Shown here piece after piece: positions 1 to 64,000 of a DNA stretch of 64,000 nt. How positions within the stretch are numbered: position 1 is the first letter of the stretch; every line of letters begins with the position of its first letter. A model generated the notes under the pieces. That model searched no databases and was not told where the DNA came from. It saw only the letters and a list, made by a program, of their open reading frames with translations. The translations under genes and the position numbers were made by a program. This DNA is from Anaerolineales bacterium (GTDB lineage: Bacteria; Chloroflexota; Anaerolineae; Anaerolineales; UBA11579), in contig JAJTXV010000004.1 in the NCBI GenBank assembly GCA_021463845.1, positions 1 through 64,000 of the forward strand, given 5' to 3'.

Positions 1-1365
1 TCTCTTGAGGGCGGCGAGATCAGCGATGGGCAGCTATTGACCCTCACGGCTGAACCAGGGGCGGAGATCTATTTCACCCTGGATGGGTCAACACCGACAG
101 TCTCAGATCATCTATATGTTCAACCCTTTGAAATAGACAAAACCATGACGGTTCGAGCGATCGCAGCCGTCGCCGGACAACTGCCCTCAACCGTTGCTAC
201 GCACACCTACATCGTGGGCGTTGAGCACGATCTACCCATCATCGCTTTGTCGACCGATCCTGAGCACCTATTTGGATATGATGGAATTTATTCAAACTGG
301 GGCTGGGAAATTGAGCGGCCTGTGCATGTCGCCTTTTACGAAACCGATGGACTGGCCTTCTCTTTTGACGCTGGCTTTGAAATTGCCGGGGGTTCCAGCC
401 AGGAGTTTCCACAAAAATCATTTGCCATCCACTTGAGAAAGGACTATGGCACGGAGGAACTCAATTATCCGCTTTTCGCTGGCAATGAAGTCACCTCCTT
501 CCGGCATCTCCTGCTCCGCACCTCTGGGCAAGACCAATATATGACCAAGGTTCGAGATGCTTTCATTCAGCGAGCAGTAATGAATGTGATCGATCTGGAT
601 GTGATGGATTCAAGGCCTTGCGTGGTGTATCTGAACGGCGAATATTGGGGAGTATATAACATCCGCGAAAAGGTGAATGAGGATTATCTAGCCAGTCACT
701 ATGGACTGGACCCGAATCGCGTAGATATCCTTTTGAACAATGGCCAAGCTTTAGCTGGCAGCAATGAAGACTATAAAGCCTTGATGGAGTATGTTGAAAC
801 GCACGACATGCAAATTCAAGAGCATTATGAATATGTCGCTTCCCAGGTTGATATTGATAATCTAATGGATTACCTCATTGTTCATAGCTACTTTGGGAAC
901 ACAAGCTTAGATATCAAATATTGGCGCGATCAGAGTGATGGGAAGTGGCGCTGGGTTCTATATGACTTGGATTGGGCCTTATTTAAGGGGACGCATACTT
1001 GGAACAACATGAGGGCGATCTTCAATCCTGAAGGCTTAGGTGATGGGAATTGGATAGATACAACCTTGCAAGTGGAGTTATTGAAGAACGAGCATTTTAG
1101 GGAGGAGTTTATACGACGCTACGCCTATTATGCAAATACCTATTTCACTCCTGAACGACTGCTCCCGATGTTCAATGAAATGGTTGCGGAGATCGAATCA
1201 GAAATGCCGAGGAACGAGCAGCGCTGGCCCAATAACTGGGGAGGATGGGCACTGCATGTGTCGTTTGTCCGGCAAATCCTCCAGGAGAAACCAGAAATCG
1301 AGAGAAACAATCTACAGAGATTCTTCAGGCTGAGTGATGAGGAAATGCAAGAGTTGTTTCCGTGA
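1..1365 (+). CDS. CotH kinase-like protein with chitobiase-type C-terminal repeat domain (5' partial)
   Basis: The frame is open from base 1, so the start lies outside the window. The first visible segment (GAEIYFTLDGSTP, then a VRAIAA strand) matches the CHB_HEX_C_1 beta-sandwich often found next to CotH domains in secreted proteins. The rest is a CotH-type domain: GGSSQEFPQKSF corresponds to the RGnSS..pKKsy signature, and YLNGEYWGVYNIREKVNEDY and RWVLYDLDWALF carry the conserved YNxRE and DxD positions. CotH proteins are atypical protein kinases, and bacterial homologues are often exported cell-surface proteins. Substrate unknown. It converges with the amidase gene; the gap is 58 bp. Confidence 0.85.
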   Translation, partial: SLEGGEISDGQLLTLTAEPGAEIYFTLDGSTPTVSDHLYVQPFEIDKTMTVRAIAAVAGQLPSTVATHTYIVGVEHDLPIIALSTDPEHLFGYDGIYSNWGWEIERPVHVAFYETDGLAFSFDAGFEIAGGSSQEFPQKSFAIHLRKDYGTEELNYPLFAGNEVTSFRHLLLRTSGQDQYMTKVRDAFIQRAVMNVIDLDVMDSRPCVVYLNGEYWGVYNIREKVNEDYLASHYGLDPNRVDILLNNGQALAGSNEDYKALMEYVETHDMQIQEHYEYVASQVDIDNLMDYLIVHSYFGNTSLDIKYWRDQSDGKWRWVLYDLDWALFKGTHTWNNMRAIFNPEGLGDGNWIDTTLQVELLKNEHFREEFIRRYAYYANTYFTPERLLPMFNEMVAEIESEMPRNEQRWPNNWGGWALHVSFVRQILQEKPEIERNNLQRFFRLSDEEMQELFP

Positions 1366-1423
1366 CCAATCTCATCTTTCTTCCAATTGGAAAACACGGA
1401 GTTGCAATATCTGGTGATTCTTT

Positions 1424-2326
1424 TTAGCGGAGACCCCGTCGAGGATCAGAGTGACGGCGTCGCCCTGCACCCAAAACAAAGTTTGCACTAACCTGGGGTT
1501 CCGTCTCCGGTTCCGGTCCCGTTTCGGTTTCTGTCTCTGGGACGGACACAGCAGCCAGCCAATTGCTATGAACAAAACCATCAGCTCCGTTGAACCAGAA
1601 TTTACACCAAGTGGCTACTCCGTCAACGGGCTCACCCTTTAGCTGTTCTGTTACGCGAATCACCTGCCCTTTTTTTAGCTGCCCGAGCTTGGGGAAACCG
1701 GTACCAGGGCCAGTACGCACGTTCAAGATCGCCGTAGCCGTTGCAAATGTGCCGCCGGGTTCAGGCATAGGTGCAGGTGCGGCTACTCCACTCAGGTTGT
1801 TGACACGCTGGATAATCCAGCTCAGCTTGCTAGAGGGATCAGTCGAGAGTCCCATGAATTCGCCTGGGCATGCAGTAGCAAATCTGGGCGCGGCAAACTC
1901 CCGATGTCCTCTAACGATAAGACGCGTATTATTCTCTCGATTAAATTTGTAAATGATTTGGGCGGCAGATTCTAGTTGCCCTTGAGTCGGCTGCTCTACT
2001 TCAAAGTTGCCCTCTAACAAAATCCCAAAGCCCCATTGGTTCGAACTTTCAGTTCCTTTGTACCAATCTGTAGCGTGATAGAGCTGATACTTTAAGTCTT
2101 GGGTTTGGAGCCATTGCCCGTCGCCCGCCACTGCAAAGCTGTATAGCAAAAACTTGTATCCGAATTCGCCTTTTGTAGACGGGTAATTTCTCCCCTTGTG
2201 ACGCTCGTTGTGGGAGGCTAGCCGCTTCTTTAACTGCTCCAAATTCACGGGTACACCAACGTCAGCAGAATGATGGATCGTTGCAAAACGAATTTGTTGT
2301 AATGAACGAGTTAGAGATAGGCTCAT
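1424..2326 (-). CDS. N-acetylmuramoyl-L-alanine amidase (PGRP/AmpD fold) with SH3b domain, endolysin-like
   Basis: The N-terminal half (about residues 12-170) is a zinc amidase: ATIHHSADVG gives the first His ligand and GHREFA...ACPG the late His/Cys positions. These enzymes cut the amide bond between MurNAc and L-Ala in peptidoglycan. Residues about 195-265 are a bacterial SH3 domain (ATAILNVRTGPGTGF, GFVHSNWL) for wall binding. There is no signal peptide, which fits a phage- or element-type lysin. A Pro/Glu/Thr-rich linker ends in an abnormal Arg-rich tail. Another frame beyond the linker gives a more natural tail ending at 1372, so a frameshift is possible. ATG with AGGA 6 nt upstream. Confidence 0.85.
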   Translation of the reverse strand: MSLSLTRSLQQIRFATIHHSADVGVPVNLEQLKKRLASHNERHKGRNYPSTKGEFGYKFLLYSFAVAGDGQWLQTQDLKYQLYHATDWYKGTESSNQWGFGILLEGNFEVEQPTQGQLESAAQIIYKFNRENNTRLIVRGHREFAAPRFATACPGEFMGLSTDPSSKLSWIIQRVNNLSGVAAPAPMPEPGGTFATATAILNVRTGPGTGFPKLGQLKKGQVIRVTEQLKGEPVDGVATWCKFWFNGADGFVHSNWLAAVSVPETETETGPEPETEPQVSANFVLGAGRRRHSDPRRGLR

Positions 2327-2469
2327 TATTAGTCCTGTCGAACGTGGTGAGTGGCATTGGAACTAGCTCACTCAGTAGTTCAAGTCTAGTACTTTTGTAG
2401 CTCTACGCCTTTTCTTAGCGGTCATTTGATGACGATCTGTCACTAGCAATTAGTGCAATTTCTAGGCCA

Positions 2470-2508
2470 GGAGTCGAACCTTTCAACCAATTGATTAAGA
2501 GTCTACTG
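2470..2508 (-). repeat. degenerate tRNA-Lys 3'-half remnant
   Basis: This stretch repeats the T-arm, variable loop and anticodon arm of the intact tRNA next door. Bases 2483-2503 are identical to it, but there is one inserted base and several substitutions, and the D-arm and 5' acceptor strand are missing. It cannot fold as a tRNA. It is probably the scar of an earlier integration or excision at the same tRNA. Confidence 0.7.
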
Positions 2509-2518
2509 CGCAGGGGGA

Positions 2519-2544
2519 ACAAAAAAGACGGCCAGCGGCCGTCT
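2519..2544 (-). terminator. intrinsic terminator of tRNA-Lys
   Basis: On the minus strand, AGACGGCC and GGCCGTCT form an 8-bp stem with a 3-nt loop, followed by six T. It starts 3 nt after the tRNA discriminator base. Confidence 0.8.
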
Positions 2545-2547
2545 CAG

Positions 2548-2619
<72 letters not shown>

Positions 2620-2630
2620 GTAGACGCAAG

Positions 2631-2636
2631 ATTATA
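2631..2636 (-). promoter_or_regulatory. -10 box of the element-supplied tRNA-Lys promoter
   Basis: TATAAT on the minus strand, 11 nt before the tRNA 5' end. The displaced native 5' half has the same arrangement (TATAAT at 7293-7288, 12 nt away). No clear -35 box. Confidence 0.6.
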
Positions 2637-2682
2637 ACAAAACTACGGGTAAATCTTGAAACTTTTTGCTAATTTGGAACTT

Positions 2683-3861
2683 TCAGGCTTCCTTTGACGA
2701 AATCGGGTGCAGATCGGGTGCAGTTGCAGACAGCTCGCTCACAGAGATTGGACTAATCAAGTTCTCGACAACATAAGCCGCTTTTTCCTGGCCGCTGGGT
2801 ATCAAGTGGCCGTAAACATCCAGCGTTATGCTCGCCCGTGAATGGCCAAGCCGCCGAGAAACCACGAGCACATCTACTCCATTGTTCAACATCAGAGAAG
2901 CTGCCGTGTGCCGCAAGTCATGAAAGCGGATTTTAGGTAGCCCTGCTCTTTTCAGCAGCGAGCGAAATTCTCTCACCACGTTTGGCGGATTTAGCGGAGT
3001 GCCAACTACTGACGGAAAGACCAACCCGAGGTCTTCCCACTTCTCAGCTCTTACCCGGGCATCCAGCTGAAGGACATAGTGCTGATTGAGCAGGTCAACG
3101 GTTTCATTGCCCAGCTTGATTGTTCGAAATCCGTTCTTTGTTTTGGGAACCACAAACTCAAATCCACCGCCTGGCAATGGCTTTGCCTGCCGTGTAATCC
3201 TCATCGTTTTATTGGCAGAGTCGAAGTCTTCCCATTTCAAGCCGAGAAGCTCGCCTTGTCTTACCCCTGTTGCCAGAACGAAGAAGTAGAAAACAAACTC
3301 ACGGAAGCTTTTAGTCTTTGCCGCGATTAGAAGCCTCTGGATTTGCTCCTCATCCAAAACGCACATTTCCTTTTCCTGTGGTTTTGGTGGACTGGTTGCG
3401 CCATCCGGATTCAAAGAGATTATTCCCAGCTTAACTGCCTGGTTCAAGCTGCGATGAATAACCGCATGAACCATTTGAACTGTTCGAGCTCCCCTGCCGC
3501 TGGCTATGAGCTTGTCGTAAAGCTGCTGAATTCGAGCAGGCCGCAACTCACTGAGCTTCACTTTGCTTAGCTCTGGAAGAACATAGTGATTGACTACCTG
3601 GCTATACTGCTTTAGCGTTCCACGCCGAAGCCTTGCCTCAACGGTCTTCAACCAACCTTCGAGAAACTCGCCATAGGTTATCTTTGAGCTGCTGTATGTA
3701 AGCCCCGCTGAAACCTTCTGATGAGTTTCCCGCAACCAAGCACGACATTCAGCCTGAGACTTGCCAGTGAAGGACAGTCTTCGGCCTTGCAAACTGATTT
3801 GAGCTCGCCAAGTTCCGTTGGCACGCCTGAAAATCGTTCCTTCGTTTTTTCCTCTGGTCAT
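2683..3861 (-). CDS. int: tyrosine recombinase / phage-type integrase
   Basis: 392 residues. It catalyses site-specific integration and excision of the element at tRNA-Lys. An N-terminal arm-binding region (about 1-55) precedes a core-binding SAM-like domain (about 62-160) and the catalytic domain (about 165-370). The catalytic set is present: R201 (ATGVRQGE), K242, H314 and R317 (HDLRHTA), H340 (LGHSR) and nucleophile Y350. Its 3' end overlaps the paired TCGGGTGCA arm-type repeats. ATG with AGGAG 4 nt upstream, and that ribosome-binding site lies in a perfect 9-bp hairpin. It sits 79 bp downstream of the excisionase-like gene and next to attL. Confidence 0.93.
   Translation of the reverse strand: MTRGKNEGTIFRRANGTWRAQISLQGRRLSFTGKSQAECRAWLRETHQKVSAGLTYSSSKITYGEFLEGWLKTVEARLRRGTLKQYSQVVNHYVLPELSKVKLSELRPARIQQLYDKLIASGRGARTVQMVHAVIHRSLNQAVKLGIISLNPDGATSPPKPQEKEMCVLDEEQIQRLLIAAKTKSFREFVFYFFVLATGVRQGELLGLKWEDFDSANKTMRITRQAKPLPGGGFEFVVPKTKNGFRTIKLGNETVDLLNQHYVLQLDARVRAEKWEDLGLVFPSVVGTPLNPPNVVREFRSLLKRAGLPKIRFHDLRHTAASLMLNNGVDVLVVSRRLGHSRASITLDVYGHLIPSGQEKAAYVVENLISPISVSELSATAPDLHPISSKEA
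2703..2722. repeat. paired integrase arm-type sites, left
   Basis: TCGGGTGCA occurs at 2703-2711 and 2714-2722, an 11-bp period. The same 9-mer pair with the same 11-bp period is at 7115-7134 near the other end. Position (about 85 and 105 bp from the cores) and pairing fit lambda-type integrase arm sites. The left pair also encodes part of the integrase C-terminus. Confidence 0.6.
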
Positions 3862-3865
3862 GCTT

Positions 3866-3891
3866 TCTCCTATTTGAAAGTGAATAGGAGA
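3866..3891 (-). promoter_or_regulatory. hairpin sequestering the integrase ribosome-binding site
   Basis: In the leftward mRNA, TCTCCTATT pairs perfectly with AATAGGAGA across an 8-nt loop. The second arm contains the AGGAG ribosome-binding site of the integrase, 4 nt before its ATG. The first arm is therefore an anti-Shine-Dalgarno sequence. Confidence 0.6.
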
Positions 3892-3940
3892 ATGGCAAAT
3901 AGGTTTGCTATTCGGTTAGTAACGTGCAGAAGAGCCAGAG

Positions 3941-4153
3941 TCATTTTATACCCTTCTGCCCGGATTGAGAAACACGCTCTTGAATAAAGCGGTTCAGGTC
4001 TTCTGGCCGCACACGCCTAGCCCCTAGAATTTTGACGGTAGGCAGTATCCCCTTCTGCATGAGTTGATAGGCGAAGGCACGGCTGATATTTAGAATTTTG
4101 GCTACCTGGCTAGCTTTGAGCAGTGGTTCTGGGAAGTGGCTTTCCAAGCTCAT
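3941..4153 (-). CDS. xis: excisionase-like MerR-type helix-turn-helix protein
   Basis: 70 residues. The core (LLKASQVAKILNIS...AYQLMQKGILP...RRVRPEDLNRFI) is the excisionase/MerR-like HTH with its wing, as in Xis proteins that steer integrases towards excision. Some relatives instead act as transcriptional regulators. Its start overlaps the stop of the replication gene (ATGA), so the two are translationally coupled, and integrase follows. Confidence 0.82.
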   Translation of the reverse strand: MSLESHFPEPLLKASQVAKILNISRAFAYQLMQKGILPTVKILGARRVRPEDLNRFIQERVSQSGQKGIK

Positions 4154-5046
4154 TCTTCGCCACCGTCATTCAGCAGAGATTTGAACTTATCCCCGCGCTT
4201 CTTCCTGCCATTCTCTATCAGGGCTTTGAGTGTTCCCTCGCCAATTACATCCACTAAGACGGACAGACTGGGCGAAACCTGCTTGAACATCCATTCAGCT
4301 ATTCTGGAAAGCTCTTTGGTGCGCGCATCTACAATTGTTCTGCCTGCCTTGACATGCTGCTTGACGAACTCCTGCCAATAGGGAGCGTCAATCTCGACAA
4401 AGTCACGAAGATGAGGAATTGACTTGTTCGACCACTCATCAGGCGAGCTGGGCAGCACATCCGCAGCTATCAGGTCAGCGCGTGGCCCTCTGGCCTCCAT
4501 TTCAAGCCGCACTGGCCCGTGATAGTCATAGACGCGCAAATGGCGCGAGGAAGCCCTGCTGCCCAGCCGAAAAATTGAATGGCCGATTTCGCCGTTCTCT
4601 TTTGGGTTGTGCCGGCTGTGCTCAAAGCGGAAGGTTTCCCGCCTCGCCCGTGTAATGAATAAATCCTGTTTGTCTGCTTGATCCAGCATGACAGGCGTAA
4701 ACGGCACACCATCCCAAGCGAGGTCAATTCGCTTAACTCTGAATTTGTCATTGCGCTGTAGGACTAAAAAGAATTCTTGAAGTGTTTCAGGCGGCAACGC
4801 TTCGCAAGCAGTACCAGGCAATTCCAGATGAAAATGCCCTTCTTGTTCATCACCGCTGCTGTGCTGGGGCAGGCAGTACAACTTGGCCGCTGCCAATCCT
4901 TTGAAGATTTTCTTATAGAGCCTGCCGCCGTAACCTTGGTCATGCAAAACGCCTAGACGCGGCTCCAGCCAGGCATGCCAGAGGTTATGAGCGTGGTCTA
5001 GCGACGCCCACACAGTTACTGCGAACCAATGAATATGAAATTCCAT
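4150..5046 (-). CDS. replication initiation protein, Rep_trans-like
   Basis: 298 residues. KRIDLAWDGVPF and HLRVYDYHGPVRLEMEARGPRADLIA resemble the conserved core of the Rep_trans (replication initiation factor) family, which nicks double-strand origins for rolling-circle replication. The C-terminal part (about 200-298) is more variable. ATG with GGAGAG 3 nt upstream. It is the first gene of the rep-xis-int operon and is preceded by a palindrome-rich stretch that could be its origin. An integrative element with its own Rep resembles integrative plasmids. Family assignment is from motifs only. Confidence 0.75.
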   Translation of the reverse strand: MEFHIHWFAVTVWASLDHAHNLWHAWLEPRLGVLHDQGYGGRLYKKIFKGLAAAKLYCLPQHSSGDEQEGHFHLELPGTACEALPPETLQEFFLVLQRNDKFRVKRIDLAWDGVPFTPVMLDQADKQDLFITRARRETFRFEHSRHNPKENGEIGHSIFRLGSRASSRHLRVYDYHGPVRLEMEARGPRADLIAADVLPSSPDEWSNKSIPHLRDFVEIDAPYWQEFVKQHVKAGRTIVDARTKELSRIAEWMFKQVSPSLSVLVDVIGEGTLKALIENGRKKRGDKFKSLLNDGGEE

Positions 5047-5581
5047 GTTCTCTCCAAACCAAACATTTCCACCCCCCTAACAGTATCGGGGGGTGAAATC
5101 CGAATTTCGGAGCGATGTTGATTTGGAGATAGTGCGGCTGGGGATCCCCCTTCCCCGCCGCAGGGCGGGGCCCCTTCCCCCAGCCGCCAGCTCAAAAGAC
5201 AGCAGCCCAAATGCCTATGACCAAACCCGTTACGCTGCTGGGAAACGCAGCGTGTCCGTCTCGCTCCTGCGATAGGAAAACCAAAAGCCCTATCGCATAC
5301 CGCTCGCCGGTATCCGGATGGCAAGTTGAGTAGCTAGCCAAAACTATCTACCTTGATTGCCGACAACTATTCAGTTGTGTTTGGTCTGAATTCACTACGG
5401 GCTCCCGCCTGACCAACTAGGCTACCCGCTTAGGTCGTATCTTTTCAACACACGCCCGACCTATTCGACGTGCCTTGCCCCTAGCCAGCGCCTTCCTAGA
5501 TAGGGCGTATATTAGCAGTCGTAAGCATTATGTCAACCTAGGAAAAGTCCATAGTATCTATCACTTATCTATTTCCCCCCA
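5047..5581. other. non-coding, palindrome-rich region; candidate origin
   Basis: 535 bp without a convincing gene. A stack of palindromes lies upstream of rep. ACCCCCC/GGGGGGT is at 5071-5094 with a 10-nt loop, and TCCGAATTTCGGA is at 5099-5111. GGGGATCCCC is at 5140-5149, and CCCCGCC/GGCGGGG is at 5153-5170. Such hairpins suit a rolling-circle nick site. From 5330 to 5580 the sequence is AT-richer. It includes a tRNA-like D-arm on the minus strand (GCCTAGTTGGTCAGGC, about 5417-5432), but no complete tRNA can be folded. Confidence 0.5.
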
Positions 5582-6154
5582 CTACAGTTTATTCTTCAAG
5601 GAGCCATCCAGAAACGGAGGGTCTACTAGAGCTAGAGCCTCAGCGTATTTTCCAAAGTAAGAAGCTGCTCCACTATTAGGCACATTTTCAAGAATCAATA
5701 GAACCAGTCTATCCAATTGAAAAGTATCTAAACGAAAACTTGCTTCAGTTGAAATAAGCGGGTCGGCGGGAAGATTAATTGATACCAAAAAGGAATCAGG
5801 TCTACCATCGGGATATCTGGTGACATAGAATTTTTGCAGGCTCTGAATGCAATCCGAAAACAGTTGCAAATCCTTTGAAGAAGGCAAATTGTAATTTGCC
5901 CTAAAATCCGCCCACAATCTCCCCAAGTCATGAACATAGGGTTTTTGTCCTAAAGCTTTGACATCAAGGTACATTACGAGACCACTCTTTATAAAGTATT
6001 CGACCGCCATGTGAAGAATCCAGGGGGCGACATCATGCATTTTGTGAGTAAGCGCCAATCTGCCTAGCACGTAATATTGAGCAGCCATAGCAATAAAATT
6101 CAGCGAGTGAAGATAATTCGCTGGTCGAGGAAAGTCAGCTGTACTAGGCTTCAT
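5582..6154 (-). CDS. HEPN-domain protein (element cargo)
   Basis: 190 residues, lower GC than host genes. The helical N-terminal 120 residues look like a HEPN domain: a helix with A-VEYFIKSGL (about 50-60), then VHDLGRL (74-80) and FYVTRYPDG (109-117), the last matching the Y..tRYPD motif of HEPN proteins. Many HEPN proteins are RNases in toxin-antitoxin or anti-phage systems, others only bind nucleotides. A classical Rx4-6H motif is not placed with certainty (RLALTH at 32-37 is the only clear match). The start overlaps the upstream zinc-ribbon gene by 4 bp, so the two form one unit. No MNT-type antitoxin partner is present. Confidence 0.65.
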   Translation of the reverse strand: MKPSTADFPRPANYLHSLNFIAMAAQYYVLGRLALTHKMHDVAPWILHMAVEYFIKSGLVMYLDVKALGQKPYVHDLGRLWADFRANYNLPSSKDLQLFSDCIQSLQKFYVTRYPDGRPDSFLVSINLPADPLISTEASFRLDTFQLDRLVLLILENVPNSGAASYFGKYAEALALVDPPFLDGSLKNKL

Positions 6155-6987
6155 AGTGCCAGTTTAGATAAGTTCATTACTAAGTTGTAAACAAACCACC
6201 CGTCAATCCCGCTAAAAATTTGTGGCTTGGCGCTAGTTGCATCTCGTTGAATGCCAAGGCCATCCGTGTACGGAGAAAAGGAAACGATCTTGGGGTATGC
6301 AACTCGAAAAGATTTGGAACTCCCCGTGAAATAAATATGCTTGTTTGTAATCGCAAAGACACCAGTATCAACGTGCGTTATCTGCGAAGTTACTTGAGGA
6401 GTACCCTTGAAACCTCCAATCCGATAATAAACACCTTTAGCTATTCGGACATTTACTCCAGACGAGCTGCCAGAGTAAGTCGTTCTTGACCTTGGCTCAT
6501 GGTATTCGACTTGGTTGTATACATAAATGATTCTTTCGGATTTGAGCAAGTTAAAGGGCAAGTGTCCTTGGATTCTGACCCTTTCAGAGATTTTGCCTTC
6601 AAGGGTGTCTCTTAAGATTCCTGCTTGAATCAGTTTTGTGTACGAGTTCTCTTCGTTAATATCATCTTGTTTGAGGTCAAAATGCTTCATGTAACTTACG
6701 AGCGCATCTTCTTCGCTTTCTTCGAGCAAATCATCCTCCAAAGCTTCTGCAACAGCAATATCGAATGCGCTTATTAGTATTTCTTTAAAATCTGCTTCGC
6801 TAAGAAAAGAGTTGCTTTTCATCTCTGTGAGCTTGTTTTCAAGTTTCTTTAGTTCAGTCTTTGAAGTCGCGGCTGAAGCAGCAAGGTCTTCTACTTGTGA
6901 TTTCTCGGCTTCGAAAATGACCTGGCACTCCTGATGAACCCCTCTGAGTAAGCCCGCATCTTTCCCACAGAATTTACATTTGGCCAC
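6151..6987 (-). CDS. zinc-ribbon / TerB-like / PH-like protein (element cargo)
   Basis: 278 residues, GTG start with GAGGTG 4 nt upstream. C4-x2-C7 and H18-x2-C21 form a small zinc-binding knuckle. About 25-60 is charged and heptad-like (coiled coil). About 65-110 (ISAFDIAVAEALEDDLLEES) resembles a TerB-like helical domain. About 200-275 contains DTGVFAITNKHIYFTG and a late dgl.i.d pattern, like bacterial PH/GRAM-type domains. No catalytic site is seen, which suggests a sensor or scaffold. It is the first gene of the cargo operon and overlaps the HEPN gene by 4 bp. Domain calls are by eye. Confidence 0.55.
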   Translation of the reverse strand: MAKCKFCGKDAGLLRGVHQECQVIFEAEKSQVEDLAASAATSKTELKKLENKLTEMKSNSFLSEADFKEILISAFDIAVAEALEDDLLEESEEDALVSYMKHFDLKQDDINEENSYTKLIQAGILRDTLEGKISERVRIQGHLPFNLLKSERIIYVYNQVEYHEPRSRTTYSGSSSGVNVRIAKGVYYRIGGFKGTPQVTSQITHVDTGVFAITNKHIYFTGSSKSFRVAYPKIVSFSPYTDGLGIQRDATSAKPQIFSGIDGWFVYNLVMNLSKLAL

Positions 6988-7063
6988 GTATCACCTCAAT
7001 GCTGTTTGGCACTCTACACCCCAAGCCTTTGACACTAATATCTTACTACGCTATACCTCCACG

Positions 7064-7090
7064 ATAAAAAGCGCACCTCATGGGTGCGCT
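7064..7090 (-). terminator. intrinsic terminator guarding the cargo operon
   Basis: Minus strand: AGCGCACC and GGTGCGCT form an 8-bp stem with a 5-nt loop, followed by TTTTTATC. It stops leftward transcription that starts at the displaced tRNA-Lys promoter (7293-7288) before it enters the cargo genes. Confidence 0.75.
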
Positions 7091-7114
7091 CTTCGCCATT
7101 TACCATTCCCCCAA

Positions 7115-7134
7115 TCGGGTGCAATTCGGGTGCA
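7115..7134. repeat. paired integrase arm-type sites, right
   Basis: TCGGGTGCA at 7115-7123 and 7126-7134, same orientation and 11-bp period as the left pair at 2703-2722. Confidence 0.6.
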
Positions 7135-7237
7135 GATAGAAACAGTTGCTGTAGAACTTGTAGACTTTATTGGCTGAATTTACCCGTAAAAACTGGCTTT
7201 GTAGACGACTTAGACCCTATATTCAAGGCTCAAAGCA

Positions 7238-7275
7238 ATTAAGAGTCAACTGCTCTACCATTGAGCTACGGGACC
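7238..7275 (-). repeat. attachment-site repeat, right (attR); orphan tRNA-Lys 5' half
   Basis: 38 bp identical to 2582-2619. This is the original chromosomal tRNA-Lys 5' half, still preceded by a TATAAT box (7293-7288) 12 nt upstream, but cut off from its 3' half by the element. Confidence 0.85.
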
Positions 7276-7301
7276 AACAGAAGCGAGATTATACCAAAGG
7301 A

Positions 7302-9206
7302 TTAGTGCGTCTCAACCGGACGCCGAACAAATCCTGCTTTGGCCAGCGCCAAAGCTTCGTGCGCGGGCAGCGGCTTGCTGAAAAAATCACCCTGGATCTG
7401 AGTGCAGCCGGCCTGCTGATAGAGTTCCATCTGGGATCTCTCTTCAACACCCTCTGCGAAGACTTCCATGCCCAGCTTCTCGGCGATCGTGACGATGCCA
7501 CTGACTATGGCAGCGTGCCCGGGTGAATTCACAAGCTGTGCAGCGAAGTGCCGATCGATCTTGAGCGTGTCAAAAGGAAACTCTGCCAGTTGGCTGAGTG
7601 TGGAGTAGCCGATACCAAAGTCATCAATGGCCAGGCGCACGCCCAACTGCTTAAGCTCGGTGAGGATCTGGCGGGCCTGACGGAAATCCTGAAAGATGGT
7701 GTTCTCCGACAGCTCGAGCTCCAGCAGATGCGCCGGCAGCTGGCTGGAGTGCAAGGCTGCTTTGATCCGCGCCACCAGATCACCCTGCTTCAGATCGCGG
7801 TCAGATAGGTTGACGGAGAGACGCATGGCGGGAACGCCCATATCGATCCATTGCTTGACCTGGCTGCAGGCCGTCTTGAGCATCCAGTCAGACAGATCAA
7901 CGATCAGACCCATCTCCTCCGCCAGGCTTACAAAGCGTTCGGGCAATAGCAGGCCTTGCTGGGGGTGGTGCCAGCGCGCCAGCGCCTCCACGCCCACGAT
8001 CCTGCCGGTGACACTATCCACCTGGGGCTGATAGAAGGCCGAGATCTCGTTGCGCTCCAGGGCATAGCGCAATTGGTTCCCGAGCTCCAGGCGCTCCAGA
8101 GCTTTGGCCTTCATGGCGGTTACGAAGAAACGGAAATTGTTCTTGCCCTCGGCCTTGGAGGCGTACATGGCCCAGTCTGCATTTTGAATAAGCGTCTCAG
8201 GGTCACTACCGTGCACGGGATACACGCTGATGCCCACACTGGTAGTGATGAAGGCTTCGGCATTTTGGAAATTGAAAGGCTGCGAAACCGCATCGATCAG
8301 TTTTTGCACAATTCCAACCGTTTCATCTGGCTCGCGAACGCCTTCAAGCAGGATGCCGAACTCATCGCCGCCAAGGCGGGCAACGGTATCGCTCTTGCGC
8401 AGAGCGCTCTGGATGCGCTTGGCGATCAGCTGCAGCAGGGCATCACCCTGCTCGTGGCCAAAGGCATCATTGACAGCTTTGAAACCGTCGAGATCCAGGA
8501 ATAAGACTACGAGGGTGGATTGGTTGCGTTTGGCGATCTCGATGGCGTGCGAGACGCGGTCCAGGAACAGGGCGCGGTTGGCGACCCCGGTGAGCGAATC
8601 GTAGTTAGCCAGGCGCTGCAGTTCAAGTTCGGTGATCTTGCGTTGGGTGATATCGCGGGCAATGCTCTGGTAGACCTGGCGGCCGTCTTGCTCCAGGATG
8701 ATGGAGCTGACCTCTACCAGCATGGTGCTGCCGTCTTTGCGCACATGGGTGCGCTCAAAGGTCAGATAGCCTGACTCCAACAGTCTGCGAATGATCTCTT
8801 GGGTCCGCTCCAGTTCCTCACGTGGATAGATAGCGTCGATCTCCATTGCCAGCAGCTCTTCACGCGTATACCCCAGCCGGTTCGCAGCCACCTGGTTGAC
8901 ATCCATGATGCGGCGTGTTTCTACGTCAATAATGAAGATGGAGTCAATCGCGTTCTCAAACAGGCTGCGGAACTTGCCTTCGCTGACGCGCAAGGCTTCT
9001 TTAATGCGGCGTTGCTCTTCGTCGTAGAGCTGCTGCGTTTCTTTGGAAGAGATGGCCAGCGAACGCTCAAGCAGGTAGCGGTCCTGATCGGCCTGGCGGT
9101 AGGCTTGCTCAATGGTGGAAAGAAAATCCTCCCATTCTTTTACACTGGGAGGCGCCTCAGGTTCCAGCTTCAGGCGCTTGAGTTGGCGCCATAGGAGTTT
9201 ATGCAT
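7302..9206 (-). CDS. PAS-GGDEF-EAL cyclic-di-GMP signalling protein
   Basis: 634 residues, no membrane segment. A coiled lead (about 20-75) is followed by a PAS domain (about 76-195; FRSLFENAIDSIFIID), a GGDEF domain (about 205-360) with intact LGGDEF, and an EAL domain (about 380-625). The EAL metal and catalytic signatures are present: EALARW, ELSENTIF, DDFGIGYS, LKIDR and AEGVEE. Both diguanylate cyclase and phosphodiesterase activities are therefore possible; which dominates cannot be told. It starts 7 bp after the FIST gene, so FIST input and c-di-GMP output are probably co-expressed. Its stop lies just upstream of the original tRNA-Lys promoter. Confidence 0.93.
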   Translation of the reverse strand: MHKLLWRQLKRLKLEPEAPPSVKEWEDFLSTIEQAYRQADQDRYLLERSLAISSKETQQLYDEEQRRIKEALRVSEGKFRSLFENAIDSIFIIDVETRRIMDVNQVAANRLGYTREELLAMEIDAIYPREELERTQEIIRRLLESGYLTFERTHVRKDGSTMLVEVSSIILEQDGRQVYQSIARDITQRKITELELQRLANYDSLTGVANRALFLDRVSHAIEIAKRNQSTLVVLFLDLDGFKAVNDAFGHEQGDALLQLIAKRIQSALRKSDTVARLGGDEFGILLEGVREPDETVGIVQKLIDAVSQPFNFQNAEAFITTSVGISVYPVHGSDPETLIQNADWAMYASKAEGKNNFRFFVTAMKAKALERLELGNQLRYALERNEISAFYQPQVDSVTGRIVGVEALARWHHPQQGLLLPERFVSLAEEMGLIVDLSDWMLKTACSQVKQWIDMGVPAMRLSVNLSDRDLKQGDLVARIKAALHSSQLPAHLLELELSENTIFQDFRQARQILTELKQLGVRLAIDDFGIGYSTLSQLAEFPFDTLKIDRHFAAQLVNSPGHAAIVSGIVTIAEKLGMEVFAEGVEERSQMELYQQAGCTQIQGDFFSKPLPAHEALALAKAGFVRRPVETH

Positions 9207-9212
9207 GCCCGC

Positions 9213-10355
9213 CTACGAAACTTCCCTCAGGGTCGTCAGGGTCATGGTCTGGTTGTGCAGATCACAAGTGCCGCTGGTATACGGAGAGATCTCACCATAA
9301 GAGTAGAAGCCGACCTGGCTCACGCCCGGCGGCAGTGCTTCCAGCGTGGCTTCCAACTCTTCCTCCGTGCGTTCGTTGAGCACCAGACGGCGCCCGACGC
9401 AGCTGATGGCAACCGAGAGGATGGGGCCATTGGCTTCGGTCTGGCTGCCAGCCATCAGGGCGGCTTCGCTGGCGCCATCGATCAAACGGTCAAAGTTGGC
9501 CTTCATGAGCTGGGCATAGTAGCCAATGGGGATGTCTCCCGCGAAGGTGAGCGAGTGGGCTTTTTCGTCCACGCCCAGAATGGTGCGCACAATGGTCTTC
9601 TGTGCCAGGCGGTCTTCGCTGAGCGCCAGTGGGAACAGCAGCGCACTGGAGGGCAAGCCAGACACCAGGTCTCCCAGATATTCCTTGTAGAGATCGAGCG
9701 CCGGGCGGCCATCCAGCTCGTAGAGCACGTTGCCTTCGGAGCGGGTGACCATGCGCTGCGGGCCGAACACATCCCAGCCACCCTTGGAGCCGTGGCGCAC
9801 CTCGATGTGATCGCCATACAAGCCGACGGCGGCGACGGAGTCCTGCGTGACCTGGCGGTCGTTGATGACCCAGGTGCGCTCAAAGCGGTCACCGTCGCCA
9901 GCCAGGCCGCCGGTGACCACCACCTGGCCGCCAAACTGGTCATTGAGGGCGCGCACCAGTTCGCTGCCATTGATCGTGGTGCCGTTGGAGAGCACGAACA
10001 CGGCCACCAGGTCAGGCGCCTTAAGTTGGCTGGCGATCAGCTCGCCAGCCTGATACGAATCTTTGGCGGAGCTGACATGCGTGCTGGCGGAGGCCACCCG
10101 CGTGCGTTCAAATTGGACGACCGCCACCGAAAGCGAATCGTCTTGCACCACAGTGCCGAAGATCTCACCAGCCGTGGAGCAACCCATGACTTGCGACTGC
10201 GGATACTGACGGATGAGATGCTCTATAGGAGCCGTGGCATCCAGAAAGTTGGATGCGCCAAACACAAGCACAAGCGTGTTGACTGAATCCAGCCCGGGGA
10301 GTGTATCCACAGACCAGCCACTATTTTGGGTGTAGGTAAAGGTTTCCAGCTTCAT
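9213..10355 (-). CDS. FIST-domain sensory protein
   Basis: 380 residues. FIST N and C signatures run through the whole protein: QVMGCSTAGEI near residue 57, LSNGTTINGSELVRAL, VVTGGLAGDGDRF, and C-terminal ISCVGRRLVL with GFYSYGEISP. FIST domains are ligand-binding input modules, proposed to sense small molecules such as amino acids, usually linked to signalling enzymes. Here the link is the co-directional PAS-GGDEF-EAL gene 6 bp downstream. No membrane segment, so sensing is cytoplasmic. Confidence 0.9.
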   Translation of the reverse strand: MKLETFTYTQNSGWSVDTLPGLDSVNTLVLVFGASNFLDATAPIEHLIRQYPQSQVMGCSTAGEIFGTVVQDDSLSVAVVQFERTRVASASTHVSSAKDSYQAGELIASQLKAPDLVAVFVLSNGTTINGSELVRALNDQFGGQVVVTGGLAGDGDRFERTWVINDRQVTQDSVAAVGLYGDHIEVRHGSKGGWDVFGPQRMVTRSEGNVLYELDGRPALDLYKEYLGDLVSGLPSSALLFPLALSEDRLAQKTIVRTILGVDEKAHSLTFAGDIPIGYYAQLMKANFDRLIDGASEAALMAGSQTEANGPILSVAISCVGRRLVLNERTEEELEATLEALPPGVSQVGFYSYGEISPYTSGTCDLHNQTMTLTTLREVS

Positions 10356-10446
10356 GTTGATTCCCGATATGACTAACTTACCTAAATGTCAGGCCATTGT
10401 ATAGCCAAACCAAATTGCTAAACGCCAATTTGTACTAGACTTATAT

Positions 10447-10467
10447 TACAATAGAACACACGTTCTT
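10447..10467 (+). promoter_or_regulatory. dnaE2 promoter with LexA (SOS) box
   Basis: TACAAT (10447-10452) is a likely -10 box. GAACACACGTTC (10454-10465) is a perfect GAAC-N4-GTTC palindrome of the Gram-positive LexA/DinR type. It ends 2 nt before the ATG, in the place where a ribosome-binding site would be. LexA bound here would block the transcription start. Confidence 0.8.
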
Positions 10468-13400
10468 ATGGCGGCGCACCTCAATACCCATTCGTTTTTC
10501 TCCCTGCTGGCCGGACTGAATGCGCCCAGTGAACTGGCGGAGGCGGCCGCGGCCGCCGGGCATGCCGCCATCGCCCTGAGCGACCATAATCGTCTGACGG
10601 GAGCAGTGGAGTTTGCTGAAGCCTGTGCCCAGTATGGCGTGAAGGCTATTCTGGGCCTGGACGTACGGCTGGAGAACGGGCGGCCGCTGACCCTGCTGGC
10701 GCAGGATGCAGCCGGCTGGGCCAACCTATGCCAGCTCAGCAGCTGGCTGCTCAGCGAAGAGAACAACGAGAGCCGCAGGCTGCCACTGCCTCAGCTATTA
10801 GCGCACGCCGGGGGCCTGCTGTGCCTGGCCGCCTACGAAACGCCCAGCCCCGAAACCCAGCGGCGGGCGTTTGCGCCACCGGCGGCAGAGTTGACCGAGA
10901 TCAAGGGCGTGTTTGCCGACCGCTTATACATTCAGGTGCCGCCAGATTGGCGGGCCGAGCTGGCGCTGGCAGTGGCGCACAAACTAGGCGTGCCCGGCGT
11001 GGCGGCCTGGCCGGTGTACTATCTGCAGCGCGAGCAAGCCGAGCTGCAGCGCACGGTGAGCGCCATACGGCTGAACACCACCGTGGGGCGCGTGCCAGCC
11101 ACGGAGTTGGCCGCGGACAATGGATGGTATGCCGGCACAGACGAGCTGCAGGCCGCATTCAATACTCACCCGGGCGTACTCGCAGCCACCGACGAGGTGG
11201 CCGCGCGCTGCAACTTCAGCCTGCCGCTAAACCAGCCCAACTACCCCCAGCTGGAATTGCCTGATGGCCAGACCCCACTGGATGCGTTGCGTGAGCAAAC
11301 CCTGCAAGGCGCGGCACGTCTGTACCCGGAACTGACCGAGCAATTCACCCAACGCATGGAGCACGAGCTGGCCAGCATTGAAGCCAGCGGGTACACCAGC
11401 CTATTCCTGATCATGGCGGAGATCGTGGGTTTCGCCCGCCAGGAAGGCGTGCCGCTGTCCTCACGCGGGTCTGCGGCGTCTTCGCTGATCGCGCACTGCC
11501 TGGGGATCACTACGCCGGACCCGCTGCGCCTGAACTTGTACTTTGAAAGATTCCTAAACCCGGCCCGCCCCACCCCGCCCGATATTGACACGGACATTTG
11601 CTCGGCACGGCGCGACACTGTGATCAAGCATGTCTACGAGCACTACGGGCATGCGCGCGTGGCGATGGTGGCCACCATCAACCGCTTCCGTCTCCGCTCC
11701 GCCCTGCGCGAGGTGGCCAAAGCCCACGGCTTGGGGGCGGAAGAGATCAAGCGCATGGCGGCGCGCCTGCCCTACCGCTGGTGGGGGCCGGGGCAGGAAG
11801 ACCAAAACCAGCAACCCTATGCTGAACTGGAACGCGAATTCAGCAACCCGCAAGCCCGGTTGGTTCTGCAGCAGGCCCGCGCCCTTTTGGATACGCCCCA
11901 TCATCTCTCGATCCATCCTGGCGGGATTGTGGTCAGCTCCGGCCCGCTGACCGAGCTGGTGCCGGTGCAATACTCCGCCAAAGGCATGACCATCACACAG
12001 TACGACCTGACCGGCGTGCAAAAGATGGGGCTAGTGAAAATGGACCTGCTGGCGACGCGCGGCCTGACCGTGCTGGGCGATGTGGCTGACCGGATCTGCG
12101 AGATGCACCCGGAGCTGGGCCGCAGCCGCCTGCAGGTGCTGGAAGCGATACCGGATGGCGACCCGGCCACGATGCAGACAGTGCGCAGCGGGCGCACGAT
12201 CGGCTGTTTTCAGATCGAGAGCCCGGGCATGCGCGCCACGCTGCGCGAAGTGCAGTCAGACTCGGTGGACAACATCATGGTGGCGCTGGCTCTGTTCCGC
12301 CCCGGGCCGCTGACGGGCGGCCTGAAGGATGCGTTCGTACGCCGCCACCTGGGGCAGGAGCCGGTGCGGCATGTGCACCCGGCGCTGCAGCCTCTACTGG
12401 CGGAGACGCACGGCGTATTCCTGTACCAGGAGCAGGTGCTGCGCGTAGCGCACGAGCTGGGCGGCTTCAGCCTGGCGGAAGCGGACCTGCTGCGGCGGGC
12501 GATGAGCCACTTTGACCCTGGCAAGCAGATGCAAACCCTGAAGGACAAATTCATCCTGGGGGCAGGCCAGCGCCACCGGGTGCCGCCAGCGGTAGCCGAG
12601 CGCATCTGGGACATGATGGCGGCGTTTGCCGGGTACGGTTTCCCCAAGGCACATTCCGCCTCGTATGCGCTGACCGCCTGGCGCTCGGCGTGGTGTAAAA
12701 CCCACTACCCGGCCGAATTCATGGCAGCCGTGCTGGCCAACTGGGGCGGGTATTACGACCAGAACACATATCTGCTGGAGGCGCGCCGGCTGGGCCTGCC
12801 ACTGCACGCCCCGCACATCAACTATTCGAAGCCGCAATTCAGCGTGACATATCACGATGGCGCGCCCCACCTGTACATGGGCATGGAGCAGCTGCACGAC
12901 CTCGGGCGCGCCACGCAGCAGCGCATTCTGGAGCAGCGCCCGTTCGTCTCACTGTCGGATTTTCTGGTGCGGGCCTTCCCGCGCCGCGCCGAAGCCCGCA
13001 ACCTGATACAGGTTGGAGCACTGGAGGGCTTGGGCACCATTCCCGAGCTGCTCGAGGAGCTGGAGCGCGGCGGCTGGGTGCGCGGGCAGCTTCCGTTGTT
13101 CAACGCCGAACACCAGGACCTGCCCGATTGGACAGAACAGATGAAGGCCGCCGCGCAGGAACAGCTGCTGGGTGTGAGCTTGATAGCCCACCCGTTGGAT
13201 CTGCATGCAGCGGCCATGCGCGCCGCCGGCGTACAGAGCACCCTGGAGGTGGCCTCACGTTTCGGGCAGGAGGTGCGCGTGGCGGGCATGCGCCAAAGCT
13301 GGCGCCGGGTGGCCAGCTCGGGCGGCGGTTATGTGTACTTTATGGACCTGGCTGATCTGGAAGGAACGCTGCGGGTGGTGATCCCAGGGGATGTGTATAC

Positions 13401-13536
13401 GCGCGGCCGCAGCAGCTTTCAAGAGGGGCAGCCGATCTTGATCGAGGGGCGGTTGGAGATGGCGCGGGATTCTGAAGAGCCGGTGCTGCGCGCCGGCCGG
13501 GTGGAAGGGCTGCGCCAGCCCGTCTATGCTGCTTAG
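10468..13536 (+). CDS. dnaE2: DNA polymerase III alpha subunit, DnaE2 (error-prone) type
   Basis: 1022 residues, the usual DnaE2 length. The N-terminal PHP domain (about 1-200) starts AHLNTHSFFSLLAG and has LSDHN; one metal-binding His position reads Asn. The polymerase core has PPDIDTDICSARRD and KMDLLATRGLTVL, which supply the catalytic aspartates, and HLSIHPGGIVVS, typical of DnaE2. It ends with HhH and OB-fold regions (VRVAGMRQSW). DnaE2 works in SOS-induced translesion synthesis, normally with ImuA/ImuB; neither is next to it. A perfect LexA box overlaps its promoter. The 3' end overlaps the convergent CopD gene by 4 bp. Confidence 0.9.
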   Translation: MAAHLNTHSFFSLLAGLNAPSELAEAAAAAGHAAIALSDHNRLTGAVEFAEACAQYGVKAILGLDVRLENGRPLTLLAQDAAGWANLCQLSSWLLSEENNESRRLPLPQLLAHAGGLLCLAAYETPSPETQRRAFAPPAAELTEIKGVFADRLYIQVPPDWRAELALAVAHKLGVPGVAAWPVYYLQREQAELQRTVSAIRLNTTVGRVPATELAADNGWYAGTDELQAAFNTHPGVLAATDEVAARCNFSLPLNQPNYPQLELPDGQTPLDALREQTLQGAARLYPELTEQFTQRMEHELASIEASGYTSLFLIMAEIVGFARQEGVPLSSRGSAASSLIAHCLGITTPDPLRLNLYFERFLNPARPTPPDIDTDICSARRDTVIKHVYEHYGHARVAMVATINRFRLRSALREVAKAHGLGAEEIKRMAARLPYRWWGPGQEDQNQQPYAELEREFSNPQARLVLQQARALLDTPHHLSIHPGGIVVSSGPLTELVPVQYSAKGMTITQYDLTGVQKMGLVKMDLLATRGLTVLGDVADRICEMHPELGRSRLQVLEAIPDGDPATMQTVRSGRTIGCFQIESPGMRATLREVQSDSVDNIMVALALFRPGPLTGGLKDAFVRRHLGQEPVRHVHPALQPLLAETHGVFLYQEQVLRVAHELGGFSLAEADLLRRAMSHFDPGKQMQTLKDKFILGAGQRHRVPPAVAERIWDMMAAFAGYGFPKAHSASYALTAWRSAWCKTHYPAEFMAAVLANWGGYYDQNTYLLEARRLGLPLHAPHINYSKPQFSVTYHDGAPHLYMGMEQLHDLGRATQQRILEQRPFVSLSDFLVRAFPRRAEARNLIQVGALEGLGTIPELLEELERGGWVRGQLPLFNAEHQDLPDWTEQMKAAAQEQLLGVSLIAHPLDLHAAAMRAAGVQSTLEVASRFGQEVRVAGMRQSWRRVASSGGGYVYFMDLADLEGTLRVVIPGDVYTRGRSSFQEGQPILIEGRLEMARDSEEPVLRAGRVEGLRQPVYAA

Positions 13537-14039
13537 GCTACCCGCGCCATGGCGGTAAAAGCCAGGACCAACAAACCCAGCAGCAAGTTCACAGCAATCA
13601 ACATCTGGAAGCGGCGCAGGGTCTGCTCCACAGCCGCGCCACCCACCTTGCCGCGCGCCTGCTGCAATGCCGTCCGGCTGAGAGCCGGCGCAACGTTCCA
13701 GGTGAGCACCGCCGAGACGGCGATCATGCCCAGAAAGACAATGTGCTTGAGACAGATGGCCACCGACCAGGCATTGGATATATTGAGCATGCCCTGGTAA
13801 TTTGGGTTGCCATCCATCTGCAGTAGGCCAGTAAAGGTGAGAATTCCCAGACTGAACCAGCCGACAGGGTCCAGGCGGCGGTTGAGGGCGTTGGCCCAGG
13901 TGGCAAATTCCTTAACGGTGAGGGTGCGGCGCATGCTGGGGAACACGAACAGCGCCAGGGCGGCCAGGCCGCCCAGCCAGGCCACCGTGGCCAGCATGTG
14001 CACCCAAAAGGAGATGAGCAGCGCCCAGCCGGGGATCAT
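13533..14039 (-). CDS. CopD-like four-helix membrane protein
   Basis: 168 residues with about four membrane helices (near 5-30, 58-78, 92-115, 143-165). The N-terminal FWVHMLATVAWLGGL pattern (conserved His and Trp in helix 1) and SNAWSVAICLKHIVFLGM resemble CopD/DUF2269-type membrane proteins, some of which bind heme or copper. Function here unknown. It follows the TPR gene by 3 bp and is last in the sigma-factor operon. Confidence 0.65.
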   Translation of the reverse strand: MIPGWALLISFWVHMLATVAWLGGLAALALFVFPSMRRTLTVKEFATWANALNRRLDPVGWFSLGILTFTGLLQMDGNPNYQGMLNISNAWSVAICLKHIVFLGMIAVSAVLTWNVAPALSRTALQQARGKVGGAAVEQTLRRFQMLIAVNLLLGLLVLAFTAMARVA

Positions 14040-14042
14040 GCG

Positions 14043-15131
14043 CTAGCCGTTGCCGCGCTCAAGACAGGTAGCCGCGTAGCTATCGGCCATGGCCTGATGC
14101 TCCGGTGAAAGCGGCGCGAGGGCCGCGGCCTGACGCATCAGTTCATCAGCAGAGCACCACTGGTCGTCGCGGGTCAGGCGCTCGGCACGATCCACAAGAT
14201 CCAGCGAATAGAAAGCCGATGCAGTCGCCAGGCGCTCCTGCACCGTAAAGAAGTTAATGTCGTGAAGGTTGGGTGCAGCCGCGACCAACGGTTGAAAGTA
14301 ATTGACAGCCTGCTCCCAATCCACTTCCCAGAAGCTTTGCCCGATGATGTAGTTGACCGCCCATTGGCGATACATGGTGGCTTCCGTGTCCAGCGGGCCG
14401 ATCTGGGCGGCACGGTTCAGATCGTAGATGCCGCCTTCAAGATCACCTACGGGCGGCAAGATGCGCATGACGCCGCGGTTGCGCAGGCCAGCGAAGTACA
14501 TGCCGTCCACTTCGATGGGATGGAAATCAGGAAAATTGGTGCGCAGGGTGTCAAGCGTTAGTAGCAACTGGTCCCAGTTCTTGGCCGCCAGCAGAGCCCG
14601 GGCGTCATTGTAGGCTTGGTCCTGGCCGCGCAGATCCGGCGTGGGAGTCGGGCCATCGGCTTCGCCAGGCATGGGCGTGGCGGTACCGGTGGTGCACAGC
14701 ACCGCCTGCGAAAGGGCCGCCACCAGGCCGGGGTGGCTGGGGTTGAGCTCGGTAACGTATTCAAAGCGCTGGCGAGCCAAGTCACAGCGGCCGGCCTGCA
14801 GGTCACCCTGCGCCAGCTGGAACTGGGTCTCGGCCTCGATGGCGCGGGTCATGTTCTCAGCGTTGGTGCGGGAGTTGATGCCGGCCTGGGCGCCGCCCAG
14901 GGCGGCAAGGCCCACAACGGCAATGAAGCCTACAATGAGGCCGAACACCCAGCGGCGGCCGCGGCGCGGCGGCTTGGCTGGCGCAGTCTCAACGGCTACA
15001 GGTACTTGCTGGGTCTCAGCAGTCTCGATCGGCGCGGCCGCCTCGGGCGTTGCCTGAGGGGTCTGTTTTTGCTTGGGGGTGCGCTTGGGAGAACTGGGAA
15101 CAGTCTGTTCGATGTCTTCAACATCCGGCAT
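14043..15131 (-). CDS. membrane-anchored TPR-like protein
   Basis: 362 residues. A Pro/Gln/Thr-rich cytoplasmic tail (1-58) is followed by a positive patch (PPRRGRRW), one membrane helix (about 62-82), and an extracytoplasmic part with helical repeats (FQLAQGDLQAGRCDLARQRF is TPR-like) separated by a Thr/Pro linker. No enzyme motif. It lies between the ECF sigma/zinc-finger pair and the CopD-like gene, so it may act at the membrane in that system. TATAAT ends 7 nt before its ATG and there is no ribosome-binding site, which suggests its own leaderless transcript. Confidence 0.65.
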   Translation of the reverse strand: MPDVEDIEQTVPSSPKRTPKQKQTPQATPEAAAPIETAETQQVPVAVETAPAKPPRRGRRWVFGLIVGFIAVVGLAALGGAQAGINSRTNAENMTRAIEAETQFQLAQGDLQAGRCDLARQRFEYVTELNPSHPGLVAALSQAVLCTTGTATPMPGEADGPTPTPDLRGQDQAYNDARALLAAKNWDQLLLTLDTLRTNFPDFHPIEVDGMYFAGLRNRGVMRILPPVGDLEGGIYDLNRAAQIGPLDTEATMYRQWAVNYIIGQSFWEVDWEQAVNYFQPLVAAAPNLHDINFFTVQERLATASAFYSLDLVDRAERLTRDDQWCSADELMRQAAALAPLSPEHQAMADSYAATCLERGNG

Positions 15132-15183
15132 GCGGGCGATTATACCCGTAGCCCTTTTAAGGCCAGCGTGGCCTCATCCGCGG

Positions 15184-15438
15184 TTAATGGGTACCCTGGT
15201 CGGCCTGCAGGCTCTCCAGAGCAGTGATGAGGGCCTTGTACTCCTCGCCGCAGCCGGTGCAAAGCTCAAGATGGCGTTGAACAAGCGGCAAGGCCTGGGC
15301 GGCGTCTTTGCCGTCCAGTTCCATCTCTACAAAGCGGTCCAGCCCTTCAAAGCAGGTTTCACAGCCGATCTCATCCTTCTGCGTTTTGAGGATGCGATGC
15401 AGCAATTCTTTTAGGGCGGAAGACTTAATGCGTGCCAT
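15184..15438 (-). CDS. small zinc-finger (zf-HC2-like) putative anti-sigma factor
   Basis: 84 residues. HLELCTGCGEEYKAL gives the H-x3-C-x2-C signature of zinc-binding anti-sigma domains, and a CETC pair lies near residue 26. No membrane helix, so a cytoplasmic anti-sigma protein is likely. It follows the ECF sigma gene by 40 bp with AGGAG 8 nt before its ATG. Pairing with an ECF factor is the usual arrangement for this family. Confidence 0.75.
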   Translation of the reverse strand: MARIKSSALKELLHRILKTQKDEIGCETCFEGLDRFVEMELDGKDAAQALPLVQRHLELCTGCGEEYKALITALESLQADQGTH

Positions 15439-15478
15439 CTGTGCGACTCCTAGACTACCCCAGCGCCAGCAATATTAC

Positions 15479-16123
15479 TCATTGATTGTCCTCAAACAGG
15501 GCCAAGGCCTCCTGGGCAGAAAAGCCGGCCTGCTCTTCCAGGCGCTGCTTCATGCGCTGGCGGGCATCGTGCAGCAGTTTGTAAAGCGCGTTGGGGTTGG
15601 TGCCCATACGCTCAGCCACCACCTGTATGGGCACACCATCCTGCAGGATGGCAAGCATGGCGGTGCGCTGGCGCTCGGTAAGCTCCTCCATGATGAGGCG
15701 CTCCACATTCCGCAACAGGTCCTGGCGGGCGGCTTCCTGCTCGGGAGAGGCGCCTGGGTCGGTGAGCAAAGGCGGCGTGTACTCCTCGCCCTCGGGGGTT
15801 TCGGTGTATTGCTGGAGCGAGACGTCCTTCCAGCGCTTACGGCGCAGGTCAGACAGAGCTACATGGATGGCGATCTTCTGGGCCCAGGTAAGGAAGCGGC
15901 TTTCGCCGCGGAAACTATCCAGGCTGCCGAGGACTTTGAGCACAGCGTCTTGCACAAAGTCCTCGCTGATGGTGTCCAAGTCGCCATCCACGCGGCCGGC
16001 CAGGGCGGCCCGCAGGCCGCGCAGCAAAGCGGCCCGCAGATCAGCAATCGCCTCGGGCGAGGCAGCTTGCAGCTCCTGCAGCCACTGCTGGTTGTCACGG
16101 ACTTGCAGATTTGGAACGCTCAC
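15479..16123 (-). CDS. ECF-type RNA polymerase sigma factor
   Basis: 214 residues from the GTG at 16123. A longer in-frame start exists at 16222, but it would run into a 13-bp hairpin, and TATCAT lies 8 nt before the GTG. Region 2 is DTISEDFVQDAVLKVLGSLDSFRGESRFLTWAQKIAIHVALSDLRRKR; region 4 is ELTERQRTAMLAILQDGVPIQVVAERMGTNPNALYKLLHDARQRMKQRL. The sigma directs RNA polymerase to its own promoter set. The zinc-finger gene immediately downstream is its probable anti-sigma factor. Confidence 0.9.
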   Translation of the reverse strand: MSVPNLQVRDNQQWLQELQAASPEAIADLRAALLRGLRAALAGRVDGDLDTISEDFVQDAVLKVLGSLDSFRGESRFLTWAQKIAIHVALSDLRRKRWKDVSLQQYTETPEGEEYTPPLLTDPGASPEQEAARQDLLRNVERLIMEELTERQRTAMLAILQDGVPIQVVAERMGTNPNALYKLLHDARQRMKQRLEEQAGFSAQEALALFEDNQ

Positions 16124-16143
16124 GTGCGCGAATGATACCAGTT

Positions 16144-16178
16144 TGGCCGTGCCCAGTTTCAGAGGCTGGGCACGGCCA
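16144..16178. repeat. perfect 13-bp inverted repeat
   Basis: TGGCCGTGCCCAG (16144-16156) and CTGGGCACGGCCA (16166-16178) with a 9-nt loop, between two leftward genes. No T-run follows on either strand, so it is not a standard terminator; it may be a transcript-end stabiliser or an operator for the sigma gene. Confidence 0.75.
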
Positions 16179-16184
16179 GCGAAG

Positions 16185-17810
16185 TTACCAGCCGTGACTA
16201 TTGCAGAGATACTCCACGCCATCCACAGTTGCCACTAGCACCGAGTCGCCAGCCACTGACACAGACGGGAAGCTGGGCTGGGCTTGCACATGCTGCCAGG
16301 CTGCCGCAGCCTGCTGGCGTGCGAGCGTCCAGTCACGCCAGCCCTGCCGAAAGGCGATTTGGCGCGCTAAGGCCCAATCTTGCCAAGCAGCGCCATACCC
16401 ATCATGCACATAGGCGATGCAAGCCAAAGCAGCAGCTAGCTGCTGAGCCAGTTTATGGTTGCCGGCAGCTTGTTGGCTAAGGAAGCCCTCCACCAGAGCC
16501 GGTACGGCATCGGGTGAAAGGCTGGCGAGGTAGCCATGGTCCACCACCTGCTCGCGCGAATTCTGAGGTGCGGTTTGCAGGCCATGCGCAATGTTGGCAC
16601 GCGCCGAGTAGGCATCCAGATTCAAGATGGGCAGCGTGGCCACAAAGCCAGCCGCGGCCAACAGCACGGCGGCCGCGAAGCTGCGCTGACGCCCGGTGAG
16701 CTCCATCACTACCAGCGCCAGCAGCAGGATACCAAGCCACACCATGAAGATGTGCGGCAACAAGCGCATGCTGGTGAACCCATAGGCCTGTTCGTAAAGC
16801 AGGAGACGCTGGAAGGCGGACACCAATACCACGGCTACCAGCGCGAACAGCAGCACACCGAAGCCAGAGAAGTAGCTTTGCTGGTCTTTGCTACGGCGGC
16901 TGAGGCTGCTGAGCAGGATGAAGAGCACCAGCACGATCACAGCCACCATGCAAAGCTCGGTGAAGCCACGGCGGGCATACTCCGCATAGGTGGTGTAGCC
17001 ATCCGGGCCAATGATGTTCTCAGCGCCGCCGAAGAAGTGCTGGAACTGGAAGACAACAAAGCTGGCGAGCAGAACCGCCACACTGCCGAGCACCACCAGC
17101 GCCTCAGTAAAGCCGATGAAGGGCTTGACCACAGCATCTTTGGCCGCGCCCGCCGAGCTGCGTAGAAACGCGTAGGTATAAGCGCCATAGGCGGCCAGGG
17201 CAATGATAGAGATCAGCACCAGGCGGGCAATGTATTCAGGCAGACGCTCGATCTGGAGGAAGCTGAGCAGCCCGGTGAGCCAATTGCCAAAATACACATC
17301 GGCGGAGGCCAGCAGCCCAGCCAGTACCAGCAAGACCGGCACAGCCAGCAGCAGGCCGCGCAGCACCGGCACCCAGGGGCGGGCCGGCGGCTTCTTGCCG
17401 CGGCCTGCTGCCTTGTAGTCGCCAGCCGCCATCCAGCCAGCCGGCACCAAGCCAGCCAGCTTGACGAAGAAATCACTGAAACGATAACGCGGCCACTGGC
17501 CAGCCAGCAGGTCGGCAGCGAACAGCATCAGCATCAGGACTGAGAAGGCGCGGGTGAAGAGCAGCGTGTACGGCTCGGTGCGCACGGCGCTGACGGCGGC
17601 AAAGCCAAGCGCGGCCGCCAGCAGCCACCAGCTGCGGCGGGCGGGCTGCAGCTTGAGCCGGGCAGCCTGCCACAGGCCGAGGCCGACGGCAGCCATGATG
17701 AACAAGGTGAAGGAGATGCCCCAGCGCTGATCCCACAACAAAAGGTCAAAGAGCAGGCCCAGGGCAAAACATAAGGGCAATAGCAGAGCTGGGCGCGTCA
17801 AACGTGCCAT
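16185..17810 (-). CDS. DUF4173-type multi-pass membrane protein
   Basis: 541 residues from the ATG at 17810, which has GGAGG 5 nt upstream; a start 5 codons earlier lacks this. About 12 membrane helices. The YAEYARRGFTELCMVAVI segment near residue 280 and the general layout match DUF4173/DUF4153 membrane proteins. The C-terminal 150 residues are soluble, with a short repeat (AWQDWALARQIAF, GWRDWTLARQQAA). Function unknown. Last gene of the leftward run from uvrB. Confidence 0.75.
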   Translation of the reverse strand: MARLTRPALLLPLCFALGLLFDLLLWDQRWGISFTLFIMAAVGLGLWQAARLKLQPARRSWWLLAAALGFAAVSAVRTEPYTLLFTRAFSVLMLMLFAADLLAGQWPRYRFSDFFVKLAGLVPAGWMAAGDYKAAGRGKKPPARPWVPVLRGLLLAVPVLLVLAGLLASADVYFGNWLTGLLSFLQIERLPEYIARLVLISIIALAAYGAYTYAFLRSSAGAAKDAVVKPFIGFTEALVVLGSVAVLLASFVVFQFQHFFGGAENIIGPDGYTTYAEYARRGFTELCMVAVIVLVLFILLSSLSRRSKDQQSYFSGFGVLLFALVAVVLVSAFQRLLLYEQAYGFTSMRLLPHIFMVWLGILLLALVVMELTGRQRSFAAAVLLAAAGFVATLPILNLDAYSARANIAHGLQTAPQNSREQVVDHGYLASLSPDAVPALVEGFLSQQAAGNHKLAQQLAAALACIAYVHDGYGAAWQDWALARQIAFRQGWRDWTLARQQAAAAWQHVQAQPSFPSVSVAGDSVLVATVDGVEYLCNSHGW

Positions 17811-17871
17811 ACAACCTCCAGGCAAAACGGATTTGCGCTATTACCCCCTGCCCTGCCTATCAAAAGCTATC

Positions 17872-17982
17872 TCAAACTGTCAGAACAGAGCTCAAGATCA
17901 TCGTAATGATGATGAGCAGCGCCAGCACCGCGAAAAGGATCTGGCTGAAGGAGAGCTTGGTCTTGGTTTGTTTCTTGGCCAT
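17872..17982 (-). CDS. 36-residue single-pass membrane protein
   Basis: Small gene with ATG at 17982, GAGG 5 nt upstream and TGA at 17872-17874. The product has a basic N-terminus (MAKKQTKTKLSF) followed by one strongly hydrophobic helix (ILFAVLALLIIITMILSSVL). It follows the response regulator by 24 bp. Topology would be N-inside. Function unknown. Confidence 0.7.
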   Translation of the reverse strand: MAKKQTKTKLSFSQILFAVLALLIIITMILSSVLTV

Positions 17983-18006
17983 AAATACCTCAGACGAAAC
18001 TATACC

Positions 18007-18396
18007 TTATTCAGCGCGGCGGGCTTGCGTGGCGGCAGTGATCGCCTGCTCCAGCTCAGCCAGTGAGACCGGCTTGGTGACGTAGCCATCCGCGCCGGCG
18101 CGCAGCAGCTCATCCATGATGATCTCGTTGAACTCGGAGGTAAGCATGACCACCGGCAGGCGGGCAAACTCGCTGCGCTGGCGGACAAACTCAAGAAAAT
18201 CCTTGCCGCTGACCTGCGGCATGTTGAGGTCAAGCAGGATCAGGTCACAGGGTTGGCCGGCCAACAGCGCCTGGGCGGCGCTGGGCGCATCCAGGAAGCC
18301 GCGGGCCTGGTAGCCGAGCAGCTTGAGCATGAGGGCGATGGCGGATGCCATCTCCTCATCGTCGTCCACCAGCCAGGCCAGTTTCTGATCAGCCAA
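18007..18396 (-). CDS. single-domain response regulator (CheY-like)
   Basis: 129 residues, only a receiver domain: acidic DDDEE near 11-15, phospho-acceptor D56 (LILLDLNMP), Thr near 86 (VVMLTS), Lys in VTKPVS. No output domain, so it works by protein contact or phosphorelay; no histidine kinase is nearby. TTG start; the first 8 bases overlap the end of uvrC, so it is translationally coupled. Confidence 0.9.
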   Translation of the reverse strand: MADQKLAWLVDDDEEMASAIALMLKLLGYQARGFLDAPSAAQALLAGQPCDLILLDLNMPQVSGKDFLEFVRQRSEFARLPVVMLTSEFNEIIMDELLRAGADGYVTKPVSLAELEQAITAATQARRAE

Positions 18397-20251
18397 GGTG
18401 CCCCTTGATGCTGGCGGCCAGCGCCGGCGTAATGCCTTTGATGGCGGTCAACTGCTCGATCTCGGCGGTGCGCAAGGCGTCCACCGAGCCGAAGGCTTTG
18501 AGCAACGCCCGGCGGCGGTTGGGGCCGACGCCAGGGATACTGTCCAGCTGCGAGACCAAGCTGGTCTTGCTGCGGCGATTGCGGTGGGCGGTGATCGCAA
18601 AGCGGTGCGCTTCGTCACGGATGCGCTGCAACAGGAACAAGGCCTGCGAATTGCGCTGCAGCAGCAGGCTGTCTGCGTGGCCAGGGCGAAAGATCTCTTC
18701 GTTCTGCTTGGCCAGCGAGATGAGCGGCACGCGGTCTGACAGGTGGAACTCCTCCAATACGGCGATGGCGCGGGCTAGCTGGCCGCGGCCGCCATCCACG
18801 ATCAGCAGGTCAGGCAATTTGGCAAAAGCCGCGTCCGGCTTCTTGCCGGGGGTCTCGCTGGGCTGCTCGGCGGCGGCCCAGCGCTTGAAGCGGCGGGTCA
18901 GCACCTCTTGCATGCTGGCAAAGTCATCCGGGCCTTCAACGGTCTTGATGTTGAAGCGGCGGTAAAGCTTGTTGCTGGGGACGCCGCGCTCGAACACCAC
19001 CATGCTGCCCACCGCGGCCGTGCCCTGCGTGTTGGAGATGTCGTAGCACTCGATGCGCTCGGGGGCGCCATCCAGGCCCAGCACCTCTTGCAGTTCGGCT
19101 AGCGCCTGGGTCTGGCGGTGGGCATCGGCCTGCCATTGGGTCTGCAGGGCGGCCAACGTCTCGGCGGCGTTCTCGGCCGCCATCTGGATCAGCTCGTGCT
19201 TTGGCCCGCTGCGCGGAATTTTGATCTCGACGCCGCCGTCGCCGCGGCGCTTGCTGAGCCACTGGCGGATCACCTGGGCCTCTTCCACTTCCTGCGGCAG
19301 CAGCACCTCAGGCGGCACGCTGGCCGCCTGGTCATAGTATTGCTTGATGAACTCCGCCATTACATCCGCATCCGGGCTGTCAGCGGTATTCTCCATCATG
19401 AAGTATTCGCGGCCGATCAGCTTGCCGCCGCGGATGAAGAAGACCTGCACACAGGCTTCGCGCTCGGAGCGAGCCATGGCGATGACGTCCGAGTCGACAT
19501 AATCGGTCGAGATGACTTTTTGGCGCTCGACGATACTTTCGATGGCCTGCAACTGGTCGCGCACGGCGGCAGCCTTCTCGTAGCGCATCTTGGCCGAGGC
19601 CAGGTTCATCTCTGCCGTGAGGCGGTTGACGATGGGCTCGGTGCGCCCATTCAGGAATTCGCACAGGTCTGAGATCATCTGGCGGTAATTGGCCTGATCG
19701 ATCATGCCGATGCAGGGAGCAGTGCACAGCTTGATGTCATAGTACAGACAGGCACGCGTATCCTGCCCAGTGATCTCGCGATCGCAGGTGAGATACGGGA
19801 AGATCTTGCGCAGCACGTCAAGCGTTTTGTGCACCGCCCACACGCTGGTATAGGGGCCGAAGTAGCGCGAGCCGTCAATGTCCATGTGGCGGGTTACAGT
19901 CACTTTGGGGAATGGGTCAGCCCAGTGGACTTTGATATAGGGGTAGCGCTTATCGTCCTTGAGGCGCACGTTGTAGTGCGGCCTGTGCTTCTTGATGAGA
20001 GTCATCTCGAGGATGAGGGCCTCAAGCTCAGACGCCACCACGATCCACTCAATATCACGCACGCGCTGCACCATGTGCTCAGTGCGCGGGTGGTGCTGGG
20101 CGCCGGCGTGGAAGTACGAGCGCACGCGGCTGCGGAGGCTAAGCGCCTTGCCGACATAGATCACCTTGCCGTCCTCGTCTTTCATGAGGTAACAGCCGGT
20201 GCGGTCAGGCAGGGTGCTTAATTGGGCCAGAATTTGTTCAGAGGGGAACAT
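18389..20251 (-). CDS. uvrC: excinuclease ABC subunit C
   Basis: 620 residues, full length. The N-terminal GIY-YIG nuclease (about 15-95; GCYLMKDEDGKVIYVGKAL) makes the 3' incision. A Cys-rich middle, the UVR motif near 200 (UvrB contact), the RNase H-like endonuclease domain (about 380-540; LPDLLIVDGGRGQL) for the 5' incision, and C-terminal HhH motifs (SIPGVGPNRRRALLKAFGS) follow. It removes bulky lesions with UvrA/UvrB. uvrB is in the same leftward run, separated by ybaK and a glycosyltransferase. Confidence 0.96.
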   Translation of the reverse strand: MFPSEQILAQLSTLPDRTGCYLMKDEDGKVIYVGKALSLRSRVRSYFHAGAQHHPRTEHMVQRVRDIEWIVVASELEALILEMTLIKKHRPHYNVRLKDDKRYPYIKVHWADPFPKVTVTRHMDIDGSRYFGPYTSVWAVHKTLDVLRKIFPYLTCDREITGQDTRACLYYDIKLCTAPCIGMIDQANYRQMISDLCEFLNGRTEPIVNRLTAEMNLASAKMRYEKAAAVRDQLQAIESIVERQKVISTDYVDSDVIAMARSEREACVQVFFIRGGKLIGREYFMMENTADSPDADVMAEFIKQYYDQAASVPPEVLLPQEVEEAQVIRQWLSKRRGDGGVEIKIPRSGPKHELIQMAAENAAETLAALQTQWQADAHRQTQALAELQEVLGLDGAPERIECYDISNTQGTAAVGSMVVFERGVPSNKLYRRFNIKTVEGPDDFASMQEVLTRRFKRWAAAEQPSETPGKKPDAAFAKLPDLLIVDGGRGQLARAIAVLEEFHLSDRVPLISLAKQNEEIFRPGHADSLLLQRNSQALFLLQRIRDEAHRFAITAHRNRRSKTSLVSQLDSIPGVGPNRRRALLKAFGSVDALRTAEIEQLTAIKGITPALAASIKGHLG

Positions 20252-20301
20252 CGCACAGATATTCTAGCATCCGCGCCAAGCCGCGGCATGGGCAGCCGGG
20301 G

Positions 20302-21513
20302 CTACAGGTTCAGCAGGCCGGCGCGGCGCTGGCGAGCGGCGCGCTTATCGAGCACTTCGCGATACAGCTCGTCGTAACCCTTGAAAGTGCGCTCAAGGGT
20401 GTGCTGTTCGGCGATCTCACGCGCCCGGCGGCCGAAGGAGCTGGCCTCAGGGTTATTGAGCAGCTTGACAATGCTGGCGGCCATGCTGCGCTCGTCACCG
20501 GAGCGCACCAGGTAGCCGCTCTTGCCGTGCTCGACCATCTCAGAGACCGAAGTGGCATCCACCGCCACCACCGGCAGGCCGCTGGCGATCGCTTCCAGCA
20601 GGACCAGGCTCTGCACTTCCATCTCGCTGGCGGTGACGAACAAGCTGGCCATGCGGAACACCTTGGGCAGGTCCGTTTTGGAGTCGACAAAGCCCGGGAA
20701 GTGGCTGCGCTCGGCGATACCCAGCTCAGCGCACAGCGCCTGCAGGTCTTCGCGCTCTACGCCGTCGCCAGCCAGCAGCAAGTGAGCGTTGTTTTTCTGC
20801 ATGGCGCGGGCCGCGGCGCGCACCACGGCGGGCACATTCTTATCGGAATCCAGCCGGCCTGCGTGCAGGATGATAGGCACGCGGGGCGGAATACCGAATT
20901 TGTCGCGCAGGGCTTGCTCCTCTTCACGCGGCAGGGGTTCGTCGGTGAAGCGGCTCAGGTCGGCGCCGTTGCTGACCACGCGCACGTCCACTTTGGTCTC
21001 CTCGTGGATCTCGCGGGCGGCGCGCAGGGAGGGCGCCACCACCAGGTCACAGCGGCGGATCACGCCGCGCGCATACGCCCACGAGATGGATTCAACCGTA
21101 CGCGCCACCGCCGGCATATCAGGCAGATAAGCATTGATGAGCCACGGCATGGCGTGGGCGGTGAGCAAGACCGGGATGCGTAACGCGCGCGCCGCGGCAA
21201 TGCCGGCCAAACCAGAATTTGTGGGGTCATGCAAATGGACGATATCGGCCTGGAAATCAAGCAAGGCGGCTTTCATCTCGCCCGCGCCCCATACCGTCAG
21301 GCGCTGGCCGACGCGCAAAGGGTTGCGCCATGAAGTCAGGCGCACGAGATGGATGCCATGAGTAACGGTGGTATAGGGCTCTTTGCGGTCAGAGGCGCTG
21401 ATCACCATGACCTGGTGGCCCAGGCCATGTGCGCCGCGCGCCAGCCGCTCCACCATAAAGGATTGTCCGCTGACCATTGGAGGATATGACTGGCAAATAT
21501 GCGCAATCTTCAT
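20302..21513 (-). CDS. GT4-family glycosyltransferase
   Basis: 403 residues with the GT-B fold. The N-terminal acceptor domain starts MKIAHICQSYPPMVSGQS; the C-terminal nucleotide-sugar domain has LHAGRLDSDKN near 220 and the E-x7-E type site EVQSLVLLEAIASGLPVV. Such enzymes add sugars to lipids or glycans at the inner membrane face; the substrate is unknown. It lies 9 bp after ybaK and 50 bp before uvrC. Confidence 0.9.
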   Translation of the reverse strand: MKIAHICQSYPPMVSGQSFMVERLARGAHGLGHQVMVISASDRKEPYTTVTHGIHLVRLTSWRNPLRVGQRLTVWGAGEMKAALLDFQADIVHLHDPTNSGLAGIAAARALRIPVLLTAHAMPWLINAYLPDMPAVARTVESISWAYARGVIRRCDLVVAPSLRAAREIHEETKVDVRVVSNGADLSRFTDEPLPREEEQALRDKFGIPPRVPIILHAGRLDSDKNVPAVVRAAARAMQKNNAHLLLAGDGVEREDLQALCAELGIAERSHFPGFVDSKTDLPKVFRMASLFVTASEMEVQSLVLLEAIASGLPVVAVDATSVSEMVEHGKSGYLVRSGDERSMAASIVKLLNNPEASSFGRRAREIAEQHTLERTFKGYDELYREVLDKRAARQRRAGLLNL

Positions 21514-21522
21514 ATGTTGTCT

Positions 21523-22002
21523 TTAAATGATAGCCGCAATTTCAGCAGTTTTGGCGCGGGTAAGCTCCAGCAAACTTTGCGGCGCCAAGGAGATGTTGAG
21601 TCCGCGCTGGCCGCCGGAGAGGTATATGGCTACATGCTGCAAGGCGCTGTTGTCCACCACCACCTCGAAACCCTTGGCCACCAGAGCCAGCGGCGAGATG
21701 CCACCGGTCTGCAGACCGGTGAGCTTCTCGGCCTGGGCCTGAGTGGCGAGCTGCAGCTTCTTGCCGCCCAAAGCGCGGCCCAGCGCCTTGAGCTCGATCT
21801 GCGCTGCGGCGGGCACCACGCCCAGCACCGGCTTGCCTCCATCCGGCCGGATGGCCACGATGGTCTTGTACATCTGGGCCGGGTCAATACCCAGGTGAGC
21901 TGCGGCTTCAAGCCCGCTGAGCTTCTCTGCGGGCAGTTCGTGGGCTTCAAAGGCTACGCCCTTGGCCGCCAGCATGCGGGTCACGTTGTTGACTGGCGGC
22001 AT
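21523..22002 (-). CDS. ybaK: YbaK/EbsC-type aminoacyl-tRNA deacylase
   Basis: 159 residues, the usual YbaK length. The fold signatures include the conserved Lys in MYKTIVAIRPDG (near 46), GVVPAAAQIELKAL, TGGISPLAL, and a C-terminal ISLAPQSLLELT. Family members hydrolyse mischarged Cys-tRNA(Pro). One base separates it from the uvrB stop. Confidence 0.92.
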   Translation of the reverse strand: MPPVNNVTRMLAAKGVAFEAHELPAEKLSGLEAAAHLGIDPAQMYKTIVAIRPDGGKPVLGVVPAAAQIELKALGRALGGKKLQLATQAQAEKLTGLQTGGISPLALVAKGFEVVVDNSALQHVAIYLSGGQRGLNISLAPQSLLELTRAKTAEIAAII

Positions 22003-22003
22003 A

Positions 22004-24055
22004 TTACTCTTCGCTGCTGCGCCCGGCGATCACGCGGATCTTCTCCCAGGGCTTGAGATCCGCACTTTCGGCGAGCAGCGTGCGCACATCATAAAGCTGG
22101 TCACGCAGCAAAGCGGCCTGCTCGAACTCCAGGTTCTTGGCGGCCTGGCGCATGCGCGCTTCCAGCTCGCTGATCAGGCGCTCCATCTCTTTGCGCGACA
22201 TTTCTTTGTCAGCGCCGGTCTTGTACTCGCCCTTGGCTTCAGCCATGGACTGGACCTTGATCTGGTCAGTGAGGTCACGCACGGCCTTGATAATGCCGAC
22301 CGGCTCAATGCCGTGCTCCGTGTTGTAGGCCTCTTGCTTGGCGCGGCGGCGCTCGGTTTCCTGGATGGCATAGCGCATCGAATCGGTCATCTTGTCGGCA
22401 TACATGATGACTTTGCCGCGCACATGGCGGGCCGCGCGGCCAATGGTCTGGATCAGCGAGGTCTCGGAGCGCAGGAAGCCCTCTTTGTCAGCGTCCAGAA
22501 TGGCCACCAACGAAACCTCGGGCAGATCCAAACCCTCACGCAGTAGATTGATGCCGACGACGACGTCGAAGACGCCCAGGCGCAAGTCGCGCAGGATGCT
22601 GATACGGTCCAGCGTTTCCACTTCGGAATGCAAATAGTGCACCTTGATACCGAGCTCAAGCAGATATTCGCTCAGGTCTTCGGCCATGCGCTTGGTGAGC
22701 GTGGTGACCAGCACGCGCTCTTTTTCGGCGACGCGCTTGTTGATCTCACCGATCAGGTCGTCCACCTGGCCGCCGATCGGGCGCACCTCCACCTGCGGAT
22801 CGACAAGGCCGGTGGGACGGATGATCTGCTCGACGACTTGCTGGGCGTGCTTGAGCTCGTATTCACCGGGTGTGGCTGAGGTGTAGACCACATTCCCCAG
22901 GCGCTCTTCAAACTCATTGAAGGTGAGCGGCCGATTGTCCACTGCCGAGGGCAGGCGGAAGCCGTACTCCACCAGGATGTCCTTACGAGCCCGGTCACCG
23001 TTGTACATACCGCGCACTTGCGGAATGGTCATGTGCGACTCGTCAATGATCATCAGAAAATCGGCCGGGAAGTAATCGATCAGCGTCCAGGGCGGTGTGC
23101 CGGGGGCGCGCTGGTCCATATGGCGCGAGTAGTTCTCGATGCCAGTGCAATATCCAACCTGGCGCAGCATCTCGAGATCGTAGCGGGTGCGCTGTTCCAG
23201 ACGCTGGGCTTCTAGCAGCTTATCGTGCGACTTCAAGAAGGCCAGGCGCTCCACCAGCTCCTGCTCGATGCCGATGATGGCGGCGGCCAGCTTGTCCTCG
23301 TCGGTGATGAAGTGCTTGGCCGGGTAGATGGCGATGGTTTGCATCTCGCGGCGAATCTCGCCGGTCACGGTGTGGATCTCGACCATGCGCTCGACCTCAT
23401 CGCCGAAGAAGGTGATGCGGTAGGCCAGTTTGTCCTGATAAGCCGGCACGACTTCCAACGTATCGCCGCGCACGCGGAAGGCGCCGGGCTCCAGGTCCGT
23501 GTCTTTGCGCTCATAGTGGATGTCCACCAGGTGGCGCAGCAAATTGTCTCGGCGGTAGGGCTTGCCGCTCTCCAGATTGAGCACGACGCGGCCGTAAGCC
23601 TCCGGGTTGCCCAAGCCATAGATGCACGACACTGATGCGACCACGATGGTGTCTGACCGCGACATCAGCGAGGTCGTGGCCGCCAGGCGCAGACGCTCGA
23701 TCTCCTCATTGATGTCGGTTTCTTTTTCAATGTAGAGGTCGCTGCGCGGCACGTAAGCTTCGGGCTGGTAGTAGTCGTAGTATGAAGTGAAGAATTCCAC
23801 CGCACTGTCTGGAAAGAATTCTTTGAACTCGGCATACAGCTGAGCTACCAGGGTTTTGTTGTGGGCCAGCACCAGGGTTGGCTTCTGCACCGTCTGGATC
23901 ATGTTGGCCATGGTGTAGGTTTTGCCCGTGCCAGTGGCGCCCAGCAGCACCTGCTGGCGGTAGCCCTGCTTGTAGCCTTCCAGCAATTTTCTGATCGCTT
24001 CGGGCTGGTCACCCGTTGGCTTAAAGGGAGCCTGTAGATTGAAGTTTGCGGCCAT
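22004..24055 (-). CDS. uvrB: excinuclease ABC subunit B
   Basis: 683 residues from the ATG at 24055, which matches the family start ([11 protein letters not shown]) and sits 7 nt after TATAAT. Walker A is GATGTGKT, the damage-verifying beta-hairpin is in [23 protein letters not shown] is motif II, and ARLGVxxxR-type helicase motifs lie near 540. The C-terminal UVR motif binds UvrC. UvrB verifies lesions delivered by UvrA. A near-consensus LexA box overlaps its promoter. Confidence 0.96.
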
Positions 24056-24062
24056 GAATGCA

Positions 24063-24080
24063 ATTATAGAACATAAGTTT
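24063..24080 (-). promoter_or_regulatory. uvrB promoter -10 box with LexA-like box
   Basis: Minus-strand TATAAT (24068-24063) lies 7 nt before the uvrB ATG. Immediately upstream is GAACATAAGTTT (24069-24080), one mismatch from GAAC-N4-GTTC. LexA here would cover the promoter spacer. Confidence 0.65.
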
Positions 24081-24114
24081 GAATGAGTAGCTTGTGTGTG
24101 AGTTCTGGGCTGAA

Positions 24115-24144
24115 TTGACGAAGCTTCAAGGCCACAGGTATAAT
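24115..24144 (+). promoter_or_regulatory. sigma-A-type promoter of secG
   Basis: TTGACG (24115-24120), 18-nt spacer, TATAAT (24139-24144). The predicted start is near 24151, giving a leader of about 33 nt to secG. Confidence 0.75.
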
Positions 24145-24183
24145 CGCCACCGCTTGACCCTATAGGACTGGTGCAAAAACAAA

Positions 24184-24408
24184 ATGGAAACGATTCTAGA
24201 CATTGCAATCATCATCACCTCGGTCGCCCTGGTTGCCACCATCTTGCTGCAGAGCAAGCAGGCTGGCTTGGGCGGTATTGGTGGCGCCGAAGTGACCACC
24301 ACTTTCTCCACCCGCCGTGGCCTGGAGAAGACCCTGTTCCGCGCCACCATCGTGCTCAGCGTGGTCTTCTTCGCCCTGGCGATCTATACGGTATACGTAT
24401 CAGGCTAA
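24184..24408 (+). CDS. secG: preprotein translocase subunit SecG
   Basis: 74 residues with two membrane helices and the SecG loop between them ([16 protein letters not shown]...[17 protein letters not shown]). SecG assists SecYE in protein export. It stands alone, followed 31 bp later by a peptide-type binding protein gene; a strong promoter precedes it. Confidence 0.92.
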
Positions 24409-24439
24409 CTCTGGTTTCTGAAGCCGGTTACGCTTCACA

Positions 24440-26164
24440 ATGAAAAAACTTCGCTGGCAGCTCCTGCTCGTGGTGCTGGCCTTGGCTGCGATCGCCATTC
24501 TGTTGCTGGCGCGGCAGCCGCTTCTGCGCAGCCTGACGGCTGAGCCTGGGCAAGGCGGCATCTATATCGAAGGCCTGGTGGGTACCCTGGGCCGTCTTAA
24601 CCCCCTGCTTGACGACACCAACCCAGCGGACCAGGATATCAACCGTCTGCTGTTCAGCGGCCTGCTGCGCTTTGACGAGCGCGGCAACCCGCAGCCTGAC
24701 CTGGCGGAGGCCTGGGGCGTGGTGGTGACCGGCGAGACCTACAACATCACCCTGCGCGAAGGTCTGACCTGGCACGACGGCGCGCCCCTCACATCCCAAG
24801 ACATCGCGTTCACCATCGAGCTGATGCGCAATCCGGAGCTGCCCATCCCGGCGGACATTCGCAACCTGTGGACCTCGGTGGAAGTGGTGGTGCTTGACCC
24901 GCGCAACCTGCAGCTCATCCTGCCCAAGGCGTTCGCCCCATTTCAGGATTATTTGACCTTTGGCGTGCTGCCGCAGCACCTGCTGGGCAACATGAGCGCG
25001 GTCGAGCTGCTCAACGCCCCATACAACCTGCAGCCAGTTGGCTCCGGCCCGTATCGCTTCAGTGAATTGCTATCCGAAGATGGCCAGATCAACGGTGTGG
25101 TGCTGGAGGCCTGGGATGGCTATCATGCCGGCCGGCCCTTCCTGGACCAAGTGATCTTCAACTATTACGACAGTTCAGACGCGGCCTACGCGGCCTACCA
25201 GCGCGGCGATGTAATGGGCGTGAGCTACCTGAGCCCGCAAGTGCTGGCCAGCGCACTCAACGACCCTTCGCTGAGCGTATACACCAGCCGCTTGCCGCGC
25301 GTCACGATGATGATCATGAACCTGGGCAGCACGGAAGTGCCGTTCTTCAGTGAGCTGGGCGTGCGCCAGGCAATGCTGCAGGGCATCAACCGCCAATGGA
25401 TCATTGACCAGTATGTGGGCGGCCAAGCCATGCTGGCCAATGGCCCGATCCTGCCTGGCACCTGGGCCTACAATGAAAGCCTGCCGCGCATCGAATACAA
25501 CGTGCAAGCCGCCACCAATCTGCTGCGCGAAGCCGGCTACAGCATCCCGGCCACTGGCGGGCAGGTGCGCAGCAAAGACGGCATTGACCTGCGCTTCCAG
25601 CTGGTACATCCGGATACTCCGCAGCACACCCAGATCGCCGAGAGCATCAAGCGCGATCTTGCCGAGCTGGGCATTGAGGTCAACCTGCTGGCTGTGCCGT
25701 ATGCCGACCTGATCGCAAATTACCTTGAGCCGCGCACATACCAGGCCGCCCTGATCGATTTGAATCTGTCGAACTACCCTGACCCTGACCCCTACCCCTT
25801 CTGGCACCAGGCCGCCGTCTCCGGCGGGCAAAACTACTCCCGCTGGGATGACCGCCGCGCCAGTGAATACCTGGAGGAGGCGCGGGTCACCACCAGCCAG
25901 GCACAACGGGCACGCTTGTATCGCAACTTCCAGAACCACTTTATCAATCAGGCGCCGGCCATCCCGCTCTACTTCCCGGTATACAGCTATGGCGTATCTT
26001 CTCTGGTGCGCGGCGTGTCTGTAGGCCCGCTATACCAAACGAGTGACCGCTTCTCGACACTGGCCGAGTGGTTCCTGGTGGCACGCGGCCAGCTGGACGA
26101 ACTCGAACCGACCGTGCAGCCGCAGCAAAGCACCGACACGCCGCCGGCTGCCACCGAGCCATAG
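24440..26164 (+). CDS. ABC transporter substrate-binding protein, family 5 (peptide/nickel type)
   Basis: 574 residues with the normal SBP_bac_5 order: LNPLLDD...NRLLFSGLLRFDERGNPQPDLAEAW, then ITLREGLTWHDGAPLTSQDIAFTIE, then GSGPYRFSE. The N-terminus has a membrane helix (about 5-24) but no lipobox Cys, so it is probably membrane-anchored. The C-terminal 20 residues are Thr/Pro/Gln-rich. No permease or ATPase genes are adjacent, so its partner transporter is unknown. Ends at a strong bidirectional terminator. Confidence 0.88.
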   Translation: MKKLRWQLLLVVLALAAIAILLLARQPLLRSLTAEPGQGGIYIEGLVGTLGRLNPLLDDTNPADQDINRLLFSGLLRFDERGNPQPDLAEAWGVVVTGETYNITLREGLTWHDGAPLTSQDIAFTIELMRNPELPIPADIRNLWTSVEVVVLDPRNLQLILPKAFAPFQDYLTFGVLPQHLLGNMSAVELLNAPYNLQPVGSGPYRFSELLSEDGQINGVVLEAWDGYHAGRPFLDQVIFNYYDSSDAAYAAYQRGDVMGVSYLSPQVLASALNDPSLSVYTSRLPRVTMMIMNLGSTEVPFFSELGVRQAMLQGINRQWIIDQYVGGQAMLANGPILPGTWAYNESLPRIEYNVQAATNLLREAGYSIPATGGQVRSKDGIDLRFQLVHPDTPQHTQIAESIKRDLAELGIEVNLLAVPYADLIANYLEPRTYQAALIDLNLSNYPDPDPYPFWHQAAVSGGQNYSRWDDRRASEYLEEARVTTSQAQRARLYRNFQNHFINQAPAIPLYFPVYSYGVSSLVRGVSVGPLYQTSDRFSTLAEWFLVARGQLDELEPTVQPQQSTDTPPAATEP

Positions 26165-26166
26165 AA

Positions 26167-26200
26167 ACAAAAAACGCCCACATGGGCGTTTATTTTTTTT
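26167..26200. terminator. bidirectional intrinsic terminator
   Basis: AACGCCC (26173-26179) and GGGCGTT (26184-26190) with a 4-nt loop, followed by TATTTTTTTT on the plus strand and by a T-run on the minus strand. It serves the binding-protein gene and the convergent transglycosylase gene. Confidence 0.88.
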
Positions 26201-28636
26201 CTATTGTGCTGCGTAAAGCCGGCGATAGATGTCGTAGATCTCGTAGATGCTGCGCAGATGGTTGCGGGTCTCGGTGAACTGCACGATCTCAACGAACAGG
26301 TCCGGGTCGCCCTGAGCCTGACCTTGCCAGAACACAGCGTTACCCGGGCCGGCGTTGTATGCCGCCAGGGCAGCATAAATATCGCCATCAAAGGCATTCA
26401 GTTGGCGAGCCAGGTATTCCACCCCTAGGCGGATGCTGACGTTGGGCCGGTACAAGTCCTCACCACTGTAATTGGGTGGCCAGCCACTCAGGGTAGCCAT
26501 CTCTTGCCCGGTAATTGGGATGATCTGCAGTAAGCCACGCGCGCCAGCGGAAGAGGTTACGAAGCCTTCGTACAAACTCTCCTGGCGCATCATGCTGTAG
26601 ACGAACAGTGGATCAATACCGCGGCGAGCACTGTCTGTCTCGACCAAGTCTTGATAATACAGGCCAAAGCGGATGCGGTTGAAGTACACCGGTGCGTTCA
26701 TGGTGCCCGCGTCGGTCATGCCAGCCAGGTTGAGCACCTCGCGAGCCGCGAACACCGCGCTGCGGTACATGCCCAGCTCGACGAGATGGTTAGCCAGGCG
26801 GTATGAGTTGGCCGCATCCGTAGTGAGGTCAGCCCGCAAGCTCTCGAACTCATTGCGGGCCGCCTGGTAGCGGCCCAGGTGCCACAGCTCCGTGCCGCGC
26901 ACAAAGCGGGCATCTTGCCAGAGCGGGCCGGGCACGCTGAGGTCAGTATCCAGCGGCAGGCCAAACGTGCTGCGCAGCCAGGCCTCAGCCTGCTGGCGTT
27001 CCGTGTCAAGGTCTACCTCGCGGTGGAACTCTTGTGGCGGCTGAAACGGGTCAAAGCCATCCAGGATATCGCTGGCGCGCTCGCTGTAATAACCGGTCGG
27101 GTCGATGGTGGTGGTAGTACGCCAGGTGGTACGCGCTGCTTCGGTGTCACCCTGGGCATTCTGTGACTTCCCGATCCAGAAGTGGCTCTGGGATTGCTGC
27201 TCCAGACTAAGGGCGGCCTGGTTGGCCCGGGCGAACAGGCTTTGGGAGGCTACGTATTCAGTCAGGCGATAGCGCGAGATGCCCGCCATGAACAACGCGT
27301 CGTAGGCGTATTCAGAGGCCGGATACTCGTTGGCCACGCGGGGAAAGATCTCAGCGGCGCGGGTCAGGCGCCCTCCCACTTCGGCGATCAGGCCAGCCTG
27401 GTAGAGCACGCGGGCCGCATCAGGGTGCCCGGCATTGGTCACCAGGAAGCCTTCCAGGGTGGCGATGGCGGCATCAAAATCATCCAGATAGCGCCACTGG
27501 ATATCGGCTTTTTGAAGATAGCCATCCAGCCAGTACGTGCCCAGCGGGTGCTCGGTGAGCATGCCATCCAGCTCGCGAATGGCGGCTTCGTATTGGCCCG
27601 TATTGCGTAACGAAAGCGCGCGGAAGTAATGAGCCGTATCGCTGTGGTCTACCGGCGCCGTGCTGAGATAGCGGTCAAAAGCAGCGATCGCCACCAGATA
27701 TAGCTCGGTGGCGGTGCTGCCGCTACTACTGGTTGCAGCGTAATAGTCCACCAAGCCTCGCTGCAATTCATCCACTGCGACGCCGGCATTGACCAACTCC
27801 ACCAAAGCAGCATACGAGGAAAAGGCCAGCGGAAACTTGGTTACCGCATCCTGAAACAAGGCGTGCGCCTGCGCGCTGTCGCCCAGGGCCTGGTAGGCGC
27901 GGCCCATCAGCAGGTCCATCTCAGCCTTCAAATAGTCGTTGGCTGTGGTGGTGTAAACGTTCTGGAAGACCAGTATGGCAGCCTGATGGTCATTGCGGGT
28001 GGTGTGCAGCTTGCCGATCTTGACCTGCAGGGCCAGCGTATCGCCCAGGCGCGGTGCGAGCATGGCGGCGTTGTAAGCCGCCAAGGCGCCATCGGTGTCC
28101 GCAGCAGCCAGCAAGGCATCGCCACGCAGCTCGTGTACATAGGCATCCAGCACGCCGGGACGAGTGTCTACATACTGCTGGTAGGCCAGGGCCGCGGCGG
28201 CATGATTGTTCTGCAGGGTATGCATCTCCGCCAAGGCAAAAGAGGCCGCGGCGGCATATTCGCTGCCCGAGAATTGGCCGATCACGCCATTTAGCGCAGT
28301 AGCCGCTTCGGCGTAGCGGCCCAGTTTCACATAAGCACGGCCTACACCCAGCAGCGCGGGCGCCTGAAGATCCGGCTCATCGCTCTGGTATACGCGTTGA
28401 TACTCAGCCAATGCCCCTTCCCAATCGCCATAGAAGAACAGGCGGTCGGCAGACTGCACGCGGGCGCTATTGGTTGGGGTGGGTGCCGCGGTGGGTTGGG
28501 GAGTGACGGAAGTTGCCTGAGCGGCGCTGGGCAATGTAGATGTGGGCAGCGAAGGATCGAGCACACGCTGCATATTGCACGCCAGACTGCCCAAGGCCAG
28601 CGCCAGCACAGTGAAAAGAATGGCTCGCCGTGGCAT
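26201..28636 (-). CDS. lipoprotein lytic transglycosylase with TPR superhelix (Slt-like)
   Basis: 811 residues from the ATG at 28636. This start gives a lipoprotein signal (ALGSLAC, Cys at about 20) and TATAGT lies 6 nt before it. A Thr/Pro linker and a long TPR/solenoid region (about 60-640) precede a C-terminal SLT domain: MMRQESLYEGF holds the catalytic Glu, GARGLLQIIPITGQ and AYNAGPGNAV are the other family motifs. It would cut the MurNAc-GlcNAc bond with 1,6-anhydro formation outside the membrane. Divergent from radC. Confidence 0.92.
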   Translation of the reverse strand: MPRRAILFTVLALALGSLACNMQRVLDPSLPTSTLPSAAQATSVTPQPTAAPTPTNSARVQSADRLFFYGDWEGALAEYQRVYQSDEPDLQAPALLGVGRAYVKLGRYAEAATALNGVIGQFSGSEYAAAASFALAEMHTLQNNHAAAALAYQQYVDTRPGVLDAYVHELRGDALLAAADTDGALAAYNAAMLAPRLGDTLALQVKIGKLHTTRNDHQAAILVFQNVYTTTANDYLKAEMDLLMGRAYQALGDSAQAHALFQDAVTKFPLAFSSYAALVELVNAGVAVDELQRGLVDYYAATSSSGSTATELYLVAIAAFDRYLSTAPVDHSDTAHYFRALSLRNTGQYEAAIRELDGMLTEHPLGTYWLDGYLQKADIQWRYLDDFDAAIATLEGFLVTNAGHPDAARVLYQAGLIAEVGGRLTRAAEIFPRVANEYPASEYAYDALFMAGISRYRLTEYVASQSLFARANQAALSLEQQSQSHFWIGKSQNAQGDTEAARTTWRTTTTIDPTGYYSERASDILDGFDPFQPPQEFHREVDLDTERQQAEAWLRSTFGLPLDTDLSVPGPLWQDARFVRGTELWHLGRYQAARNEFESLRADLTTDAANSYRLANHLVELGMYRSAVFAAREVLNLAGMTDAGTMNAPVYFNRIRFGLYYQDLVETDSARRGIDPLFVYSMMRQESLYEGFVTSSAGARGLLQIIPITGQEMATLSGWPPNYSGEDLYRPNVSIRLGVEYLARQLNAFDGDIYAALAAYNAGPGNAVFWQGQAQGDPDLFVEIVQFTETRNHLRSIYEIYDIYRRLYAAQ

Positions 28637-28710
28637 GCAGGGACTATACCGTAAAACAATTTTGCCCACGCCAGCCTCATAAGTGGCTAATTTTTGATTA
28701 CACTACACTC

Positions 28711-29406
28711 ATGGGGGATGAAACCACCTACCGCATAGCTGACATTGCCATCAACGAACGCCCGCGCGAGCGGCTCAAACAGCATGGCGCAGCCTCGCTC
28801 AGCACGGCTGAGCTGCTGGCGGTGCTGCTGCGCACCGGCTTGCAGGGCGAGAACGCGGTAGCGCTAGCGCAGCGCCTGCTGCAGAGTTTCGGCGGGCTGG
28901 CCGGTTTGCACCGCACCGACTTTGCCGAGATGGAAAGCACCCATGGCCTGGGTGAAGCGAAAACTGCCACGATTAAAGCAGCCATCGAGCTGGGCCGCCG
29001 GCTGCACACGCAGGACCCTGAGCAGCGTGTGCGCATCAGCAGCCCGGCTGACGCGGCCGCGCTGGTGCAATACGAGATGAGCGCACTGGAGCAGGAGCAC
29101 TTGCGCACGATTCTGCTGACCACGCGCAACGAAGTCATCGAAATTGCGGAGATCTACCGCGGCTCGCTCAACAGCGCGCCGGTGAGGATTGCGGATGTGT
29201 TCAAACCAGCCATCCGCAAGAATGCGGCCGCGATCATCCTTGTGCATAACCACCCCAGCGGCGATCCCACACCCAGCCCGGATGACATCGCACTGACCAA
29301 AGCCATCCGCGAAGCGGGGCAGCTGCTTGGACTAGAAGTGCTGGATCACATCATTGTGGGTCAGGGCCGCTTTGTTTCGTTGAAAGAGAAACGGCTGGGA
29401 TTGTAG
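28711..29406 (+). CDS. radC: RadC-family JAB domain protein
   Basis: 231 residues from ATG 28711. The N-terminal UPF0758/HhH part (RPRERLKQHGAASLSTAELLAVLLRTG) precedes the JAMM metal site VHNHPSGDPTPSPDD. Despite the name, a DNA-repair role is unproven; JAMM proteins are often metallo-isopeptidases. TACACT ends 6 nt before the ATG and no ribosome-binding site is present. Confidence 0.92.
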   Translation: MGDETTYRIADIAINERPRERLKQHGAASLSTAELLAVLLRTGLQGENAVALAQRLLQSFGGLAGLHRTDFAEMESTHGLGEAKTATIKAAIELGRRLHTQDPEQRVRISSPADAAALVQYEMSALEQEHLRTILLTTRNEVIEIAEIYRGSLNSAPVRIADVFKPAIRKNAAAIILVHNHPSGDPTPSPDDIALTKAIREAGQLLGLEVLDHIIVGQGRFVSLKEKRLGL

Positions 29407-29409
29407 CAA

Positions 29410-29685
29410 CTAGTACTTGACGTCAAAACCAGCAAATTCATCGCTGGCTGGCAACCATTCGATCTCGCAATCCTTGACATCCGCTGCTGGCGGGCCGCTG
29501 CGCAGGGCAACGGCCAGTTGCTCCAGGTGAGCGCGGCTGCCCTCGGCCAGCACCTCAACATTGCCATTGAGCAAGTTGCGCACCCAGCCGGTCAGGCCCA
29601 GGCTGCGGGCTTGCTGCCACACAAAGTAGCGGAAGCCCACACCCTGTACGCCACCGCGCACGATGGCTGTCATGCGTTCGTTCAT
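29410..29685 (-). CDS. acyP: acylphosphatase
   Basis: 91 residues from ATG 29685, which overlaps the stop of the protease gene (ATGA). GGVQGVGFRYFVWQQA carries the phosphate-binding loop and catalytic Arg; GWVRNLLNGNVEV carries the catalytic Asn. It hydrolyses acyl phosphates. Confidence 0.93.
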   Translation of the reverse strand: MNERMTAIVRGGVQGVGFRYFVWQQARSLGLTGWVRNLLNGNVEVLAEGSRAHLEQLAVALRSGPPAADVKDCEIEWLPASDEFAGFDVKY

Positions 29686-30878
29686 CCCTGCCTCCCACTG
29701 CGCGCCGCCAGCTGGCTGAGTAGCCACAAAACCGTCGCCACGCCAGCAGCGGAAGCGATTGTGCCCCATGGCACCTGGGCTAGCGGGTCAGGCTGCTCAA
29801 ACGTGGCCGCACGCCAGTCCAACTCCAGTTGCAACAGGTCGACCCCAAAAGCCGCTTGTGGGGCATTGATGCAGTCGCCACTGCGCGCATACGCTTCCAC
29901 CAGGATAGCAAAACCGGTTGGATTAAAGCGCTGCACCAGATACCGAACCAGAGAGCCGGACTGTATGGATGCAAGCTGGGCCAGCCCAGGTTCCTGCGGC
30001 AATTGACCACAGAGTGAATACAGCGCAGGTAACGCACCTGCCTGCGCCGCGGCATTCAGTAAGGCCAGCTGCTGCGGCTCAGGCTCACCTTCGGCGAGGA
30101 CAGCAACGCCTTCGCTTAACCAGGCTGGCAAGTTGGCAAAGCCCACCGCCCCCAACCCATCATAGAGCGTGAGATGAGCCACCTCGTGTGGAACGCTGCG
30201 CAAAGCCGCCGGCGGCGCATCAGGTTCCAAAGCGAACAAAAGCACCCCGGCGCCGGGTTGCGTATGCCCGGCAACCCACGGGTAGCCAGCCAGATCGGCG
30301 GCGCGCTCCAGGTCGGCCAGATTGGCATATACGCGCAGCGTGACCGGGTGTGGCTGAGGCAGCGGCAACACTGCCTGCACACGGGCCACGCCTTCGGCCG
30401 CAGCGGTCAGTACAGCCGCGGCCAGCTCTGGCCCGCCGCTGTGCCAATACAGAGTGAAGCGGCCAAATTCGGCTTCCTGCCAGTCAAAACGATTATCTTC
30501 GTAATAGAGGCTATAGCGCGGGCTCTCAAAGAACTCGCCGTGATCTGAAGCAATACGGAACCAATAACGAATGGCAGTAAAAGCTTTGGGCTGGTTGCTA
30601 TCATTCAATAGCACGGTGACATCAAGCCGGCCGCGGCTTACATCCCCCTCGTAGACCCAAATGCGTTCGCTTTCACCGACCTGGTAAAAGACATAGCCAT
30701 CCAGAATGACCGCGCTGCTATTGAACTCAGCTGCAAAATTGAAGCTGTCGCCAAACTGATACTCAGCCCTTTGAGCAGTGAACTCCACCACTTCTTGCGC
30801 GCTGGCCCGGCTTGCAAGGGCGAGCGCGGCAAAGCAAACAAGGGCAGCAAGCGCGCCGAAACGACCCAGATTGCGCAT
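29682..30878 (-). CDS. secreted MA-clan (gluzincin) metallopeptidase-like protein
   Basis: 398 residues. Signal peptide 1-27 (cleavage after ASA). An Ig-like N-terminal region is followed by HEVAH (zinc ligands and catalytic Glu, about residue 233) and LPAWLSEGVAVLAEGE, which supplies the third ligand, the pattern of peptidase_MA-like proteins. A C-terminal membrane helix (about 375-392) anchors it outside the cell. TATAAT ends 8 nt before the ATG. It forms an operon with acylphosphatase. Substrate unknown. Confidence 0.82.
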   Translation of the reverse strand: MRNLGRFGALAALVCFAALALASRASAQEVVEFTAQRAEYQFGDSFNFAAEFNSSAVILDGYVFYQVGESERIWVYEGDVSRGRLDVTVLLNDSNQPKAFTAIRYWFRIASDHGEFFESPRYSLYYEDNRFDWQEAEFGRFTLYWHSGGPELAAAVLTAAAEGVARVQAVLPLPQPHPVTLRVYANLADLERAADLAGYPWVAGHTQPGAGVLLFALEPDAPPAALRSVPHEVAHLTLYDGLGAVGFANLPAWLSEGVAVLAEGEPEPQQLALLNAAAQAGALPALYSLCGQLPQEPGLAQLASIQSGSLVRYLVQRFNPTGFAILVEAYARSGDCINAPQAAFGVDLLQLELDWRAATFEQPDPLAQVPWGTIASAAGVATVLWLLSQLAARSGRQG

Positions 30879-30915
30879 TAGGATGAATTATAGGCCGCCA
30901 CCGGCGGCGGGGATG

Positions 30916-31938
30916 CTATTCCTGATCGGGGTCTTCGTCGTCAGCCGCGTCGGGGTTGGCAAAATCTTCCAGATCCTCTGGCGAGAAATCCAGCAAGCTG
31001 AGCTCATCCATCTCATTGGTGAAGGCCAGGTTTTCAATGGCGCTTTCCAGCAGATCGATCTCGTCTTCATCCTCAGCGCGCTCGATCATTTCCTCAAGTG
31101 CGTCGGCGATGCCATTGCCGCCAATTTGCGATAGCGCCCAGGCAGCCGCAAGACGCACTTCGCTTTCTTCATCCTGCAGCAGATCGAACAGGCCGGGGCG
31201 CGCGTCGCTGAGTTCCAGCTCGCCAGCGGCTTTGGCCGCTTCGCGGCTGATCTCCATATTGGGGTCGGCCAGGCTTTGCATTACCTGCGGCCCCCAGCGC
31301 TCGTCGGCCGAGCGGCCCATCGCAAACAGGGCGCTGCTGACCCACTCCTCCTCGCCGCCGTCGAAAGCATTCTCGATCAGCTCGGCCACTTCGTGGCGGC
31401 TGGAGAAACCCATGGATTCCAAAGCGCGGCGTTGGATGAGCGGGTCCTCGTCGCCATGCAGCACTTCCAACAGAGCCGCCTCGGCCTCTTGCTGGGCCGC
31501 GGCAGAGACCTCGCCCACTTCGCCTAAGTACACGAAGCGGCCCAGGCCAGCGGCGGCCTGGGCACGCACGTCCATATCCTTGTCGGTCTGCAGGATCTGC
31601 ACAAGTTGGCCGATGAGCTCCGGCTGCTCAGTGGCCCACAGGCCGCGGATGGCAACCACGCGCACACGCGCATCCTCATCCGTGAGCGCCATCTCATTGA
31701 CGGAGTCGAAATCCATCACGGTGTTGCTCTCAGCCAGCATCTCGAGGTCTTCGAGCACAGCCAGGCGGCGGGTGCCGGAGAGCTGCTGCCAAATATGCTG
31801 CAAGGCAGTCAGGTCGGCAGACTCGAGGGCCGACAGGCGGTAGAGATAGCGCGGCGCCAGCGGCGTTTTCTCGTCTTGCAGTGCGGCAAGCACGTCGCTA
31901 AAGCTCAGTTGGTCTTCAGAATGGTTGTCGTTTTCCAT
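30916..31938 (-). CDS. HEAT-repeat protein
   Basis: 340 residues, very acidic. At least five HEAT-like repeats (RVRVVAIRGLWATEQPELI, DVRAQAAAGLGRF, LIQRRALESMGF, EISREAAKAAGEL, EVRLAAAWALSQIG) form a solenoid at about 60-270. The last 40 residues are Asp/Glu-rich and probably disordered. No signal peptide. It begins at the base after the rseP stop codon (TAA-ATG), so the two are coupled. HEAT proteins are scaffolds; partner unknown. Confidence 0.82.
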   Translation of the reverse strand: MENDNHSEDQLSFSDVLAALQDEKTPLAPRYLYRLSALESADLTALQHIWQQLSGTRRLAVLEDLEMLAESNTVMDFDSVNEMALTDEDARVRVVAIRGLWATEQPELIGQLVQILQTDKDMDVRAQAAAGLGRFVYLGEVGEVSAAAQQEAEAALLEVLHGDEDPLIQRRALESMGFSSRHEVAELIENAFDGGEEEWVSSALFAMGRSADERWGPQVMQSLADPNMEISREAAKAAGELELSDARPGLFDLLQDEESEVRLAAAWALSQIGGNGIADALEEMIERAEDEDEIDLLESAIENLAFTNEMDELSLLDFSPEDLEDFANPDAADDEDPDQE

Positions 31939-33006
31939 TTAGGGTATTACGAGGGGGTTGAGGAAGTCTTGCAGGTTGATGTACACCATTGCCATCAGCA
32001 GGAAGGCAATACCAACCAGATTGACGGCGTTCTGATATGCGATCGGTATGCGCTTGCCGAAGAACAGCTCAGGCAGGGTGAAGAGGATGCGGCCACCGTC
32101 CAGCGCGGGCACGGGCAGCAGGTTGAGCAAGCCCAGCGAAACTGAAATGGAGGCGAAGAACGAGAGGGTATTCACACCCGAAGGCAAGGGGCTATCGGGC
32201 GCAGCATCTGCCTCGCGCACTTCAGTGTAGATATCGTACATACCCTTGTAGCCCACCAAGCGGCCCTGGCTTCCGTCAATCTCGCCGCTGGCAATGCGCA
32301 TGGGTAGCGTGAGCAAGGTCTCGGCCTGGTCATAAATGGCCAGCGCTCCCTGGCTCAGCGCCTCACCAACGCCAATCGGCGTACTGGGATGGCCCATGGA
32401 GATGCCAATCGCGCCATCTGCCGGGGCGGGGTCACGTGGCACTAACAGCGCGCGGTCATGCTGGCCATTGCGCTGATACTCGATCAGCACTTCTTTGCCA
32501 AGATTATCGTAGATGACGTTGCGCAGATCTTCGCTGCTGTTGACAGGCTGGCCGTTGATATGCGTGATGGTGTCGCCCACCTGTAAGCCCGCCTGCTGAG
32601 CGGGAGAATCCTCCGAGACGCTCATCACCTGCACCACGCTGAGGTCTGGGCGGCCAAGCTGGACGAAGATAATGGCGTACAGCACCAGGGCGGCCAACAG
32701 GTTCATGGCTGGGCCGGCCACAAAAATAAAGATACGCTTCCACGGCGCGGCGGCAGAAAAACCGCCCGGCACGTCCGGGTCATTCTCGCCGGCAGGCAAG
32801 GCAAACCCGCCCAGCGGAATGGCGTTCAGCGTAAATTCAGTTTCCTGGATCTTGAACAGCCGCACGATGCGCGGCGGAAAACCAATACCAAATTCCTGCA
32901 CCTTGATGCCGAATAGCTTAGCGGCCAGATAATGACCAAGCTCGTGCACCACGATCAGCGCAGCAATCGCGATCACAAATTGAAGTACAGCCAGAAGAGC
33001 GCTCAT
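31939..33006 (-). CDS. rseP: site-2 metalloprotease RseP-like
   Basis: 355 residues from the ATG at 33006, preceded by TATAAT 6 nt upstream. HELGHYLAAKLFG in helix 1 holds the zinc site, a PDZ domain spans about 115-195 (GLQVGDTITHINGQPV), and NLLPVPALDGG near the C-terminus supplies the third ligand. The family cuts membrane-embedded anti-sigma factors and signal peptides; the anti-sigma candidate in this window has no membrane helix, so the substrate is not evident. Confidence 0.93.
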   Translation of the reverse strand: MSALLAVLQFVIAIAALIVVHELGHYLAAKLFGIKVQEFGIGFPPRIVRLFKIQETEFTLNAIPLGGFALPAGENDPDVPGGFSAAAPWKRIFIFVAGPAMNLLAALVLYAIIFVQLGRPDLSVVQVMSVSEDSPAQQAGLQVGDTITHINGQPVNSSEDLRNVIYDNLGKEVLIEYQRNGQHDRALLVPRDPAPADGAIGISMGHPSTPIGVGEALSQGALAIYDQAETLLTLPMRIASGEIDGSQGRLVGYKGMYDIYTEVREADAAPDSPLPSGVNTLSFFASISVSLGLLNLLPVPALDGGRILFTLPELFFGKRIPIAYQNAVNLVGIAFLLMAMVYINLQDFLNPLVIP

Positions 33007-33074
33007 GAAATGATTATATCCACTGCCAGAAACAAGTCCGCGCACTGGCTAATAGCCAGATGAGGCTGGCCAGA

Positions 33075-34058
33075 TCAGGCTGGCAGCAAACGGGCTGGGC
33101 CGCCAGGGGCGGCCTGCAGCACGCGCTGCACGCCGGCGATCTTGCCCAACCGCACCGCCACCTCACCGGCATCGGCCGCAGCACTGAGCACGTGCACGTT
33201 TGGCCCAGCATCCAGCGTGTAGCCGGCCTGCAAGCCCTCGGCGCGCCAGGCGGCCACCGCATGGATGACTGCCAGGCTGGCAGGCTGCCAATACAGCAGC
33301 GGTGGGCTGGAGGTCATCATCACAGCGTGCATCAAGTGATTATCCAACTCCATCACGGCTGCCAAGGCGGGCAGATCGCGCTGTAGAATGGCTTGGCGCG
33401 CCTGTGCCAAGCGCTGCTCGACGCCGTGCAGGCGGGCGGCCTGCAACGGGCTGGTATCCGCTAACGGGTGGCCGGCGGTGGAACCGACTGCTTTGTGCTC
33501 CTCGCTAATGACGGCGATGCTGTCTACCAGGTCCCAATGCTCTGGCCCGGTCACTGAAACCGCGTAGCTTTCTTCATCCGTGTCGGCGGCGCGCCATTCC
33601 ACGAAGCCGGCCGGCACCGAACGGCTGGCCGAGCCGGAACCACGGCGAGACAGGCGCGAAAGCGCCGGCTCGTCAAGCGCCAGGCCGGCGGCGGCGCTGG
33701 CAGCCAGCGCCAGGGCGGCGAAAGCCGACGAGGAGGAGGCGATGCCGGATCCGCTGGGAAAGTTGTTGCTGCTGGTCACCTGGGCAAATTCTGATATGCC
33801 CGCCATGGCGCGCACCAGATCCAGCATGGCCGAGACACGCGCCACCTGGGCCGGCGCGGCCGGCGCACCGTTGAGATCGAGCCCATCGGCGGCCAGCTGG
33901 CCATCAAAGCGCACTGTTGTGCGCGTTTCCAGCGCGGCCAGGTTCATAGAGATGGAACTATTGGAGGGCAGGCGCAATGCCTGATCACGGTTGCCCCAAT
34001 ACTTGATGAAGGCGATGTTTGGGTGGGCTAGTGCGGTGGCAGCTTTAAGGCTCGACAT
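33075..34058 (-). CDS. mvaD: diphosphomevalonate decarboxylase
   Basis: 327 residues from ATG 34058. GHMP-kinase fold: HPNIAFIKYWGNRD, LPSNSSISMNL, NFPSGSGIASSSSAFAALA (ATP loop), SRRGSGSASRS and MTSSPPLLYW. It makes isopentenyl diphosphate in the mevalonate pathway, unusual among bacteria but known in several Chloroflexota. Divergent from the metal module. Confidence 0.92.
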   Translation of the reverse strand: MSSLKAATALAHPNIAFIKYWGNRDQALRLPSNSSISMNLAALETRTTVRFDGQLAADGLDLNGAPAAPAQVARVSAMLDLVRAMAGISEFAQVTSSNNFPSGSGIASSSSAFAALALAASAAAGLALDEPALSRLSRRGSGSASRSVPAGFVEWRAADTDEESYAVSVTGPEHWDLVDSIAVISEEHKAVGSTAGHPLADTSPLQAARLHGVEQRLAQARQAILQRDLPALAAVMELDNHLMHAVMMTSSPPLLYWQPASLAVIHAVAAWRAEGLQAGYTLDAGPNVHVLSAAADAGEVAVRLGKIAGVQRVLQAAPGGPARLLPA

Positions 34059-34103
34059 AACTCTTGGATAGTCCAGTTTATCACTAGTGCATTTTCCAGC
34101 ACC

Positions 34104-34152
34104 TTGACAAGCCATTATATTGTTACTAAACTATTATTTAGCTTGACCTAAA
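34104..34152 (+). promoter_or_regulatory. promoter and DtxR/MntR-like operator of the metal module
   Basis: TTGACA (34104-34109), 17-nt spacer, TAAACT (34127-34132). TTTAGCTTGACCTAAA (34137-34152) is an imperfect palindrome covering the predicted start, similar to sites of DtxR/IdeR/MntR metal-sensing repressors. AAGGAAG and the ATG follow. Confidence 0.6.
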
Positions 34153-34173
34153 TATCGGAAAGGAAGACATTTT

Positions 34174-35205
34174 ATGAAAAAATTAAGCCGGCGCGATTTC
34201 CTGAAACTTAGCGTCATCGGGCTTACAGGGGCAAGCAGTATTGCCGCCTTTTCAAAACCAGGGAGCGGAGCCGCTCAGCCGCCTCTCCCCCCAATGGATG
34301 GCATGCACCATGGCGATAGCGGGGTGATCCCGGGAACCGGGGATGTGAACCATGAAAAGAATGGATTCAACCCTGGCGACATTCTGACAGATTTTGATTA
34401 CGGCAAAGTCTCAAGACTGCCTGACGGCAGAACCTTGCGCGAATATGAGATTACCGTTATCAACAAGACTATTGAAGTGGTCCCCAACATTGAATATGCA
34501 GCCTGGACCTACAACGGGCGCATTCCTGGGCCCACCATTCGCTGCACAGAAGGTGATCTCATCCGCATCACTCTCATTAACGGGAGTGATCATCCCCATA
34601 GCATGCACTTCCACGGCTTCCATCCGGGCGTTATGGATGGCGTTCCGGGTACTGGCCCAGGTGGATACATCAAGCCGGGTGACAGCTTCACTTATGAATT
34701 TGATGCAGAACCCTTTGGTCTGCATTTGTACCACTGCCACGTGTTCCCCCTGGCGCGCCACATTGCAAAAGGCCTTTATGGCACATTCATTGTGGACCCG
34801 AAGGGAGGCCGTCCGCCCGTTGACCGCGAAATGGTAATGGTGATGAGCGGCTTTGACATCGATTTTGACGATGCTAATGACTTGTATGCAGTCAACGCGA
34901 TCCCCTTCTACTATCAGAACCACCCAATCAAGATCAAGGTTGGCGAAAGGATTCGCATCTATCTAGTCAACATCCTTGAATATGACTTGCTGAACTCTTT
35001 CCACCTGCATGCAAGTTTCTTTGATTACTACCCCACCGGCACCAGCCTGACCCCTTCTGAGTTCACCGACACGATCATTCAGGGTCAAGCCCAGCGTGGA
35101 ATCTTGGAGTTCTCGTACAAGTATCCGGGCATGTACATGTTTCACGCACACGTCACAGAATTTGCCGAGCTGGGCTGGAACGGCATGTTCGAAGTATCGG
35201 AGTAA
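34174..35205 (+). CDS. two-domain multicopper oxidase, Tat-exported
   Basis: 343 residues. Tat signal SRRDFLKLSV. Domain 1 (about 85-215) has HSMHFHGFHPG and HLYHCHVFPLARHIAKGLYG, giving type-1 (Cys, two His) and trinuclear ligands. Domain 2 (about 225-343) has FHLHASFF and MFHAHVTEFAELGWNGM: HAH instead of HCH, so no type-1 copper there. That is the domain-1-only layout (type C two-domain oxidase) rather than the bacterial small-laccase layout. It also resembles copper nitrite reductases, but HAH at the second site fits oxidase chemistry. First gene of a three-gene unit; RBS AAGGAAG. Confidence 0.88.
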   Translation: MKKLSRRDFLKLSVIGLTGASSIAAFSKPGSGAAQPPLPPMDGMHHGDSGVIPGTGDVNHEKNGFNPGDILTDFDYGKVSRLPDGRTLREYEITVINKTIEVVPNIEYAAWTYNGRIPGPTIRCTEGDLIRITLINGSDHPHSMHFHGFHPGVMDGVPGTGPGGYIKPGDSFTYEFDAEPFGLHLYHCHVFPLARHIAKGLYGTFIVDPKGGRPPVDREMVMVMSGFDIDFDDANDLYAVNAIPFYYQNHPIKIKVGERIRIYLVNILEYDLLNSFHLHASFFDYYPTGTSLTPSEFTDTIIQGQAQRGILEFSYKYPGMYMFHAHVTEFAELGWNGMFEVSE

Positions 35206-35216
35206 GCGAGGGCACT

Positions 35217-36410
35217 ATGTCAAACCGTGTAGATAAAAAACCAGAGGCGCGCATTACGCTCCGCCTCGTCGTCATGCTCCTGCTGCCGATCATTCTGCTC
35301 GCCGGAGTGATTGCGCTATTCCTTTCCAACGGTGGTGGTCTGGGGCTTGATCCTGCCGCCCCTGTGGAAAACATCGTAATTGAACGCTACTATCTGCGGC
35401 ATGGGGTCATTGAACTGCTGGTACGCAATTCCGGGCCAGAGCAGGCAACCATTGCGCAAGTCATCGTGAACGATGCCGTAATGCCTTTTCAGATAACTCC
35501 TGCGCCAGACATTCCGCGTCTCGGCCAGGCAAACATTGTTATCGATTACCCGTGGACATATGCCGAAGCCTATACCGTAATCCTGTTCACGTCCAATTCG
35601 ATACCCTTTGAGGTCAGCATCCCGGTCGCCTTTGAAACTCCGCAGCCTAATTCGGCCACTTTATGGAGCTTTACGCTGATCGGCCTGTATGTAGGCGTTA
35701 TCCCGGTTTTCCTGGGCATCTTCTGGTTCCCCGCTCTCCGTCAGATGGGCCGCCGCACGATGACCTTTTTGATGGCTGTGACGCTGGGCCTCTTGATCTT
35801 CCTGGGGCTGGATGCCCTCGCCGAGGCCTTGGAAGCTGCCACCTCTGTTCCCTCCTCCTTTCAAGGCGTGGGGCTAATAGGGATAGGCGGTGTAGCTACA
35901 TTCCTTTTGCTTGAGGCAATCTCCAACTGGCAAACCGGCAGAACCACAAACGAGCAAGATAAGCGTCTTTCCATCGCCATGATGATCGCCGTAGGCATGG
36001 GTATACACAACCTGGGCGAAGGATTGGCAATTGGCGCAGCATACAACATTGGTGAAATCGCGCTGGGCACCTTCCTGGTGATAGGTTTCATCATCCAAAA
36101 CATCACCGAAGGGCTGGGCATCATCGCTCCCATTCTTCGAGACAAGCCGCAAATCGGCAAGCTTGCGATCCTGGGCTTGATTGGTGGTGCGCCTGCAATT
36201 CTCGGCGCCTGGATAGGCGGCTATGCACCATCCCCATTTCTGGCGGTGCTCTTCCTTGCCATAGGTGCAGGCGCTATATTCCAGGTTGTGCATGAAATTG
36301 CCAAGATGCTGCAGAAAGACCTGAAACAAGAACCTGCCCCCATGCTGATCTTCAGCGGGGTTGTTGTTGGCATGCTGATGCTCTGGGTTACTGGGCTCCT
36401 AATAAAGTAG
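35217..36410 (+). CDS. ZIP-family metal permease with extracytoplasmic N-terminal domain
   Basis: 397 residues. A first helix (about 17-37) and a soluble beta-rich region (about 45-140) precede seven to eight membrane helices. GMGIHNLGEGLAIGAA and IIQNITEGLGI are the ZIP metal-site motifs of helices IV and V. ZIP proteins import Zn, Fe or Mn, some export. The extra outer domain is unusual. 11 bp after the oxidase gene; GCGAGGG before the ATG. Confidence 0.88.
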   Translation: MSNRVDKKPEARITLRLVVMLLLPIILLAGVIALFLSNGGGLGLDPAAPVENIVIERYYLRHGVIELLVRNSGPEQATIAQVIVNDAVMPFQITPAPDIPRLGQANIVIDYPWTYAEAYTVILFTSNSIPFEVSIPVAFETPQPNSATLWSFTLIGLYVGVIPVFLGIFWFPALRQMGRRTMTFLMAVTLGLLIFLGLDALAEALEAATSVPSSFQGVGLIGIGGVATFLLLEAISNWQTGRTTNEQDKRLSIAMMIAVGMGIHNLGEGLAIGAAYNIGEIALGTFLVIGFIIQNITEGLGIIAPILRDKPQIGKLAILGLIGGAPAILGAWIGGYAPSPFLAVLFLAIGAGAIFQVVHEIAKMLQKDLKQEPAPMLIFSGVVVGMLMLWVTGLLIK

Positions 36411-36432
36411 GCTGGTTATCGTTGGAGAATCG

Positions 36433-36822
36433 ATGAGGAAGTTAACAGCCATTCTGAGTGTACTTGCAATCTTGCTGGTCGGGTGTCAGAGTAAACCCCC
36501 TTCGCTTGATATTCGCCTGGATAGCTTTACGATCACGCCCAGTGAATTCTCATTGAAGGCGGGTTCAACCGTAATGCTGTACATTCACAACGCGGGTCTC
36601 ATTGAGCATGACTTCAATATCATGAAGTTGGGGGTCAATGTTGCCTCGATAACCAACCATGAAGACAGAGAGGGCATTCTGTGGGCAGTGAGCCTGGAAC
36701 CCGGTGAAGAGAAAGATGTTGAGTTGAATGTCCCCTCTGAGCCGGGCATGTATCAAGTAGTGTGTGCGATGCCGGGCCATCTACAGGCGGGTATGACCGG
36801 TACTCTCACTGTCCTACCCTGA
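36433..36822 (+). CDS. cupredoxin-like lipoprotein
   Basis: 129 residues. Lipobox LLVGC (Cys near 18). The beta-sandwich ends in the cupredoxin copper site: HDF near residue 59, then VVCAMPGHLQAGMTG with Cys, His and Met ligands. It would hold a type-1 copper on the outer face and could pass electrons to or from the oxidase. Third gene of the metal module. Confidence 0.85.
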   Translation: MRKLTAILSVLAILLVGCQSKPPSLDIRLDSFTITPSEFSLKAGSTVMLYIHNAGLIEHDFNIMKLGVNVASITNHEDREGILWAVSLEPGEEKDVELNVPSEPGMYQVVCAMPGHLQAGMTGTLTVLP

Positions 36823-36843
36823 GGGAGCAAGACTAGCTTCGCG

Positions 36844-38475
36844 CTATAACGTCATAGCTAAACCATCGGCGCGCGGGTCACTACCTCCCCACAGCACGCC
36901 GGTGTCACTTTCTCTTAGGATGATTTGGCCGCGACCAAAGACGGCACGCTGCAGCCCGCCGACCTGGCGGACCATGTGACCCATGGCAGCGAGCTGGGCT
37001 TGCGTTTCGGCTGGCAGGCCCTCCTCCAACGAAACAGCCAAGCTGGCTGTGCCATCTTCAATACAAAAGCGCGGCCGGTCCAAAGCGGCTTGCGGGTCGA
37101 GCCCATCATCGATCAGGCCCACCGCCACCTGCATATGCCCCTGTGGCTGCATGAAGCCGCCCATCACACCATAGCACGCGAACAGCTCCCCGCTGTTTGC
37201 GTGGGTGATCATGGCGGGGATGATGGTGTGGTACGGCCGCTTGCCAGGCGCCAACGCATTGGGGTGCGCCGGGTCCAGGCTGAAACCGTGGCCGCGGTTC
37301 TGCAGAGTGAAGCCCCAGCCTTTGGGCACAATGCCAGTGCCGAAGCCCTGATAGTTGCTGTTGATGAACGAGCAGGCATTGCCCTCGCCGTCTACCACGC
37401 TGAAATAGACCGTGCCGGAGCTGACGACCGGGCGGCCGCGCTGCACATCGGCCACGGCACGCTGCGAATCAAGCAATGCGGCGCGTTGTGCCGCATATGG
37501 CTTGGAAAGCAGCGCCTCCAGCGGCGCGGGGTTGGTGGCCTGATCGGCAACATGCCAACGCGCATCCGCGAAGGCCAGGCGCATGGCTTCGATCATCAGG
37601 TGCCAGCGTTCAGCGCCCAGGGGGTCTTGCCCGCCCAGGTCAAAGTTCTCCAGAATATTGAGCGCCAGCAAAGCCGCCAAGCCCTGCCCGTTGGGCGGGC
37701 ACTCCCATACGCGATAGCCGCGATAGTCTGCAAAGATGGGCTCGTCCCAGGTGCTGCGGTGGGCGGCCAGGTCGGTTGTGCTCATTACGCCGCCGGCCTG
37801 CGCCAGCACCTCTACGATAGCTTCGGCGATATCGCCCTGATAGAAGGCCGCCGGGCCGCCATCGGCCAGGCGGCGGAAGGTGCGCGCCAGGCCCGGGTTG
37901 CGGAAGATCTCGCCCGGCCGCGGGGCGCGGCCATTGATGGTGAGCTCTGCGCCATTTAGCGCCGAATTGAGCTGTCTCTCCACACCGCGTTCCCAAAAAT
38001 AACTGGTGATCGACGCGACAGGGAAGCCGCCCTCGGCCAGCTCGATGGCTGGCGCAAGCACTTGCGCCAGCGAGAAACGTCCGTGGGCTTCCAGCAAATC
38101 GGCCCAGCCGGCGGCTGCGCCGGGCACGGTGACCGTGTGGGGATGGAAGTTGGGCAGCTCGGCCAGTCCCTGCTTTTTAAGCAGCTCAATCGATAGCCCG
38201 CCAGGGGCGCGGCCAGAGCCGTTGAGGGCAAAGACGCTCCTCGTGCTGGCTTGGTAGTACAAGGCAAAGCAGTCCCCGCCGATGCCGGTACTGGTCGGCT
38301 CAGTCACATTTAGCGCCGCGGCCGTGGCCACGGCCGCATCTGCAGCCGTGCCGCCAGCGCGCAGGATGCCAAGGCCGGCGGCGGTGGCCAGCGGCTGACT
38401 GCTGGCGAGCATGCCGCCGCGCCCGACGACGGGCGAGCGGCGCGAAGCAAATTCAGCAACAGGGGCAAAGTGCAT
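36844..38475 (-). CDS. ggt: gamma-glutamyltransferase / acylase family Ntn hydrolase
   Basis: 543 residues from ATG 38475, which has TACAAT 7 nt upstream. A 65-codon longer frame would run through a terminator and the end of the upstream ABC operon, so it is rejected. GRGGMLASSQPLATAAGLGIL, GIGGDCFALYY and ALNGSGRAPG are family motifs; the self-cleavage Thr lies in SSGTVYFSVVDGEGNACSFI. Members process glutathione, gamma-glutamyl peptides or cephalosporins. No export signal is clear with this start. Confidence 0.9.
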   Translation of the reverse strand: MHFAPVAEFASRRSPVVGRGGMLASSQPLATAAGLGILRAGGTAADAAVATAAALNVTEPTSTGIGGDCFALYYQASTRSVFALNGSGRAPGGLSIELLKKQGLAELPNFHPHTVTVPGAAAGWADLLEAHGRFSLAQVLAPAIELAEGGFPVASITSYFWERGVERQLNSALNGAELTINGRAPRPGEIFRNPGLARTFRRLADGGPAAFYQGDIAEAIVEVLAQAGGVMSTTDLAAHRSTWDEPIFADYRGYRVWECPPNGQGLAALLALNILENFDLGGQDPLGAERWHLMIEAMRLAFADARWHVADQATNPAPLEALLSKPYAAQRAALLDSQRAVADVQRGRPVVSSGTVYFSVVDGEGNACSFINSNYQGFGTGIVPKGWGFTLQNRGHGFSLDPAHPNALAPGKRPYHTIIPAMITHANSGELFACYGVMGGFMQPQGHMQVAVGLIDDGLDPQAALDRPRFCIEDGTASLAVSLEEGLPAETQAQLAAMGHMVRQVGGLQRAVFGRGQIILRESDTGVLWGGSDPRADGLAMTL

Positions 38476-38501
38476 CAGGAGGATTGTAATAGAAGCCGCC
38501 A

Positions 38502-38539
38502 TAAAAAAAGCGAAACGAACAGCGTTTCGCTTTTTTTTA
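38502..38539. terminator. bidirectional terminator after the oligopeptide ABC operon
   Basis: AGCGAAACG (38509-38517) and CGTTTCGCT (38523-38531), 5-nt loop, flanked by A-run and T-run. It follows oppF by 5 bp on the minus strand. Confidence 0.88.
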
Positions 38540-38543
38540 TGCG

Positions 38544-39542
38544 CTAATTCAGAAAATCTTCGGCGTAGTGGCAGGCCACCTGGTGGCCGGGGCGCAGTTC
38601 GCGCAGCAGCGGCTCCTCCACTGAACAATGCTCCAGCCGGGCGATCGGGCAGCGCGGGTGGAAGCGGCAACCGCTGGGTGGGTTGAGCGGACTGGGCACA
38701 TCCCCACTGAGCACGGCGCGTTCACGCCGCTGGGCGGGGTCGGGCATGGGGATAGCCGACATGAGCGCCTGCGTGTATGGGTGCAGCGGTTTGGCAAACA
38801 GCTCTTCGCGCTCGGCCAACTCCACGATCTTGCCCAGGTACATCACAGCCACGCGGTCAGAGATGTGCTCTACCACCGCCAGGTTGTGGGCTACGAACAT
38901 ATACGTAAGCCCCAGCTCATCCTGTAGGTCCTTCAGAATGTTAAGAACCTGCGCCTGGATGGACACATCCAGCGCTGAGACGGGTTCATCCAGAACGATG
39001 AATTCGGGATCCAACACCAATGCTCGCGCAATACCGATGCGCTGGCGCTGCCCACCTGAGAATTCGTGTGGGTAGCGGCTGGCGTGATATTCCTCCAGCC
39101 CAACCATCTTGAGCGCTTTCAGCACGCGGTCGTAGCGCTCATTGACATTGCCTAACTTGTGGATCACCAAGCCTTCGGCGATGGCATCGCCCACCGGCAG
39201 ACGCGGGTCGAGCGAAGCGTAGGGGTCCTGGAACACGATCTGCATTTGGCGGCGCAGTTGCTTCAGCTCTTCGCCGCGGGCGGCGAATACGCTTTGGTCG
39301 CGGAAGAAGACTTCGCCATCCGTGGCCTCATCCAAACGCAGCATGGTCTGGCTTACGGTGGTCTTGCCGCAGCCCGATTCGCCCACCAGGCCGAGCGTTT
39401 CGCCCTGCTTGATGGTGAAACTGACACCGTCCACGGCCTTAACTTCAGCCGCGTTGCCAGACAGCAGGCGGTCGCCTACCGAGTAGTACTTGCGCAGATT
39501 GGCTACGCGCACCAGGTCGTTGGTCGCTTTGTTCGCGCTCAT
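38544..39542 (-). CDS. oppF: oligopeptide ABC transporter ATPase (OppF/DppF type)
   Basis: 332 residues. Walker [10 protein letters not shown], signature [15 protein letters not shown], Walker [14 protein letters not shown], and the C-terminal oligo-HPY extension ([13 protein letters not shown]) with clustered Cys. It powers peptide import with OppD. The start overlaps the OppD stop by 4 bp; last gene of the operon. Confidence 0.94.
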
Positions 39543-40588
39543 AGTCCTGCCACCGCGATCGGGGCTTTATGTCCCTCGGCGCTTTCGTACAGCCAACAGC
39601 GCACTTTGTGGCCCGGCACTACTTCCAGCAGGCTGGGTTCGACGTGATTACAGATCTCCAGCTGGTACTCCACTCGCGCTTTGCAGCGCGGGGCAAAACG
39701 GCAGCTTGGCTTCAGGCCGATCAAATTGGGCACGGAACCAGGAATGGTCTCAAGGCGCTCTTTGACCTGGCCCAAAACGGGAATGGAGGCTTGCAAACCC
39801 ATCGTATAAGGATGCAGCGGCTGCTTGAACAGGCGCTGCGTATCCGTCTCTTCCACAATCTGGCCTGCATACATCACTGCCACGCGGTCGGCCATCTCGG
39901 CCACTACACCCAGGTCATGCGTGATCAGGATGACCGAGGTGCCGGTTTCGGCGCTCAACTCGCGCAGCAGGTCCAGGATCTGCGCCTGGATGGTCACATC
40001 CAATGCGGTGGTGGGCTCGTCAGCGATCAACAGCTTGGGCTTGAGCGCCAGCGCCATGGCGATCATGACGCGCTGCGCCTGGCCGCCGGATAGCTGGTGC
40101 GGGTACGCTTTGGCGCGCCGCTCCGGGTCAGGAATGCCGACCTGGCGCAGCAGCTCTACCGCCCGTGCCCAAGCTTCTTCTTTCTCCAGTTTCTCATGGA
40201 TCTCGAACACTTCGACGATCTGCGAGCCAATGGTGAACACAGGGTTCAGGCTGCTCTTGGGCTGCTGAAAGATCATTGAGACTTGCTGGCCGCGGATGCG
40301 GTTCATCTCTTTGCCATTCTTGAGCAGCAGGTCCTCGCCCTCCAGCAGGATCTTGCCTGAGACGATCTTGCCGGGTGCATCCACTAGACGCAGTACCGAG
40401 AGCGAGGTTACGCTCTTGCCGCAGCCTGATTCGCCCACCAGGCCAAAGATCTCGCCGGGGGCCACATCAAAGCTGACATCATCCACCGCGGTCAGCACAC
40501 CGTCATCGGTATAGAAATAGGTCTTGAGGTTATTGACATCCAGCAAAGGCTGGGCTGTTTTGGAGATCATATCGCCTGCCATCATCAC
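39539..40588 (-). CDS. oppD: oligopeptide ABC transporter ATPase (OppD/DppD type)
   Basis: 349 residues. Walker A GESGCGKS, signature [15 protein letters not shown], Walker [15 protein letters not shown]-terminal oligo-HPY segment ([18 protein letters not shown]). Three starts are possible near the GTG at 40588, immediately after the OppC stop. Confidence 0.94.
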
Positions 40589-41536
40589 CTACTTCTTCGC
40601 CACCTGGGCCAGGCGCGGGTCCATCGCATCGCGCACGCCATCGCCCAGCAGGTTGAAGGCCAGCACAGTGAGCATGATAGCCAGGCCCGGGAAGAACACC
40701 AGATGTGGCGCGGTGAATACTTGATTGCGCTCGCTGCCCAGCATGGTGCCCCACTCCGGCGTGGGCGGCTGGGCGCCCAGGCCGAGGAACGAGAGGGCGG
40801 CTGCCTCCAGGATGGCAGAGGCGATGCTGAGCGTGGCCTGCACCACCAACGTAGGCAGCGCATTGGGGAAGATGCGCACGAACAGCAAGCGGAAGGCGCT
40901 GGCGCCCAAAGCGCGAGACGCAGATACAAACTCCTGCTCCTTGATGGATAGCACCGAGGCGCGCACCAGGCGTGCAAATACAGGGATATTTACGATGGCG
41001 ATAGCGTACAGCGCGTTCTGCAACCCACGCCCGATCACCGTAATGATCGCGATCGCCAGCAGGAAACTGGGAAAGGCCAGCACCACATCCATAAGGCGCA
41101 TGATGACGTTATCCACCCAGCCACCTATATAGCCCGAAACGGCGCCGATGATCGCGCCCACCACCACGGCCATGCCAATGGTGCTGAAGCCGATGAACAA
41201 CGAGACGCGCGTGCCATAAATAATGCGGCTGAACACGTCACGATAGTTGGCGTCAATGCCCATGATGTGCTGTGGCTTGTCCTCAGGGCAGCCCAGCACG
41301 TGGATACAAGGCGCCTCGCGCTCTTTTAGGGTTTCGATGCCCAGCAGCGACTGCACAGGATCATAGGGTGCGATCAACGGAGCGAAGATGGCCACCAGGG
41401 TCAGGAACAGCAGGATGGCCATGCCCACAATGGCATTGCGCTGCTGGAACAGGCGGCGCCAGGTAAGCGCGGCCAGGCTGCGCGAGCGCAGCGAATCAGA
41501 GGGAGCGTTGGCAACGGCTTCTACATTTGTGGTCAT
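40589..41536 (-). CDS. oppC: oligopeptide ABC transporter permease (OppC/DppC type)
   Basis: 315 residues, six membrane helices. An N-terminal OppC-type segment (RRLFQQRNAIVGMAIL) and the EAA loop (SRALGASAFRLLFVRIFPNALP) that contacts the ATPases. A periplasmic insert after helix 1 carries two Cys (CIHVLGCPED). 3 bp after OppB. Confidence 0.94.
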   Translation of the reverse strand: MTTNVEAVANAPSDSLRSRSLAALTWRRLFQQRNAIVGMAILLFLTLVAIFAPLIAPYDPVQSLLGIETLKEREAPCIHVLGCPEDKPQHIMGIDANYRDVFSRIIYGTRVSLFIGFSTIGMAVVVGAIIGAVSGYIGGWVDNVIMRLMDVVLAFPSFLLAIAIITVIGRGLQNALYAIAIVNIPVFARLVRASVLSIKEQEFVSASRALGASAFRLLFVRIFPNALPTLVVQATLSIASAILEAAALSFLGLGAQPPTPEWGTMLGSERNQVFTAPHLVFFPGLAIMLTVLAFNLLGDGVRDAMDPRLAQVAKK

Positions 41537-41539
41537 TCG

Positions 41540-42622
41540 TTACCGCAGCCTGATCCGGGGGTCAATGTATGCGTAGGAAATATCAACCAGCAAGTTCACG
41601 ATCACATAGCCAAGCGCCACCACTACCGTAAAACCCTGGATGATAGGGAAGTCTCGGCCGGTGATGGCGTCAAACAGCGCCCGCCCCACCCCGGAGAGGC
41701 CAAAGGTGGTCTCCGTCAGCACCGCACCGGCAAACAAAGTACCAACCTGGATGCCGATAACGGTGATCACGGGCAACAGGGCGTTACGCAGGGCGTGTTT
41801 CAAGATAACCAGGTTCTCAGCCACGCCTTTGGCGCGGGCGGCACGCACATACTCACGTCCCAGCACATCCAGCATGCTGGAGCGCGTGATGCGAGCAATG
41901 ATGGAAAGCGGGATGGTGCTCAGGGCAATGGCCGGCAGGATCATGTGCCGGAAAGCATCCACCAACACATCCCATTGGCCCGTAATAAGTGCATTGAAGA
42001 AAACAAAGTTCGAAACAAAGTCAGCCAGCATGTATAGAGTGGTGCCGCGGGTCAAGCCCAGGCCCCACACCTCATAGAACGCGTCGGGTATCAAGCCAGC
42101 CGTCAGGCGGCCAGTGGGCGCCAGCCAGAACGGCGTATCTTTCAGCAGGATGGCGAAGACATACGCCAGCATGAGGCCCAGCCAGTACACCGGCATGGAA
42201 ACGCCGATGTTGGCGCCCACCATGGTGGCCACGTCCACGGCGGAGTTGCGCCGCACCGCTGAGATGACGCCCATCGGCACGCCCACCAGGATAGCGATGA
42301 ACAATGCCGAGAAGCCGAGCTCCAGCGTAACGGGCAGACGCTCGATGATCATTTGGGATACCGGGCGGCTGTAGCGAATGGACTCGCCGAAATCACCCTT
42401 GAGCAGGATCTCGCGCATGTAGATGCCCAGCTGCACCACAATGGGCTTGTCCAGCCCCATGCGGGCGTTGAAAGCATTGCAGGCCGCTTCGGTGGCGCGC
42501 TCACCCAGGGCAGAGCGGCACGGGTCACCCGGAATGGAGCGCGCGATGACAAAGGTCACCACCAGGATGCCCAGAACGACCGGAATGGTCAGCAGAATGC
42601 GGCGCAGAATGTACTTAGACAT
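41540..42622 (-). CDS. oppB: oligopeptide ABC transporter permease (OppB/DppB type)
   Basis: 360 residues, six membrane helices. N-terminus MSKYILRRILLTIPVVLGILVVTF is the family opening; EAA loop REYVRAARAKGVAENLVILKHALRNALLP. A long extracytoplasmic insert lies near 150-220. A 51-nt hairpin separates it from the binding-protein gene upstream. Confidence 0.94.
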   Translation of the reverse strand: MSKYILRRILLTIPVVLGILVVTFVIARSIPGDPCRSALGERATEAACNAFNARMGLDKPIVVQLGIYMREILLKGDFGESIRYSRPVSQMIIERLPVTLELGFSALFIAILVGVPMGVISAVRRNSAVDVATMVGANIGVSMPVYWLGLMLAYVFAILLKDTPFWLAPTGRLTAGLIPDAFYEVWGLGLTRGTTLYMLADFVSNFVFFNALITGQWDVLVDAFRHMILPAIALSTIPLSIIARITRSSMLDVLGREYVRAARAKGVAENLVILKHALRNALLPVITVIGIQVGTLFAGAVLTETTFGLSGVGRALFDAITGRDFPIIQGFTVVVALGYVIVNLLVDISYAYIDPRIRLR

Positions 42623-42636
42623 AGGTGTAGTTGAGG

Positions 42637-42687
42637 ATGCGCGGGACGGGCTTGGCGAGGAAACCTCGCCGCACCCATCCCGCGCAT
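42637..42687 (-). repeat. hairpin between binding-protein and permease genes
   Basis: ATGCGCGGGA pairs with TCCCGCGCAT (outer 10 bp) and GGCGAGG with CCTCGCC (inner 7 bp, 3-nt loop), with an internal loop. No T-run. Such hairpins often stabilise the upstream mRNA and raise binding protein over permease. Confidence 0.7.
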
Positions 42688-42723
42688 TGAACTCAGACGT
42701 TCAGCTTACGAACGAGCCGTCGA

Positions 42724-44388
42724 TTATTCGGCGGGGACGTTCATGAAGCTGTCCCACAGGTAGCCGTAGTAGTCAAAGCTACCGGTGTTACCAACGTGGT
42801 ACGGGTTGGAAGCATCCAAACCGCGGGCCCAGGAGGCCACCACGTCGTCAGCATCGAAGTCGGAACCGTCGTGGAACTTCACGCCGTCACGCAGGGTGCA
42901 GGTCCACACCGTGGAGTCAGCGTTGGATACACAGGCGGTCGCCAGCTCAGGGAAGGTAGCGCCCGAGTCCTTGCCGTACTCCAGCAGGGTCTCAACCACC
43001 TGTTGGCAGGCGGTCAGGGACTCACCGTCGGTCTCGTCAGCACAGTCCAAGCTGATCGGCTCGGCGTTCTGCACGAAGACCAGGCTGTCGGTGCCGTTGT
43101 TCAAGTAGTTGAACTGCGGAGCACCGAAGGGCGGGTAGTACGCACCCTGCAGGGAAGCCAGGGCGGCGTGAGCCGCAGCGCCGTGCGCCACGGGGATCAG
43201 GGGCACCAGCTCCTTGACCATGTTGTTGGCCTCGGCATACAGCGGGGCAGCCGTGGCTACATCAGCGATCGAGGAAGCCTCTTGCAGAGGACCGTAGATC
43301 TCAGCGTGGGCGTTACCAAACTGCGGGTTGTTGGCGCCGAAGTGGAAGTCCATGAAGTTGGTGACATGCGGGTAGTCCGCGCCCCAACCCAGGAGGTGCA
43401 TACCATCGGTCAGTTCGCCCGAGGTGGAAGCGGCAATGAACTCACCGGATTCCATCGGAACCACCTCAACGGTGATGCCCAGGTTCTCCTGCAGCTGAGC
43501 CTGGATCTCGGTGGCTACACGAGCCGGCTCGGGCAGGTACACGCGGAACACATCACGGTAGTAGAGGCGGGTGGTGAAACCATCCGGGTAGCCGGCTTCA
43601 GCCAGCAGCGCGCGGCCAGCCTCAGCATCGAACTCGTACCAGGACTCACCTTCACAACCATTGGGGATAGCGCAAGGAGTGAAGTGCGAAGCAACCTCAG
43701 ACCCATCGGGGTAGAAGTTGTCCACAATGCGCTGGTAGTCAATGCCCAGGGCAATGGCGCGGCGCACGTCTACATTGTCATACGGGGAAGCCGTATTGGT
43801 GAAACCAATGTAGAACACGTTCGGGTTCTGGTGATAGAGGATCTGCAGATTGGGGTCATTCTGAACCGTGGCGTAATCAGACGGGCTGAGGTTGCTCACG
43901 TAGTCAGCAGTACCAGCCTGCAGTTCCTGCAAACGGGCTGCGCCTTCGGTCAACCAGCGCAGGGTTACCGTGCTGGCGGAACCGGCCTCACCCCAGTAGT
44001 CGTCAAAGCGGGTGTAAACGATCTGGTTGCCGCGGTCCCACTCAGCGACCTGGTAAGGGCCGGTACCGATCGGGTTCTCCAGCAGTTCACCAGTGCCGCC
44101 AGTGCGGGCCAGATGCTCCTGCGGCTGAATGCCGAAGGGCGTGAAGGCGATCTTGGCCTCAAACGCCGGGTCCGGCTTGCACAGCGTGAACACCACGGTC
44201 AGCTCATCCACCGCTTCGATGGAAAGAACCTTGCCGCCGTAGTCACAGCTGCCGGCATCCAGCTTCAGGCCTTCAAATTCTGCCAGGGCGGAAAACTCGT
44301 CCTGCACCGCGGCTCCACCGGAGCCACAGGCGGCCAAGACGAGGCTGAACGCCACTAGCAGAGCAAACAAAGTGCTCATTTTCTTCAT
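42724..44388 (-). CDS. oppA: peptide-type ABC substrate-binding lipoprotein, apparently circularly permuted
   Basis: 554 residues. Lipobox LVLAAC with Cys21; GAGGAGAAG 5 nt before ATG. The order of SBP_bac_5 blocks is rotated. After a short linker the protein begins (36-135) with the block that normally follows the first lobe (VLSIEAVDELTVVFTL, GTGPYQVAEWDRG, DDYWG) and continues to the usual C-terminus (to about 430). The usual N-terminal block follows at about 432-554: EPISLDCADETDGESLTACQQVVETLLEY, then TLRDGVKFHDGSDFDADDVVASW. All blocks of one protein are present once. First gene of the opp operon. Ligand probably oligopeptide. Confidence 0.88.
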   Translation of the reverse strand: MKKMSTLFALLVAFSLVLAACGSGGAAVQDEFSALAEFEGLKLDAGSCDYGGKVLSIEAVDELTVVFTLCKPDPAFEAKIAFTPFGIQPQEHLARTGGTGELLENPIGTGPYQVAEWDRGNQIVYTRFDDYWGEAGSASTVTLRWLTEGAARLQELQAGTADYVSNLSPSDYATVQNDPNLQILYHQNPNVFYIGFTNTASPYDNVDVRRAIALGIDYQRIVDNFYPDGSEVASHFTPCAIPNGCEGESWYEFDAEAGRALLAEAGYPDGFTTRLYYRDVFRVYLPEPARVATEIQAQLQENLGITVEVVPMESGEFIAASTSGELTDGMHLLGWGADYPHVTNFMDFHFGANNPQFGNAHAEIYGPLQEASSIADVATAAPLYAEANNMVKELVPLIPVAHGAAAHAALASLQGAYYPPFGAPQFNYLNNGTDSLVFVQNAEPISLDCADETDGESLTACQQVVETLLEYGKDSGATFPELATACVSNADSTVWTCTLRDGVKFHDGSDFDADDVVASWARGLDASNPYHVGNTGSFDYYGYLWDSFMNVPAE

Positions 44389-44396
44389 ATGTACTT

Positions 44397-44531
44397 CTCC
44401 TCAAAAGAACTTCTGTCAGGGTGCTGCATTAATAAAAAAAATAGGTGAACCTGCCTTTTTCAGCCTCACCTCCTTAGCTACCCCGCGGAAGGGGGTACGC
44501 TTGATTATAGTACTCTGAACAGGGCTGTCAA
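44397..44531 (-). promoter_or_regulatory. oppA promoter and structured leader
   Basis: Minus strand: TTGACA (44531-44526), 16-nt spacer, TATAAT (44509-44504). The 110-nt leader contains TACCCC/GGGGTA, then AAGGAGG, then an AGGTGA...TCACCT hairpin followed by ATTTTTTTTATT, a terminator-like structure ahead of oppA. It could be an attenuator or simply the end signal of the upstream glnQ operon. Confidence 0.6.
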
Positions 44532-44544
44532 CGCCCAAGTTTGT

Positions 44545-45297
44545 TTAGTGGCTCAAAATTTGCGATAAAAACAGCTTGGTGCGCTCGTGTTTGGGATTTT
44601 TAAATATCTCGGCGGGCGGGCCAGCCTCTATGATCAGCCCATCGTCCATGAAAATAAGCTCATCAGCGGCGGCCCGCGCAAAGCCCATCTCGTGGGTTAC
44701 ACACACCATGGTCATGCCCTCTTTGGCCAGGGCCAGCATCACATCCAGCACTTCCTTGATCATTTCCGGGTCAAGGGCGCTGGTGGGCTCGTCGAACAGC
44801 ATGATCTTGGGGTTCATGGCCAGGGCACGGGCGATCGCCACACGCTGCTGCTGACCGCCCGAAAGCTGGTTGGGGAAGTTTTCAGCCTTCTCAGAGATAC
44901 CCACGCGCTCCAGCTGCTCATGGGCAATCCGCACAGCTTCGTCTTTCTTGCGCCCGCGCACCACTCGCTGGGCCAGCACAATATTGTCCAGCACCGTCAG
45001 GTGCGGGAACAGGTTGAACAGCTGGAACACCATGCCGATCTCAGCCCGGATGCTGTTGATGTCCTTGTTCTTCTCGCTCAGGCGTTTGCCATCCACCCAC
45101 ACTTCGCCTGCGGTTTCCACTTCCAAGTGGTTAATGCAGCGCAGCAAAGTGCTCTTGCCGGAGCCACTCGGCCCCACGATCACCACCACCTTGCCGCGTT
45201 CAACGTTCAAGTCAACGCCGCGCAAAGCCTGCACATCACCAAAGTATTTGTGCAGGTTGCGGATTTCAATAATGGTCTTATTTCCGGCTGTCGCCAT
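44545..45297 (-). CDS. glnQ: polar amino-acid ABC transporter ATPase (GlnQ/HisP type)
   Basis: 250 residues from ATG 45297 (AAAGG 7 nt upstream; a TTG five codons earlier is the alternative). Walker [10 protein letters not shown], signature LSGGQQQR, Walker [14 protein letters not shown]. It energises amino-acid import. Overlaps the permease end by 20 bp. Confidence 0.94.
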
Positions 45298-46165
45298 GCA
45301 AACGCCTTTCAAGCACTCTGACCAGGATCGAGAGGATCAGTGTCATGCCAAGATACAGGATCGCCAGGATGGTGTAGGCCTCGCGGAAGCGGAACGTGCG
45401 CCCGGCGTACAAACGCGCCACTTGGGTGATGTCACGCACGGCCAGCACGGAGACCAGGGATGAGTCTTTGACCATGGCTACGAAATCATTGCCGAGGGCC
45501 GGCAGCACATTGCGGATGGCTTGCGGCAGGATGACATAGCGCATGGCCTGCCCGTAGCTCATACCCAGCGAGCGGGCAGCCTCCATCTGGCCTTTGCCGA
45601 TGGATTGGATGCCGGCACGGAAGATCTCAGCCAGAAAGGCGCCATAGGTGACCGAGAGGGCAATGATGGCGCGCACATTCAGCGAGATGCTGTCATTGTC
45701 GATGGCCGCCAGCGGCTGGCCGATAAAACCCAACCCCACCGAGGTGAGCCAGGCGCCGGCTGTCTTGAAAATCCCCAACGAATCAGGCACAGCCACCAAA
45801 GCGATATAGAAGATGAGCACCAGGATGGGGATGCCGCGTATCAGCTCCACATACAGCGTAGCCAGGTTGCGCACCACAACATTGCGGGAGATGCGGCCCA
45901 AGCCGGCCACCAGGCCGATCACCAACGCGATGCTGTAGGCATACAGCGTTGTGGTGATGGTGATGCCAATACCAATGCGGATGAAATTGAGCGCTTCACC
46001 AAAGCTGGTCTGGGTTGTCACCAGGTGGAACGCGCCGATGGCAATAATGAAAATACCACCCACCCACCACGGAAACTCGTCAATGCGCTCTTGTAGCGTC
46101 TTGCTACGCGGTGCGCTAGTGCGCGAGTCTGGGAGAGTGGGTTCTATGCCTGTGCTGTGGGTCAT
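45278..46165 (-). CDS. polar amino-acid ABC transporter permease
   Basis: 295 residues from ATG 46165 (GGAGG 3 nt upstream); a longer frame would start inside the preceding terminator. A cytoplasmic N-terminus, five to six helices, and the HisM/GlnP signature [47 protein letters not shown] is the typical second-helix motif. One permease gene only, so it probably works as a homodimer. Confidence 0.93.
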
Positions 46166-46180
46166 GCGCCTCCGGGAGAA

Positions 46181-46219
46181 AAAGAAAAAAGCCGGTGTGC
46201 AGAGGCTGCACACCGGCTT
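46181..46219 (-). terminator. intrinsic terminator between amino-acid binding protein and permease
   Basis: Minus strand: 13-bp perfect stem (46189-46201 with 46207-46219), 5-nt loop, then TTTTTTCTTTTT. It lies inside the operon, so only part of the transcripts should reach the permease and ATPase genes. Confidence 0.85.
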
Positions 46220-46252
46220 ATTTATACTCTAGAAACGGTCAGATGACGGAGA

Positions 46253-47125
46253 TTACTCGCCGTCTTCGCCGTAGGCGCCAGGCCCGATGTCGTCGTAGGT
46301 CACGGCGAAGTCAGGTCCGAAGTAGATGGTGTTGAGCTCAGACAGAGTGCCATCCGCCATCATGGACTGCAGAGCCTGGTTGACGGGGTCAACCAAGTCG
46401 CTGCCCTTGGGGAAGATGAAACCGAGCTGGTCGCTGGACATGGACGGGCCGACGAGCTTCAGCACGTCAGCATTCTCGCCCAGGTAACCCTGGCCAGCGG
46501 TCTCGTCGATGATCACGGCGTCAATGTCACCGGACACCAGCGCTTGCACCGCAAACGGGAACTGCTCAAAAGCCTGGATGCGATCCTCAGGCAGGTACGT
46601 GGCAGCGATCTCGTAGTTGGTCGTGCCGGTCTGCGTGCCCAGCTTCAAGCTGGTGTCGTTGACGATGTCTTCGATGCTGTTGATGCGGGTCTCATCGATG
46701 CGCACCAGCAGACGCACGTCAATGTTGACGTAGCCGATCGAGAAGTCAACGATCTGAGCGCGGTCTTCGGTGATGGTGATACCGTCAGCCGCAGCGTCAA
46801 ACTGGCCGTCAGCCACAGCCTGGATCATGCCGTCCCAGGCAGCTTCAACGTACACCGGGGTGCAGTGCAGGCGGGTGCAGATCTCATCCCAGGCATCGTA
46901 GTCCCAGCCGCCCGGAATGCCGGTCTCAGCATCCACATAGTTGAAGGGCAGGTAGGCATTCTCGATGGCAACAGTTACCTCACGGCAATCCAGGTCCACG
47001 AGGGCGTCTGCAGCCGTGCCGAGACACTCACCACCGCGCACCGTGGGGTCGCCAGCGCCGCCGCACGCGCTAAGCACCAGCGCGCCGACAATGAGGACAA
47101 AAAGTGTAAAGCGAACTTTCTGCAT
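46253..47125 (-). CDS. amino-acid ABC substrate-binding lipoprotein, family 3
   Basis: 290 residues. Lipobox LVLSAC (Cys21). SBP_bac_3 signatures: LPFNYVDAETGIPGGWDYDAWDEI, DGMIQAVADGQFDAAADGITITEDRAQIVDFS, LGTQTGTTNYEIA. Binds polar amino acids outside the membrane and delivers them to the downstream permease/ATPase. AAGGAGGAA 5 nt before ATG. Confidence 0.93.
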   Translation of the reverse strand: MQKVRFTLFVLIVGALVLSACGGAGDPTVRGGECLGTAADALVDLDCREVTVAIENAYLPFNYVDAETGIPGGWDYDAWDEICTRLHCTPVYVEAAWDGMIQAVADGQFDAAADGITITEDRAQIVDFSIGYVNIDVRLLVRIDETRINSIEDIVNDTSLKLGTQTGTTNYEIAATYLPEDRIQAFEQFPFAVQALVSGDIDAVIIDETAGQGYLGENADVLKLVGPSMSSDQLGFIFPKGSDLVDPVNQALQSMMADGTLSELNTIYFGPDFAVTYDDIGPGAYGEDGE

Positions 47126-47209
47126 CTTGTTCCTCCTTAGGAACTAAAAAAGGTAGCGTTGTACTAATGTACTCTGAAAAACGCAGCCATGCAACAGGGG
47201 TGTAGACGG

Positions 47210-47374
47210 CTACGCCTTTTTCTCCTCATCCTTGGGCTCATCCTCCCCTGCCAAGCCCTTGCGGAACGCGCGGATGCCGGCGCCCAAGTCAGCGCCCAGC
47301 TTGCCCAGGCGGCCAACGCCAAAGATCAAGATCACAATAACCAGGATGACGATCCATTCCCAACCACTGAACAT
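47210..47374 (-). CDS. tatA: Sec-independent protein translocase subunit TatA
   Basis: 54 residues: [19 protein letters not shown] is the short N-terminal helix, [20 protein letters not shown] the amphipathic helix with the FGxxK-type turn, and an acidic/basic tail ends in EEKKA. ATG at 47374 with GGAGG 5 nt upstream; TAG at 47212-47210. A TAGAAT -10 box is at 47422-47417. TatA forms the pore for folded proteins; two Tat-type substrates (the oxidase and the L,D-transpeptidase) are in this window. tatC is not here. Confidence 0.9.
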
Positions 47375-47475
47375 AACTACCTCCTGCACGAGGAACCAAA
47401 CTCCTCTTATCCAGTCATTCTACCAAAGCCGTCTATGGGCTGCGCTTTTGAGATTAGAATGCCAGCCTTGGGGTT

Positions 47476-48843
47476 ATGAAAGCAACCACGCCAGCCCAGT
47501 TTGCCAAACAGGTTCACACCGCACTGCAGAGCTACGGCAAGCGCGCCAAGGCTGCGCCAGCTTTGCAGAGCCTGCAGTACTACAAAGTAGTGTGCGCCCA
47601 GCCCAGCCGCAGCGGGCGGCGCACACTGCCCTCTGTGGAAAGTTTCTTGCGGCGCTCACTGCGCCAGTTCCGCGCTGAGCAGCCCGCCCATGCGAGCCTG
47701 CTGACCCAGCGTTTCGTCGAGCAGGTGCCGGCCAAAGAGATCGCTCACCAGCAGGCCATCAGCCAAGAGACCGTCAACCGTAACCAGCAGCGCGCCATCC
47801 ACATGTTTGCGGACTGGCTACTGGCCCAGGAAGCTGCCGCCCGCCAGCAGCGCCAGTCTGAACTGCTGGCCAGCTTGCCGCCGGCTAGCTTTGCAGAGCT
47901 GGCGGGCGGCAGAGCGCTGCAAAAGAAGCTGGGGAGCCTGCTGTCTAGCGACCAGCTGCCTTGGGTGATCTGCCTGACAGGCATTGGCGGGATTGGCAAG
48001 ACCGCCCTGGCCACCCAAGCCGTCAGCAGCCTGCTGCCAGACATGCGCTACGACAGGGTGCTATGGTTGCGCGCCACAGAAAGCGAGCCGCTGACCCAGG
48101 CAACCCTGCTAGCTGCGCTCAGCAAGCGGTTGCTGCCGGCCACACTGGCTGCCAGCCAGCGCCTGCCTGCTTTGCAGCAGGCGCTCAAGAACACGCCCAG
48201 CCTGATCGTGCTGGATGATGTGGACCAAGAGCTGGCCGACCCTGCCTGGGTCGATTGGCTGCACACGTTCACGAAGCCGAGCCGCTTCCTTATTTGCAGC
48301 CGCCAACGGCCAGCCACCCTGGCGCGGGCCTATGTGCTGCCCGTGGGTGAATTGAGCGCCAAACCCGCGCTGGAGTTGATGAGTCTGCAAGCCCGCGAAG
48401 TAGGCTTGGAGGCTGCGTTGCCCGCGATTCGCAAGCAGGCCGGCGCCATCTATGCCCGCACGGGCGGCAATCCACTGGCGCTTAAACTCGCGGTTGGCCT
48501 GCTGCACAGCTGGCCACTCTCCGCAGTGCTAGAAGCACTGCACGAGTGCAACCATGCTGACATTGACACAGTCTACGCAGACATCTTCCAGGCCAGCTGG
48601 CAGGCGCTGAGCCCGCAGGGGCGGCGCCTGCTGCTGGCGATGCCGTTGGTGGGCAGCGAGGGCGCCAGCCTGGCGCAGTTGCGCGCCATCAGCGGCATGG
48701 GCGCTGCGAGTCTTCGCAACGCCATCCACGAGCTGCATCAACGCAGCCTGCTGGAAGCCAGCGGCGACGCCGAACACAAGCGCTACGCCATCCACCAGCT
48801 CACCCGCAGCTTTCTGCGAACACAGATCCTGAATGAAGACTAA
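47476..48843 (+). CDS. STAND (NB-ARC) ATPase with N-terminal HTH
   Basis: 455 residues. About 70-115 (LLTQRFVEQVPAKEIAHQQAISQETVNRNQQRAI) looks like a sigma region-4-type HTH. The NB-ARC domain follows: P-loop TGIGGIGKTALA (about 165-176), Walker B SLIVLDDV, sensor FLICSRQRP, GNPLALKLAVG, then a winged-helix-like stretch to 455. STAND proteins are signal-triggered switches, usually with a C-terminal repeat sensor. Here the repeats lie in the next ORF, which overlaps by 11 bp in another frame, so the protein may be split or frameshifted. Confidence 0.85.
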   Translation: MKATTPAQFAKQVHTALQSYGKRAKAAPALQSLQYYKVVCAQPSRSGRRTLPSVESFLRRSLRQFRAEQPAHASLLTQRFVEQVPAKEIAHQQAISQETVNRNQQRAIHMFADWLLAQEAAARQQRQSELLASLPPASFAELAGGRALQKKLGSLLSSDQLPWVICLTGIGGIGKTALATQAVSSLLPDMRYDRVLWLRATESEPLTQATLLAALSKRLLPATLAASQRLPALQQALKNTPSLIVLDDVDQELADPAWVDWLHTFTKPSRFLICSRQRPATLARAYVLPVGELSAKPALELMSLQAREVGLEAALPAIRKQAGAIYARTGGNPLALKLAVGLLHSWPLSAVLEALHECNHADIDTVYADIFQASWQALSPQGRRLLLAMPLVGSEGASLAQLRAISGMGAASLRNAIHELHQRSLLEASGDAEHKRYAIHQLTRSFLRTQILNED

Positions 48844-49898
48844 GACGGGCCAGCGCTGGGTACAGGCCAGCCTGCTGGCCGCAGTGCGCAGCAATCTGGC
48901 TTACTGGGCGGTCCAACCCGCCGCTATGCTGCGCCGCGAGAGCAGCAACCTGCACAGCGCGGTGCGCTACGGCCTGCGCCTACCTTCCGCGCATACGCAG
49001 GCCGCCCGTCTGCTGAGCCAGAGCTTCGCGATGGCCATCACGCAACCCGCCGCCTGGCTGCCGCTGTACGACCGCGCCCTGCGGCTCAAAACGCTGCCCA
49101 GCAAGCTGCTGGGCCGCCTGCTCTATCAGCAGGCCGTGCTGTTGTGGCAGCACGGCCAGGCCGCCGAGGCTGCCCGTGGGTTTGAGCGCAGCCAGCGCCA
49201 TGCCCAGCGCCACAGCCTGCCTGCGTTACGGATCCGCACCCTGATCGGCTTGTGCCTTGTACATAGCCAGCTGCCAGCCAAAGCTGAGCGCGCCGCCAGG
49301 AAACTGCAAGCTCTGCTGAGCAGCACGCGCACCAAACCCACTTTGCGCGCCCAAGCCTTTGCAGCCTTGGGCACCGCGGCCTATTTCGCCAAGGATCATA
49401 GCCAGGCCGCCCAGCACTTTACAGCCGCGCTGCAGCATACGCCGGCTGGGTTGGCGCAAGGCCAGCTGCACATGCTGGCTGGGCTATGCGCTCACGCCAT
49501 GGGCGAGTCTGATGCCGCACTCCACCACTACAACGCCGCAGCGCGCAGCCTTCAGCGATCCGGAGCCAGCGCCGCCCAGCTGGCCCGCGTGGAACTGCTG
49601 CGCGCCACGGCGCATTATCACAAGACCGCCCGCGGCCAGCAGGTGCGCCTGCAGCCCGCCATCGCTGCCTTGCAGCGCGCCGCCGAGTTGCTGAACCAGG
49701 CCGAAACCGACCCGCCCAGCCGCGCTCAACTGGAGAGCCTGCTTGGGCGCACCTATACCCGCCGCGGCGAGGTGGCCCGCGGCATTCAATACCTCAGCAG
49801 CGCGCTGGAGCTCTCGGAGCACAGCGACCCCAGCCTGGCGGCCGATGTTTTCGCCGCCCTGCAGGAGCTGGAAACAAAAACCCCGCCTGAAGGCGGGG
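48833..49898 (+). CDS. TPR region of the STAND regulator, no stop codon before its terminator
   Basis: ATG at 48833 overlaps the STAND stop (TAA 48841-48843) in the +1 frame. About 350 residues: an ENLHSAVRYGL-like linker (SSNLHSAVRYGL), then TPR repeats (RLLYQQAVLLWQHGQAAEAARGF, AALGTAAYFAKDHSQAAQHF, LGRTYTRRGEVARGIQYLSSALEL) ending near 49870. The frame stays open through the terminator at 49881-49898 and across the whole opposing S1 gene to 50701, which is implausible as protein; the real end is placed at the terminator. In related proteins NB-ARC and TPR are one chain. Either the gene is frameshifted or the transcript lacks a stop codon. Confidence 0.6.
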
Positions 49899-49906
49899 TT
49901 TGTTTA
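49876..49906. terminator. bidirectional terminator between TPR and S1 genes
   Basis: CCCCGCC (49881-49887) and GGCGGGG (49892-49898), 4-nt loop; TTTGTTTA follows on plus, TTTTTGTTT on minus. Confidence 0.85.
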
Positions 49907-49918
49907 GTCTTGCAAATA

Positions 49919-50740
49919 CTAGGCGCTGCGGCTGCCCAGCGTGCGCTCGAGCAGATCGTCCATCTCATCCGAGCTGGCCTTCTGCTTGCGGGTCTTGCCT
50001 TGGTCCTGGCGAGACTGCGCTTCCTGCGCTTTGCGCCAGGCCATCTCCATCGCAGTCGGAGCCGGCGTGTTGTCGACTTCCTCTTCGATCTCTTCGACTT
50101 CCGGCTCAGGAGCAGCCAGCAGGGCCTTGATGCTCAACTTGATCTGCTTCTTGCGGCGGTCAACATCCAGCACTTTGACTTCGATCTCGTCGCCGACTTT
50201 GACAGCTTCATCCGCCGAGCGTACATACTCGTGCGACATTTCGCTGATGTGCACCAGGCCAGGGCGTTCTGCGCCCACTTCAACGAACGCGCCAAACTTC
50301 TCCAGCTTGGTTACCTTGCCCTTGAGCACGCTGTCTTTCTTGATCTCACGCCACTCCAGCAGCAAGGGCTTGATCAGGGTCAGTTCAATGTGCCCGTCGC
50401 TACCGATGCGGCGCACCCAGGCTTCGACTTCTTCACCCTCTTTGAGGACTTCTTCGACTTTGCGAACGGGTTCTTTACGCAGCTGCGAAATGGGGATCAC
50501 CGCCGGCTTGTCCTGGCCAATGTCCACGACCGCGCCAGCCAGCGTAGCTTTGATCACTTTACCTTTAACAAGGTCTTTCTTTTTAGGACCAGACTCGCTG
50601 GGGGCTGCCTCTTCAATTTGGGGGGCGGTCTCTTTCAGAGCCGCCTCTTCGATTTGGGGGGCAGTCTCTTTCAGGGTCGCCTCTTCGATTGGGGGGCCTG
50701 ACTCTTGGGGGGCGGCCTCTTCCATATGTGCTTCCGACAT
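49919..50740 (-). CDS. S1 RNA-binding domain protein
   Basis: 273 residues. An acidic N-terminus of three 12-residue repeats (PxIEEAxLKETA type), then two S1 domains (about 55-125 and 133-205; the second, VLKGKVTKLEKFGAFVEVGAERPGLVHISEM, is canonical) and a charged tail. It resembles short bacterial S1-like proteins rather than full ribosomal S1, and probably binds mRNA. Promoter TTTACA-17-TACAAT and an 8-bp leader hairpin precede it. Confidence 0.88.
   Translation of the reverse strand: MSEAHMEEAAPQESGPPIEEATLKETAPQIEEAALKETAPQIEEAAPSESGPKKKDLVKGKVIKATLAGAVVDIGQDKPAVIPISQLRKEPVRKVEEVLKEGEEVEAWVRRIGSDGHIELTLIKPLLLEWREIKKDSVLKGKVTKLEKFGAFVEVGAERPGLVHISEMSHEYVRSADEAVKVGDEIEVKVLDVDRRKKQIKLSIKALLAAPEPEVEEIEEEVDNTPAPTAMEMAWRKAQEAQSRQDQGKTRKQKASSDEMDDLLERTLGSRSA
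50612..50719 (-). repeat. 36-bp tandem repeat inside the S1-protein gene
   Basis: Three units starting at 50612, 50648 and 50684, period 36 bp, each with a GGGGGG run on the plus strand; a fourth G6 run is at 50707-50712. They encode the 12-residue acidic repeats. Confidence 0.8.
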
Positions 50741-50752
50741 TTCACAACTCCG

Positions 50753-50811
50753 GGCTTGTTACCGATTTCACAACAAGCCTTGATTGTACCTGCGCGCTTA
50801 AGCTTTGTAAA
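50753..50811 (-). promoter_or_regulatory. S1-protein promoter and leader hairpin
   Basis: Minus strand: TTTACA (50811-50806), 17-nt spacer, TACAAT (50788-50783). In the leader, GGCTTGTT and AACAAGCC (50772-50779 and 50753-50760) form an 8-bp hairpin with an 11-nt loop, just before GGAG and the ATG. Confidence 0.65.
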
Positions 50812-50829
50812 GCCTGCCGTCCAAAACGG

Positions 50830-52062
50830 CTAAGCCGCCCCCGCACTGGCAGGCTGCGTTTTGCGGCGAGAAAAAAGCAACGAGAGCAGCACGGAGAGCA
50901 CCAGACAAACCAGCACCACCCAGCCCACCACGGTATACATCGAGAACACACCGACTTTGTCGATCAGCAGGCCGCACAGGTAATAGCCCAGTGCCGTGCC
51001 GATGCCCATGAACATGGCCGAGAACAAACCCTGCGCGGTGGAGCTGAGGCCGCGCGGCGCCATCTCGGCCACAAACTTGATGCCTGCCACCCACATCAGC
51101 GGATACGTGATGCCGTGCATCAATTGGATCAACAACGCCTGGTCAGGTGTAGCCGCCTTGGCATAAATGAAACAGCGCACCGCCATGGCCAGCATGGATA
51201 GGTACAGCGCGCCGCGGCTGCCCAGAGTGCGCAAAAACCAGTGTGAGCCAGCCATGATCGGCGTCTCAGAAATTGTAGAGATGGTGATGGCGATGCCTAC
51301 CAGCGCCACACCGGAGACGGCGAACGGAAGCCAGCGGCTGACACCCGGCAACTCCTGCATCAACAGCGGCATATAGTCATGCGCAGTGGAGCCGATCCCA
51401 GCCACCAGCACGGTACCGAGGAATAGCAGCCACTGCGGCTCACGCAGCAGGCGCCCCACCTGGGTGAAGTACGTGCCGCGTTCCGGGTTCTCTTCAAATT
51501 CCAGCGAGCGGAGCAGAAACAGGTTGACGCTCATCAGCCCACAGAAGATCCAGAACATGGAAGCCAGGCCAAGCCGGTCAAGCACGAAGCCAGCGAGGGC
51601 GCTGACGAGGCCCCAGGCCACGGTGCCCCACAAGCGCACGCTGCCGTAGCGGTCGCGGTTACTGCCCATCATATGAATGGTGGCGCTATCCAGCAGCGGC
51701 AGCGTATGCGAGCTGACCAATGCCATCAATATCTGTACACCCAGGATGAGTGAGAAGGAGCGCAGGAAGGGAAAGATGGCGTTCAGCACCACCGCCGCGA
51801 CCACCGCAACGTACAGCACAAAGCGGTGGCGGTTGGTGGCATCCGCATAGCCAGCCCAGAATGGCTTGGCCGCCAGGCCGATCAGTGGGCCAATGCCAGT
51901 GAGCACACCGATCTGGGCGCCGCTGAAGCCCAACGATTGCAGATACAGCACAAAGAACGGCGTGACGCAGGCCCACGCCGCAAACAGGAAAAAATAACTC
52001 AGGGAAAGGCGTGCATAGCTGGTTTTAACTTCCGGCGCGGGGAGGGGAGCAGGTTTTAGCAT
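50830..52062 (-). CDS. MFS transporter, PPP/MFS_1-like
   Basis: 410 residues from ATG 52062. Twelve membrane helices in two halves. SYFFLFAAWACVTPFFVLYLQSLGFSGAQIGVLTGIGPL at the start and GSVRLWGTVAWGLVSAL are typical of the 3-phenylpropionate/nucleoside-H+ symporter-like branch. Substrate unknown. It lies downstream of the L,D-transpeptidase gene, separated by a strong palindrome. Confidence 0.87.
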   Translation of the reverse strand: MLKPAPLPAPEVKTSYARLSLSYFFLFAAWACVTPFFVLYLQSLGFSGAQIGVLTGIGPLIGLAAKPFWAGYADATNRHRFVLYVAVVAAVVLNAIFPFLRSFSLILGVQILMALVSSHTLPLLDSATIHMMGSNRDRYGSVRLWGTVAWGLVSALAGFVLDRLGLASMFWIFCGLMSVNLFLLRSLEFEENPERGTYFTQVGRLLREPQWLLFLGTVLVAGIGSTAHDYMPLLMQELPGVSRWLPFAVSGVALVGIAITISTISETPIMAGSHWFLRTLGSRGALYLSMLAMAVRCFIYAKAATPDQALLIQLMHGITYPLMWVAGIKFVAEMAPRGLSSTAQGLFSAMFMGIGTALGYYLCGLLIDKVGVFSMYTVVGWVVLVCLVLSVLLSLLFSRRKTQPASAGAA

Positions 52063-52114
52063 ATGTATGAGTACCAAGCATATTAACCCCCAGCTTGGCA
52101 TTCGTTTCGCTAAA

Positions 52115-52154
52115 CTAAGCAATAGAAGAGGCTATGCCTCTCTCTATTGCTTAG
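52115..52154. repeat. 40-bp near-perfect palindrome
   Basis: CTAAGCAATAGA plus AGAGGC, a TAT loop, then GCCTCT, one bulged C, and TCTATTGCTTAG: an 18-bp stem. It overlaps the stop codon of the L,D-transpeptidase gene and probably ends its transcript or blocks 3' decay; no clear T-run. Confidence 0.75.
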
Positions 52155-53176
52155 TACACAACCACTTGCGTACCATGGCCATTGACCTGGCGTTGGTCAT
52201 ACTCGCTGACCGGCGTCACCCAGCGGTACAGCCAGGCGGCATGCTCCGGACGCATGTTGATGCAGCCTTTGCTCATGGGGGCGCCAAAGTTGTTGTGCCA
52301 ATAGGCGCCATGGATGGCGTAGCCGCCTTCGGCAAAAAAGCACGCCCACGGCACTCCCGGCAAATAGCGGTCACCCAGAGTATCCGTCAGGCGGTTATCG
52401 CCCATATACTGGCTGGGCATCTTGGCATATAAATTGAAAGTCCCGGTTGGGGTTTGCGTAGGCAGTCCGCTGGCGCTGGTGTTGCGCACGCCAGAAGAGA
52501 TCGGCACGCGCAGTTTGACTGCGCCGCTTTCATACGCGGTCAGTTGCTGCGCCAGCAGCGAGATCTCGACTCGTTTCTGGCCGGCCGGTACATCCGGGCT
52601 GATCGGCGCCAGCTCCTCTGCCGGGATGGGCTGCAGGTGCTCCGCCTTGGCGTAATACTGCACGTTGGTCCACGACTCGGTGATCTGATACCACGGCGAC
52701 CCGTCCGGCCCGTCCACTTTGGCGGTCACCCAGTGCATGCTGTCAAAATACAGCAGGAATTGTGATTGAACCTGCCAACCTGTCTGTCGCGAGAACGTAT
52801 AGGGCTGGCTGATCGGTACGGAGACGCGGCACAGCATACCTTCGGCTGGCACAGCGCTCACAGGAACATTACTGATCTCTTCCACGATCTGCACAAAGCT
52901 GCTATGCACATACCCGTCGGCGATCTTGAACCAGTTGGGGTTATAAGCCGGCCCGCTGAGTGGCTGCAGCGCATACTCGATCGGTACCAGCTCATCGCGG
53001 AACAGGGTGCGCAGCGGGCTGAGATTGATGCGCGGCTGTGCGAACACGCTCGAGTCGTACGTGACGCGTCCCAGCAGCCCGGCGCCTTGCGCGGAAACTG
53101 CGGGCATTCGCCCGGCGGCTAAAGCCGCCAGCGAAAGCCCAGTCAGTTTCAGGAAATCTCGGCGGGATAAAGACAT
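52151..53176 (-). CDS. L,D-transpeptidase (YkuD), Tat-exported
   Basis: 341 residues from ATG 53176; TAGAAT lies 7 nt upstream and there is no RBS. Tat signal SRRDFLKLTGLSLAALAAG. The C-terminal YkuD domain (about 205-335) has the catalytic Cys in HGAYWHNNFGAPMSKGCINM; the usual SHGC is SKGC here. It forms 3-3 cross-links in peptidoglycan or attaches proteins. The middle region is SH3-like. Confidence 0.9.
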   Translation of the reverse strand: MSLSRRDFLKLTGLSLAALAAGRMPAVSAQGAGLLGRVTYDSSVFAQPRINLSPLRTLFRDELVPIEYALQPLSGPAYNPNWFKIADGYVHSSFVQIVEEISNVPVSAVPAEGMLCRVSVPISQPYTFSRQTGWQVQSQFLLYFDSMHWVTAKVDGPDGSPWYQITESWTNVQYYAKAEHLQPIPAEELAPISPDVPAGQKRVEISLLAQQLTAYESGAVKLRVPISSGVRNTSASGLPTQTPTGTFNLYAKMPSQYMGDNRLTDTLGDRYLPGVPWACFFAEGGYAIHGAYWHNNFGAPMSKGCINMRPEHAAWLYRWVTPVSEYDQRQVNGHGTQVVVY

Positions 53177-53188
53177 CGGAACAATTCT

Positions 53189-53275
53189 ATCCACAGATAA
53201 ACACAGATGAACGCGGATAAAAAGGAGCGTCTATATGAATGCTTTTATCTGTGTATATCTGTGTTCATCTGTGGA
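53189..53275. repeat. inverted pair of an intergenic dispersed repeat
   Basis: Two copies of a TTTTATCYGTG..ATCTGTGTTCATCTGTGGA-type repeat face each other (53189-53224 minus, 53242-53275 plus) around a 17-nt spacer, forming a long imperfect hairpin. A further copy is at 62374-62410. Confidence 0.75.
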
Positions 53276-53295
53276 CTAATAGTAAACTTACCCCC

Positions 53296-54819
53296 ATGCT
53301 AGCCAGGGTCTACTCCTGCGCTGTGGTGGGTTTGGACGGCGTAGTAGTAGAAGTAGAGGTGGATACACATCCTGGGCTCCCCAAAGTGGTCGTGGTGGGC
53401 TTGCCTGACGCGGCTGTGCAGGAAAGCCGCGAGCGGGTCGCTTCGGCCATCAAGAACTCCGGCTTTGAATTCCCCCGCAAACACATCACCATCAACCTGG
53501 CGCCTGCCAGCGTACGCAAGGCAGGCCCGGTATACGACCTGCCCATCGCGCTCGGCATCCTGGCCGCCAGCGGCCAGATCCCGGCCCAACGGCTGGAAGG
53601 CTCGCTGACCCTCGGCGAGCTCTCGCTGGATGGCGCCGTCCGCCATGTACGCGGCGTGCTGCCCATGGCGGCCCTGGCCCGCCGGCAGGGCATCCGCACG
53701 CTGTACGTTCCCGCCGTGGACGCGGCCGAGGCCGCGCTGGTACCGGAGGTGGAGATCTATCCCATCCGCACCCTGCGCGAACTGGCCGACCACATCACCA
53801 ACCAGCACAGCATTGCTCCGTTTGAACACACCCTAACTACAGATGAGTTATCCGCCCCGCCTAGCTACACAGACCTGAGCGAGGTCAAAGGCCAGGAGCA
53901 GGTCAAGCGTGCCTTGGAAGTGGCCGCGGCAGGCGGCCACAATATGCTCATGACCGGCGCGCCCGGCGCCGGCAAGACCCTGATGGCCCGCGCCCTGCCC
54001 GGCATCCTGCCCGCGCTCAATCTGGACGAAGCGCTGGACGTGACCCGCATTTATTCGGTCTCCGACAAGCTCAGTGATACCCACCCACTCATCCGCACTC
54101 GCCCGTTCCGCGCCCCGCACCACACCATTTCGCACGCCGGCTTGGTGGGCGGCGGCACCTGGCCGCAGCCTGGCGAGATCTCGCTGGCACACCGCGGCGT
54201 ACTCTTCCTCGACGAACTGGTCGAGTTCGCTCCGCGCGTGCTGGAAGTGCTGCGCCAGCCCATCGAGGACAAAGTCGTTACCATCAGCCGTGCTCAGGGC
54301 GCGCTGACCTTCCCAGCCAATTTTCAACTTATCGGCGCCATGAACCCCTGCCCCTGCGGCTACTATGGCGACCCGCTGCGCGCTTGTACTTGCGCACCCG
54401 GCAACGTGACCCGTTACCAGAAGCGGCTCTCCGGCCCGCTGCTCGACCGTATCGACATCCATGTCGAAGTGCCGCGCGTTGACTATGAGAAGCTGAGCGA
54501 CGAGCGCCTGGGCGAACCCTCGGCCGCAGTGCGCGCCCGCGTGGAAGCCGCCCGTGAACTGCAGCGCCAGCGCTTCACCGAGCTGCCCGCCCACACCAAC
54601 GCCGATATGGGCGTGGCCGAGGTGCGCCGCTTCTGCGAGCTGGATGCCGAAGGCCGTACCCTGGTGCGCGCCGCCATGGCCCAGATGCAGCTCACAGCCC
54701 GCGCCTACCACCGCGTCCTCAAGCTGGCCCGCACCATCGCTGACCTGGCGGGCGCGCAAAACGTAGCGCCTCAGCATTTGGCTGAGGCGCTACAGTACCG
54801 GGCACGGCTGGTAGTGTGA
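53296..54819 (+). CDS. comM: YifB/ComM-type Mg-chelatase-like AAA ATPase
   Basis: 507 residues from ATG 53296, 7 nt after TAAACT; an earlier in-frame ATG would lie inside the dispersed repeat. The N-terminal ChlI domain (GLPKVVVVGLPDAAVQESRERV) precedes the AAA core: P-loop TGAPGAGKT, RPFRAPHHTISHAGLVGGG, GVLFLDELVEF, MNPCPCGYYGD, and a C-terminal Mg_chelatase_C domain. ComM is a branch-migration helicase in natural transformation. Confidence 0.92.
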   Translation: MLARVYSCAVVGLDGVVVEVEVDTHPGLPKVVVVGLPDAAVQESRERVASAIKNSGFEFPRKHITINLAPASVRKAGPVYDLPIALGILAASGQIPAQRLEGSLTLGELSLDGAVRHVRGVLPMAALARRQGIRTLYVPAVDAAEAALVPEVEIYPIRTLRELADHITNQHSIAPFEHTLTTDELSAPPSYTDLSEVKGQEQVKRALEVAAAGGHNMLMTGAPGAGKTLMARALPGILPALNLDEALDVTRIYSVSDKLSDTHPLIRTRPFRAPHHTISHAGLVGGGTWPQPGEISLAHRGVLFLDELVEFAPRVLEVLRQPIEDKVVTISRAQGALTFPANFQLIGAMNPCPCGYYGDPLRACTCAPGNVTRYQKRLSGPLLDRIDIHVEVPRVDYEKLSDERLGEPSAAVRARVEAARELQRQRFTELPAHTNADMGVAEVRRFCELDAEGRTLVRAAMAQMQLTARAYHRVLKLARTIADLAGAQNVAPQHLAEALQYRARLVV

Positions 54820-54825
54820 GATTTT

Positions 54826-55332
54826 ATGAGCATTGTCGGGCCCGAAGGTAGATCCTTCAAACCTATTTCACTTGACGATCTCGAGATACTGCTGCAAATC
54901 GCAGTCCAGGATCGTATAGTTTTTTTTGAACAACATCCTGCTTGGTCCCAATACAGAGACCACATGATTTGCATTGCTCTATGCCAAGGGGCCGCTCAAC
55001 ATTATATGGATAGTAAAACTGGGATTAATGATTTCGATGTATACACCTTCTACAAGAAGCTCCAACCCAAACGATGGTATGCAAAACGAATAAAGTCTTA
55101 CGACTTTGGCAATTCAAAGTTTGGACAATCTGTTGATAAGCCAAACTATAAAGGCCGGCGTGTTGATTGCTTAGCCCGAAGCATAGATGTAGACACTAAT
55201 GAGGATGGAATAGCAGCCGTTCAACGATATTTGTTCGAGCAGAGGACAAAGACTGCCCAATTGCTGGCGCGAAGACCTGTGATCCTTCTCCAACCTAATC
55301 TTGGGAAAATTCTTTGGCCAGCCAGTCAATAG
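54826..55332 (+). CDS. conserved hypothetical protein
   Basis: 168 residues, clearly lower GC than its neighbours. Recognisable segments are LCQGAAQHYMDSKTGINDFDVYTFYKK, DFGNSKFG and GRRVDCLARSI, a pattern I recall from uncharacterised actinobacterial proteins; the GxNDFDV block is reminiscent of nucleotidyltransferase-like folds but catalytic residues cannot be assigned. No signal peptide. It lies 6 bp after comM, probably a recent insertion. Confidence 0.65.
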   Translation: MSIVGPEGRSFKPISLDDLEILLQIAVQDRIVFFEQHPAWSQYRDHMICIALCQGAAQHYMDSKTGINDFDVYTFYKKLQPKRWYAKRIKSYDFGNSKFGQSVDKPNYKGRRVDCLARSIDVDTNEDGIAAVQRYLFEQRTKTAQLLARRPVILLQPNLGKILWPASQ

Positions 55333-55366
55333 GTAAAATCAAGGCACTTCAACTACGCGAGGTGCT

Positions 55367-55747
55367 ATGTCCAAGCAAACTGTTTTTGCCCCCAAGGGCA
55401 TCAAACCCATGGGCCCTTACACGCCTGCCATCCGCATGGGCGATCTGCTCTTTATCTCCGGCCAAGTGGGGATTGACCCCGAAAGCGGCAAGTTCGTCGA
55501 AGGCGGCGTTGGTGAGCAGGCCAAGCAGGTCCTCGAGAACCTCAAAGGTCTGGTGGAAGCTGGCGGCAGCTCGATGGACAAGGTGCTCAAGACCACCATG
55601 TTCCTGACCAACATGGCTGACTTCGCCACCGTGAACGAGATCTACGCCCAGTATTTCCCCGCAGACCACCCTGCTCGCTCCACCATCCAGGTCGTAGCCC
55701 TGCCGGGCGGCGCCCTGGTTGAGATCGAGGCCATCGCCAGCGTGTAA
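55367..55747 (+). CDS. ridA: RidA family enamine/imine deaminase
   Basis: 126 residues, full length. GPYTPAIRMGDLLFISGQVGIDPESG and ARSTIQVVALPGGALVEIEAIA carry the family motifs, including the substrate-binding Arg. RidA clears reactive 2-aminoacrylate. GAGG 4 nt before ATG; TAAAAT about 30 nt upstream may be the -10 box. Confidence 0.95.
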   Translation: MSKQTVFAPKGIKPMGPYTPAIRMGDLLFISGQVGIDPESGKFVEGGVGEQAKQVLENLKGLVEAGGSSMDKVLKTTMFLTNMADFATVNEIYAQYFPADHPARSTIQVVALPGGALVEIEAIASV

Positions 55748-55762
55748 TACGCAGCGTCTAGC

Positions 55763-56788
55763 ATGCCCCCCAGCCTAAGCATCATCGTGCCGTGCTTCAA
55801 TGAGCAGGCCACCATCGGTGGCCTGCTGGAAGCCATCCTGGCCCAGAGCCACCCCGCCGCCGACATGGAAGTGATCATCGCCGATGGCATGTCCACTGAC
55901 GCCACGCGAGCACGCATCGCCGCCTTCAGCCAGCAGCATCGGCAGCTGGCTGTCCGCATCGTCGACAACCCCGCCCGCAGCATCCCGGCCGGGCTCAACC
56001 TGGCCATCGCCGCCGCGCAGAGCAGCACCCTGCTGCGCCTGGATGCGCACTCCAGCCCCCATCCTGAATATGTTGCCCGCAGCCTGCAGGCGCTCGACGC
56101 CGGCAGAGGCTGGAACGTGGGCGGCGTGTGGGAGATCCGCCCGGGGCAGGACACATGGCTGGCCCGCGCCATTGCCGCTGCGGCCGCCCACCCCTTCGGC
56201 GTGGGCGATGCCCGCTATCGCTACACCACCCATGCCGGCGCGGTGGATACGGTGCCCTTCGGCACCTTCCGCCGCGAGCTGATCGAGCGCATCGGGGCCT
56301 TTGACGAGACCCTGCAAACCAACGAAGACTACGAGTTCAACGCCCGCATCCGCCTGGCCGGCGGCACGGTCTGGCTCGACCCAGCCATCCGCTCCGCCTA
56401 CTACGCCCGCCCCACCCTGAGCGCCCTGGCCCGCCAGTATTGGCGCTACGGGTATTGGAAATGGCGCATGCTGCGCCGTTACCCCGGCACGCTGCGCCCC
56501 CGCCAGGCCATTCCGCCCCTGTTTGTGCTGGCCCTGCTGGGCTTGGGCGGCCTGAGCCTGTTGTGGGCGCCGGCCGCATGGCTGCTGGGGGCCGTGGTGG
56601 TATCATACGCACTGCTCCTGCTGGCGGCGGCTGCGCACAAGGCAATTCTGGCCCGGCAACCCTCCCTGCTACTGGGAATGCCCTTAGCGATGATGACCAT
56701 GCACCTCAGCTGGGGCGGCGCCTTCCTTTGGAGCCTGTTGAGTTCGCTCGCTGGCGCACCACACAAAAATGGCACAAAACCGGTCTAA
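55763..56788 (+). CDS. GT2-family glycosyltransferase (ExoA-like)
   Basis: 341 residues. GT-A fold at about 5-240: SIIVPCFNEQATIGG, IADGMSTDATR, LRLDAHSSPHPEY (DxH at the DXD position), ETLQTNEDYEFNARIR. Two to three membrane helices at the C-terminus (about 250-320). It would extend a lipid-linked glycan at the membrane. First of a five-gene surface-glycan cluster; overlaps the next gene by 20 bp. Confidence 0.9.
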   Translation: MPPSLSIIVPCFNEQATIGGLLEAILAQSHPAADMEVIIADGMSTDATRARIAAFSQQHRQLAVRIVDNPARSIPAGLNLAIAAAQSSTLLRLDAHSSPHPEYVARSLQALDAGRGWNVGGVWEIRPGQDTWLARAIAAAAAHPFGVGDARYRYTTHAGAVDTVPFGTFRRELIERIGAFDETLQTNEDYEFNARIRLAGGTVWLDPAIRSAYYARPTLSALARQYWRYGYWKWRMLRRYPGTLRPRQAIPPLFVLALLGLGGLSLLWAPAAWLLGAVVVSYALLLLAAAAHKAILARQPSLLLGMPLAMMTMHLSWGGAFLWSLLSSLAGAPHKNGTKPV

Positions 56789-58199
56789 AGACTCCACCCC
56801 CAGCATCCGCTTGGGCCTTAGTGAACGCCGTGTACTGTTAGCGGGTGGCGACCTCATCATGGCCGCCATTGCGCTGGCCGTGGCCCTGTATTTCTGGGTG
56901 CTGGGCGTCGGCAATCTGGACGCTCTGGAAGTTATCGAGTTCCTGCAGGAACGCCCGCCTGATTGGTTCTATTTTCTGCCGGTCATCTGGGTCATCCTCC
57001 TTTTTGAAACTTACGACCCCCACCGCGCCTCCAGCTGGCAGCACACCCGCAACAGTCTGCTGGTCGCCGCCGCCCTGGGTATGGGCGTTTATGTCATCTA
57101 TTACTTCGCCGCCGACCCAGGCACCCTACCCCGCCGCAGCATTGCCGTATTTGCAGGCACTGCCCTGCTGCTCACCACGGTCTGGCGCCTGCTGTACATC
57201 CGCATCTTCACCTCGCCCCAGTTTGCGCGCCGCGCCATCATGCTGGGCGCCGGCAACGCCGGCCAAGCCTTGCTGCGCGTGATCGCCGGCATGCCAGCCC
57301 CCTATCACATCGTGGCCCTGCTTGACGACGATGCCGAGAAAAAGGGCCGACAGATCGAAGGGCACGAGGTGCGCGGCGGCAGCGAGCTGCTCTCCGAGCT
57401 GATCGAAGAACACAATGTCAGCGACATTCTGGTGGCCATCTCCGGCCAGATGCGTGAGACCACCTTCCACGCCATGCTGGACGCGCAGGAGCAGGGCATC
57501 GAGATCATACGCATGCCCACCGCCTACGAGGAGCTGCTTGGCCGGGTGGCCATCAACTACCTTGAAGCTGACTGGCTCGTGCGTTCTTTTGTGGACAGCA
57601 CCCGCGTCAACCGCTTCTATCAAGTAGGCAAGCGCCTGTTTGACATTGTGGGCGGCCTGGTGGGTGTGGCCATTTTGCTGGTGCTGTTCCCCATCGTATC
57701 CATCCTGACCCTGCTCGATACGGGCCGCCCGATCATCTTCTCGCAGACCCGCGCTGGCCGCGGCGGCAAGCCGTACCGCATTATCAAGTTCCGCACCATG
57801 CGCGTGGACGCCGAGAAAGATGGCAACCCGCAGCTGGCGCAGGAAGACGACCAGCGCAGCACGCGCCTTGGAAAAGTATTGCGCAAAACGCGCATCGACG
57901 AATGGCCGCAGTTCATTAATGTGCTGCGCGGCGATATGAGCCTGGTTGGCCCGCGCCCGGAGCGCCCTGAGCTGATGGAGCACTTCGAGCGTCGCATCCC
58001 CTTCTACCGCGCCCGCTTGCTTGAGCGCCCCGGCATCACCGGCTGGGCCCAGGTCAACTATGGCTACGCTGCCACCATCGAAGAAATGGGCATCAAGCTG
58101 GAGTACGACCTGTATTACATCAAACACCGCGGCCCCATCCTGGACACCGTGATCATTTTGCGCACCCTGGCCACTGTCTTCGGCTTCCGGGGGCGTTAG
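56769..58199 (+). CDS. polyprenyl-phosphate sugar-1-phosphate transferase
   Basis: 476 residues. About four N-terminal helices, a CoA-binding-like domain (IMLGAGNAGQALLRVIAG), another helix, and the C-terminal sugar-transferase domain: KRLFDIVGGLVG, YRIIKFRTMRVDAE, RKTRIDEWPQFINVLRGDMSLVGPRPERPE. It starts glycan synthesis on undecaprenyl phosphate (WcaJ/EpsL type). Confidence 0.93.
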   Translation: MAQNRSKDSTPSIRLGLSERRVLLAGGDLIMAAIALAVALYFWVLGVGNLDALEVIEFLQERPPDWFYFLPVIWVILLFETYDPHRASSWQHTRNSLLVAAALGMGVYVIYYFAADPGTLPRRSIAVFAGTALLLTTVWRLLYIRIFTSPQFARRAIMLGAGNAGQALLRVIAGMPAPYHIVALLDDDAEKKGRQIEGHEVRGGSELLSELIEEHNVSDILVAISGQMRETTFHAMLDAQEQGIEIIRMPTAYEELLGRVAINYLEADWLVRSFVDSTRVNRFYQVGKRLFDIVGGLVGVAILLVLFPIVSILTLLDTGRPIIFSQTRAGRGGKPYRIIKFRTMRVDAEKDGNPQLAQEDDQRSTRLGKVLRKTRIDEWPQFINVLRGDMSLVGPRPERPELMEHFERRIPFYRARLLERPGITGWAQVNYGYAATIEEMGIKLEYDLYYIKHRGPILDTVIILRTLATVFGFRGR

Positions 58200-58200
58200 C

Positions 58201-59109
58201 ATGGCCTCCGTTCTCGTTACGGGCGGGGCCGGCTTCATCGGCTCGCACCTCGTCGCGGCCTTGCTGACCCGCGGCGACCGGGTGCGCGTGCTGGACAACT
58301 TCTCTAGCGGGTTGCGCACCCACTTGCCCGCCGACATTGAACTGATCGAAGGCGATGTGCAAGACCCCATCGCCGTGAAGAAGGCCGTGGCCGGCATTGA
58401 GACCATCTTCCACCAGGCTGCCTTCATCTCTGTGCCGGAGTCCATCGAGAACCCGGCCGCCTGCTGGGCCAGCAACATAGACGGCACCCTGGCGCTGCTG
58501 GCAGCCGCCCAGCAAGCCGGCTGCCGCGGCGTGGTGCTGGCTTCCAGCGCCGCAGTCTACGGAGATAGCCAAGCTCTGCCGCTGGCGGAGGATGCTCCGG
58601 CGAAATGTCTCTCGCCCTACGCCGCCTCCAAGTACTTCAATGAGACGCTTGCCCAGCTGTATAGGTTGACCTACAACCTGCCCGTTACCGCGCTGCGCTA
58701 CTTCAACGTATACGGCCCGCGCCAATCGCCCAACTCGGCCTATGCGGCCGCGGTTCCCAAGTTCATCGCCGCCCTGGCGGCCGGCCAGGCACCGACTGTG
58801 TTCGGCGATGGCCGGCAGGGCCGCGACTTTGTCTTCGTGGGCGATGTGGTGCGGGCCAACCTGCTGGCCGCCGAGGCCAACGTGGGCGGCGTGTACAACG
58901 TATGCACCGGCCAGGAGACGACGCTGCTGGATCTGCTGGCCGCCCTGTACCCACTGTTCCCCAACGCCCCACAGGCGGTGCATGCCGCCCCGCGCCTGGG
59001 TGATGTGCCCCGCTCGCTGGGTGACCCGCGGGCGGCGGAAGCCGCGCTGGGCTTCCGCGCCCAAACCAGCCTGGCCGACGGGCTGCGCCACATCGTGGAG
59101 GCCATGTGA
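58201..59109 (+). CDS. NAD-dependent nucleotide-sugar epimerase (GalE/WbpP-like)
   Basis: 302 residues. TGGAGFIGSH NAD motif, YAASK catalytic Tyr/Lys, RYFNVYGPRQSP. It interconverts UDP-hexoses such as UDP-GlcNAc/GalNAc; exact substrate unknown. One base after the transferase; overlaps the next gene (ATGTGA). Confidence 0.92.
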   Translation: MASVLVTGGAGFIGSHLVAALLTRGDRVRVLDNFSSGLRTHLPADIELIEGDVQDPIAVKKAVAGIETIFHQAAFISVPESIENPAACWASNIDGTLALLAAAQQAGCRGVVLASSAAVYGDSQALPLAEDAPAKCLSPYAASKYFNETLAQLYRLTYNLPVTALRYFNVYGPRQSPNSAYAAAVPKFIAALAAGQAPTVFGDGRQGRDFVFVGDVVRANLLAAEANVGGVYNVCTGQETTLLDLLAALYPLFPNAPQAVHAAPRLGDVPRSLGDPRAAEAALGFRAQTSLADGLRHIVEAM

Positions 59110-60989
59110 GGGCTTGGATCCGTACCAATCGTCTGCTGTTCGCCGACATGGTGCTGGCGGCAGCCAGCGTGCTGGGCGCCTTCATCCTGCGCCTGACGCC
59201 TGAGCAGCTCATCCTGGATTATTTGCCCACCTTCTTCTGGATGCTGCTGGTGGCGTTGATCGTGAAACCGATCATCTACAAACGCAGCGGATTGTATGAG
59301 CGCGTGTGGGCCTACGCCTCCATGGCGGAGATGAAGCTCATCGTGCGCGCCGTCAGCATAGCTTCGCTCATCTACACGCCCATTATTTTTCTGCTCGATT
59401 GGGTTGGCGCCTTCAGCAACTTTGCCCGTTCGCTGGTGGCGATCGACTGGCTGCTCTCCCTGGCCGCGGTGGGCGGGCTGCGCTTCGGCTTGCGCCTGCT
59501 GGCCGAGAACCGCAAGGTGATCGAGCAGGCCAGCGGGGTCAAGCTGCGCCGCGCCCTGATCCTGGGCGCGGGCGATGCCGGCGCCCTGGTGGCGCGCGAA
59601 CTGCAAAAGAACCAGCAGCTTGGCCTCAACCCGCTGGCCTTCCTGGATGATGACCCCGAAAAGCAGGGCCAGCGCCTGCACGACATCCCCGTGGTCGGCG
59701 CGCTGAAGGACCTGCCGGTCCAGGCCGCCGCGCTGCGCGCCGAAGAGGTCATCATGGCCATCCCCAGTGCGCCGGGCAGCGTGCTGCGCCAGGCTGCCGA
59801 GCTGAGCCGGCAGGCGGGCCTGCCGTACCGCACCATGCCCGGCCTGTACGAGCTGATCGGCGGCCGGGTCAGCGTCAGCCGCTTGCGTGAAGTCGACATC
59901 ACTGACTTGCTGCGCCGCCAGCCCGCCCAGATCGACCGCACGCGGGTGGGTGACAGCTTGCGCGGCAAGCGCATCCTCATCACCGGGGCGGGCGGCTCGA
60001 TCGCCAGTGAGCTGGGCCGCCAGATCGCTCGCTGGCAGCCGGCCATGCTGGTGCTGCTGGGCCACGGCGAGAACAGCATCTTCGAAATTCTGCTCGAGCT
60101 GCACAACGAGTACCCGCAGCTCGAGATCGTGCCGGTCATCGCCGATGTGCGCGATGCCGGGCGCATCCAGGCCGCGCTGGGCAAATACAAGCCTGACATT
60201 GTGTTCCACGCCGCGGCCCACAAGCACGTGCCGCTGATGGAAGCCAACGTGGCCGAAGCCGTGGCCAACAACGTGCAGGGCACGCTTAACGTGGTGCAAG
60301 CCGCCGGCGAAGCCGGGGTGCAGCGCCTGGTGATGATCTCGACCGACAAAGCGGTGCGCCCCAGCAGCGTAATGGGCGCCACGAAACGCGTGGCCGAATG
60401 GGCGGTATTGGATGCCGGCCGCCGTTTTGGGCGTAATTACTCCGTGGTGCGCTTTGGCAATGTGCTGGGCAGCCGCGGCAGCGTGGTGCCGCTGTTCAAG
60501 CACCAGATCGCCCAAGGCGGCCCGCTCACCATTACGCACCCCGAAGTCGAGCGCTATTTCATGACCATTCCCGAAGCAGTGCACCTGGTGCTGCAAACCG
60601 CCGCCTTTGAAGGCCAGGGCGAACTGTACATGCTCGACATGGGCCAGCCGGTGCGCATTGTGGATCTGGCCGAAGACCTTATCCGCCTCTCCGGCTTGAC
60701 GCCGGGCGAGGACATCCAGATCGAGTTCAGCGGGCTGCGGCCCGGCGAGAAGCTGAGCGAACAGCTGTGGGAAGCCGGCGCAGAGTATTCGCCGACCAAT
60801 CACCCGGATATCCGCCGGGTGCAGGAGCCGCAGGCGCCCAGCCGCGAGCAGCTGGAAGCTGCGCTGCGCCAGCTGATCACGCTGGCCGAAGCCAACGACG
60901 CGTCTGGTATCCTGAAGCGGCTGGGCGAGCTGCTGCCCGGCTCCGAAGTGGGCCAGGCGCCGCCGCCTGACTTCACCGCGTTGCCCTGA
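59106..60989 (+). CDS. FlaA1/CapD-type nucleotide-sugar 4,6-dehydratase
   Basis: 627 residues, GTG start. Four helices (to about 125), a CoA-binding-like domain (LILGAGDAGALVAREL), then the SDR domain (about 290-560): ITGAGGSIASELGRQI, AAAHKHVPLME, STDKAVRPSSVMGATKR (Met in place of the classical Tyr, usual for this branch), and LRPGEKLSEQL. It makes 4-keto-6-deoxy sugars such as precursors of bacillosamine or QuiNAc. Confidence 0.92.
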   Translation: MRAWIRTNRLLFADMVLAAASVLGAFILRLTPEQLILDYLPTFFWMLLVALIVKPIIYKRSGLYERVWAYASMAEMKLIVRAVSIASLIYTPIIFLLDWVGAFSNFARSLVAIDWLLSLAAVGGLRFGLRLLAENRKVIEQASGVKLRRALILGAGDAGALVARELQKNQQLGLNPLAFLDDDPEKQGQRLHDIPVVGALKDLPVQAAALRAEEVIMAIPSAPGSVLRQAAELSRQAGLPYRTMPGLYELIGGRVSVSRLREVDITDLLRRQPAQIDRTRVGDSLRGKRILITGAGGSIASELGRQIARWQPAMLVLLGHGENSIFEILLELHNEYPQLEIVPVIADVRDAGRIQAALGKYKPDIVFHAAAHKHVPLMEANVAEAVANNVQGTLNVVQAAGEAGVQRLVMISTDKAVRPSSVMGATKRVAEWAVLDAGRRFGRNYSVVRFGNVLGSRGSVVPLFKHQIAQGGPLTITHPEVERYFMTIPEAVHLVLQTAAFEGQGELYMLDMGQPVRIVDLAEDLIRLSGLTPGEDIQIEFSGLRPGEKLSEQLWEAGAEYSPTNHPDIRRVQEPQAPSREQLEAALRQLITLAEANDASGILKRLGELLPGSEVGQAPPPDFTALP

Positions 60990-60990
60990 C

Positions 60991-62091
60991 ATGGAAACCA
61001 ACACCTGGAACGCCCTGATCAACCAATTGCCGCGCCCGCACCTGTTGCAGACCGGCCAGTGGGCGCGCGCCAAGGAACCCTTCGGGTGGACGGCGCATTA
61101 CAAGACCTGGGAGCAGGACGGCAAGCTGCTGGCCGCAGCCCAGATCCTGCAGCGCAGCCAGCGCTTGCCGCTGATCGGCAAAGACGTGTGCATGCTGTAT
61201 GTGCCCAAAGGCCCGCTGCTGACGGATTGGAACGACGCTGCCCTGCGCGCCCGCGTGCTGGCTGACCTGCGCCAGTTTGCGCAGGAGCTTGGCGCATTCT
61301 TTATCAAGATCGACCCTGACCTGGCGTACGGCTATGGTCTGCCAGGCGCTGAAGGCGAGCGGGCGGTGCCGGCCGCGGCCGACTTTGTGGCCGAGCTCAA
61401 AGCGGCGGGCTGGCGCTATTCCAATGAGCAGGTGCAGATGCCCAACACCATGCTGATCGATATAGACAAGAGCGAAGAAGAGATATTGGCGGCGATGAAG
61501 CAAAAGGGCCGCTACAACCTGCGCCTTTCGCAAAAGAAGGGTGTGACCGTGCGCCGCGGCACCCCGGCGGACTTCTCCACTTTTTATAAAATGTACGCCG
61601 AGACCTCGGTGCGGGATGGGTTCGTCATCCGTAGCGAAGCGTATTACCGCGCCGTGTGGCACGAGTTCTACAATGCAGGCTTGCTGGTGCCGCTGTTGGC
61701 GGAGGTGGAGGGCCAGGTGGTGGCCGGGCTGATGCTGTTCATCTACGGCGAGCAGTCCTGGTACATCTATGGCATGTCGCGTGACCTGTACCGAGAGACC
61801 ATGCCGAATTATTTGCTGCAATGGGAAGCGATCCGCGCCAGCCGGGCGGCGGGCTGCAAGGTATATGACCTGTGGGGCGCGCCGGACGAGTTCACGGAGG
61901 CGGACCCGATGTGGGGCGTGTACCGCTTCAAGCTGAGCCTGGGCGCCTATGAGGCCCGCCATATCGGCGCATGGGATCTGCCGGTGCAGCCTGCGGTGTA
62001 CAGCCTGTACACGCAGGTGCTGCCGCGCCTGATCGCCGCCATGCGTTGGCGCGGCCGCCGCCAGACGCGGGCGCAAGTGCTGGCTGAGTGA
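60991..62091 (+). CDS. FemAB-type peptidyltransferase (FemX-like)
   Basis: 366 residues, two GNAT-like domains. LLQTGQWARAKEPFGW is the family opening; KGRYNLRLSQKKGVTVRRG and YKMYAETSVRDGFVIRSE lie in the middle; YDLWGAPDEF near the end is characteristic. These enzymes add amino acids from aminoacyl-tRNA to lipid II side chains. It is unusual to find it at the end of a glycan cluster; it may modify a glycan precursor. Confidence 0.9.
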   Translation: METNTWNALINQLPRPHLLQTGQWARAKEPFGWTAHYKTWEQDGKLLAAAQILQRSQRLPLIGKDVCMLYVPKGPLLTDWNDAALRARVLADLRQFAQELGAFFIKIDPDLAYGYGLPGAEGERAVPAAADFVAELKAAGWRYSNEQVQMPNTMLIDIDKSEEEILAAMKQKGRYNLRLSQKKGVTVRRGTPADFSTFYKMYAETSVRDGFVIRSEAYYRAVWHEFYNAGLLVPLLAEVEGQVVAGLMLFIYGEQSWYIYGMSRDLYRETMPNYLLQWEAIRASRAAGCKVYDLWGAPDEFTEADPMWGVYRFKLSLGAYEARHIGAWDLPVQPAVYSLYTQVLPRLIAAMRWRGRRQTRAQVLAE

Positions 62092-62376
62092 TCAAACCCG
62101 TCAAAAGCTTTAATCATCATCATGGTGCAATTTGGGGGCGGGGGTAATAGTTAATAGTTCAAGCTCCTTGACAGCAAAGCAATCTCTGGTCGGATGACCC
62201 ATGGCTGTGCATATAACATGCTCTTTGCTGATAGGGTGGAAATGCTGCCTGATGTCAAGGCAATGACAGGGAGGAAAAAGCAGATTGCTTCATGCGCAGG
62301 CAAGCCTGCGCCTCGCAATGACAACTAATGAGGAAGGGTGCAGCATGCTGCGCCCCTACTTCTTCTGTGTGTCTTT
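62092..62376. other. intergenic region with dispersed repeats
   Basis: No gene seen. A palindrome GCGCAGGCAAGCCTGCGC is at 62294-62311, nested between ATTGC and GCAAT (62284-62319), of the kind scattered in many environmental genomes. The start of another repeat copy lies at 62374. Confidence 0.6.
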
Positions 62377-62410
62377 TTATCCGTGTCCATCCGTGTTCAT
62401 CTGTGGATGA
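62374..62410 (+). repeat. dispersed repeat copy forming the 3' end of udg
   Basis: TTTTTATCCGTGTCC..ATCTGTGGA-type repeat, same family as 53189-53275. On the minus strand it supplies the last ten codons (ending MNTDGHG) and stop of the glycosylase gene. Confidence 0.75.
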
Positions 62411-63033
62411 TTCCTCTTCGGAAACAGGCGCGCGTACTGGGCGGCAATGAGGCGGATGGCCTGCTGGATGCGCACGCGGTTCTCGGCGATCTGGTGCCAG
62501 CGGCTGGCGCCCGAAGGGTGCGGAAGGGGCACATACCAAACCCCGTCCTTCTCCATCTCTGTGCCGATGACTGCCTCCAGCACGATACCGCGGCCATAGA
62601 AGGTCTCGATGGCCATTTTGCCGATGGGGATGATGAGCTTGGGGCGCACCAGGGCCAGTTCCTGCTCCAGGAAGGGGCGGCACAGTTGCTGCTCGGCGGG
62701 CGACGGCGCCCGGTCACCGCCGCCGGACTTATTCTTGCCGGGGAAGCATTTGGTGACCGAGGTCATGTACTGGGTGCGGCGAAACCAGTCTTCGTCAATA
62801 CCCGCCTCGCCCAGCCACTGAAACAAGCGTTTGCCGCTGCCGGCGTTGAAAGGGCGCTTGGCGACCACTTCGGTAACGCCGGGGGCTTGGCCCACGGTCA
62901 TCATGCGCGCCCTCACGCTGCCATGCGTCACCGCGGGCGGTTCGATGTAATAGCCTGCCGCCAGACACTGGCGGCAGGCACGCATGGCTAGTTGGAGTTG
63001 GTCAAAGCGCGCCTGACGCTCGGCGAGCTTCAA
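62377..63033 (-). CDS. uracil-DNA glycosylase superfamily protein
   Basis: 218 residues, TTG start overlapping the endonuclease IV stop by 4 bp. MTVGQAPGVTE (motif 1), SVTKCFPGKNKSGGGDRAPS and LPHPSGASRW (motif 2 with catalytic-loop His) fit the family 4/5-like UDG superfamily; of the iron-sulphur Cys of family 4, CRQC and later Cys are present. It removes uracil or deaminated bases from DNA. The C-terminus is derived from a dispersed repeat. Confidence 0.88.
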   Translation of the reverse strand: MKLAERQARFDQLQLAMRACRQCLAAGYYIEPPAVTHGSVRARMMTVGQAPGVTEVVAKRPFNAGSGKRLFQWLGEAGIDEDWFRRTQYMTSVTKCFPGKNKSGGGDRAPSPAEQQLCRPFLEQELALVRPKLIIPIGKMAIETFYGRGIVLEAVIGTEMEKDGVWYVPLPHPSGASRWHQIAENRVRIQQAIRLIAAQYARLFPKRNHPQMNTDGHG

Positions 63034-63896
63034 GCAGGCTGCCCGCCCACGATCACTTCACCGCCCAGCCGCTCCCAGGTTTGCTGGTACAGCTTGGCAT
63101 CTTCTTCAAGGATGGGGCTCTCGCTCAGAATGCGCCCGCCGCAATCCATATCCTTGAGGGCGCGGAACAGCTCTTCCAGTTTGAAATCCGACTCTGCGAT
63201 GGTGAGGTGGTTCTTTTCGCCCGCCTCAGTGTAGGCGATGCCGGAGAGGTGGCAGCTCATGTTCTTGAGCGCCTCCTGGCCCAGCGCGTCGCGGTATTTG
63301 CCCAGCGCCACCATCCACTCGTCGTAGCTGTTCATGCTGCCGTCCCCGGCGCGTGCATGCAGGTGGGCAAAATCGACGCAGGGCACCACGCCGGGGATCT
63401 CCGCGGCCATCTCCAGGTTCTCTTCCAGCGTGCCCAATTGGGAGGACTTGCCCATCGTCTCGGGCCGCAGGTTGACCGGGTTACGGTTGCGGCGCAGCTC
63501 GGCCACGCAATCCTGCAGGCGGGCCTTGGCCAGCTTCATGGCCTCGTCGGGGGGCTTGCCGCTGTAGCTGCCGGGATGGAAGATGATCTCGGTGGCGCCG
63601 GCCAAGTTGCCGTAGTGGGCGGCATCCATCAAGCGGCGGCGCGCATTCGGCCACTCTTCAAAATTGGCGTTGAGGTTGATGTAATACGGCGCGTGCACAC
63701 TGAGCAGCACGTCAGAGTCTTTGGCCTGCTGGCGAATGGCGGCGCAAGTCTCCTCGCTGACGCGTACGGACTGCACCCAGCCCAGCTCCAGCGCGCCCAT
63801 GCCCATGGCGCGGATGTGCTGCACGGCGCCCACGCTGCCACCGGGCTTCTTCGGCGCCGAAATCGGCGCTCCTACGGTTCCAAATCGAAAGGCCAT
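63030..63896 (-). CDS. nfo: AP endonuclease, endonuclease IV-like TIM barrel
   Basis: 288 residues from ATG 63896, 6 nt after TACAAT; an earlier start would read through this promoter. SVHAPYYINLNA, EIIFHPGSYSGKPP, PCVDFAHLHARAGDG and CHLSGIAY supply the metal-binding His, Glu and Asp positions. It cuts DNA 5' of abasic sites made by the glycosylase gene that overlaps its end, so the two form a base-excision-repair unit. Confidence 0.9.
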   Translation of the reverse strand: MAFRFGTVGAPISAPKKPGGSVGAVQHIRAMGMGALELGWVQSVRVSEETCAAIRQQAKDSDVLLSVHAPYYINLNANFEEWPNARRRLMDAAHYGNLAGATEIIFHPGSYSGKPPDEAMKLAKARLQDCVAELRRNRNPVNLRPETMGKSSQLGTLEENLEMAAEIPGVVPCVDFAHLHARAGDGSMNSYDEWMVALGKYRDALGQEALKNMSCHLSGIAYTEAGEKNHLTIAESDFKLEELFRALKDMDCGGRILSESPILEEDAKLYQQTWERLGGEVIVGGQPA

Positions 63897-63974
63897 GCAG
63901 GAATTGTAATAGAATGACTCCCGCATAGGACTGGCTGAATAAAGCCGAGGACCATTGCAGACCGAGAGGTATTT

Positions 63975-64000
63975 ATGACTACACGAGATGAAGCCCTGGC
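63975..64000 (+). CDS. start of a further gene (3' partial)
   Basis: ATG at 63975 with GAGAGG 5 nt upstream; only MTTRDEAL is visible. The opening resembles small HD-domain hydrolases, but this is a guess. Confidence 0.45.

Follow-up and report, generated by a model that had tools for sequence, protein, structure and literature searches.

Small mobile elements with a Rep_trans initiator and a cargo of restriction-modification or toxin-antitoxin genes are known, and toxin-antitoxin as well as type II restriction-modification cargo on them has been interpreted as serving addiction (PMC5704250). More generally, defence genes are often carried by mobile elements (PMC8791490), and systems that contain TerB (Shango, Bunzi) are, like HEPN systems, known as defences from experiment (PMC10952713, PMC10250203). 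Genes of HEPN-T proteins cluster with restriction-modification operons, and there is a HEPN-T variant in which the histidine of the Rx4-6H motif is missing and another conserved histidine is present, possibly as part of a different active site (Anantharaman et al. 2013, PMC3710099).

The stretch of DNA studied here (64,000 bp from an Anaerolineales bacterium; in the following, the window) contains an integrated element of 4,656 bp, which is inserted at a tRNA gene and carries two genes, designated B and A. Its target is the tRNA-Lys(CTT) gene at 2547-2619 (minus strand; ARAGORN, Rfam), which is intact and the only RNA matched in the Rfam scan. Perfect direct repeats of 38 bp, corresponding to the 5' half of this tRNA, are situated at 2582-2619 and 7238-7275 and are spaced by 4,656 bp. 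In two genomes of the same genus (G687 and G698) the tRNA-Lys is intact and the insertion is absent, and the joined flanks of the window align with these empty sites through the junction, so that the element boundaries are fixed. Three genes of the element lie to the left of the cargo, all on the minus strand: a tyrosine integrase (2683-3861; PF00589, E 3e-28), an HTH_17/AlpA-like protein that is either an Xis-like excisionase or a regulator (3941-4153; PF12728, E 1.7e-12), and a Rep_trans rolling-circle initiator, possibly a MobT-like relaxase (4150-5046; PF02486, E 2.7e-8), whose family profile matches PDB entry 4cij at 4e-14. With its integrase, att sites, Rep_trans initiator and empty site elsewhere, the element thus presents the features of an integrative mobilizable element of the Rep_trans/MobT type. 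Its conserved right end (7090-7237, delimited by border alignment) contains a segment (7113-7145) with 82% similarity to 2701-2733 in the left part, and the two may, judged by their sequence, be integrase arm sites. Beside the intact tRNA-Lys lies a partial tRNA-Lys-like repeat (2469-2509; it matches 2570-2597 at 96% over 28 bp), which may be what a previous integration event left behind. Three further Rep-bearing elements, all broken at contig ends, exist in the same genome (L132, G000:C14:44-937; L133, G000:C1:198-1100; L131, G000:C18:75097-75984); two of them are 87% identical, and in these two a large serine-recombinase-like gene following Rep replaces the tyrosine integrase.

Apart from B and A, both on the minus strand, the interval from the Rep gene to the distal att site is free of genes. 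B (6151-6987, 278 aa) comes first and is followed by A (5582-6154, 190 aa), the two overlapping by 4 bp (6151-6154, ATGA); the GTG start of B is supported by homologues that align from residue 1. The sole common leader is the segment upstream of B (6988-7089), which lies inside the cargo slot described below and in which no consensus promoter was found. Scans for promoters and terminators performed no better than on shuffled sequence. The GC content amounts to 42.1% in A and 42.2% in B, compared with 50-52% in the integrase and Rep genes and 55-67% in most of the chromosome flanking to the right. The extent of the operon (5582-6987), the 4-bp overlap, the single leader and the low GC content relative to the host, as given in a preliminary description made from the letters alone, are hence all borne out. 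Neither a close B nor a close A occurs in any other genome of the sampled order, from which it follows that the cassette is a recent and patchy acquisition.

The position of the two genes within the element is that of an exchangeable cargo. In G722, a genome of the same genus, the same element occupies the same tRNA (window 2455-5475 against L155 3898-6918; 94.8% identity over 3,025 bp); homology ends at 5475 and restarts at 7090, such that the flanks are homologous on both sides and the cargo slot alone (5476-7089) differs. This copy keeps the integrase, Xis-like and Rep genes and lacks A and B, which shows the latter to be, in accordance with the earlier view, the only genes of the element not needed for its maintenance. 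Instead of B-A, its slot contains a 172-aa protein, then a 4-fold beta-flower protein (PF21784, E 3e-10; both within L155:6974-8160), and a 64-aa ORF. A corresponding exchange is found at tRNA-Arg(TCG), where the cores of L156 and L158 are 97.6% identical over 2,998 bp and the cargo differs (a 191-aa versus a 342-aa gene), and where L159 (core 74.5%) bears a third cargo. When the borders of five elements are aligned, the att-side ends are conserved and the Rep-side ends are conserved within each group, with an unrelated interior. B-A is therefore one allele of the cargo slot. The single-gene cargos (L156:7037-7612, 191 aa, and L158:10560-11588, 342 aa) match neither Pfam nor PADLOC and are candidates for unknown defence genes.

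Sister elements, traced via the Rep protein, show the same gene order, and att repeats were found in eleven elements including that of the window. Probable type II restriction-modification is present in the slot of three of the ten sisters (raw count): L159 carries a NotI restriction endonuclease and a D12 methylase, together with a ThsB-type TIR protein and a membrane protein that match both parts of PADLOC PDC-M50; in L130 an MvaI/BcnI restriction endonuclease is accompanied by an N6/N4 methylase and an HTH protein; and in L129 a PD-(D/E)XK nuclease is combined with a D12 methylase. The remaining cargos are regulatory or unrecognised, and a recognisable complete defence system is absent from the slot in seven of the ten. 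L162 has an MT-A70 methylase and an HTH protein. Taken together, the slot exchange and the restriction-modification and TIR cargo of the sisters support, as context, an accessory conflict (defence) function of B-A. The same Rep core also occurs in larger sister elements (L127:8270-15166, L164:4182-13214, L163:3057-11803), whose length, where it could be delimited, is about 9 kb. Their genes for a P-loop ATPase, for a secreted protein rich in Pro and Thr and for membrane proteins give them a filamentous-phage-like look. An identification as inovirus satellites was not upheld, as PF05707 (Zot) was matched in none of 12 genomes, Pfam yielded only weak nSTAND matches, and phage and viral collections and PDB gave none; the idea is kept as a lead.

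Concerning protein B, a zinc knuckle of the form Cx2C...Hx2C (C4, C7, H18, C21) is invariant in all eleven homologues, in which the C-terminal region is also strongly conserved; this is in keeping with the zinc ribbon of the preliminary description. No Pfam domain was matched. The structural model (from six sequences; pLDDT 71, moderate) is helical in its N-terminal part and ends in a barrel, the latter (residues 142-278) matching PH/GRAM-like domains in VIA-align with Z-scores of 13.0 (pICln), 12.6 (MTMR2), 12.3 (BBS5) and 11.5 (Vps36) and, for the first three, an rmsd of 2.2-2.9 over 94-98 residues. The modelled C-terminal domain is a PH-like barrel with a C-terminal helix, and its PH/GRAM-like nature, anticipated earlier, is supported at this level (Z about 12). 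A TerB-like character, likewise proposed, is only suggested for the helical middle: PF05099 did not match B, and a single relative among eleven reached E 0.033. In its overall make-up B looks non-enzymatic, in line with the partner without catalytic site that had been described.

Relatives of B were found in 15 of 298 genomes at class level and 38 of 400 at phylum level (the window's own included), and furthermore in Zetaproteobacteria, Calditrichaceae, Spirochaetales and a marine Bacteroidota-type isolate. Temperate phages contain more distant relatives, lysogeny-control regions of phages are among the settings of the family, and viral contigs contain one solo relative. Ter genes occur next to B relatives (L043), with a TerD-TerF gene 5 bp downstream of a relative on a Moraxella plasmid, and on a Prevotella plasmid a relative forms part of a kinase/VWA/PP2C cluster. 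In distant taxa, genes of Ion_trans channels lie directly beside B-family genes (L020:5721-7279, L025:4894-6434, L105:6423-8380), and this recurring adjacency could hint at a membrane-linked function of B. An RNase as general partner of B was considered and rejected: the nearby NYN (L027), PIN (L028) and HepT (L076) genes represent different families in different genomes, the NYN and PIN genes are not directly coupled to the B relatives, and HepT adjoins an AbrB-like gene and may thus belong to a separate toxin-antitoxin cluster.

Protein A is probably a divergent member of the HEPN-T group. Its own match to PF05168 is sub-threshold (E 0.005; 17.4 bits, cut-off 22), whereas a relative with 27% identity (L039:6731-7153) reaches E 6.3e-26; a third relative (L166), whose genome belongs to the same taxonomic family, adjoins a radA-like gene. 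Common to all three are E52-x3-K56, H75 (the HDL histidine) and R113 (RY), which correspond to the Ex3[KR] motif and to the conserved histidine and arginine of the putative alternative site of HEPN-T proteins. The canonical Rx4-6H motif is absent from the C-terminal helix of A, where R113 is followed by YPDGRPD without a histidine, and the only R-x4-H (R32-H37) is located after helix 1. The weak single-sequence model (pLDDT 67) displays four helices followed by strands; a fold search with it returned the HEPN structures 1o3u, 8xeh and 8xdj at E 0.8-2.3, without a significant match, and a second look with VIA listed other helical proteins. A match of A to a xanthine-dehydrogenase-like protein (L040) was discarded as spurious, and viral contigs contained no relatives of A. 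The HEPN identity assigned in the preliminary description is thus probable by way of the relative and the motifs (Ex3K, the HDL histidine, TRYPD), the last of which would allow an RNase activity; an RNase effector of canonical form is not supported, since A lacks the corresponding motif.

The relative of A in L039 follows an MNT-like gene, and this favours the main rival to a defence role, namely that A acts as a HEPN toxin with B, in the place of MNT, as its antitoxin, so that the module would mainly prevent loss of the element and affect phages secondarily. A small replicating element that bears a pair of overlapping genes would fit such a function, as would the reading of similar cargo on Rep_trans elements as addiction (PMC5704250). 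However, B is larger than typical antitoxins and has domains of the sensor type, its relatives stand alone with no toxin, and several of the slot's cargos do not resemble toxin-antitoxin genes. We consider addiction as the principal role rather unlikely, although the two roles are not exclusive; membership in HEPN-MNT itself was rejected, as the element contains no MNT nucleotidyltransferase gene and the partner of A is B. Distinctly less probable is a stress or envelope module, with B as a Ter-type sensor of membranes or ligands and A as an RNA- or nucleotide-binding HEPN adaptor devoid of RNase activity. The missing Rx4-6H motif and the Ion_trans (L020, L025, L105) and Ter (L043) genes next to B relatives would be in accordance with it, whereas the histidine and arginine of the alternative site are kept in A and the slots of the sisters are rich in defence genes.

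The combination of B with A is confined to the window as far as the sampled genomes are concerned. Because the Pfam scan of neighbours of B loci listed the 25 commonest families, a scan with the A profile was added, and among 5,167 ORFs in the surroundings of about 60 B-family loci no A-like one was present, the loci retrieved for A itself set aside; the two nearest relatives of A adjoin the MNT and the radA-like gene, not B. A pair recurring in other genomes, for which the preliminary description had proposed a search, was therefore not recovered, and homologues were never seen paired, which weighs against the pair alone though not against the wider claim of a defence cargo. What stands of that claim is that the genes form an accessory module, carried by a mobile element and exchanged as a unit in a slot that holds restriction-modification and TIR genes in sisters; the pairing is not conserved in the sampled genomes, and the canonical RNase motif is absent. 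With a pairing conserved nowhere else and variable neighbours of the B relatives, one might regard A and B as functionally unrelated passengers acquired jointly by chance, but the coupled overlap, the single leader, the equally low GC content and the fact that A and B constitute the entire content of a slot exchanged as a unit make this very improbable.

From its context, B-A is probably a new defence or addiction module. With moderate confidence, it may be read as an accessory conflict cassette, in which B as sensor or regulator and A as HEPN-T effector are coupled in a defence of abortive type. Such a cassette would occupy the cargo slot of the tRNA-Lys element and act against phages or other mobile elements. 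B and A would be co-produced from one leader by coupled translation; B, with its zinc knuckle, possibly TerB-like helical part and PH/GRAM-like domain, would be a non-enzymatic sensor or regulator of infection or envelope stress, perhaps in direct interaction with A, which would then arrest growth by cleaving or binding RNA, with H75 and R113, together with E52 and K56, as its alternative active site. The swaps of the slot at tRNA-Lys and tRNA-Arg, the restriction-modification and PDC-M50 genes of the sisters, the link of A to PF05168 and its alternative-site motifs, the PH/GRAM-like B, its relatives beside Ter genes, in a kinase/VWA/PP2C cluster and in lysogeny regions of phages, and the presence of TerB and HEPN domains in tested defences argue for the conflict cassette; the lack of a second pair and of a PADLOC match, the absence of Rx4-6H, the weak model of A and the seven sisters without a recognisable complete system argue against it. 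More tentatively, and with some doubt, we propose an undescribed two-gene system, whose zinc-knuckle/TerB-like/PH-GRAM sensor would control a HEPN-T effector with a non-canonical active site. The elements that carry it, mostly of 4-6 kb and integrated at tRNA genes, would form a family in which defence cassettes are exchanged at a single fixed slot, the unknown cargos of which would be enriched for new defence systems.

The slot constitutes a clean natural experiment, as elements that are almost identical and share their tRNA target differ in their cargo alone. Several cargos of the element family being recognisable defence systems, the unassigned ones (B-A, the beta-flower pair, the 191-aa and 342-aa genes) become ranked and testable candidates. 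An active A would bear on the proposal of an RNase function via another site without Rx4-6H (PMC3710099), and would join a defined effector to a sensor that has a PH domain and is possibly of Ter type.

Compared with described systems, A resembles HEPN-T proteins (PF05168) of the AF0298/TM0613 type in its Ex3K, HDL histidine and RY(P), and recalls HEPN-MNT toxin-antitoxin pairs through the MNT-like neighbour of its nearest relative; it differs from both in its greater length (190 aa), in falling itself below the Pfam cut-off and, as to the latter pairs, in having B as partner. The possible TerB-like segment of B, and its relatives adjoining TerD-TerF and a kinase/VWA/PP2C cluster, resemble the TerB systems (Shango, Bunzi) and Ter proteins, whereas B-A lacks partners of helicase or ATPase type, Ter genes are absent from the window, and the TerB assignment is not significant. 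In PADLOC-DB 2.0.0, A has no match and the best match of B is at E 0.095. The PDC-M50/Thoeris ThsB-type pair and type II restriction-modification occupy the same slot in L159, L129 and L130 with proteins unrelated to A and B, and were used solely as evidence on the slot. The element as a whole is similar in its gene content to IME_Sag2603_tRNAlys (PMC5704250), sharing the small size, the tRNA-Lys target, the tyrosine integrase and the Rep_trans initiator, whereas it resides in different bacteria, has no coupling protein and is putative in its mobilization. New here are the combination of B with A and its position in a slot that exchanges its cargo.
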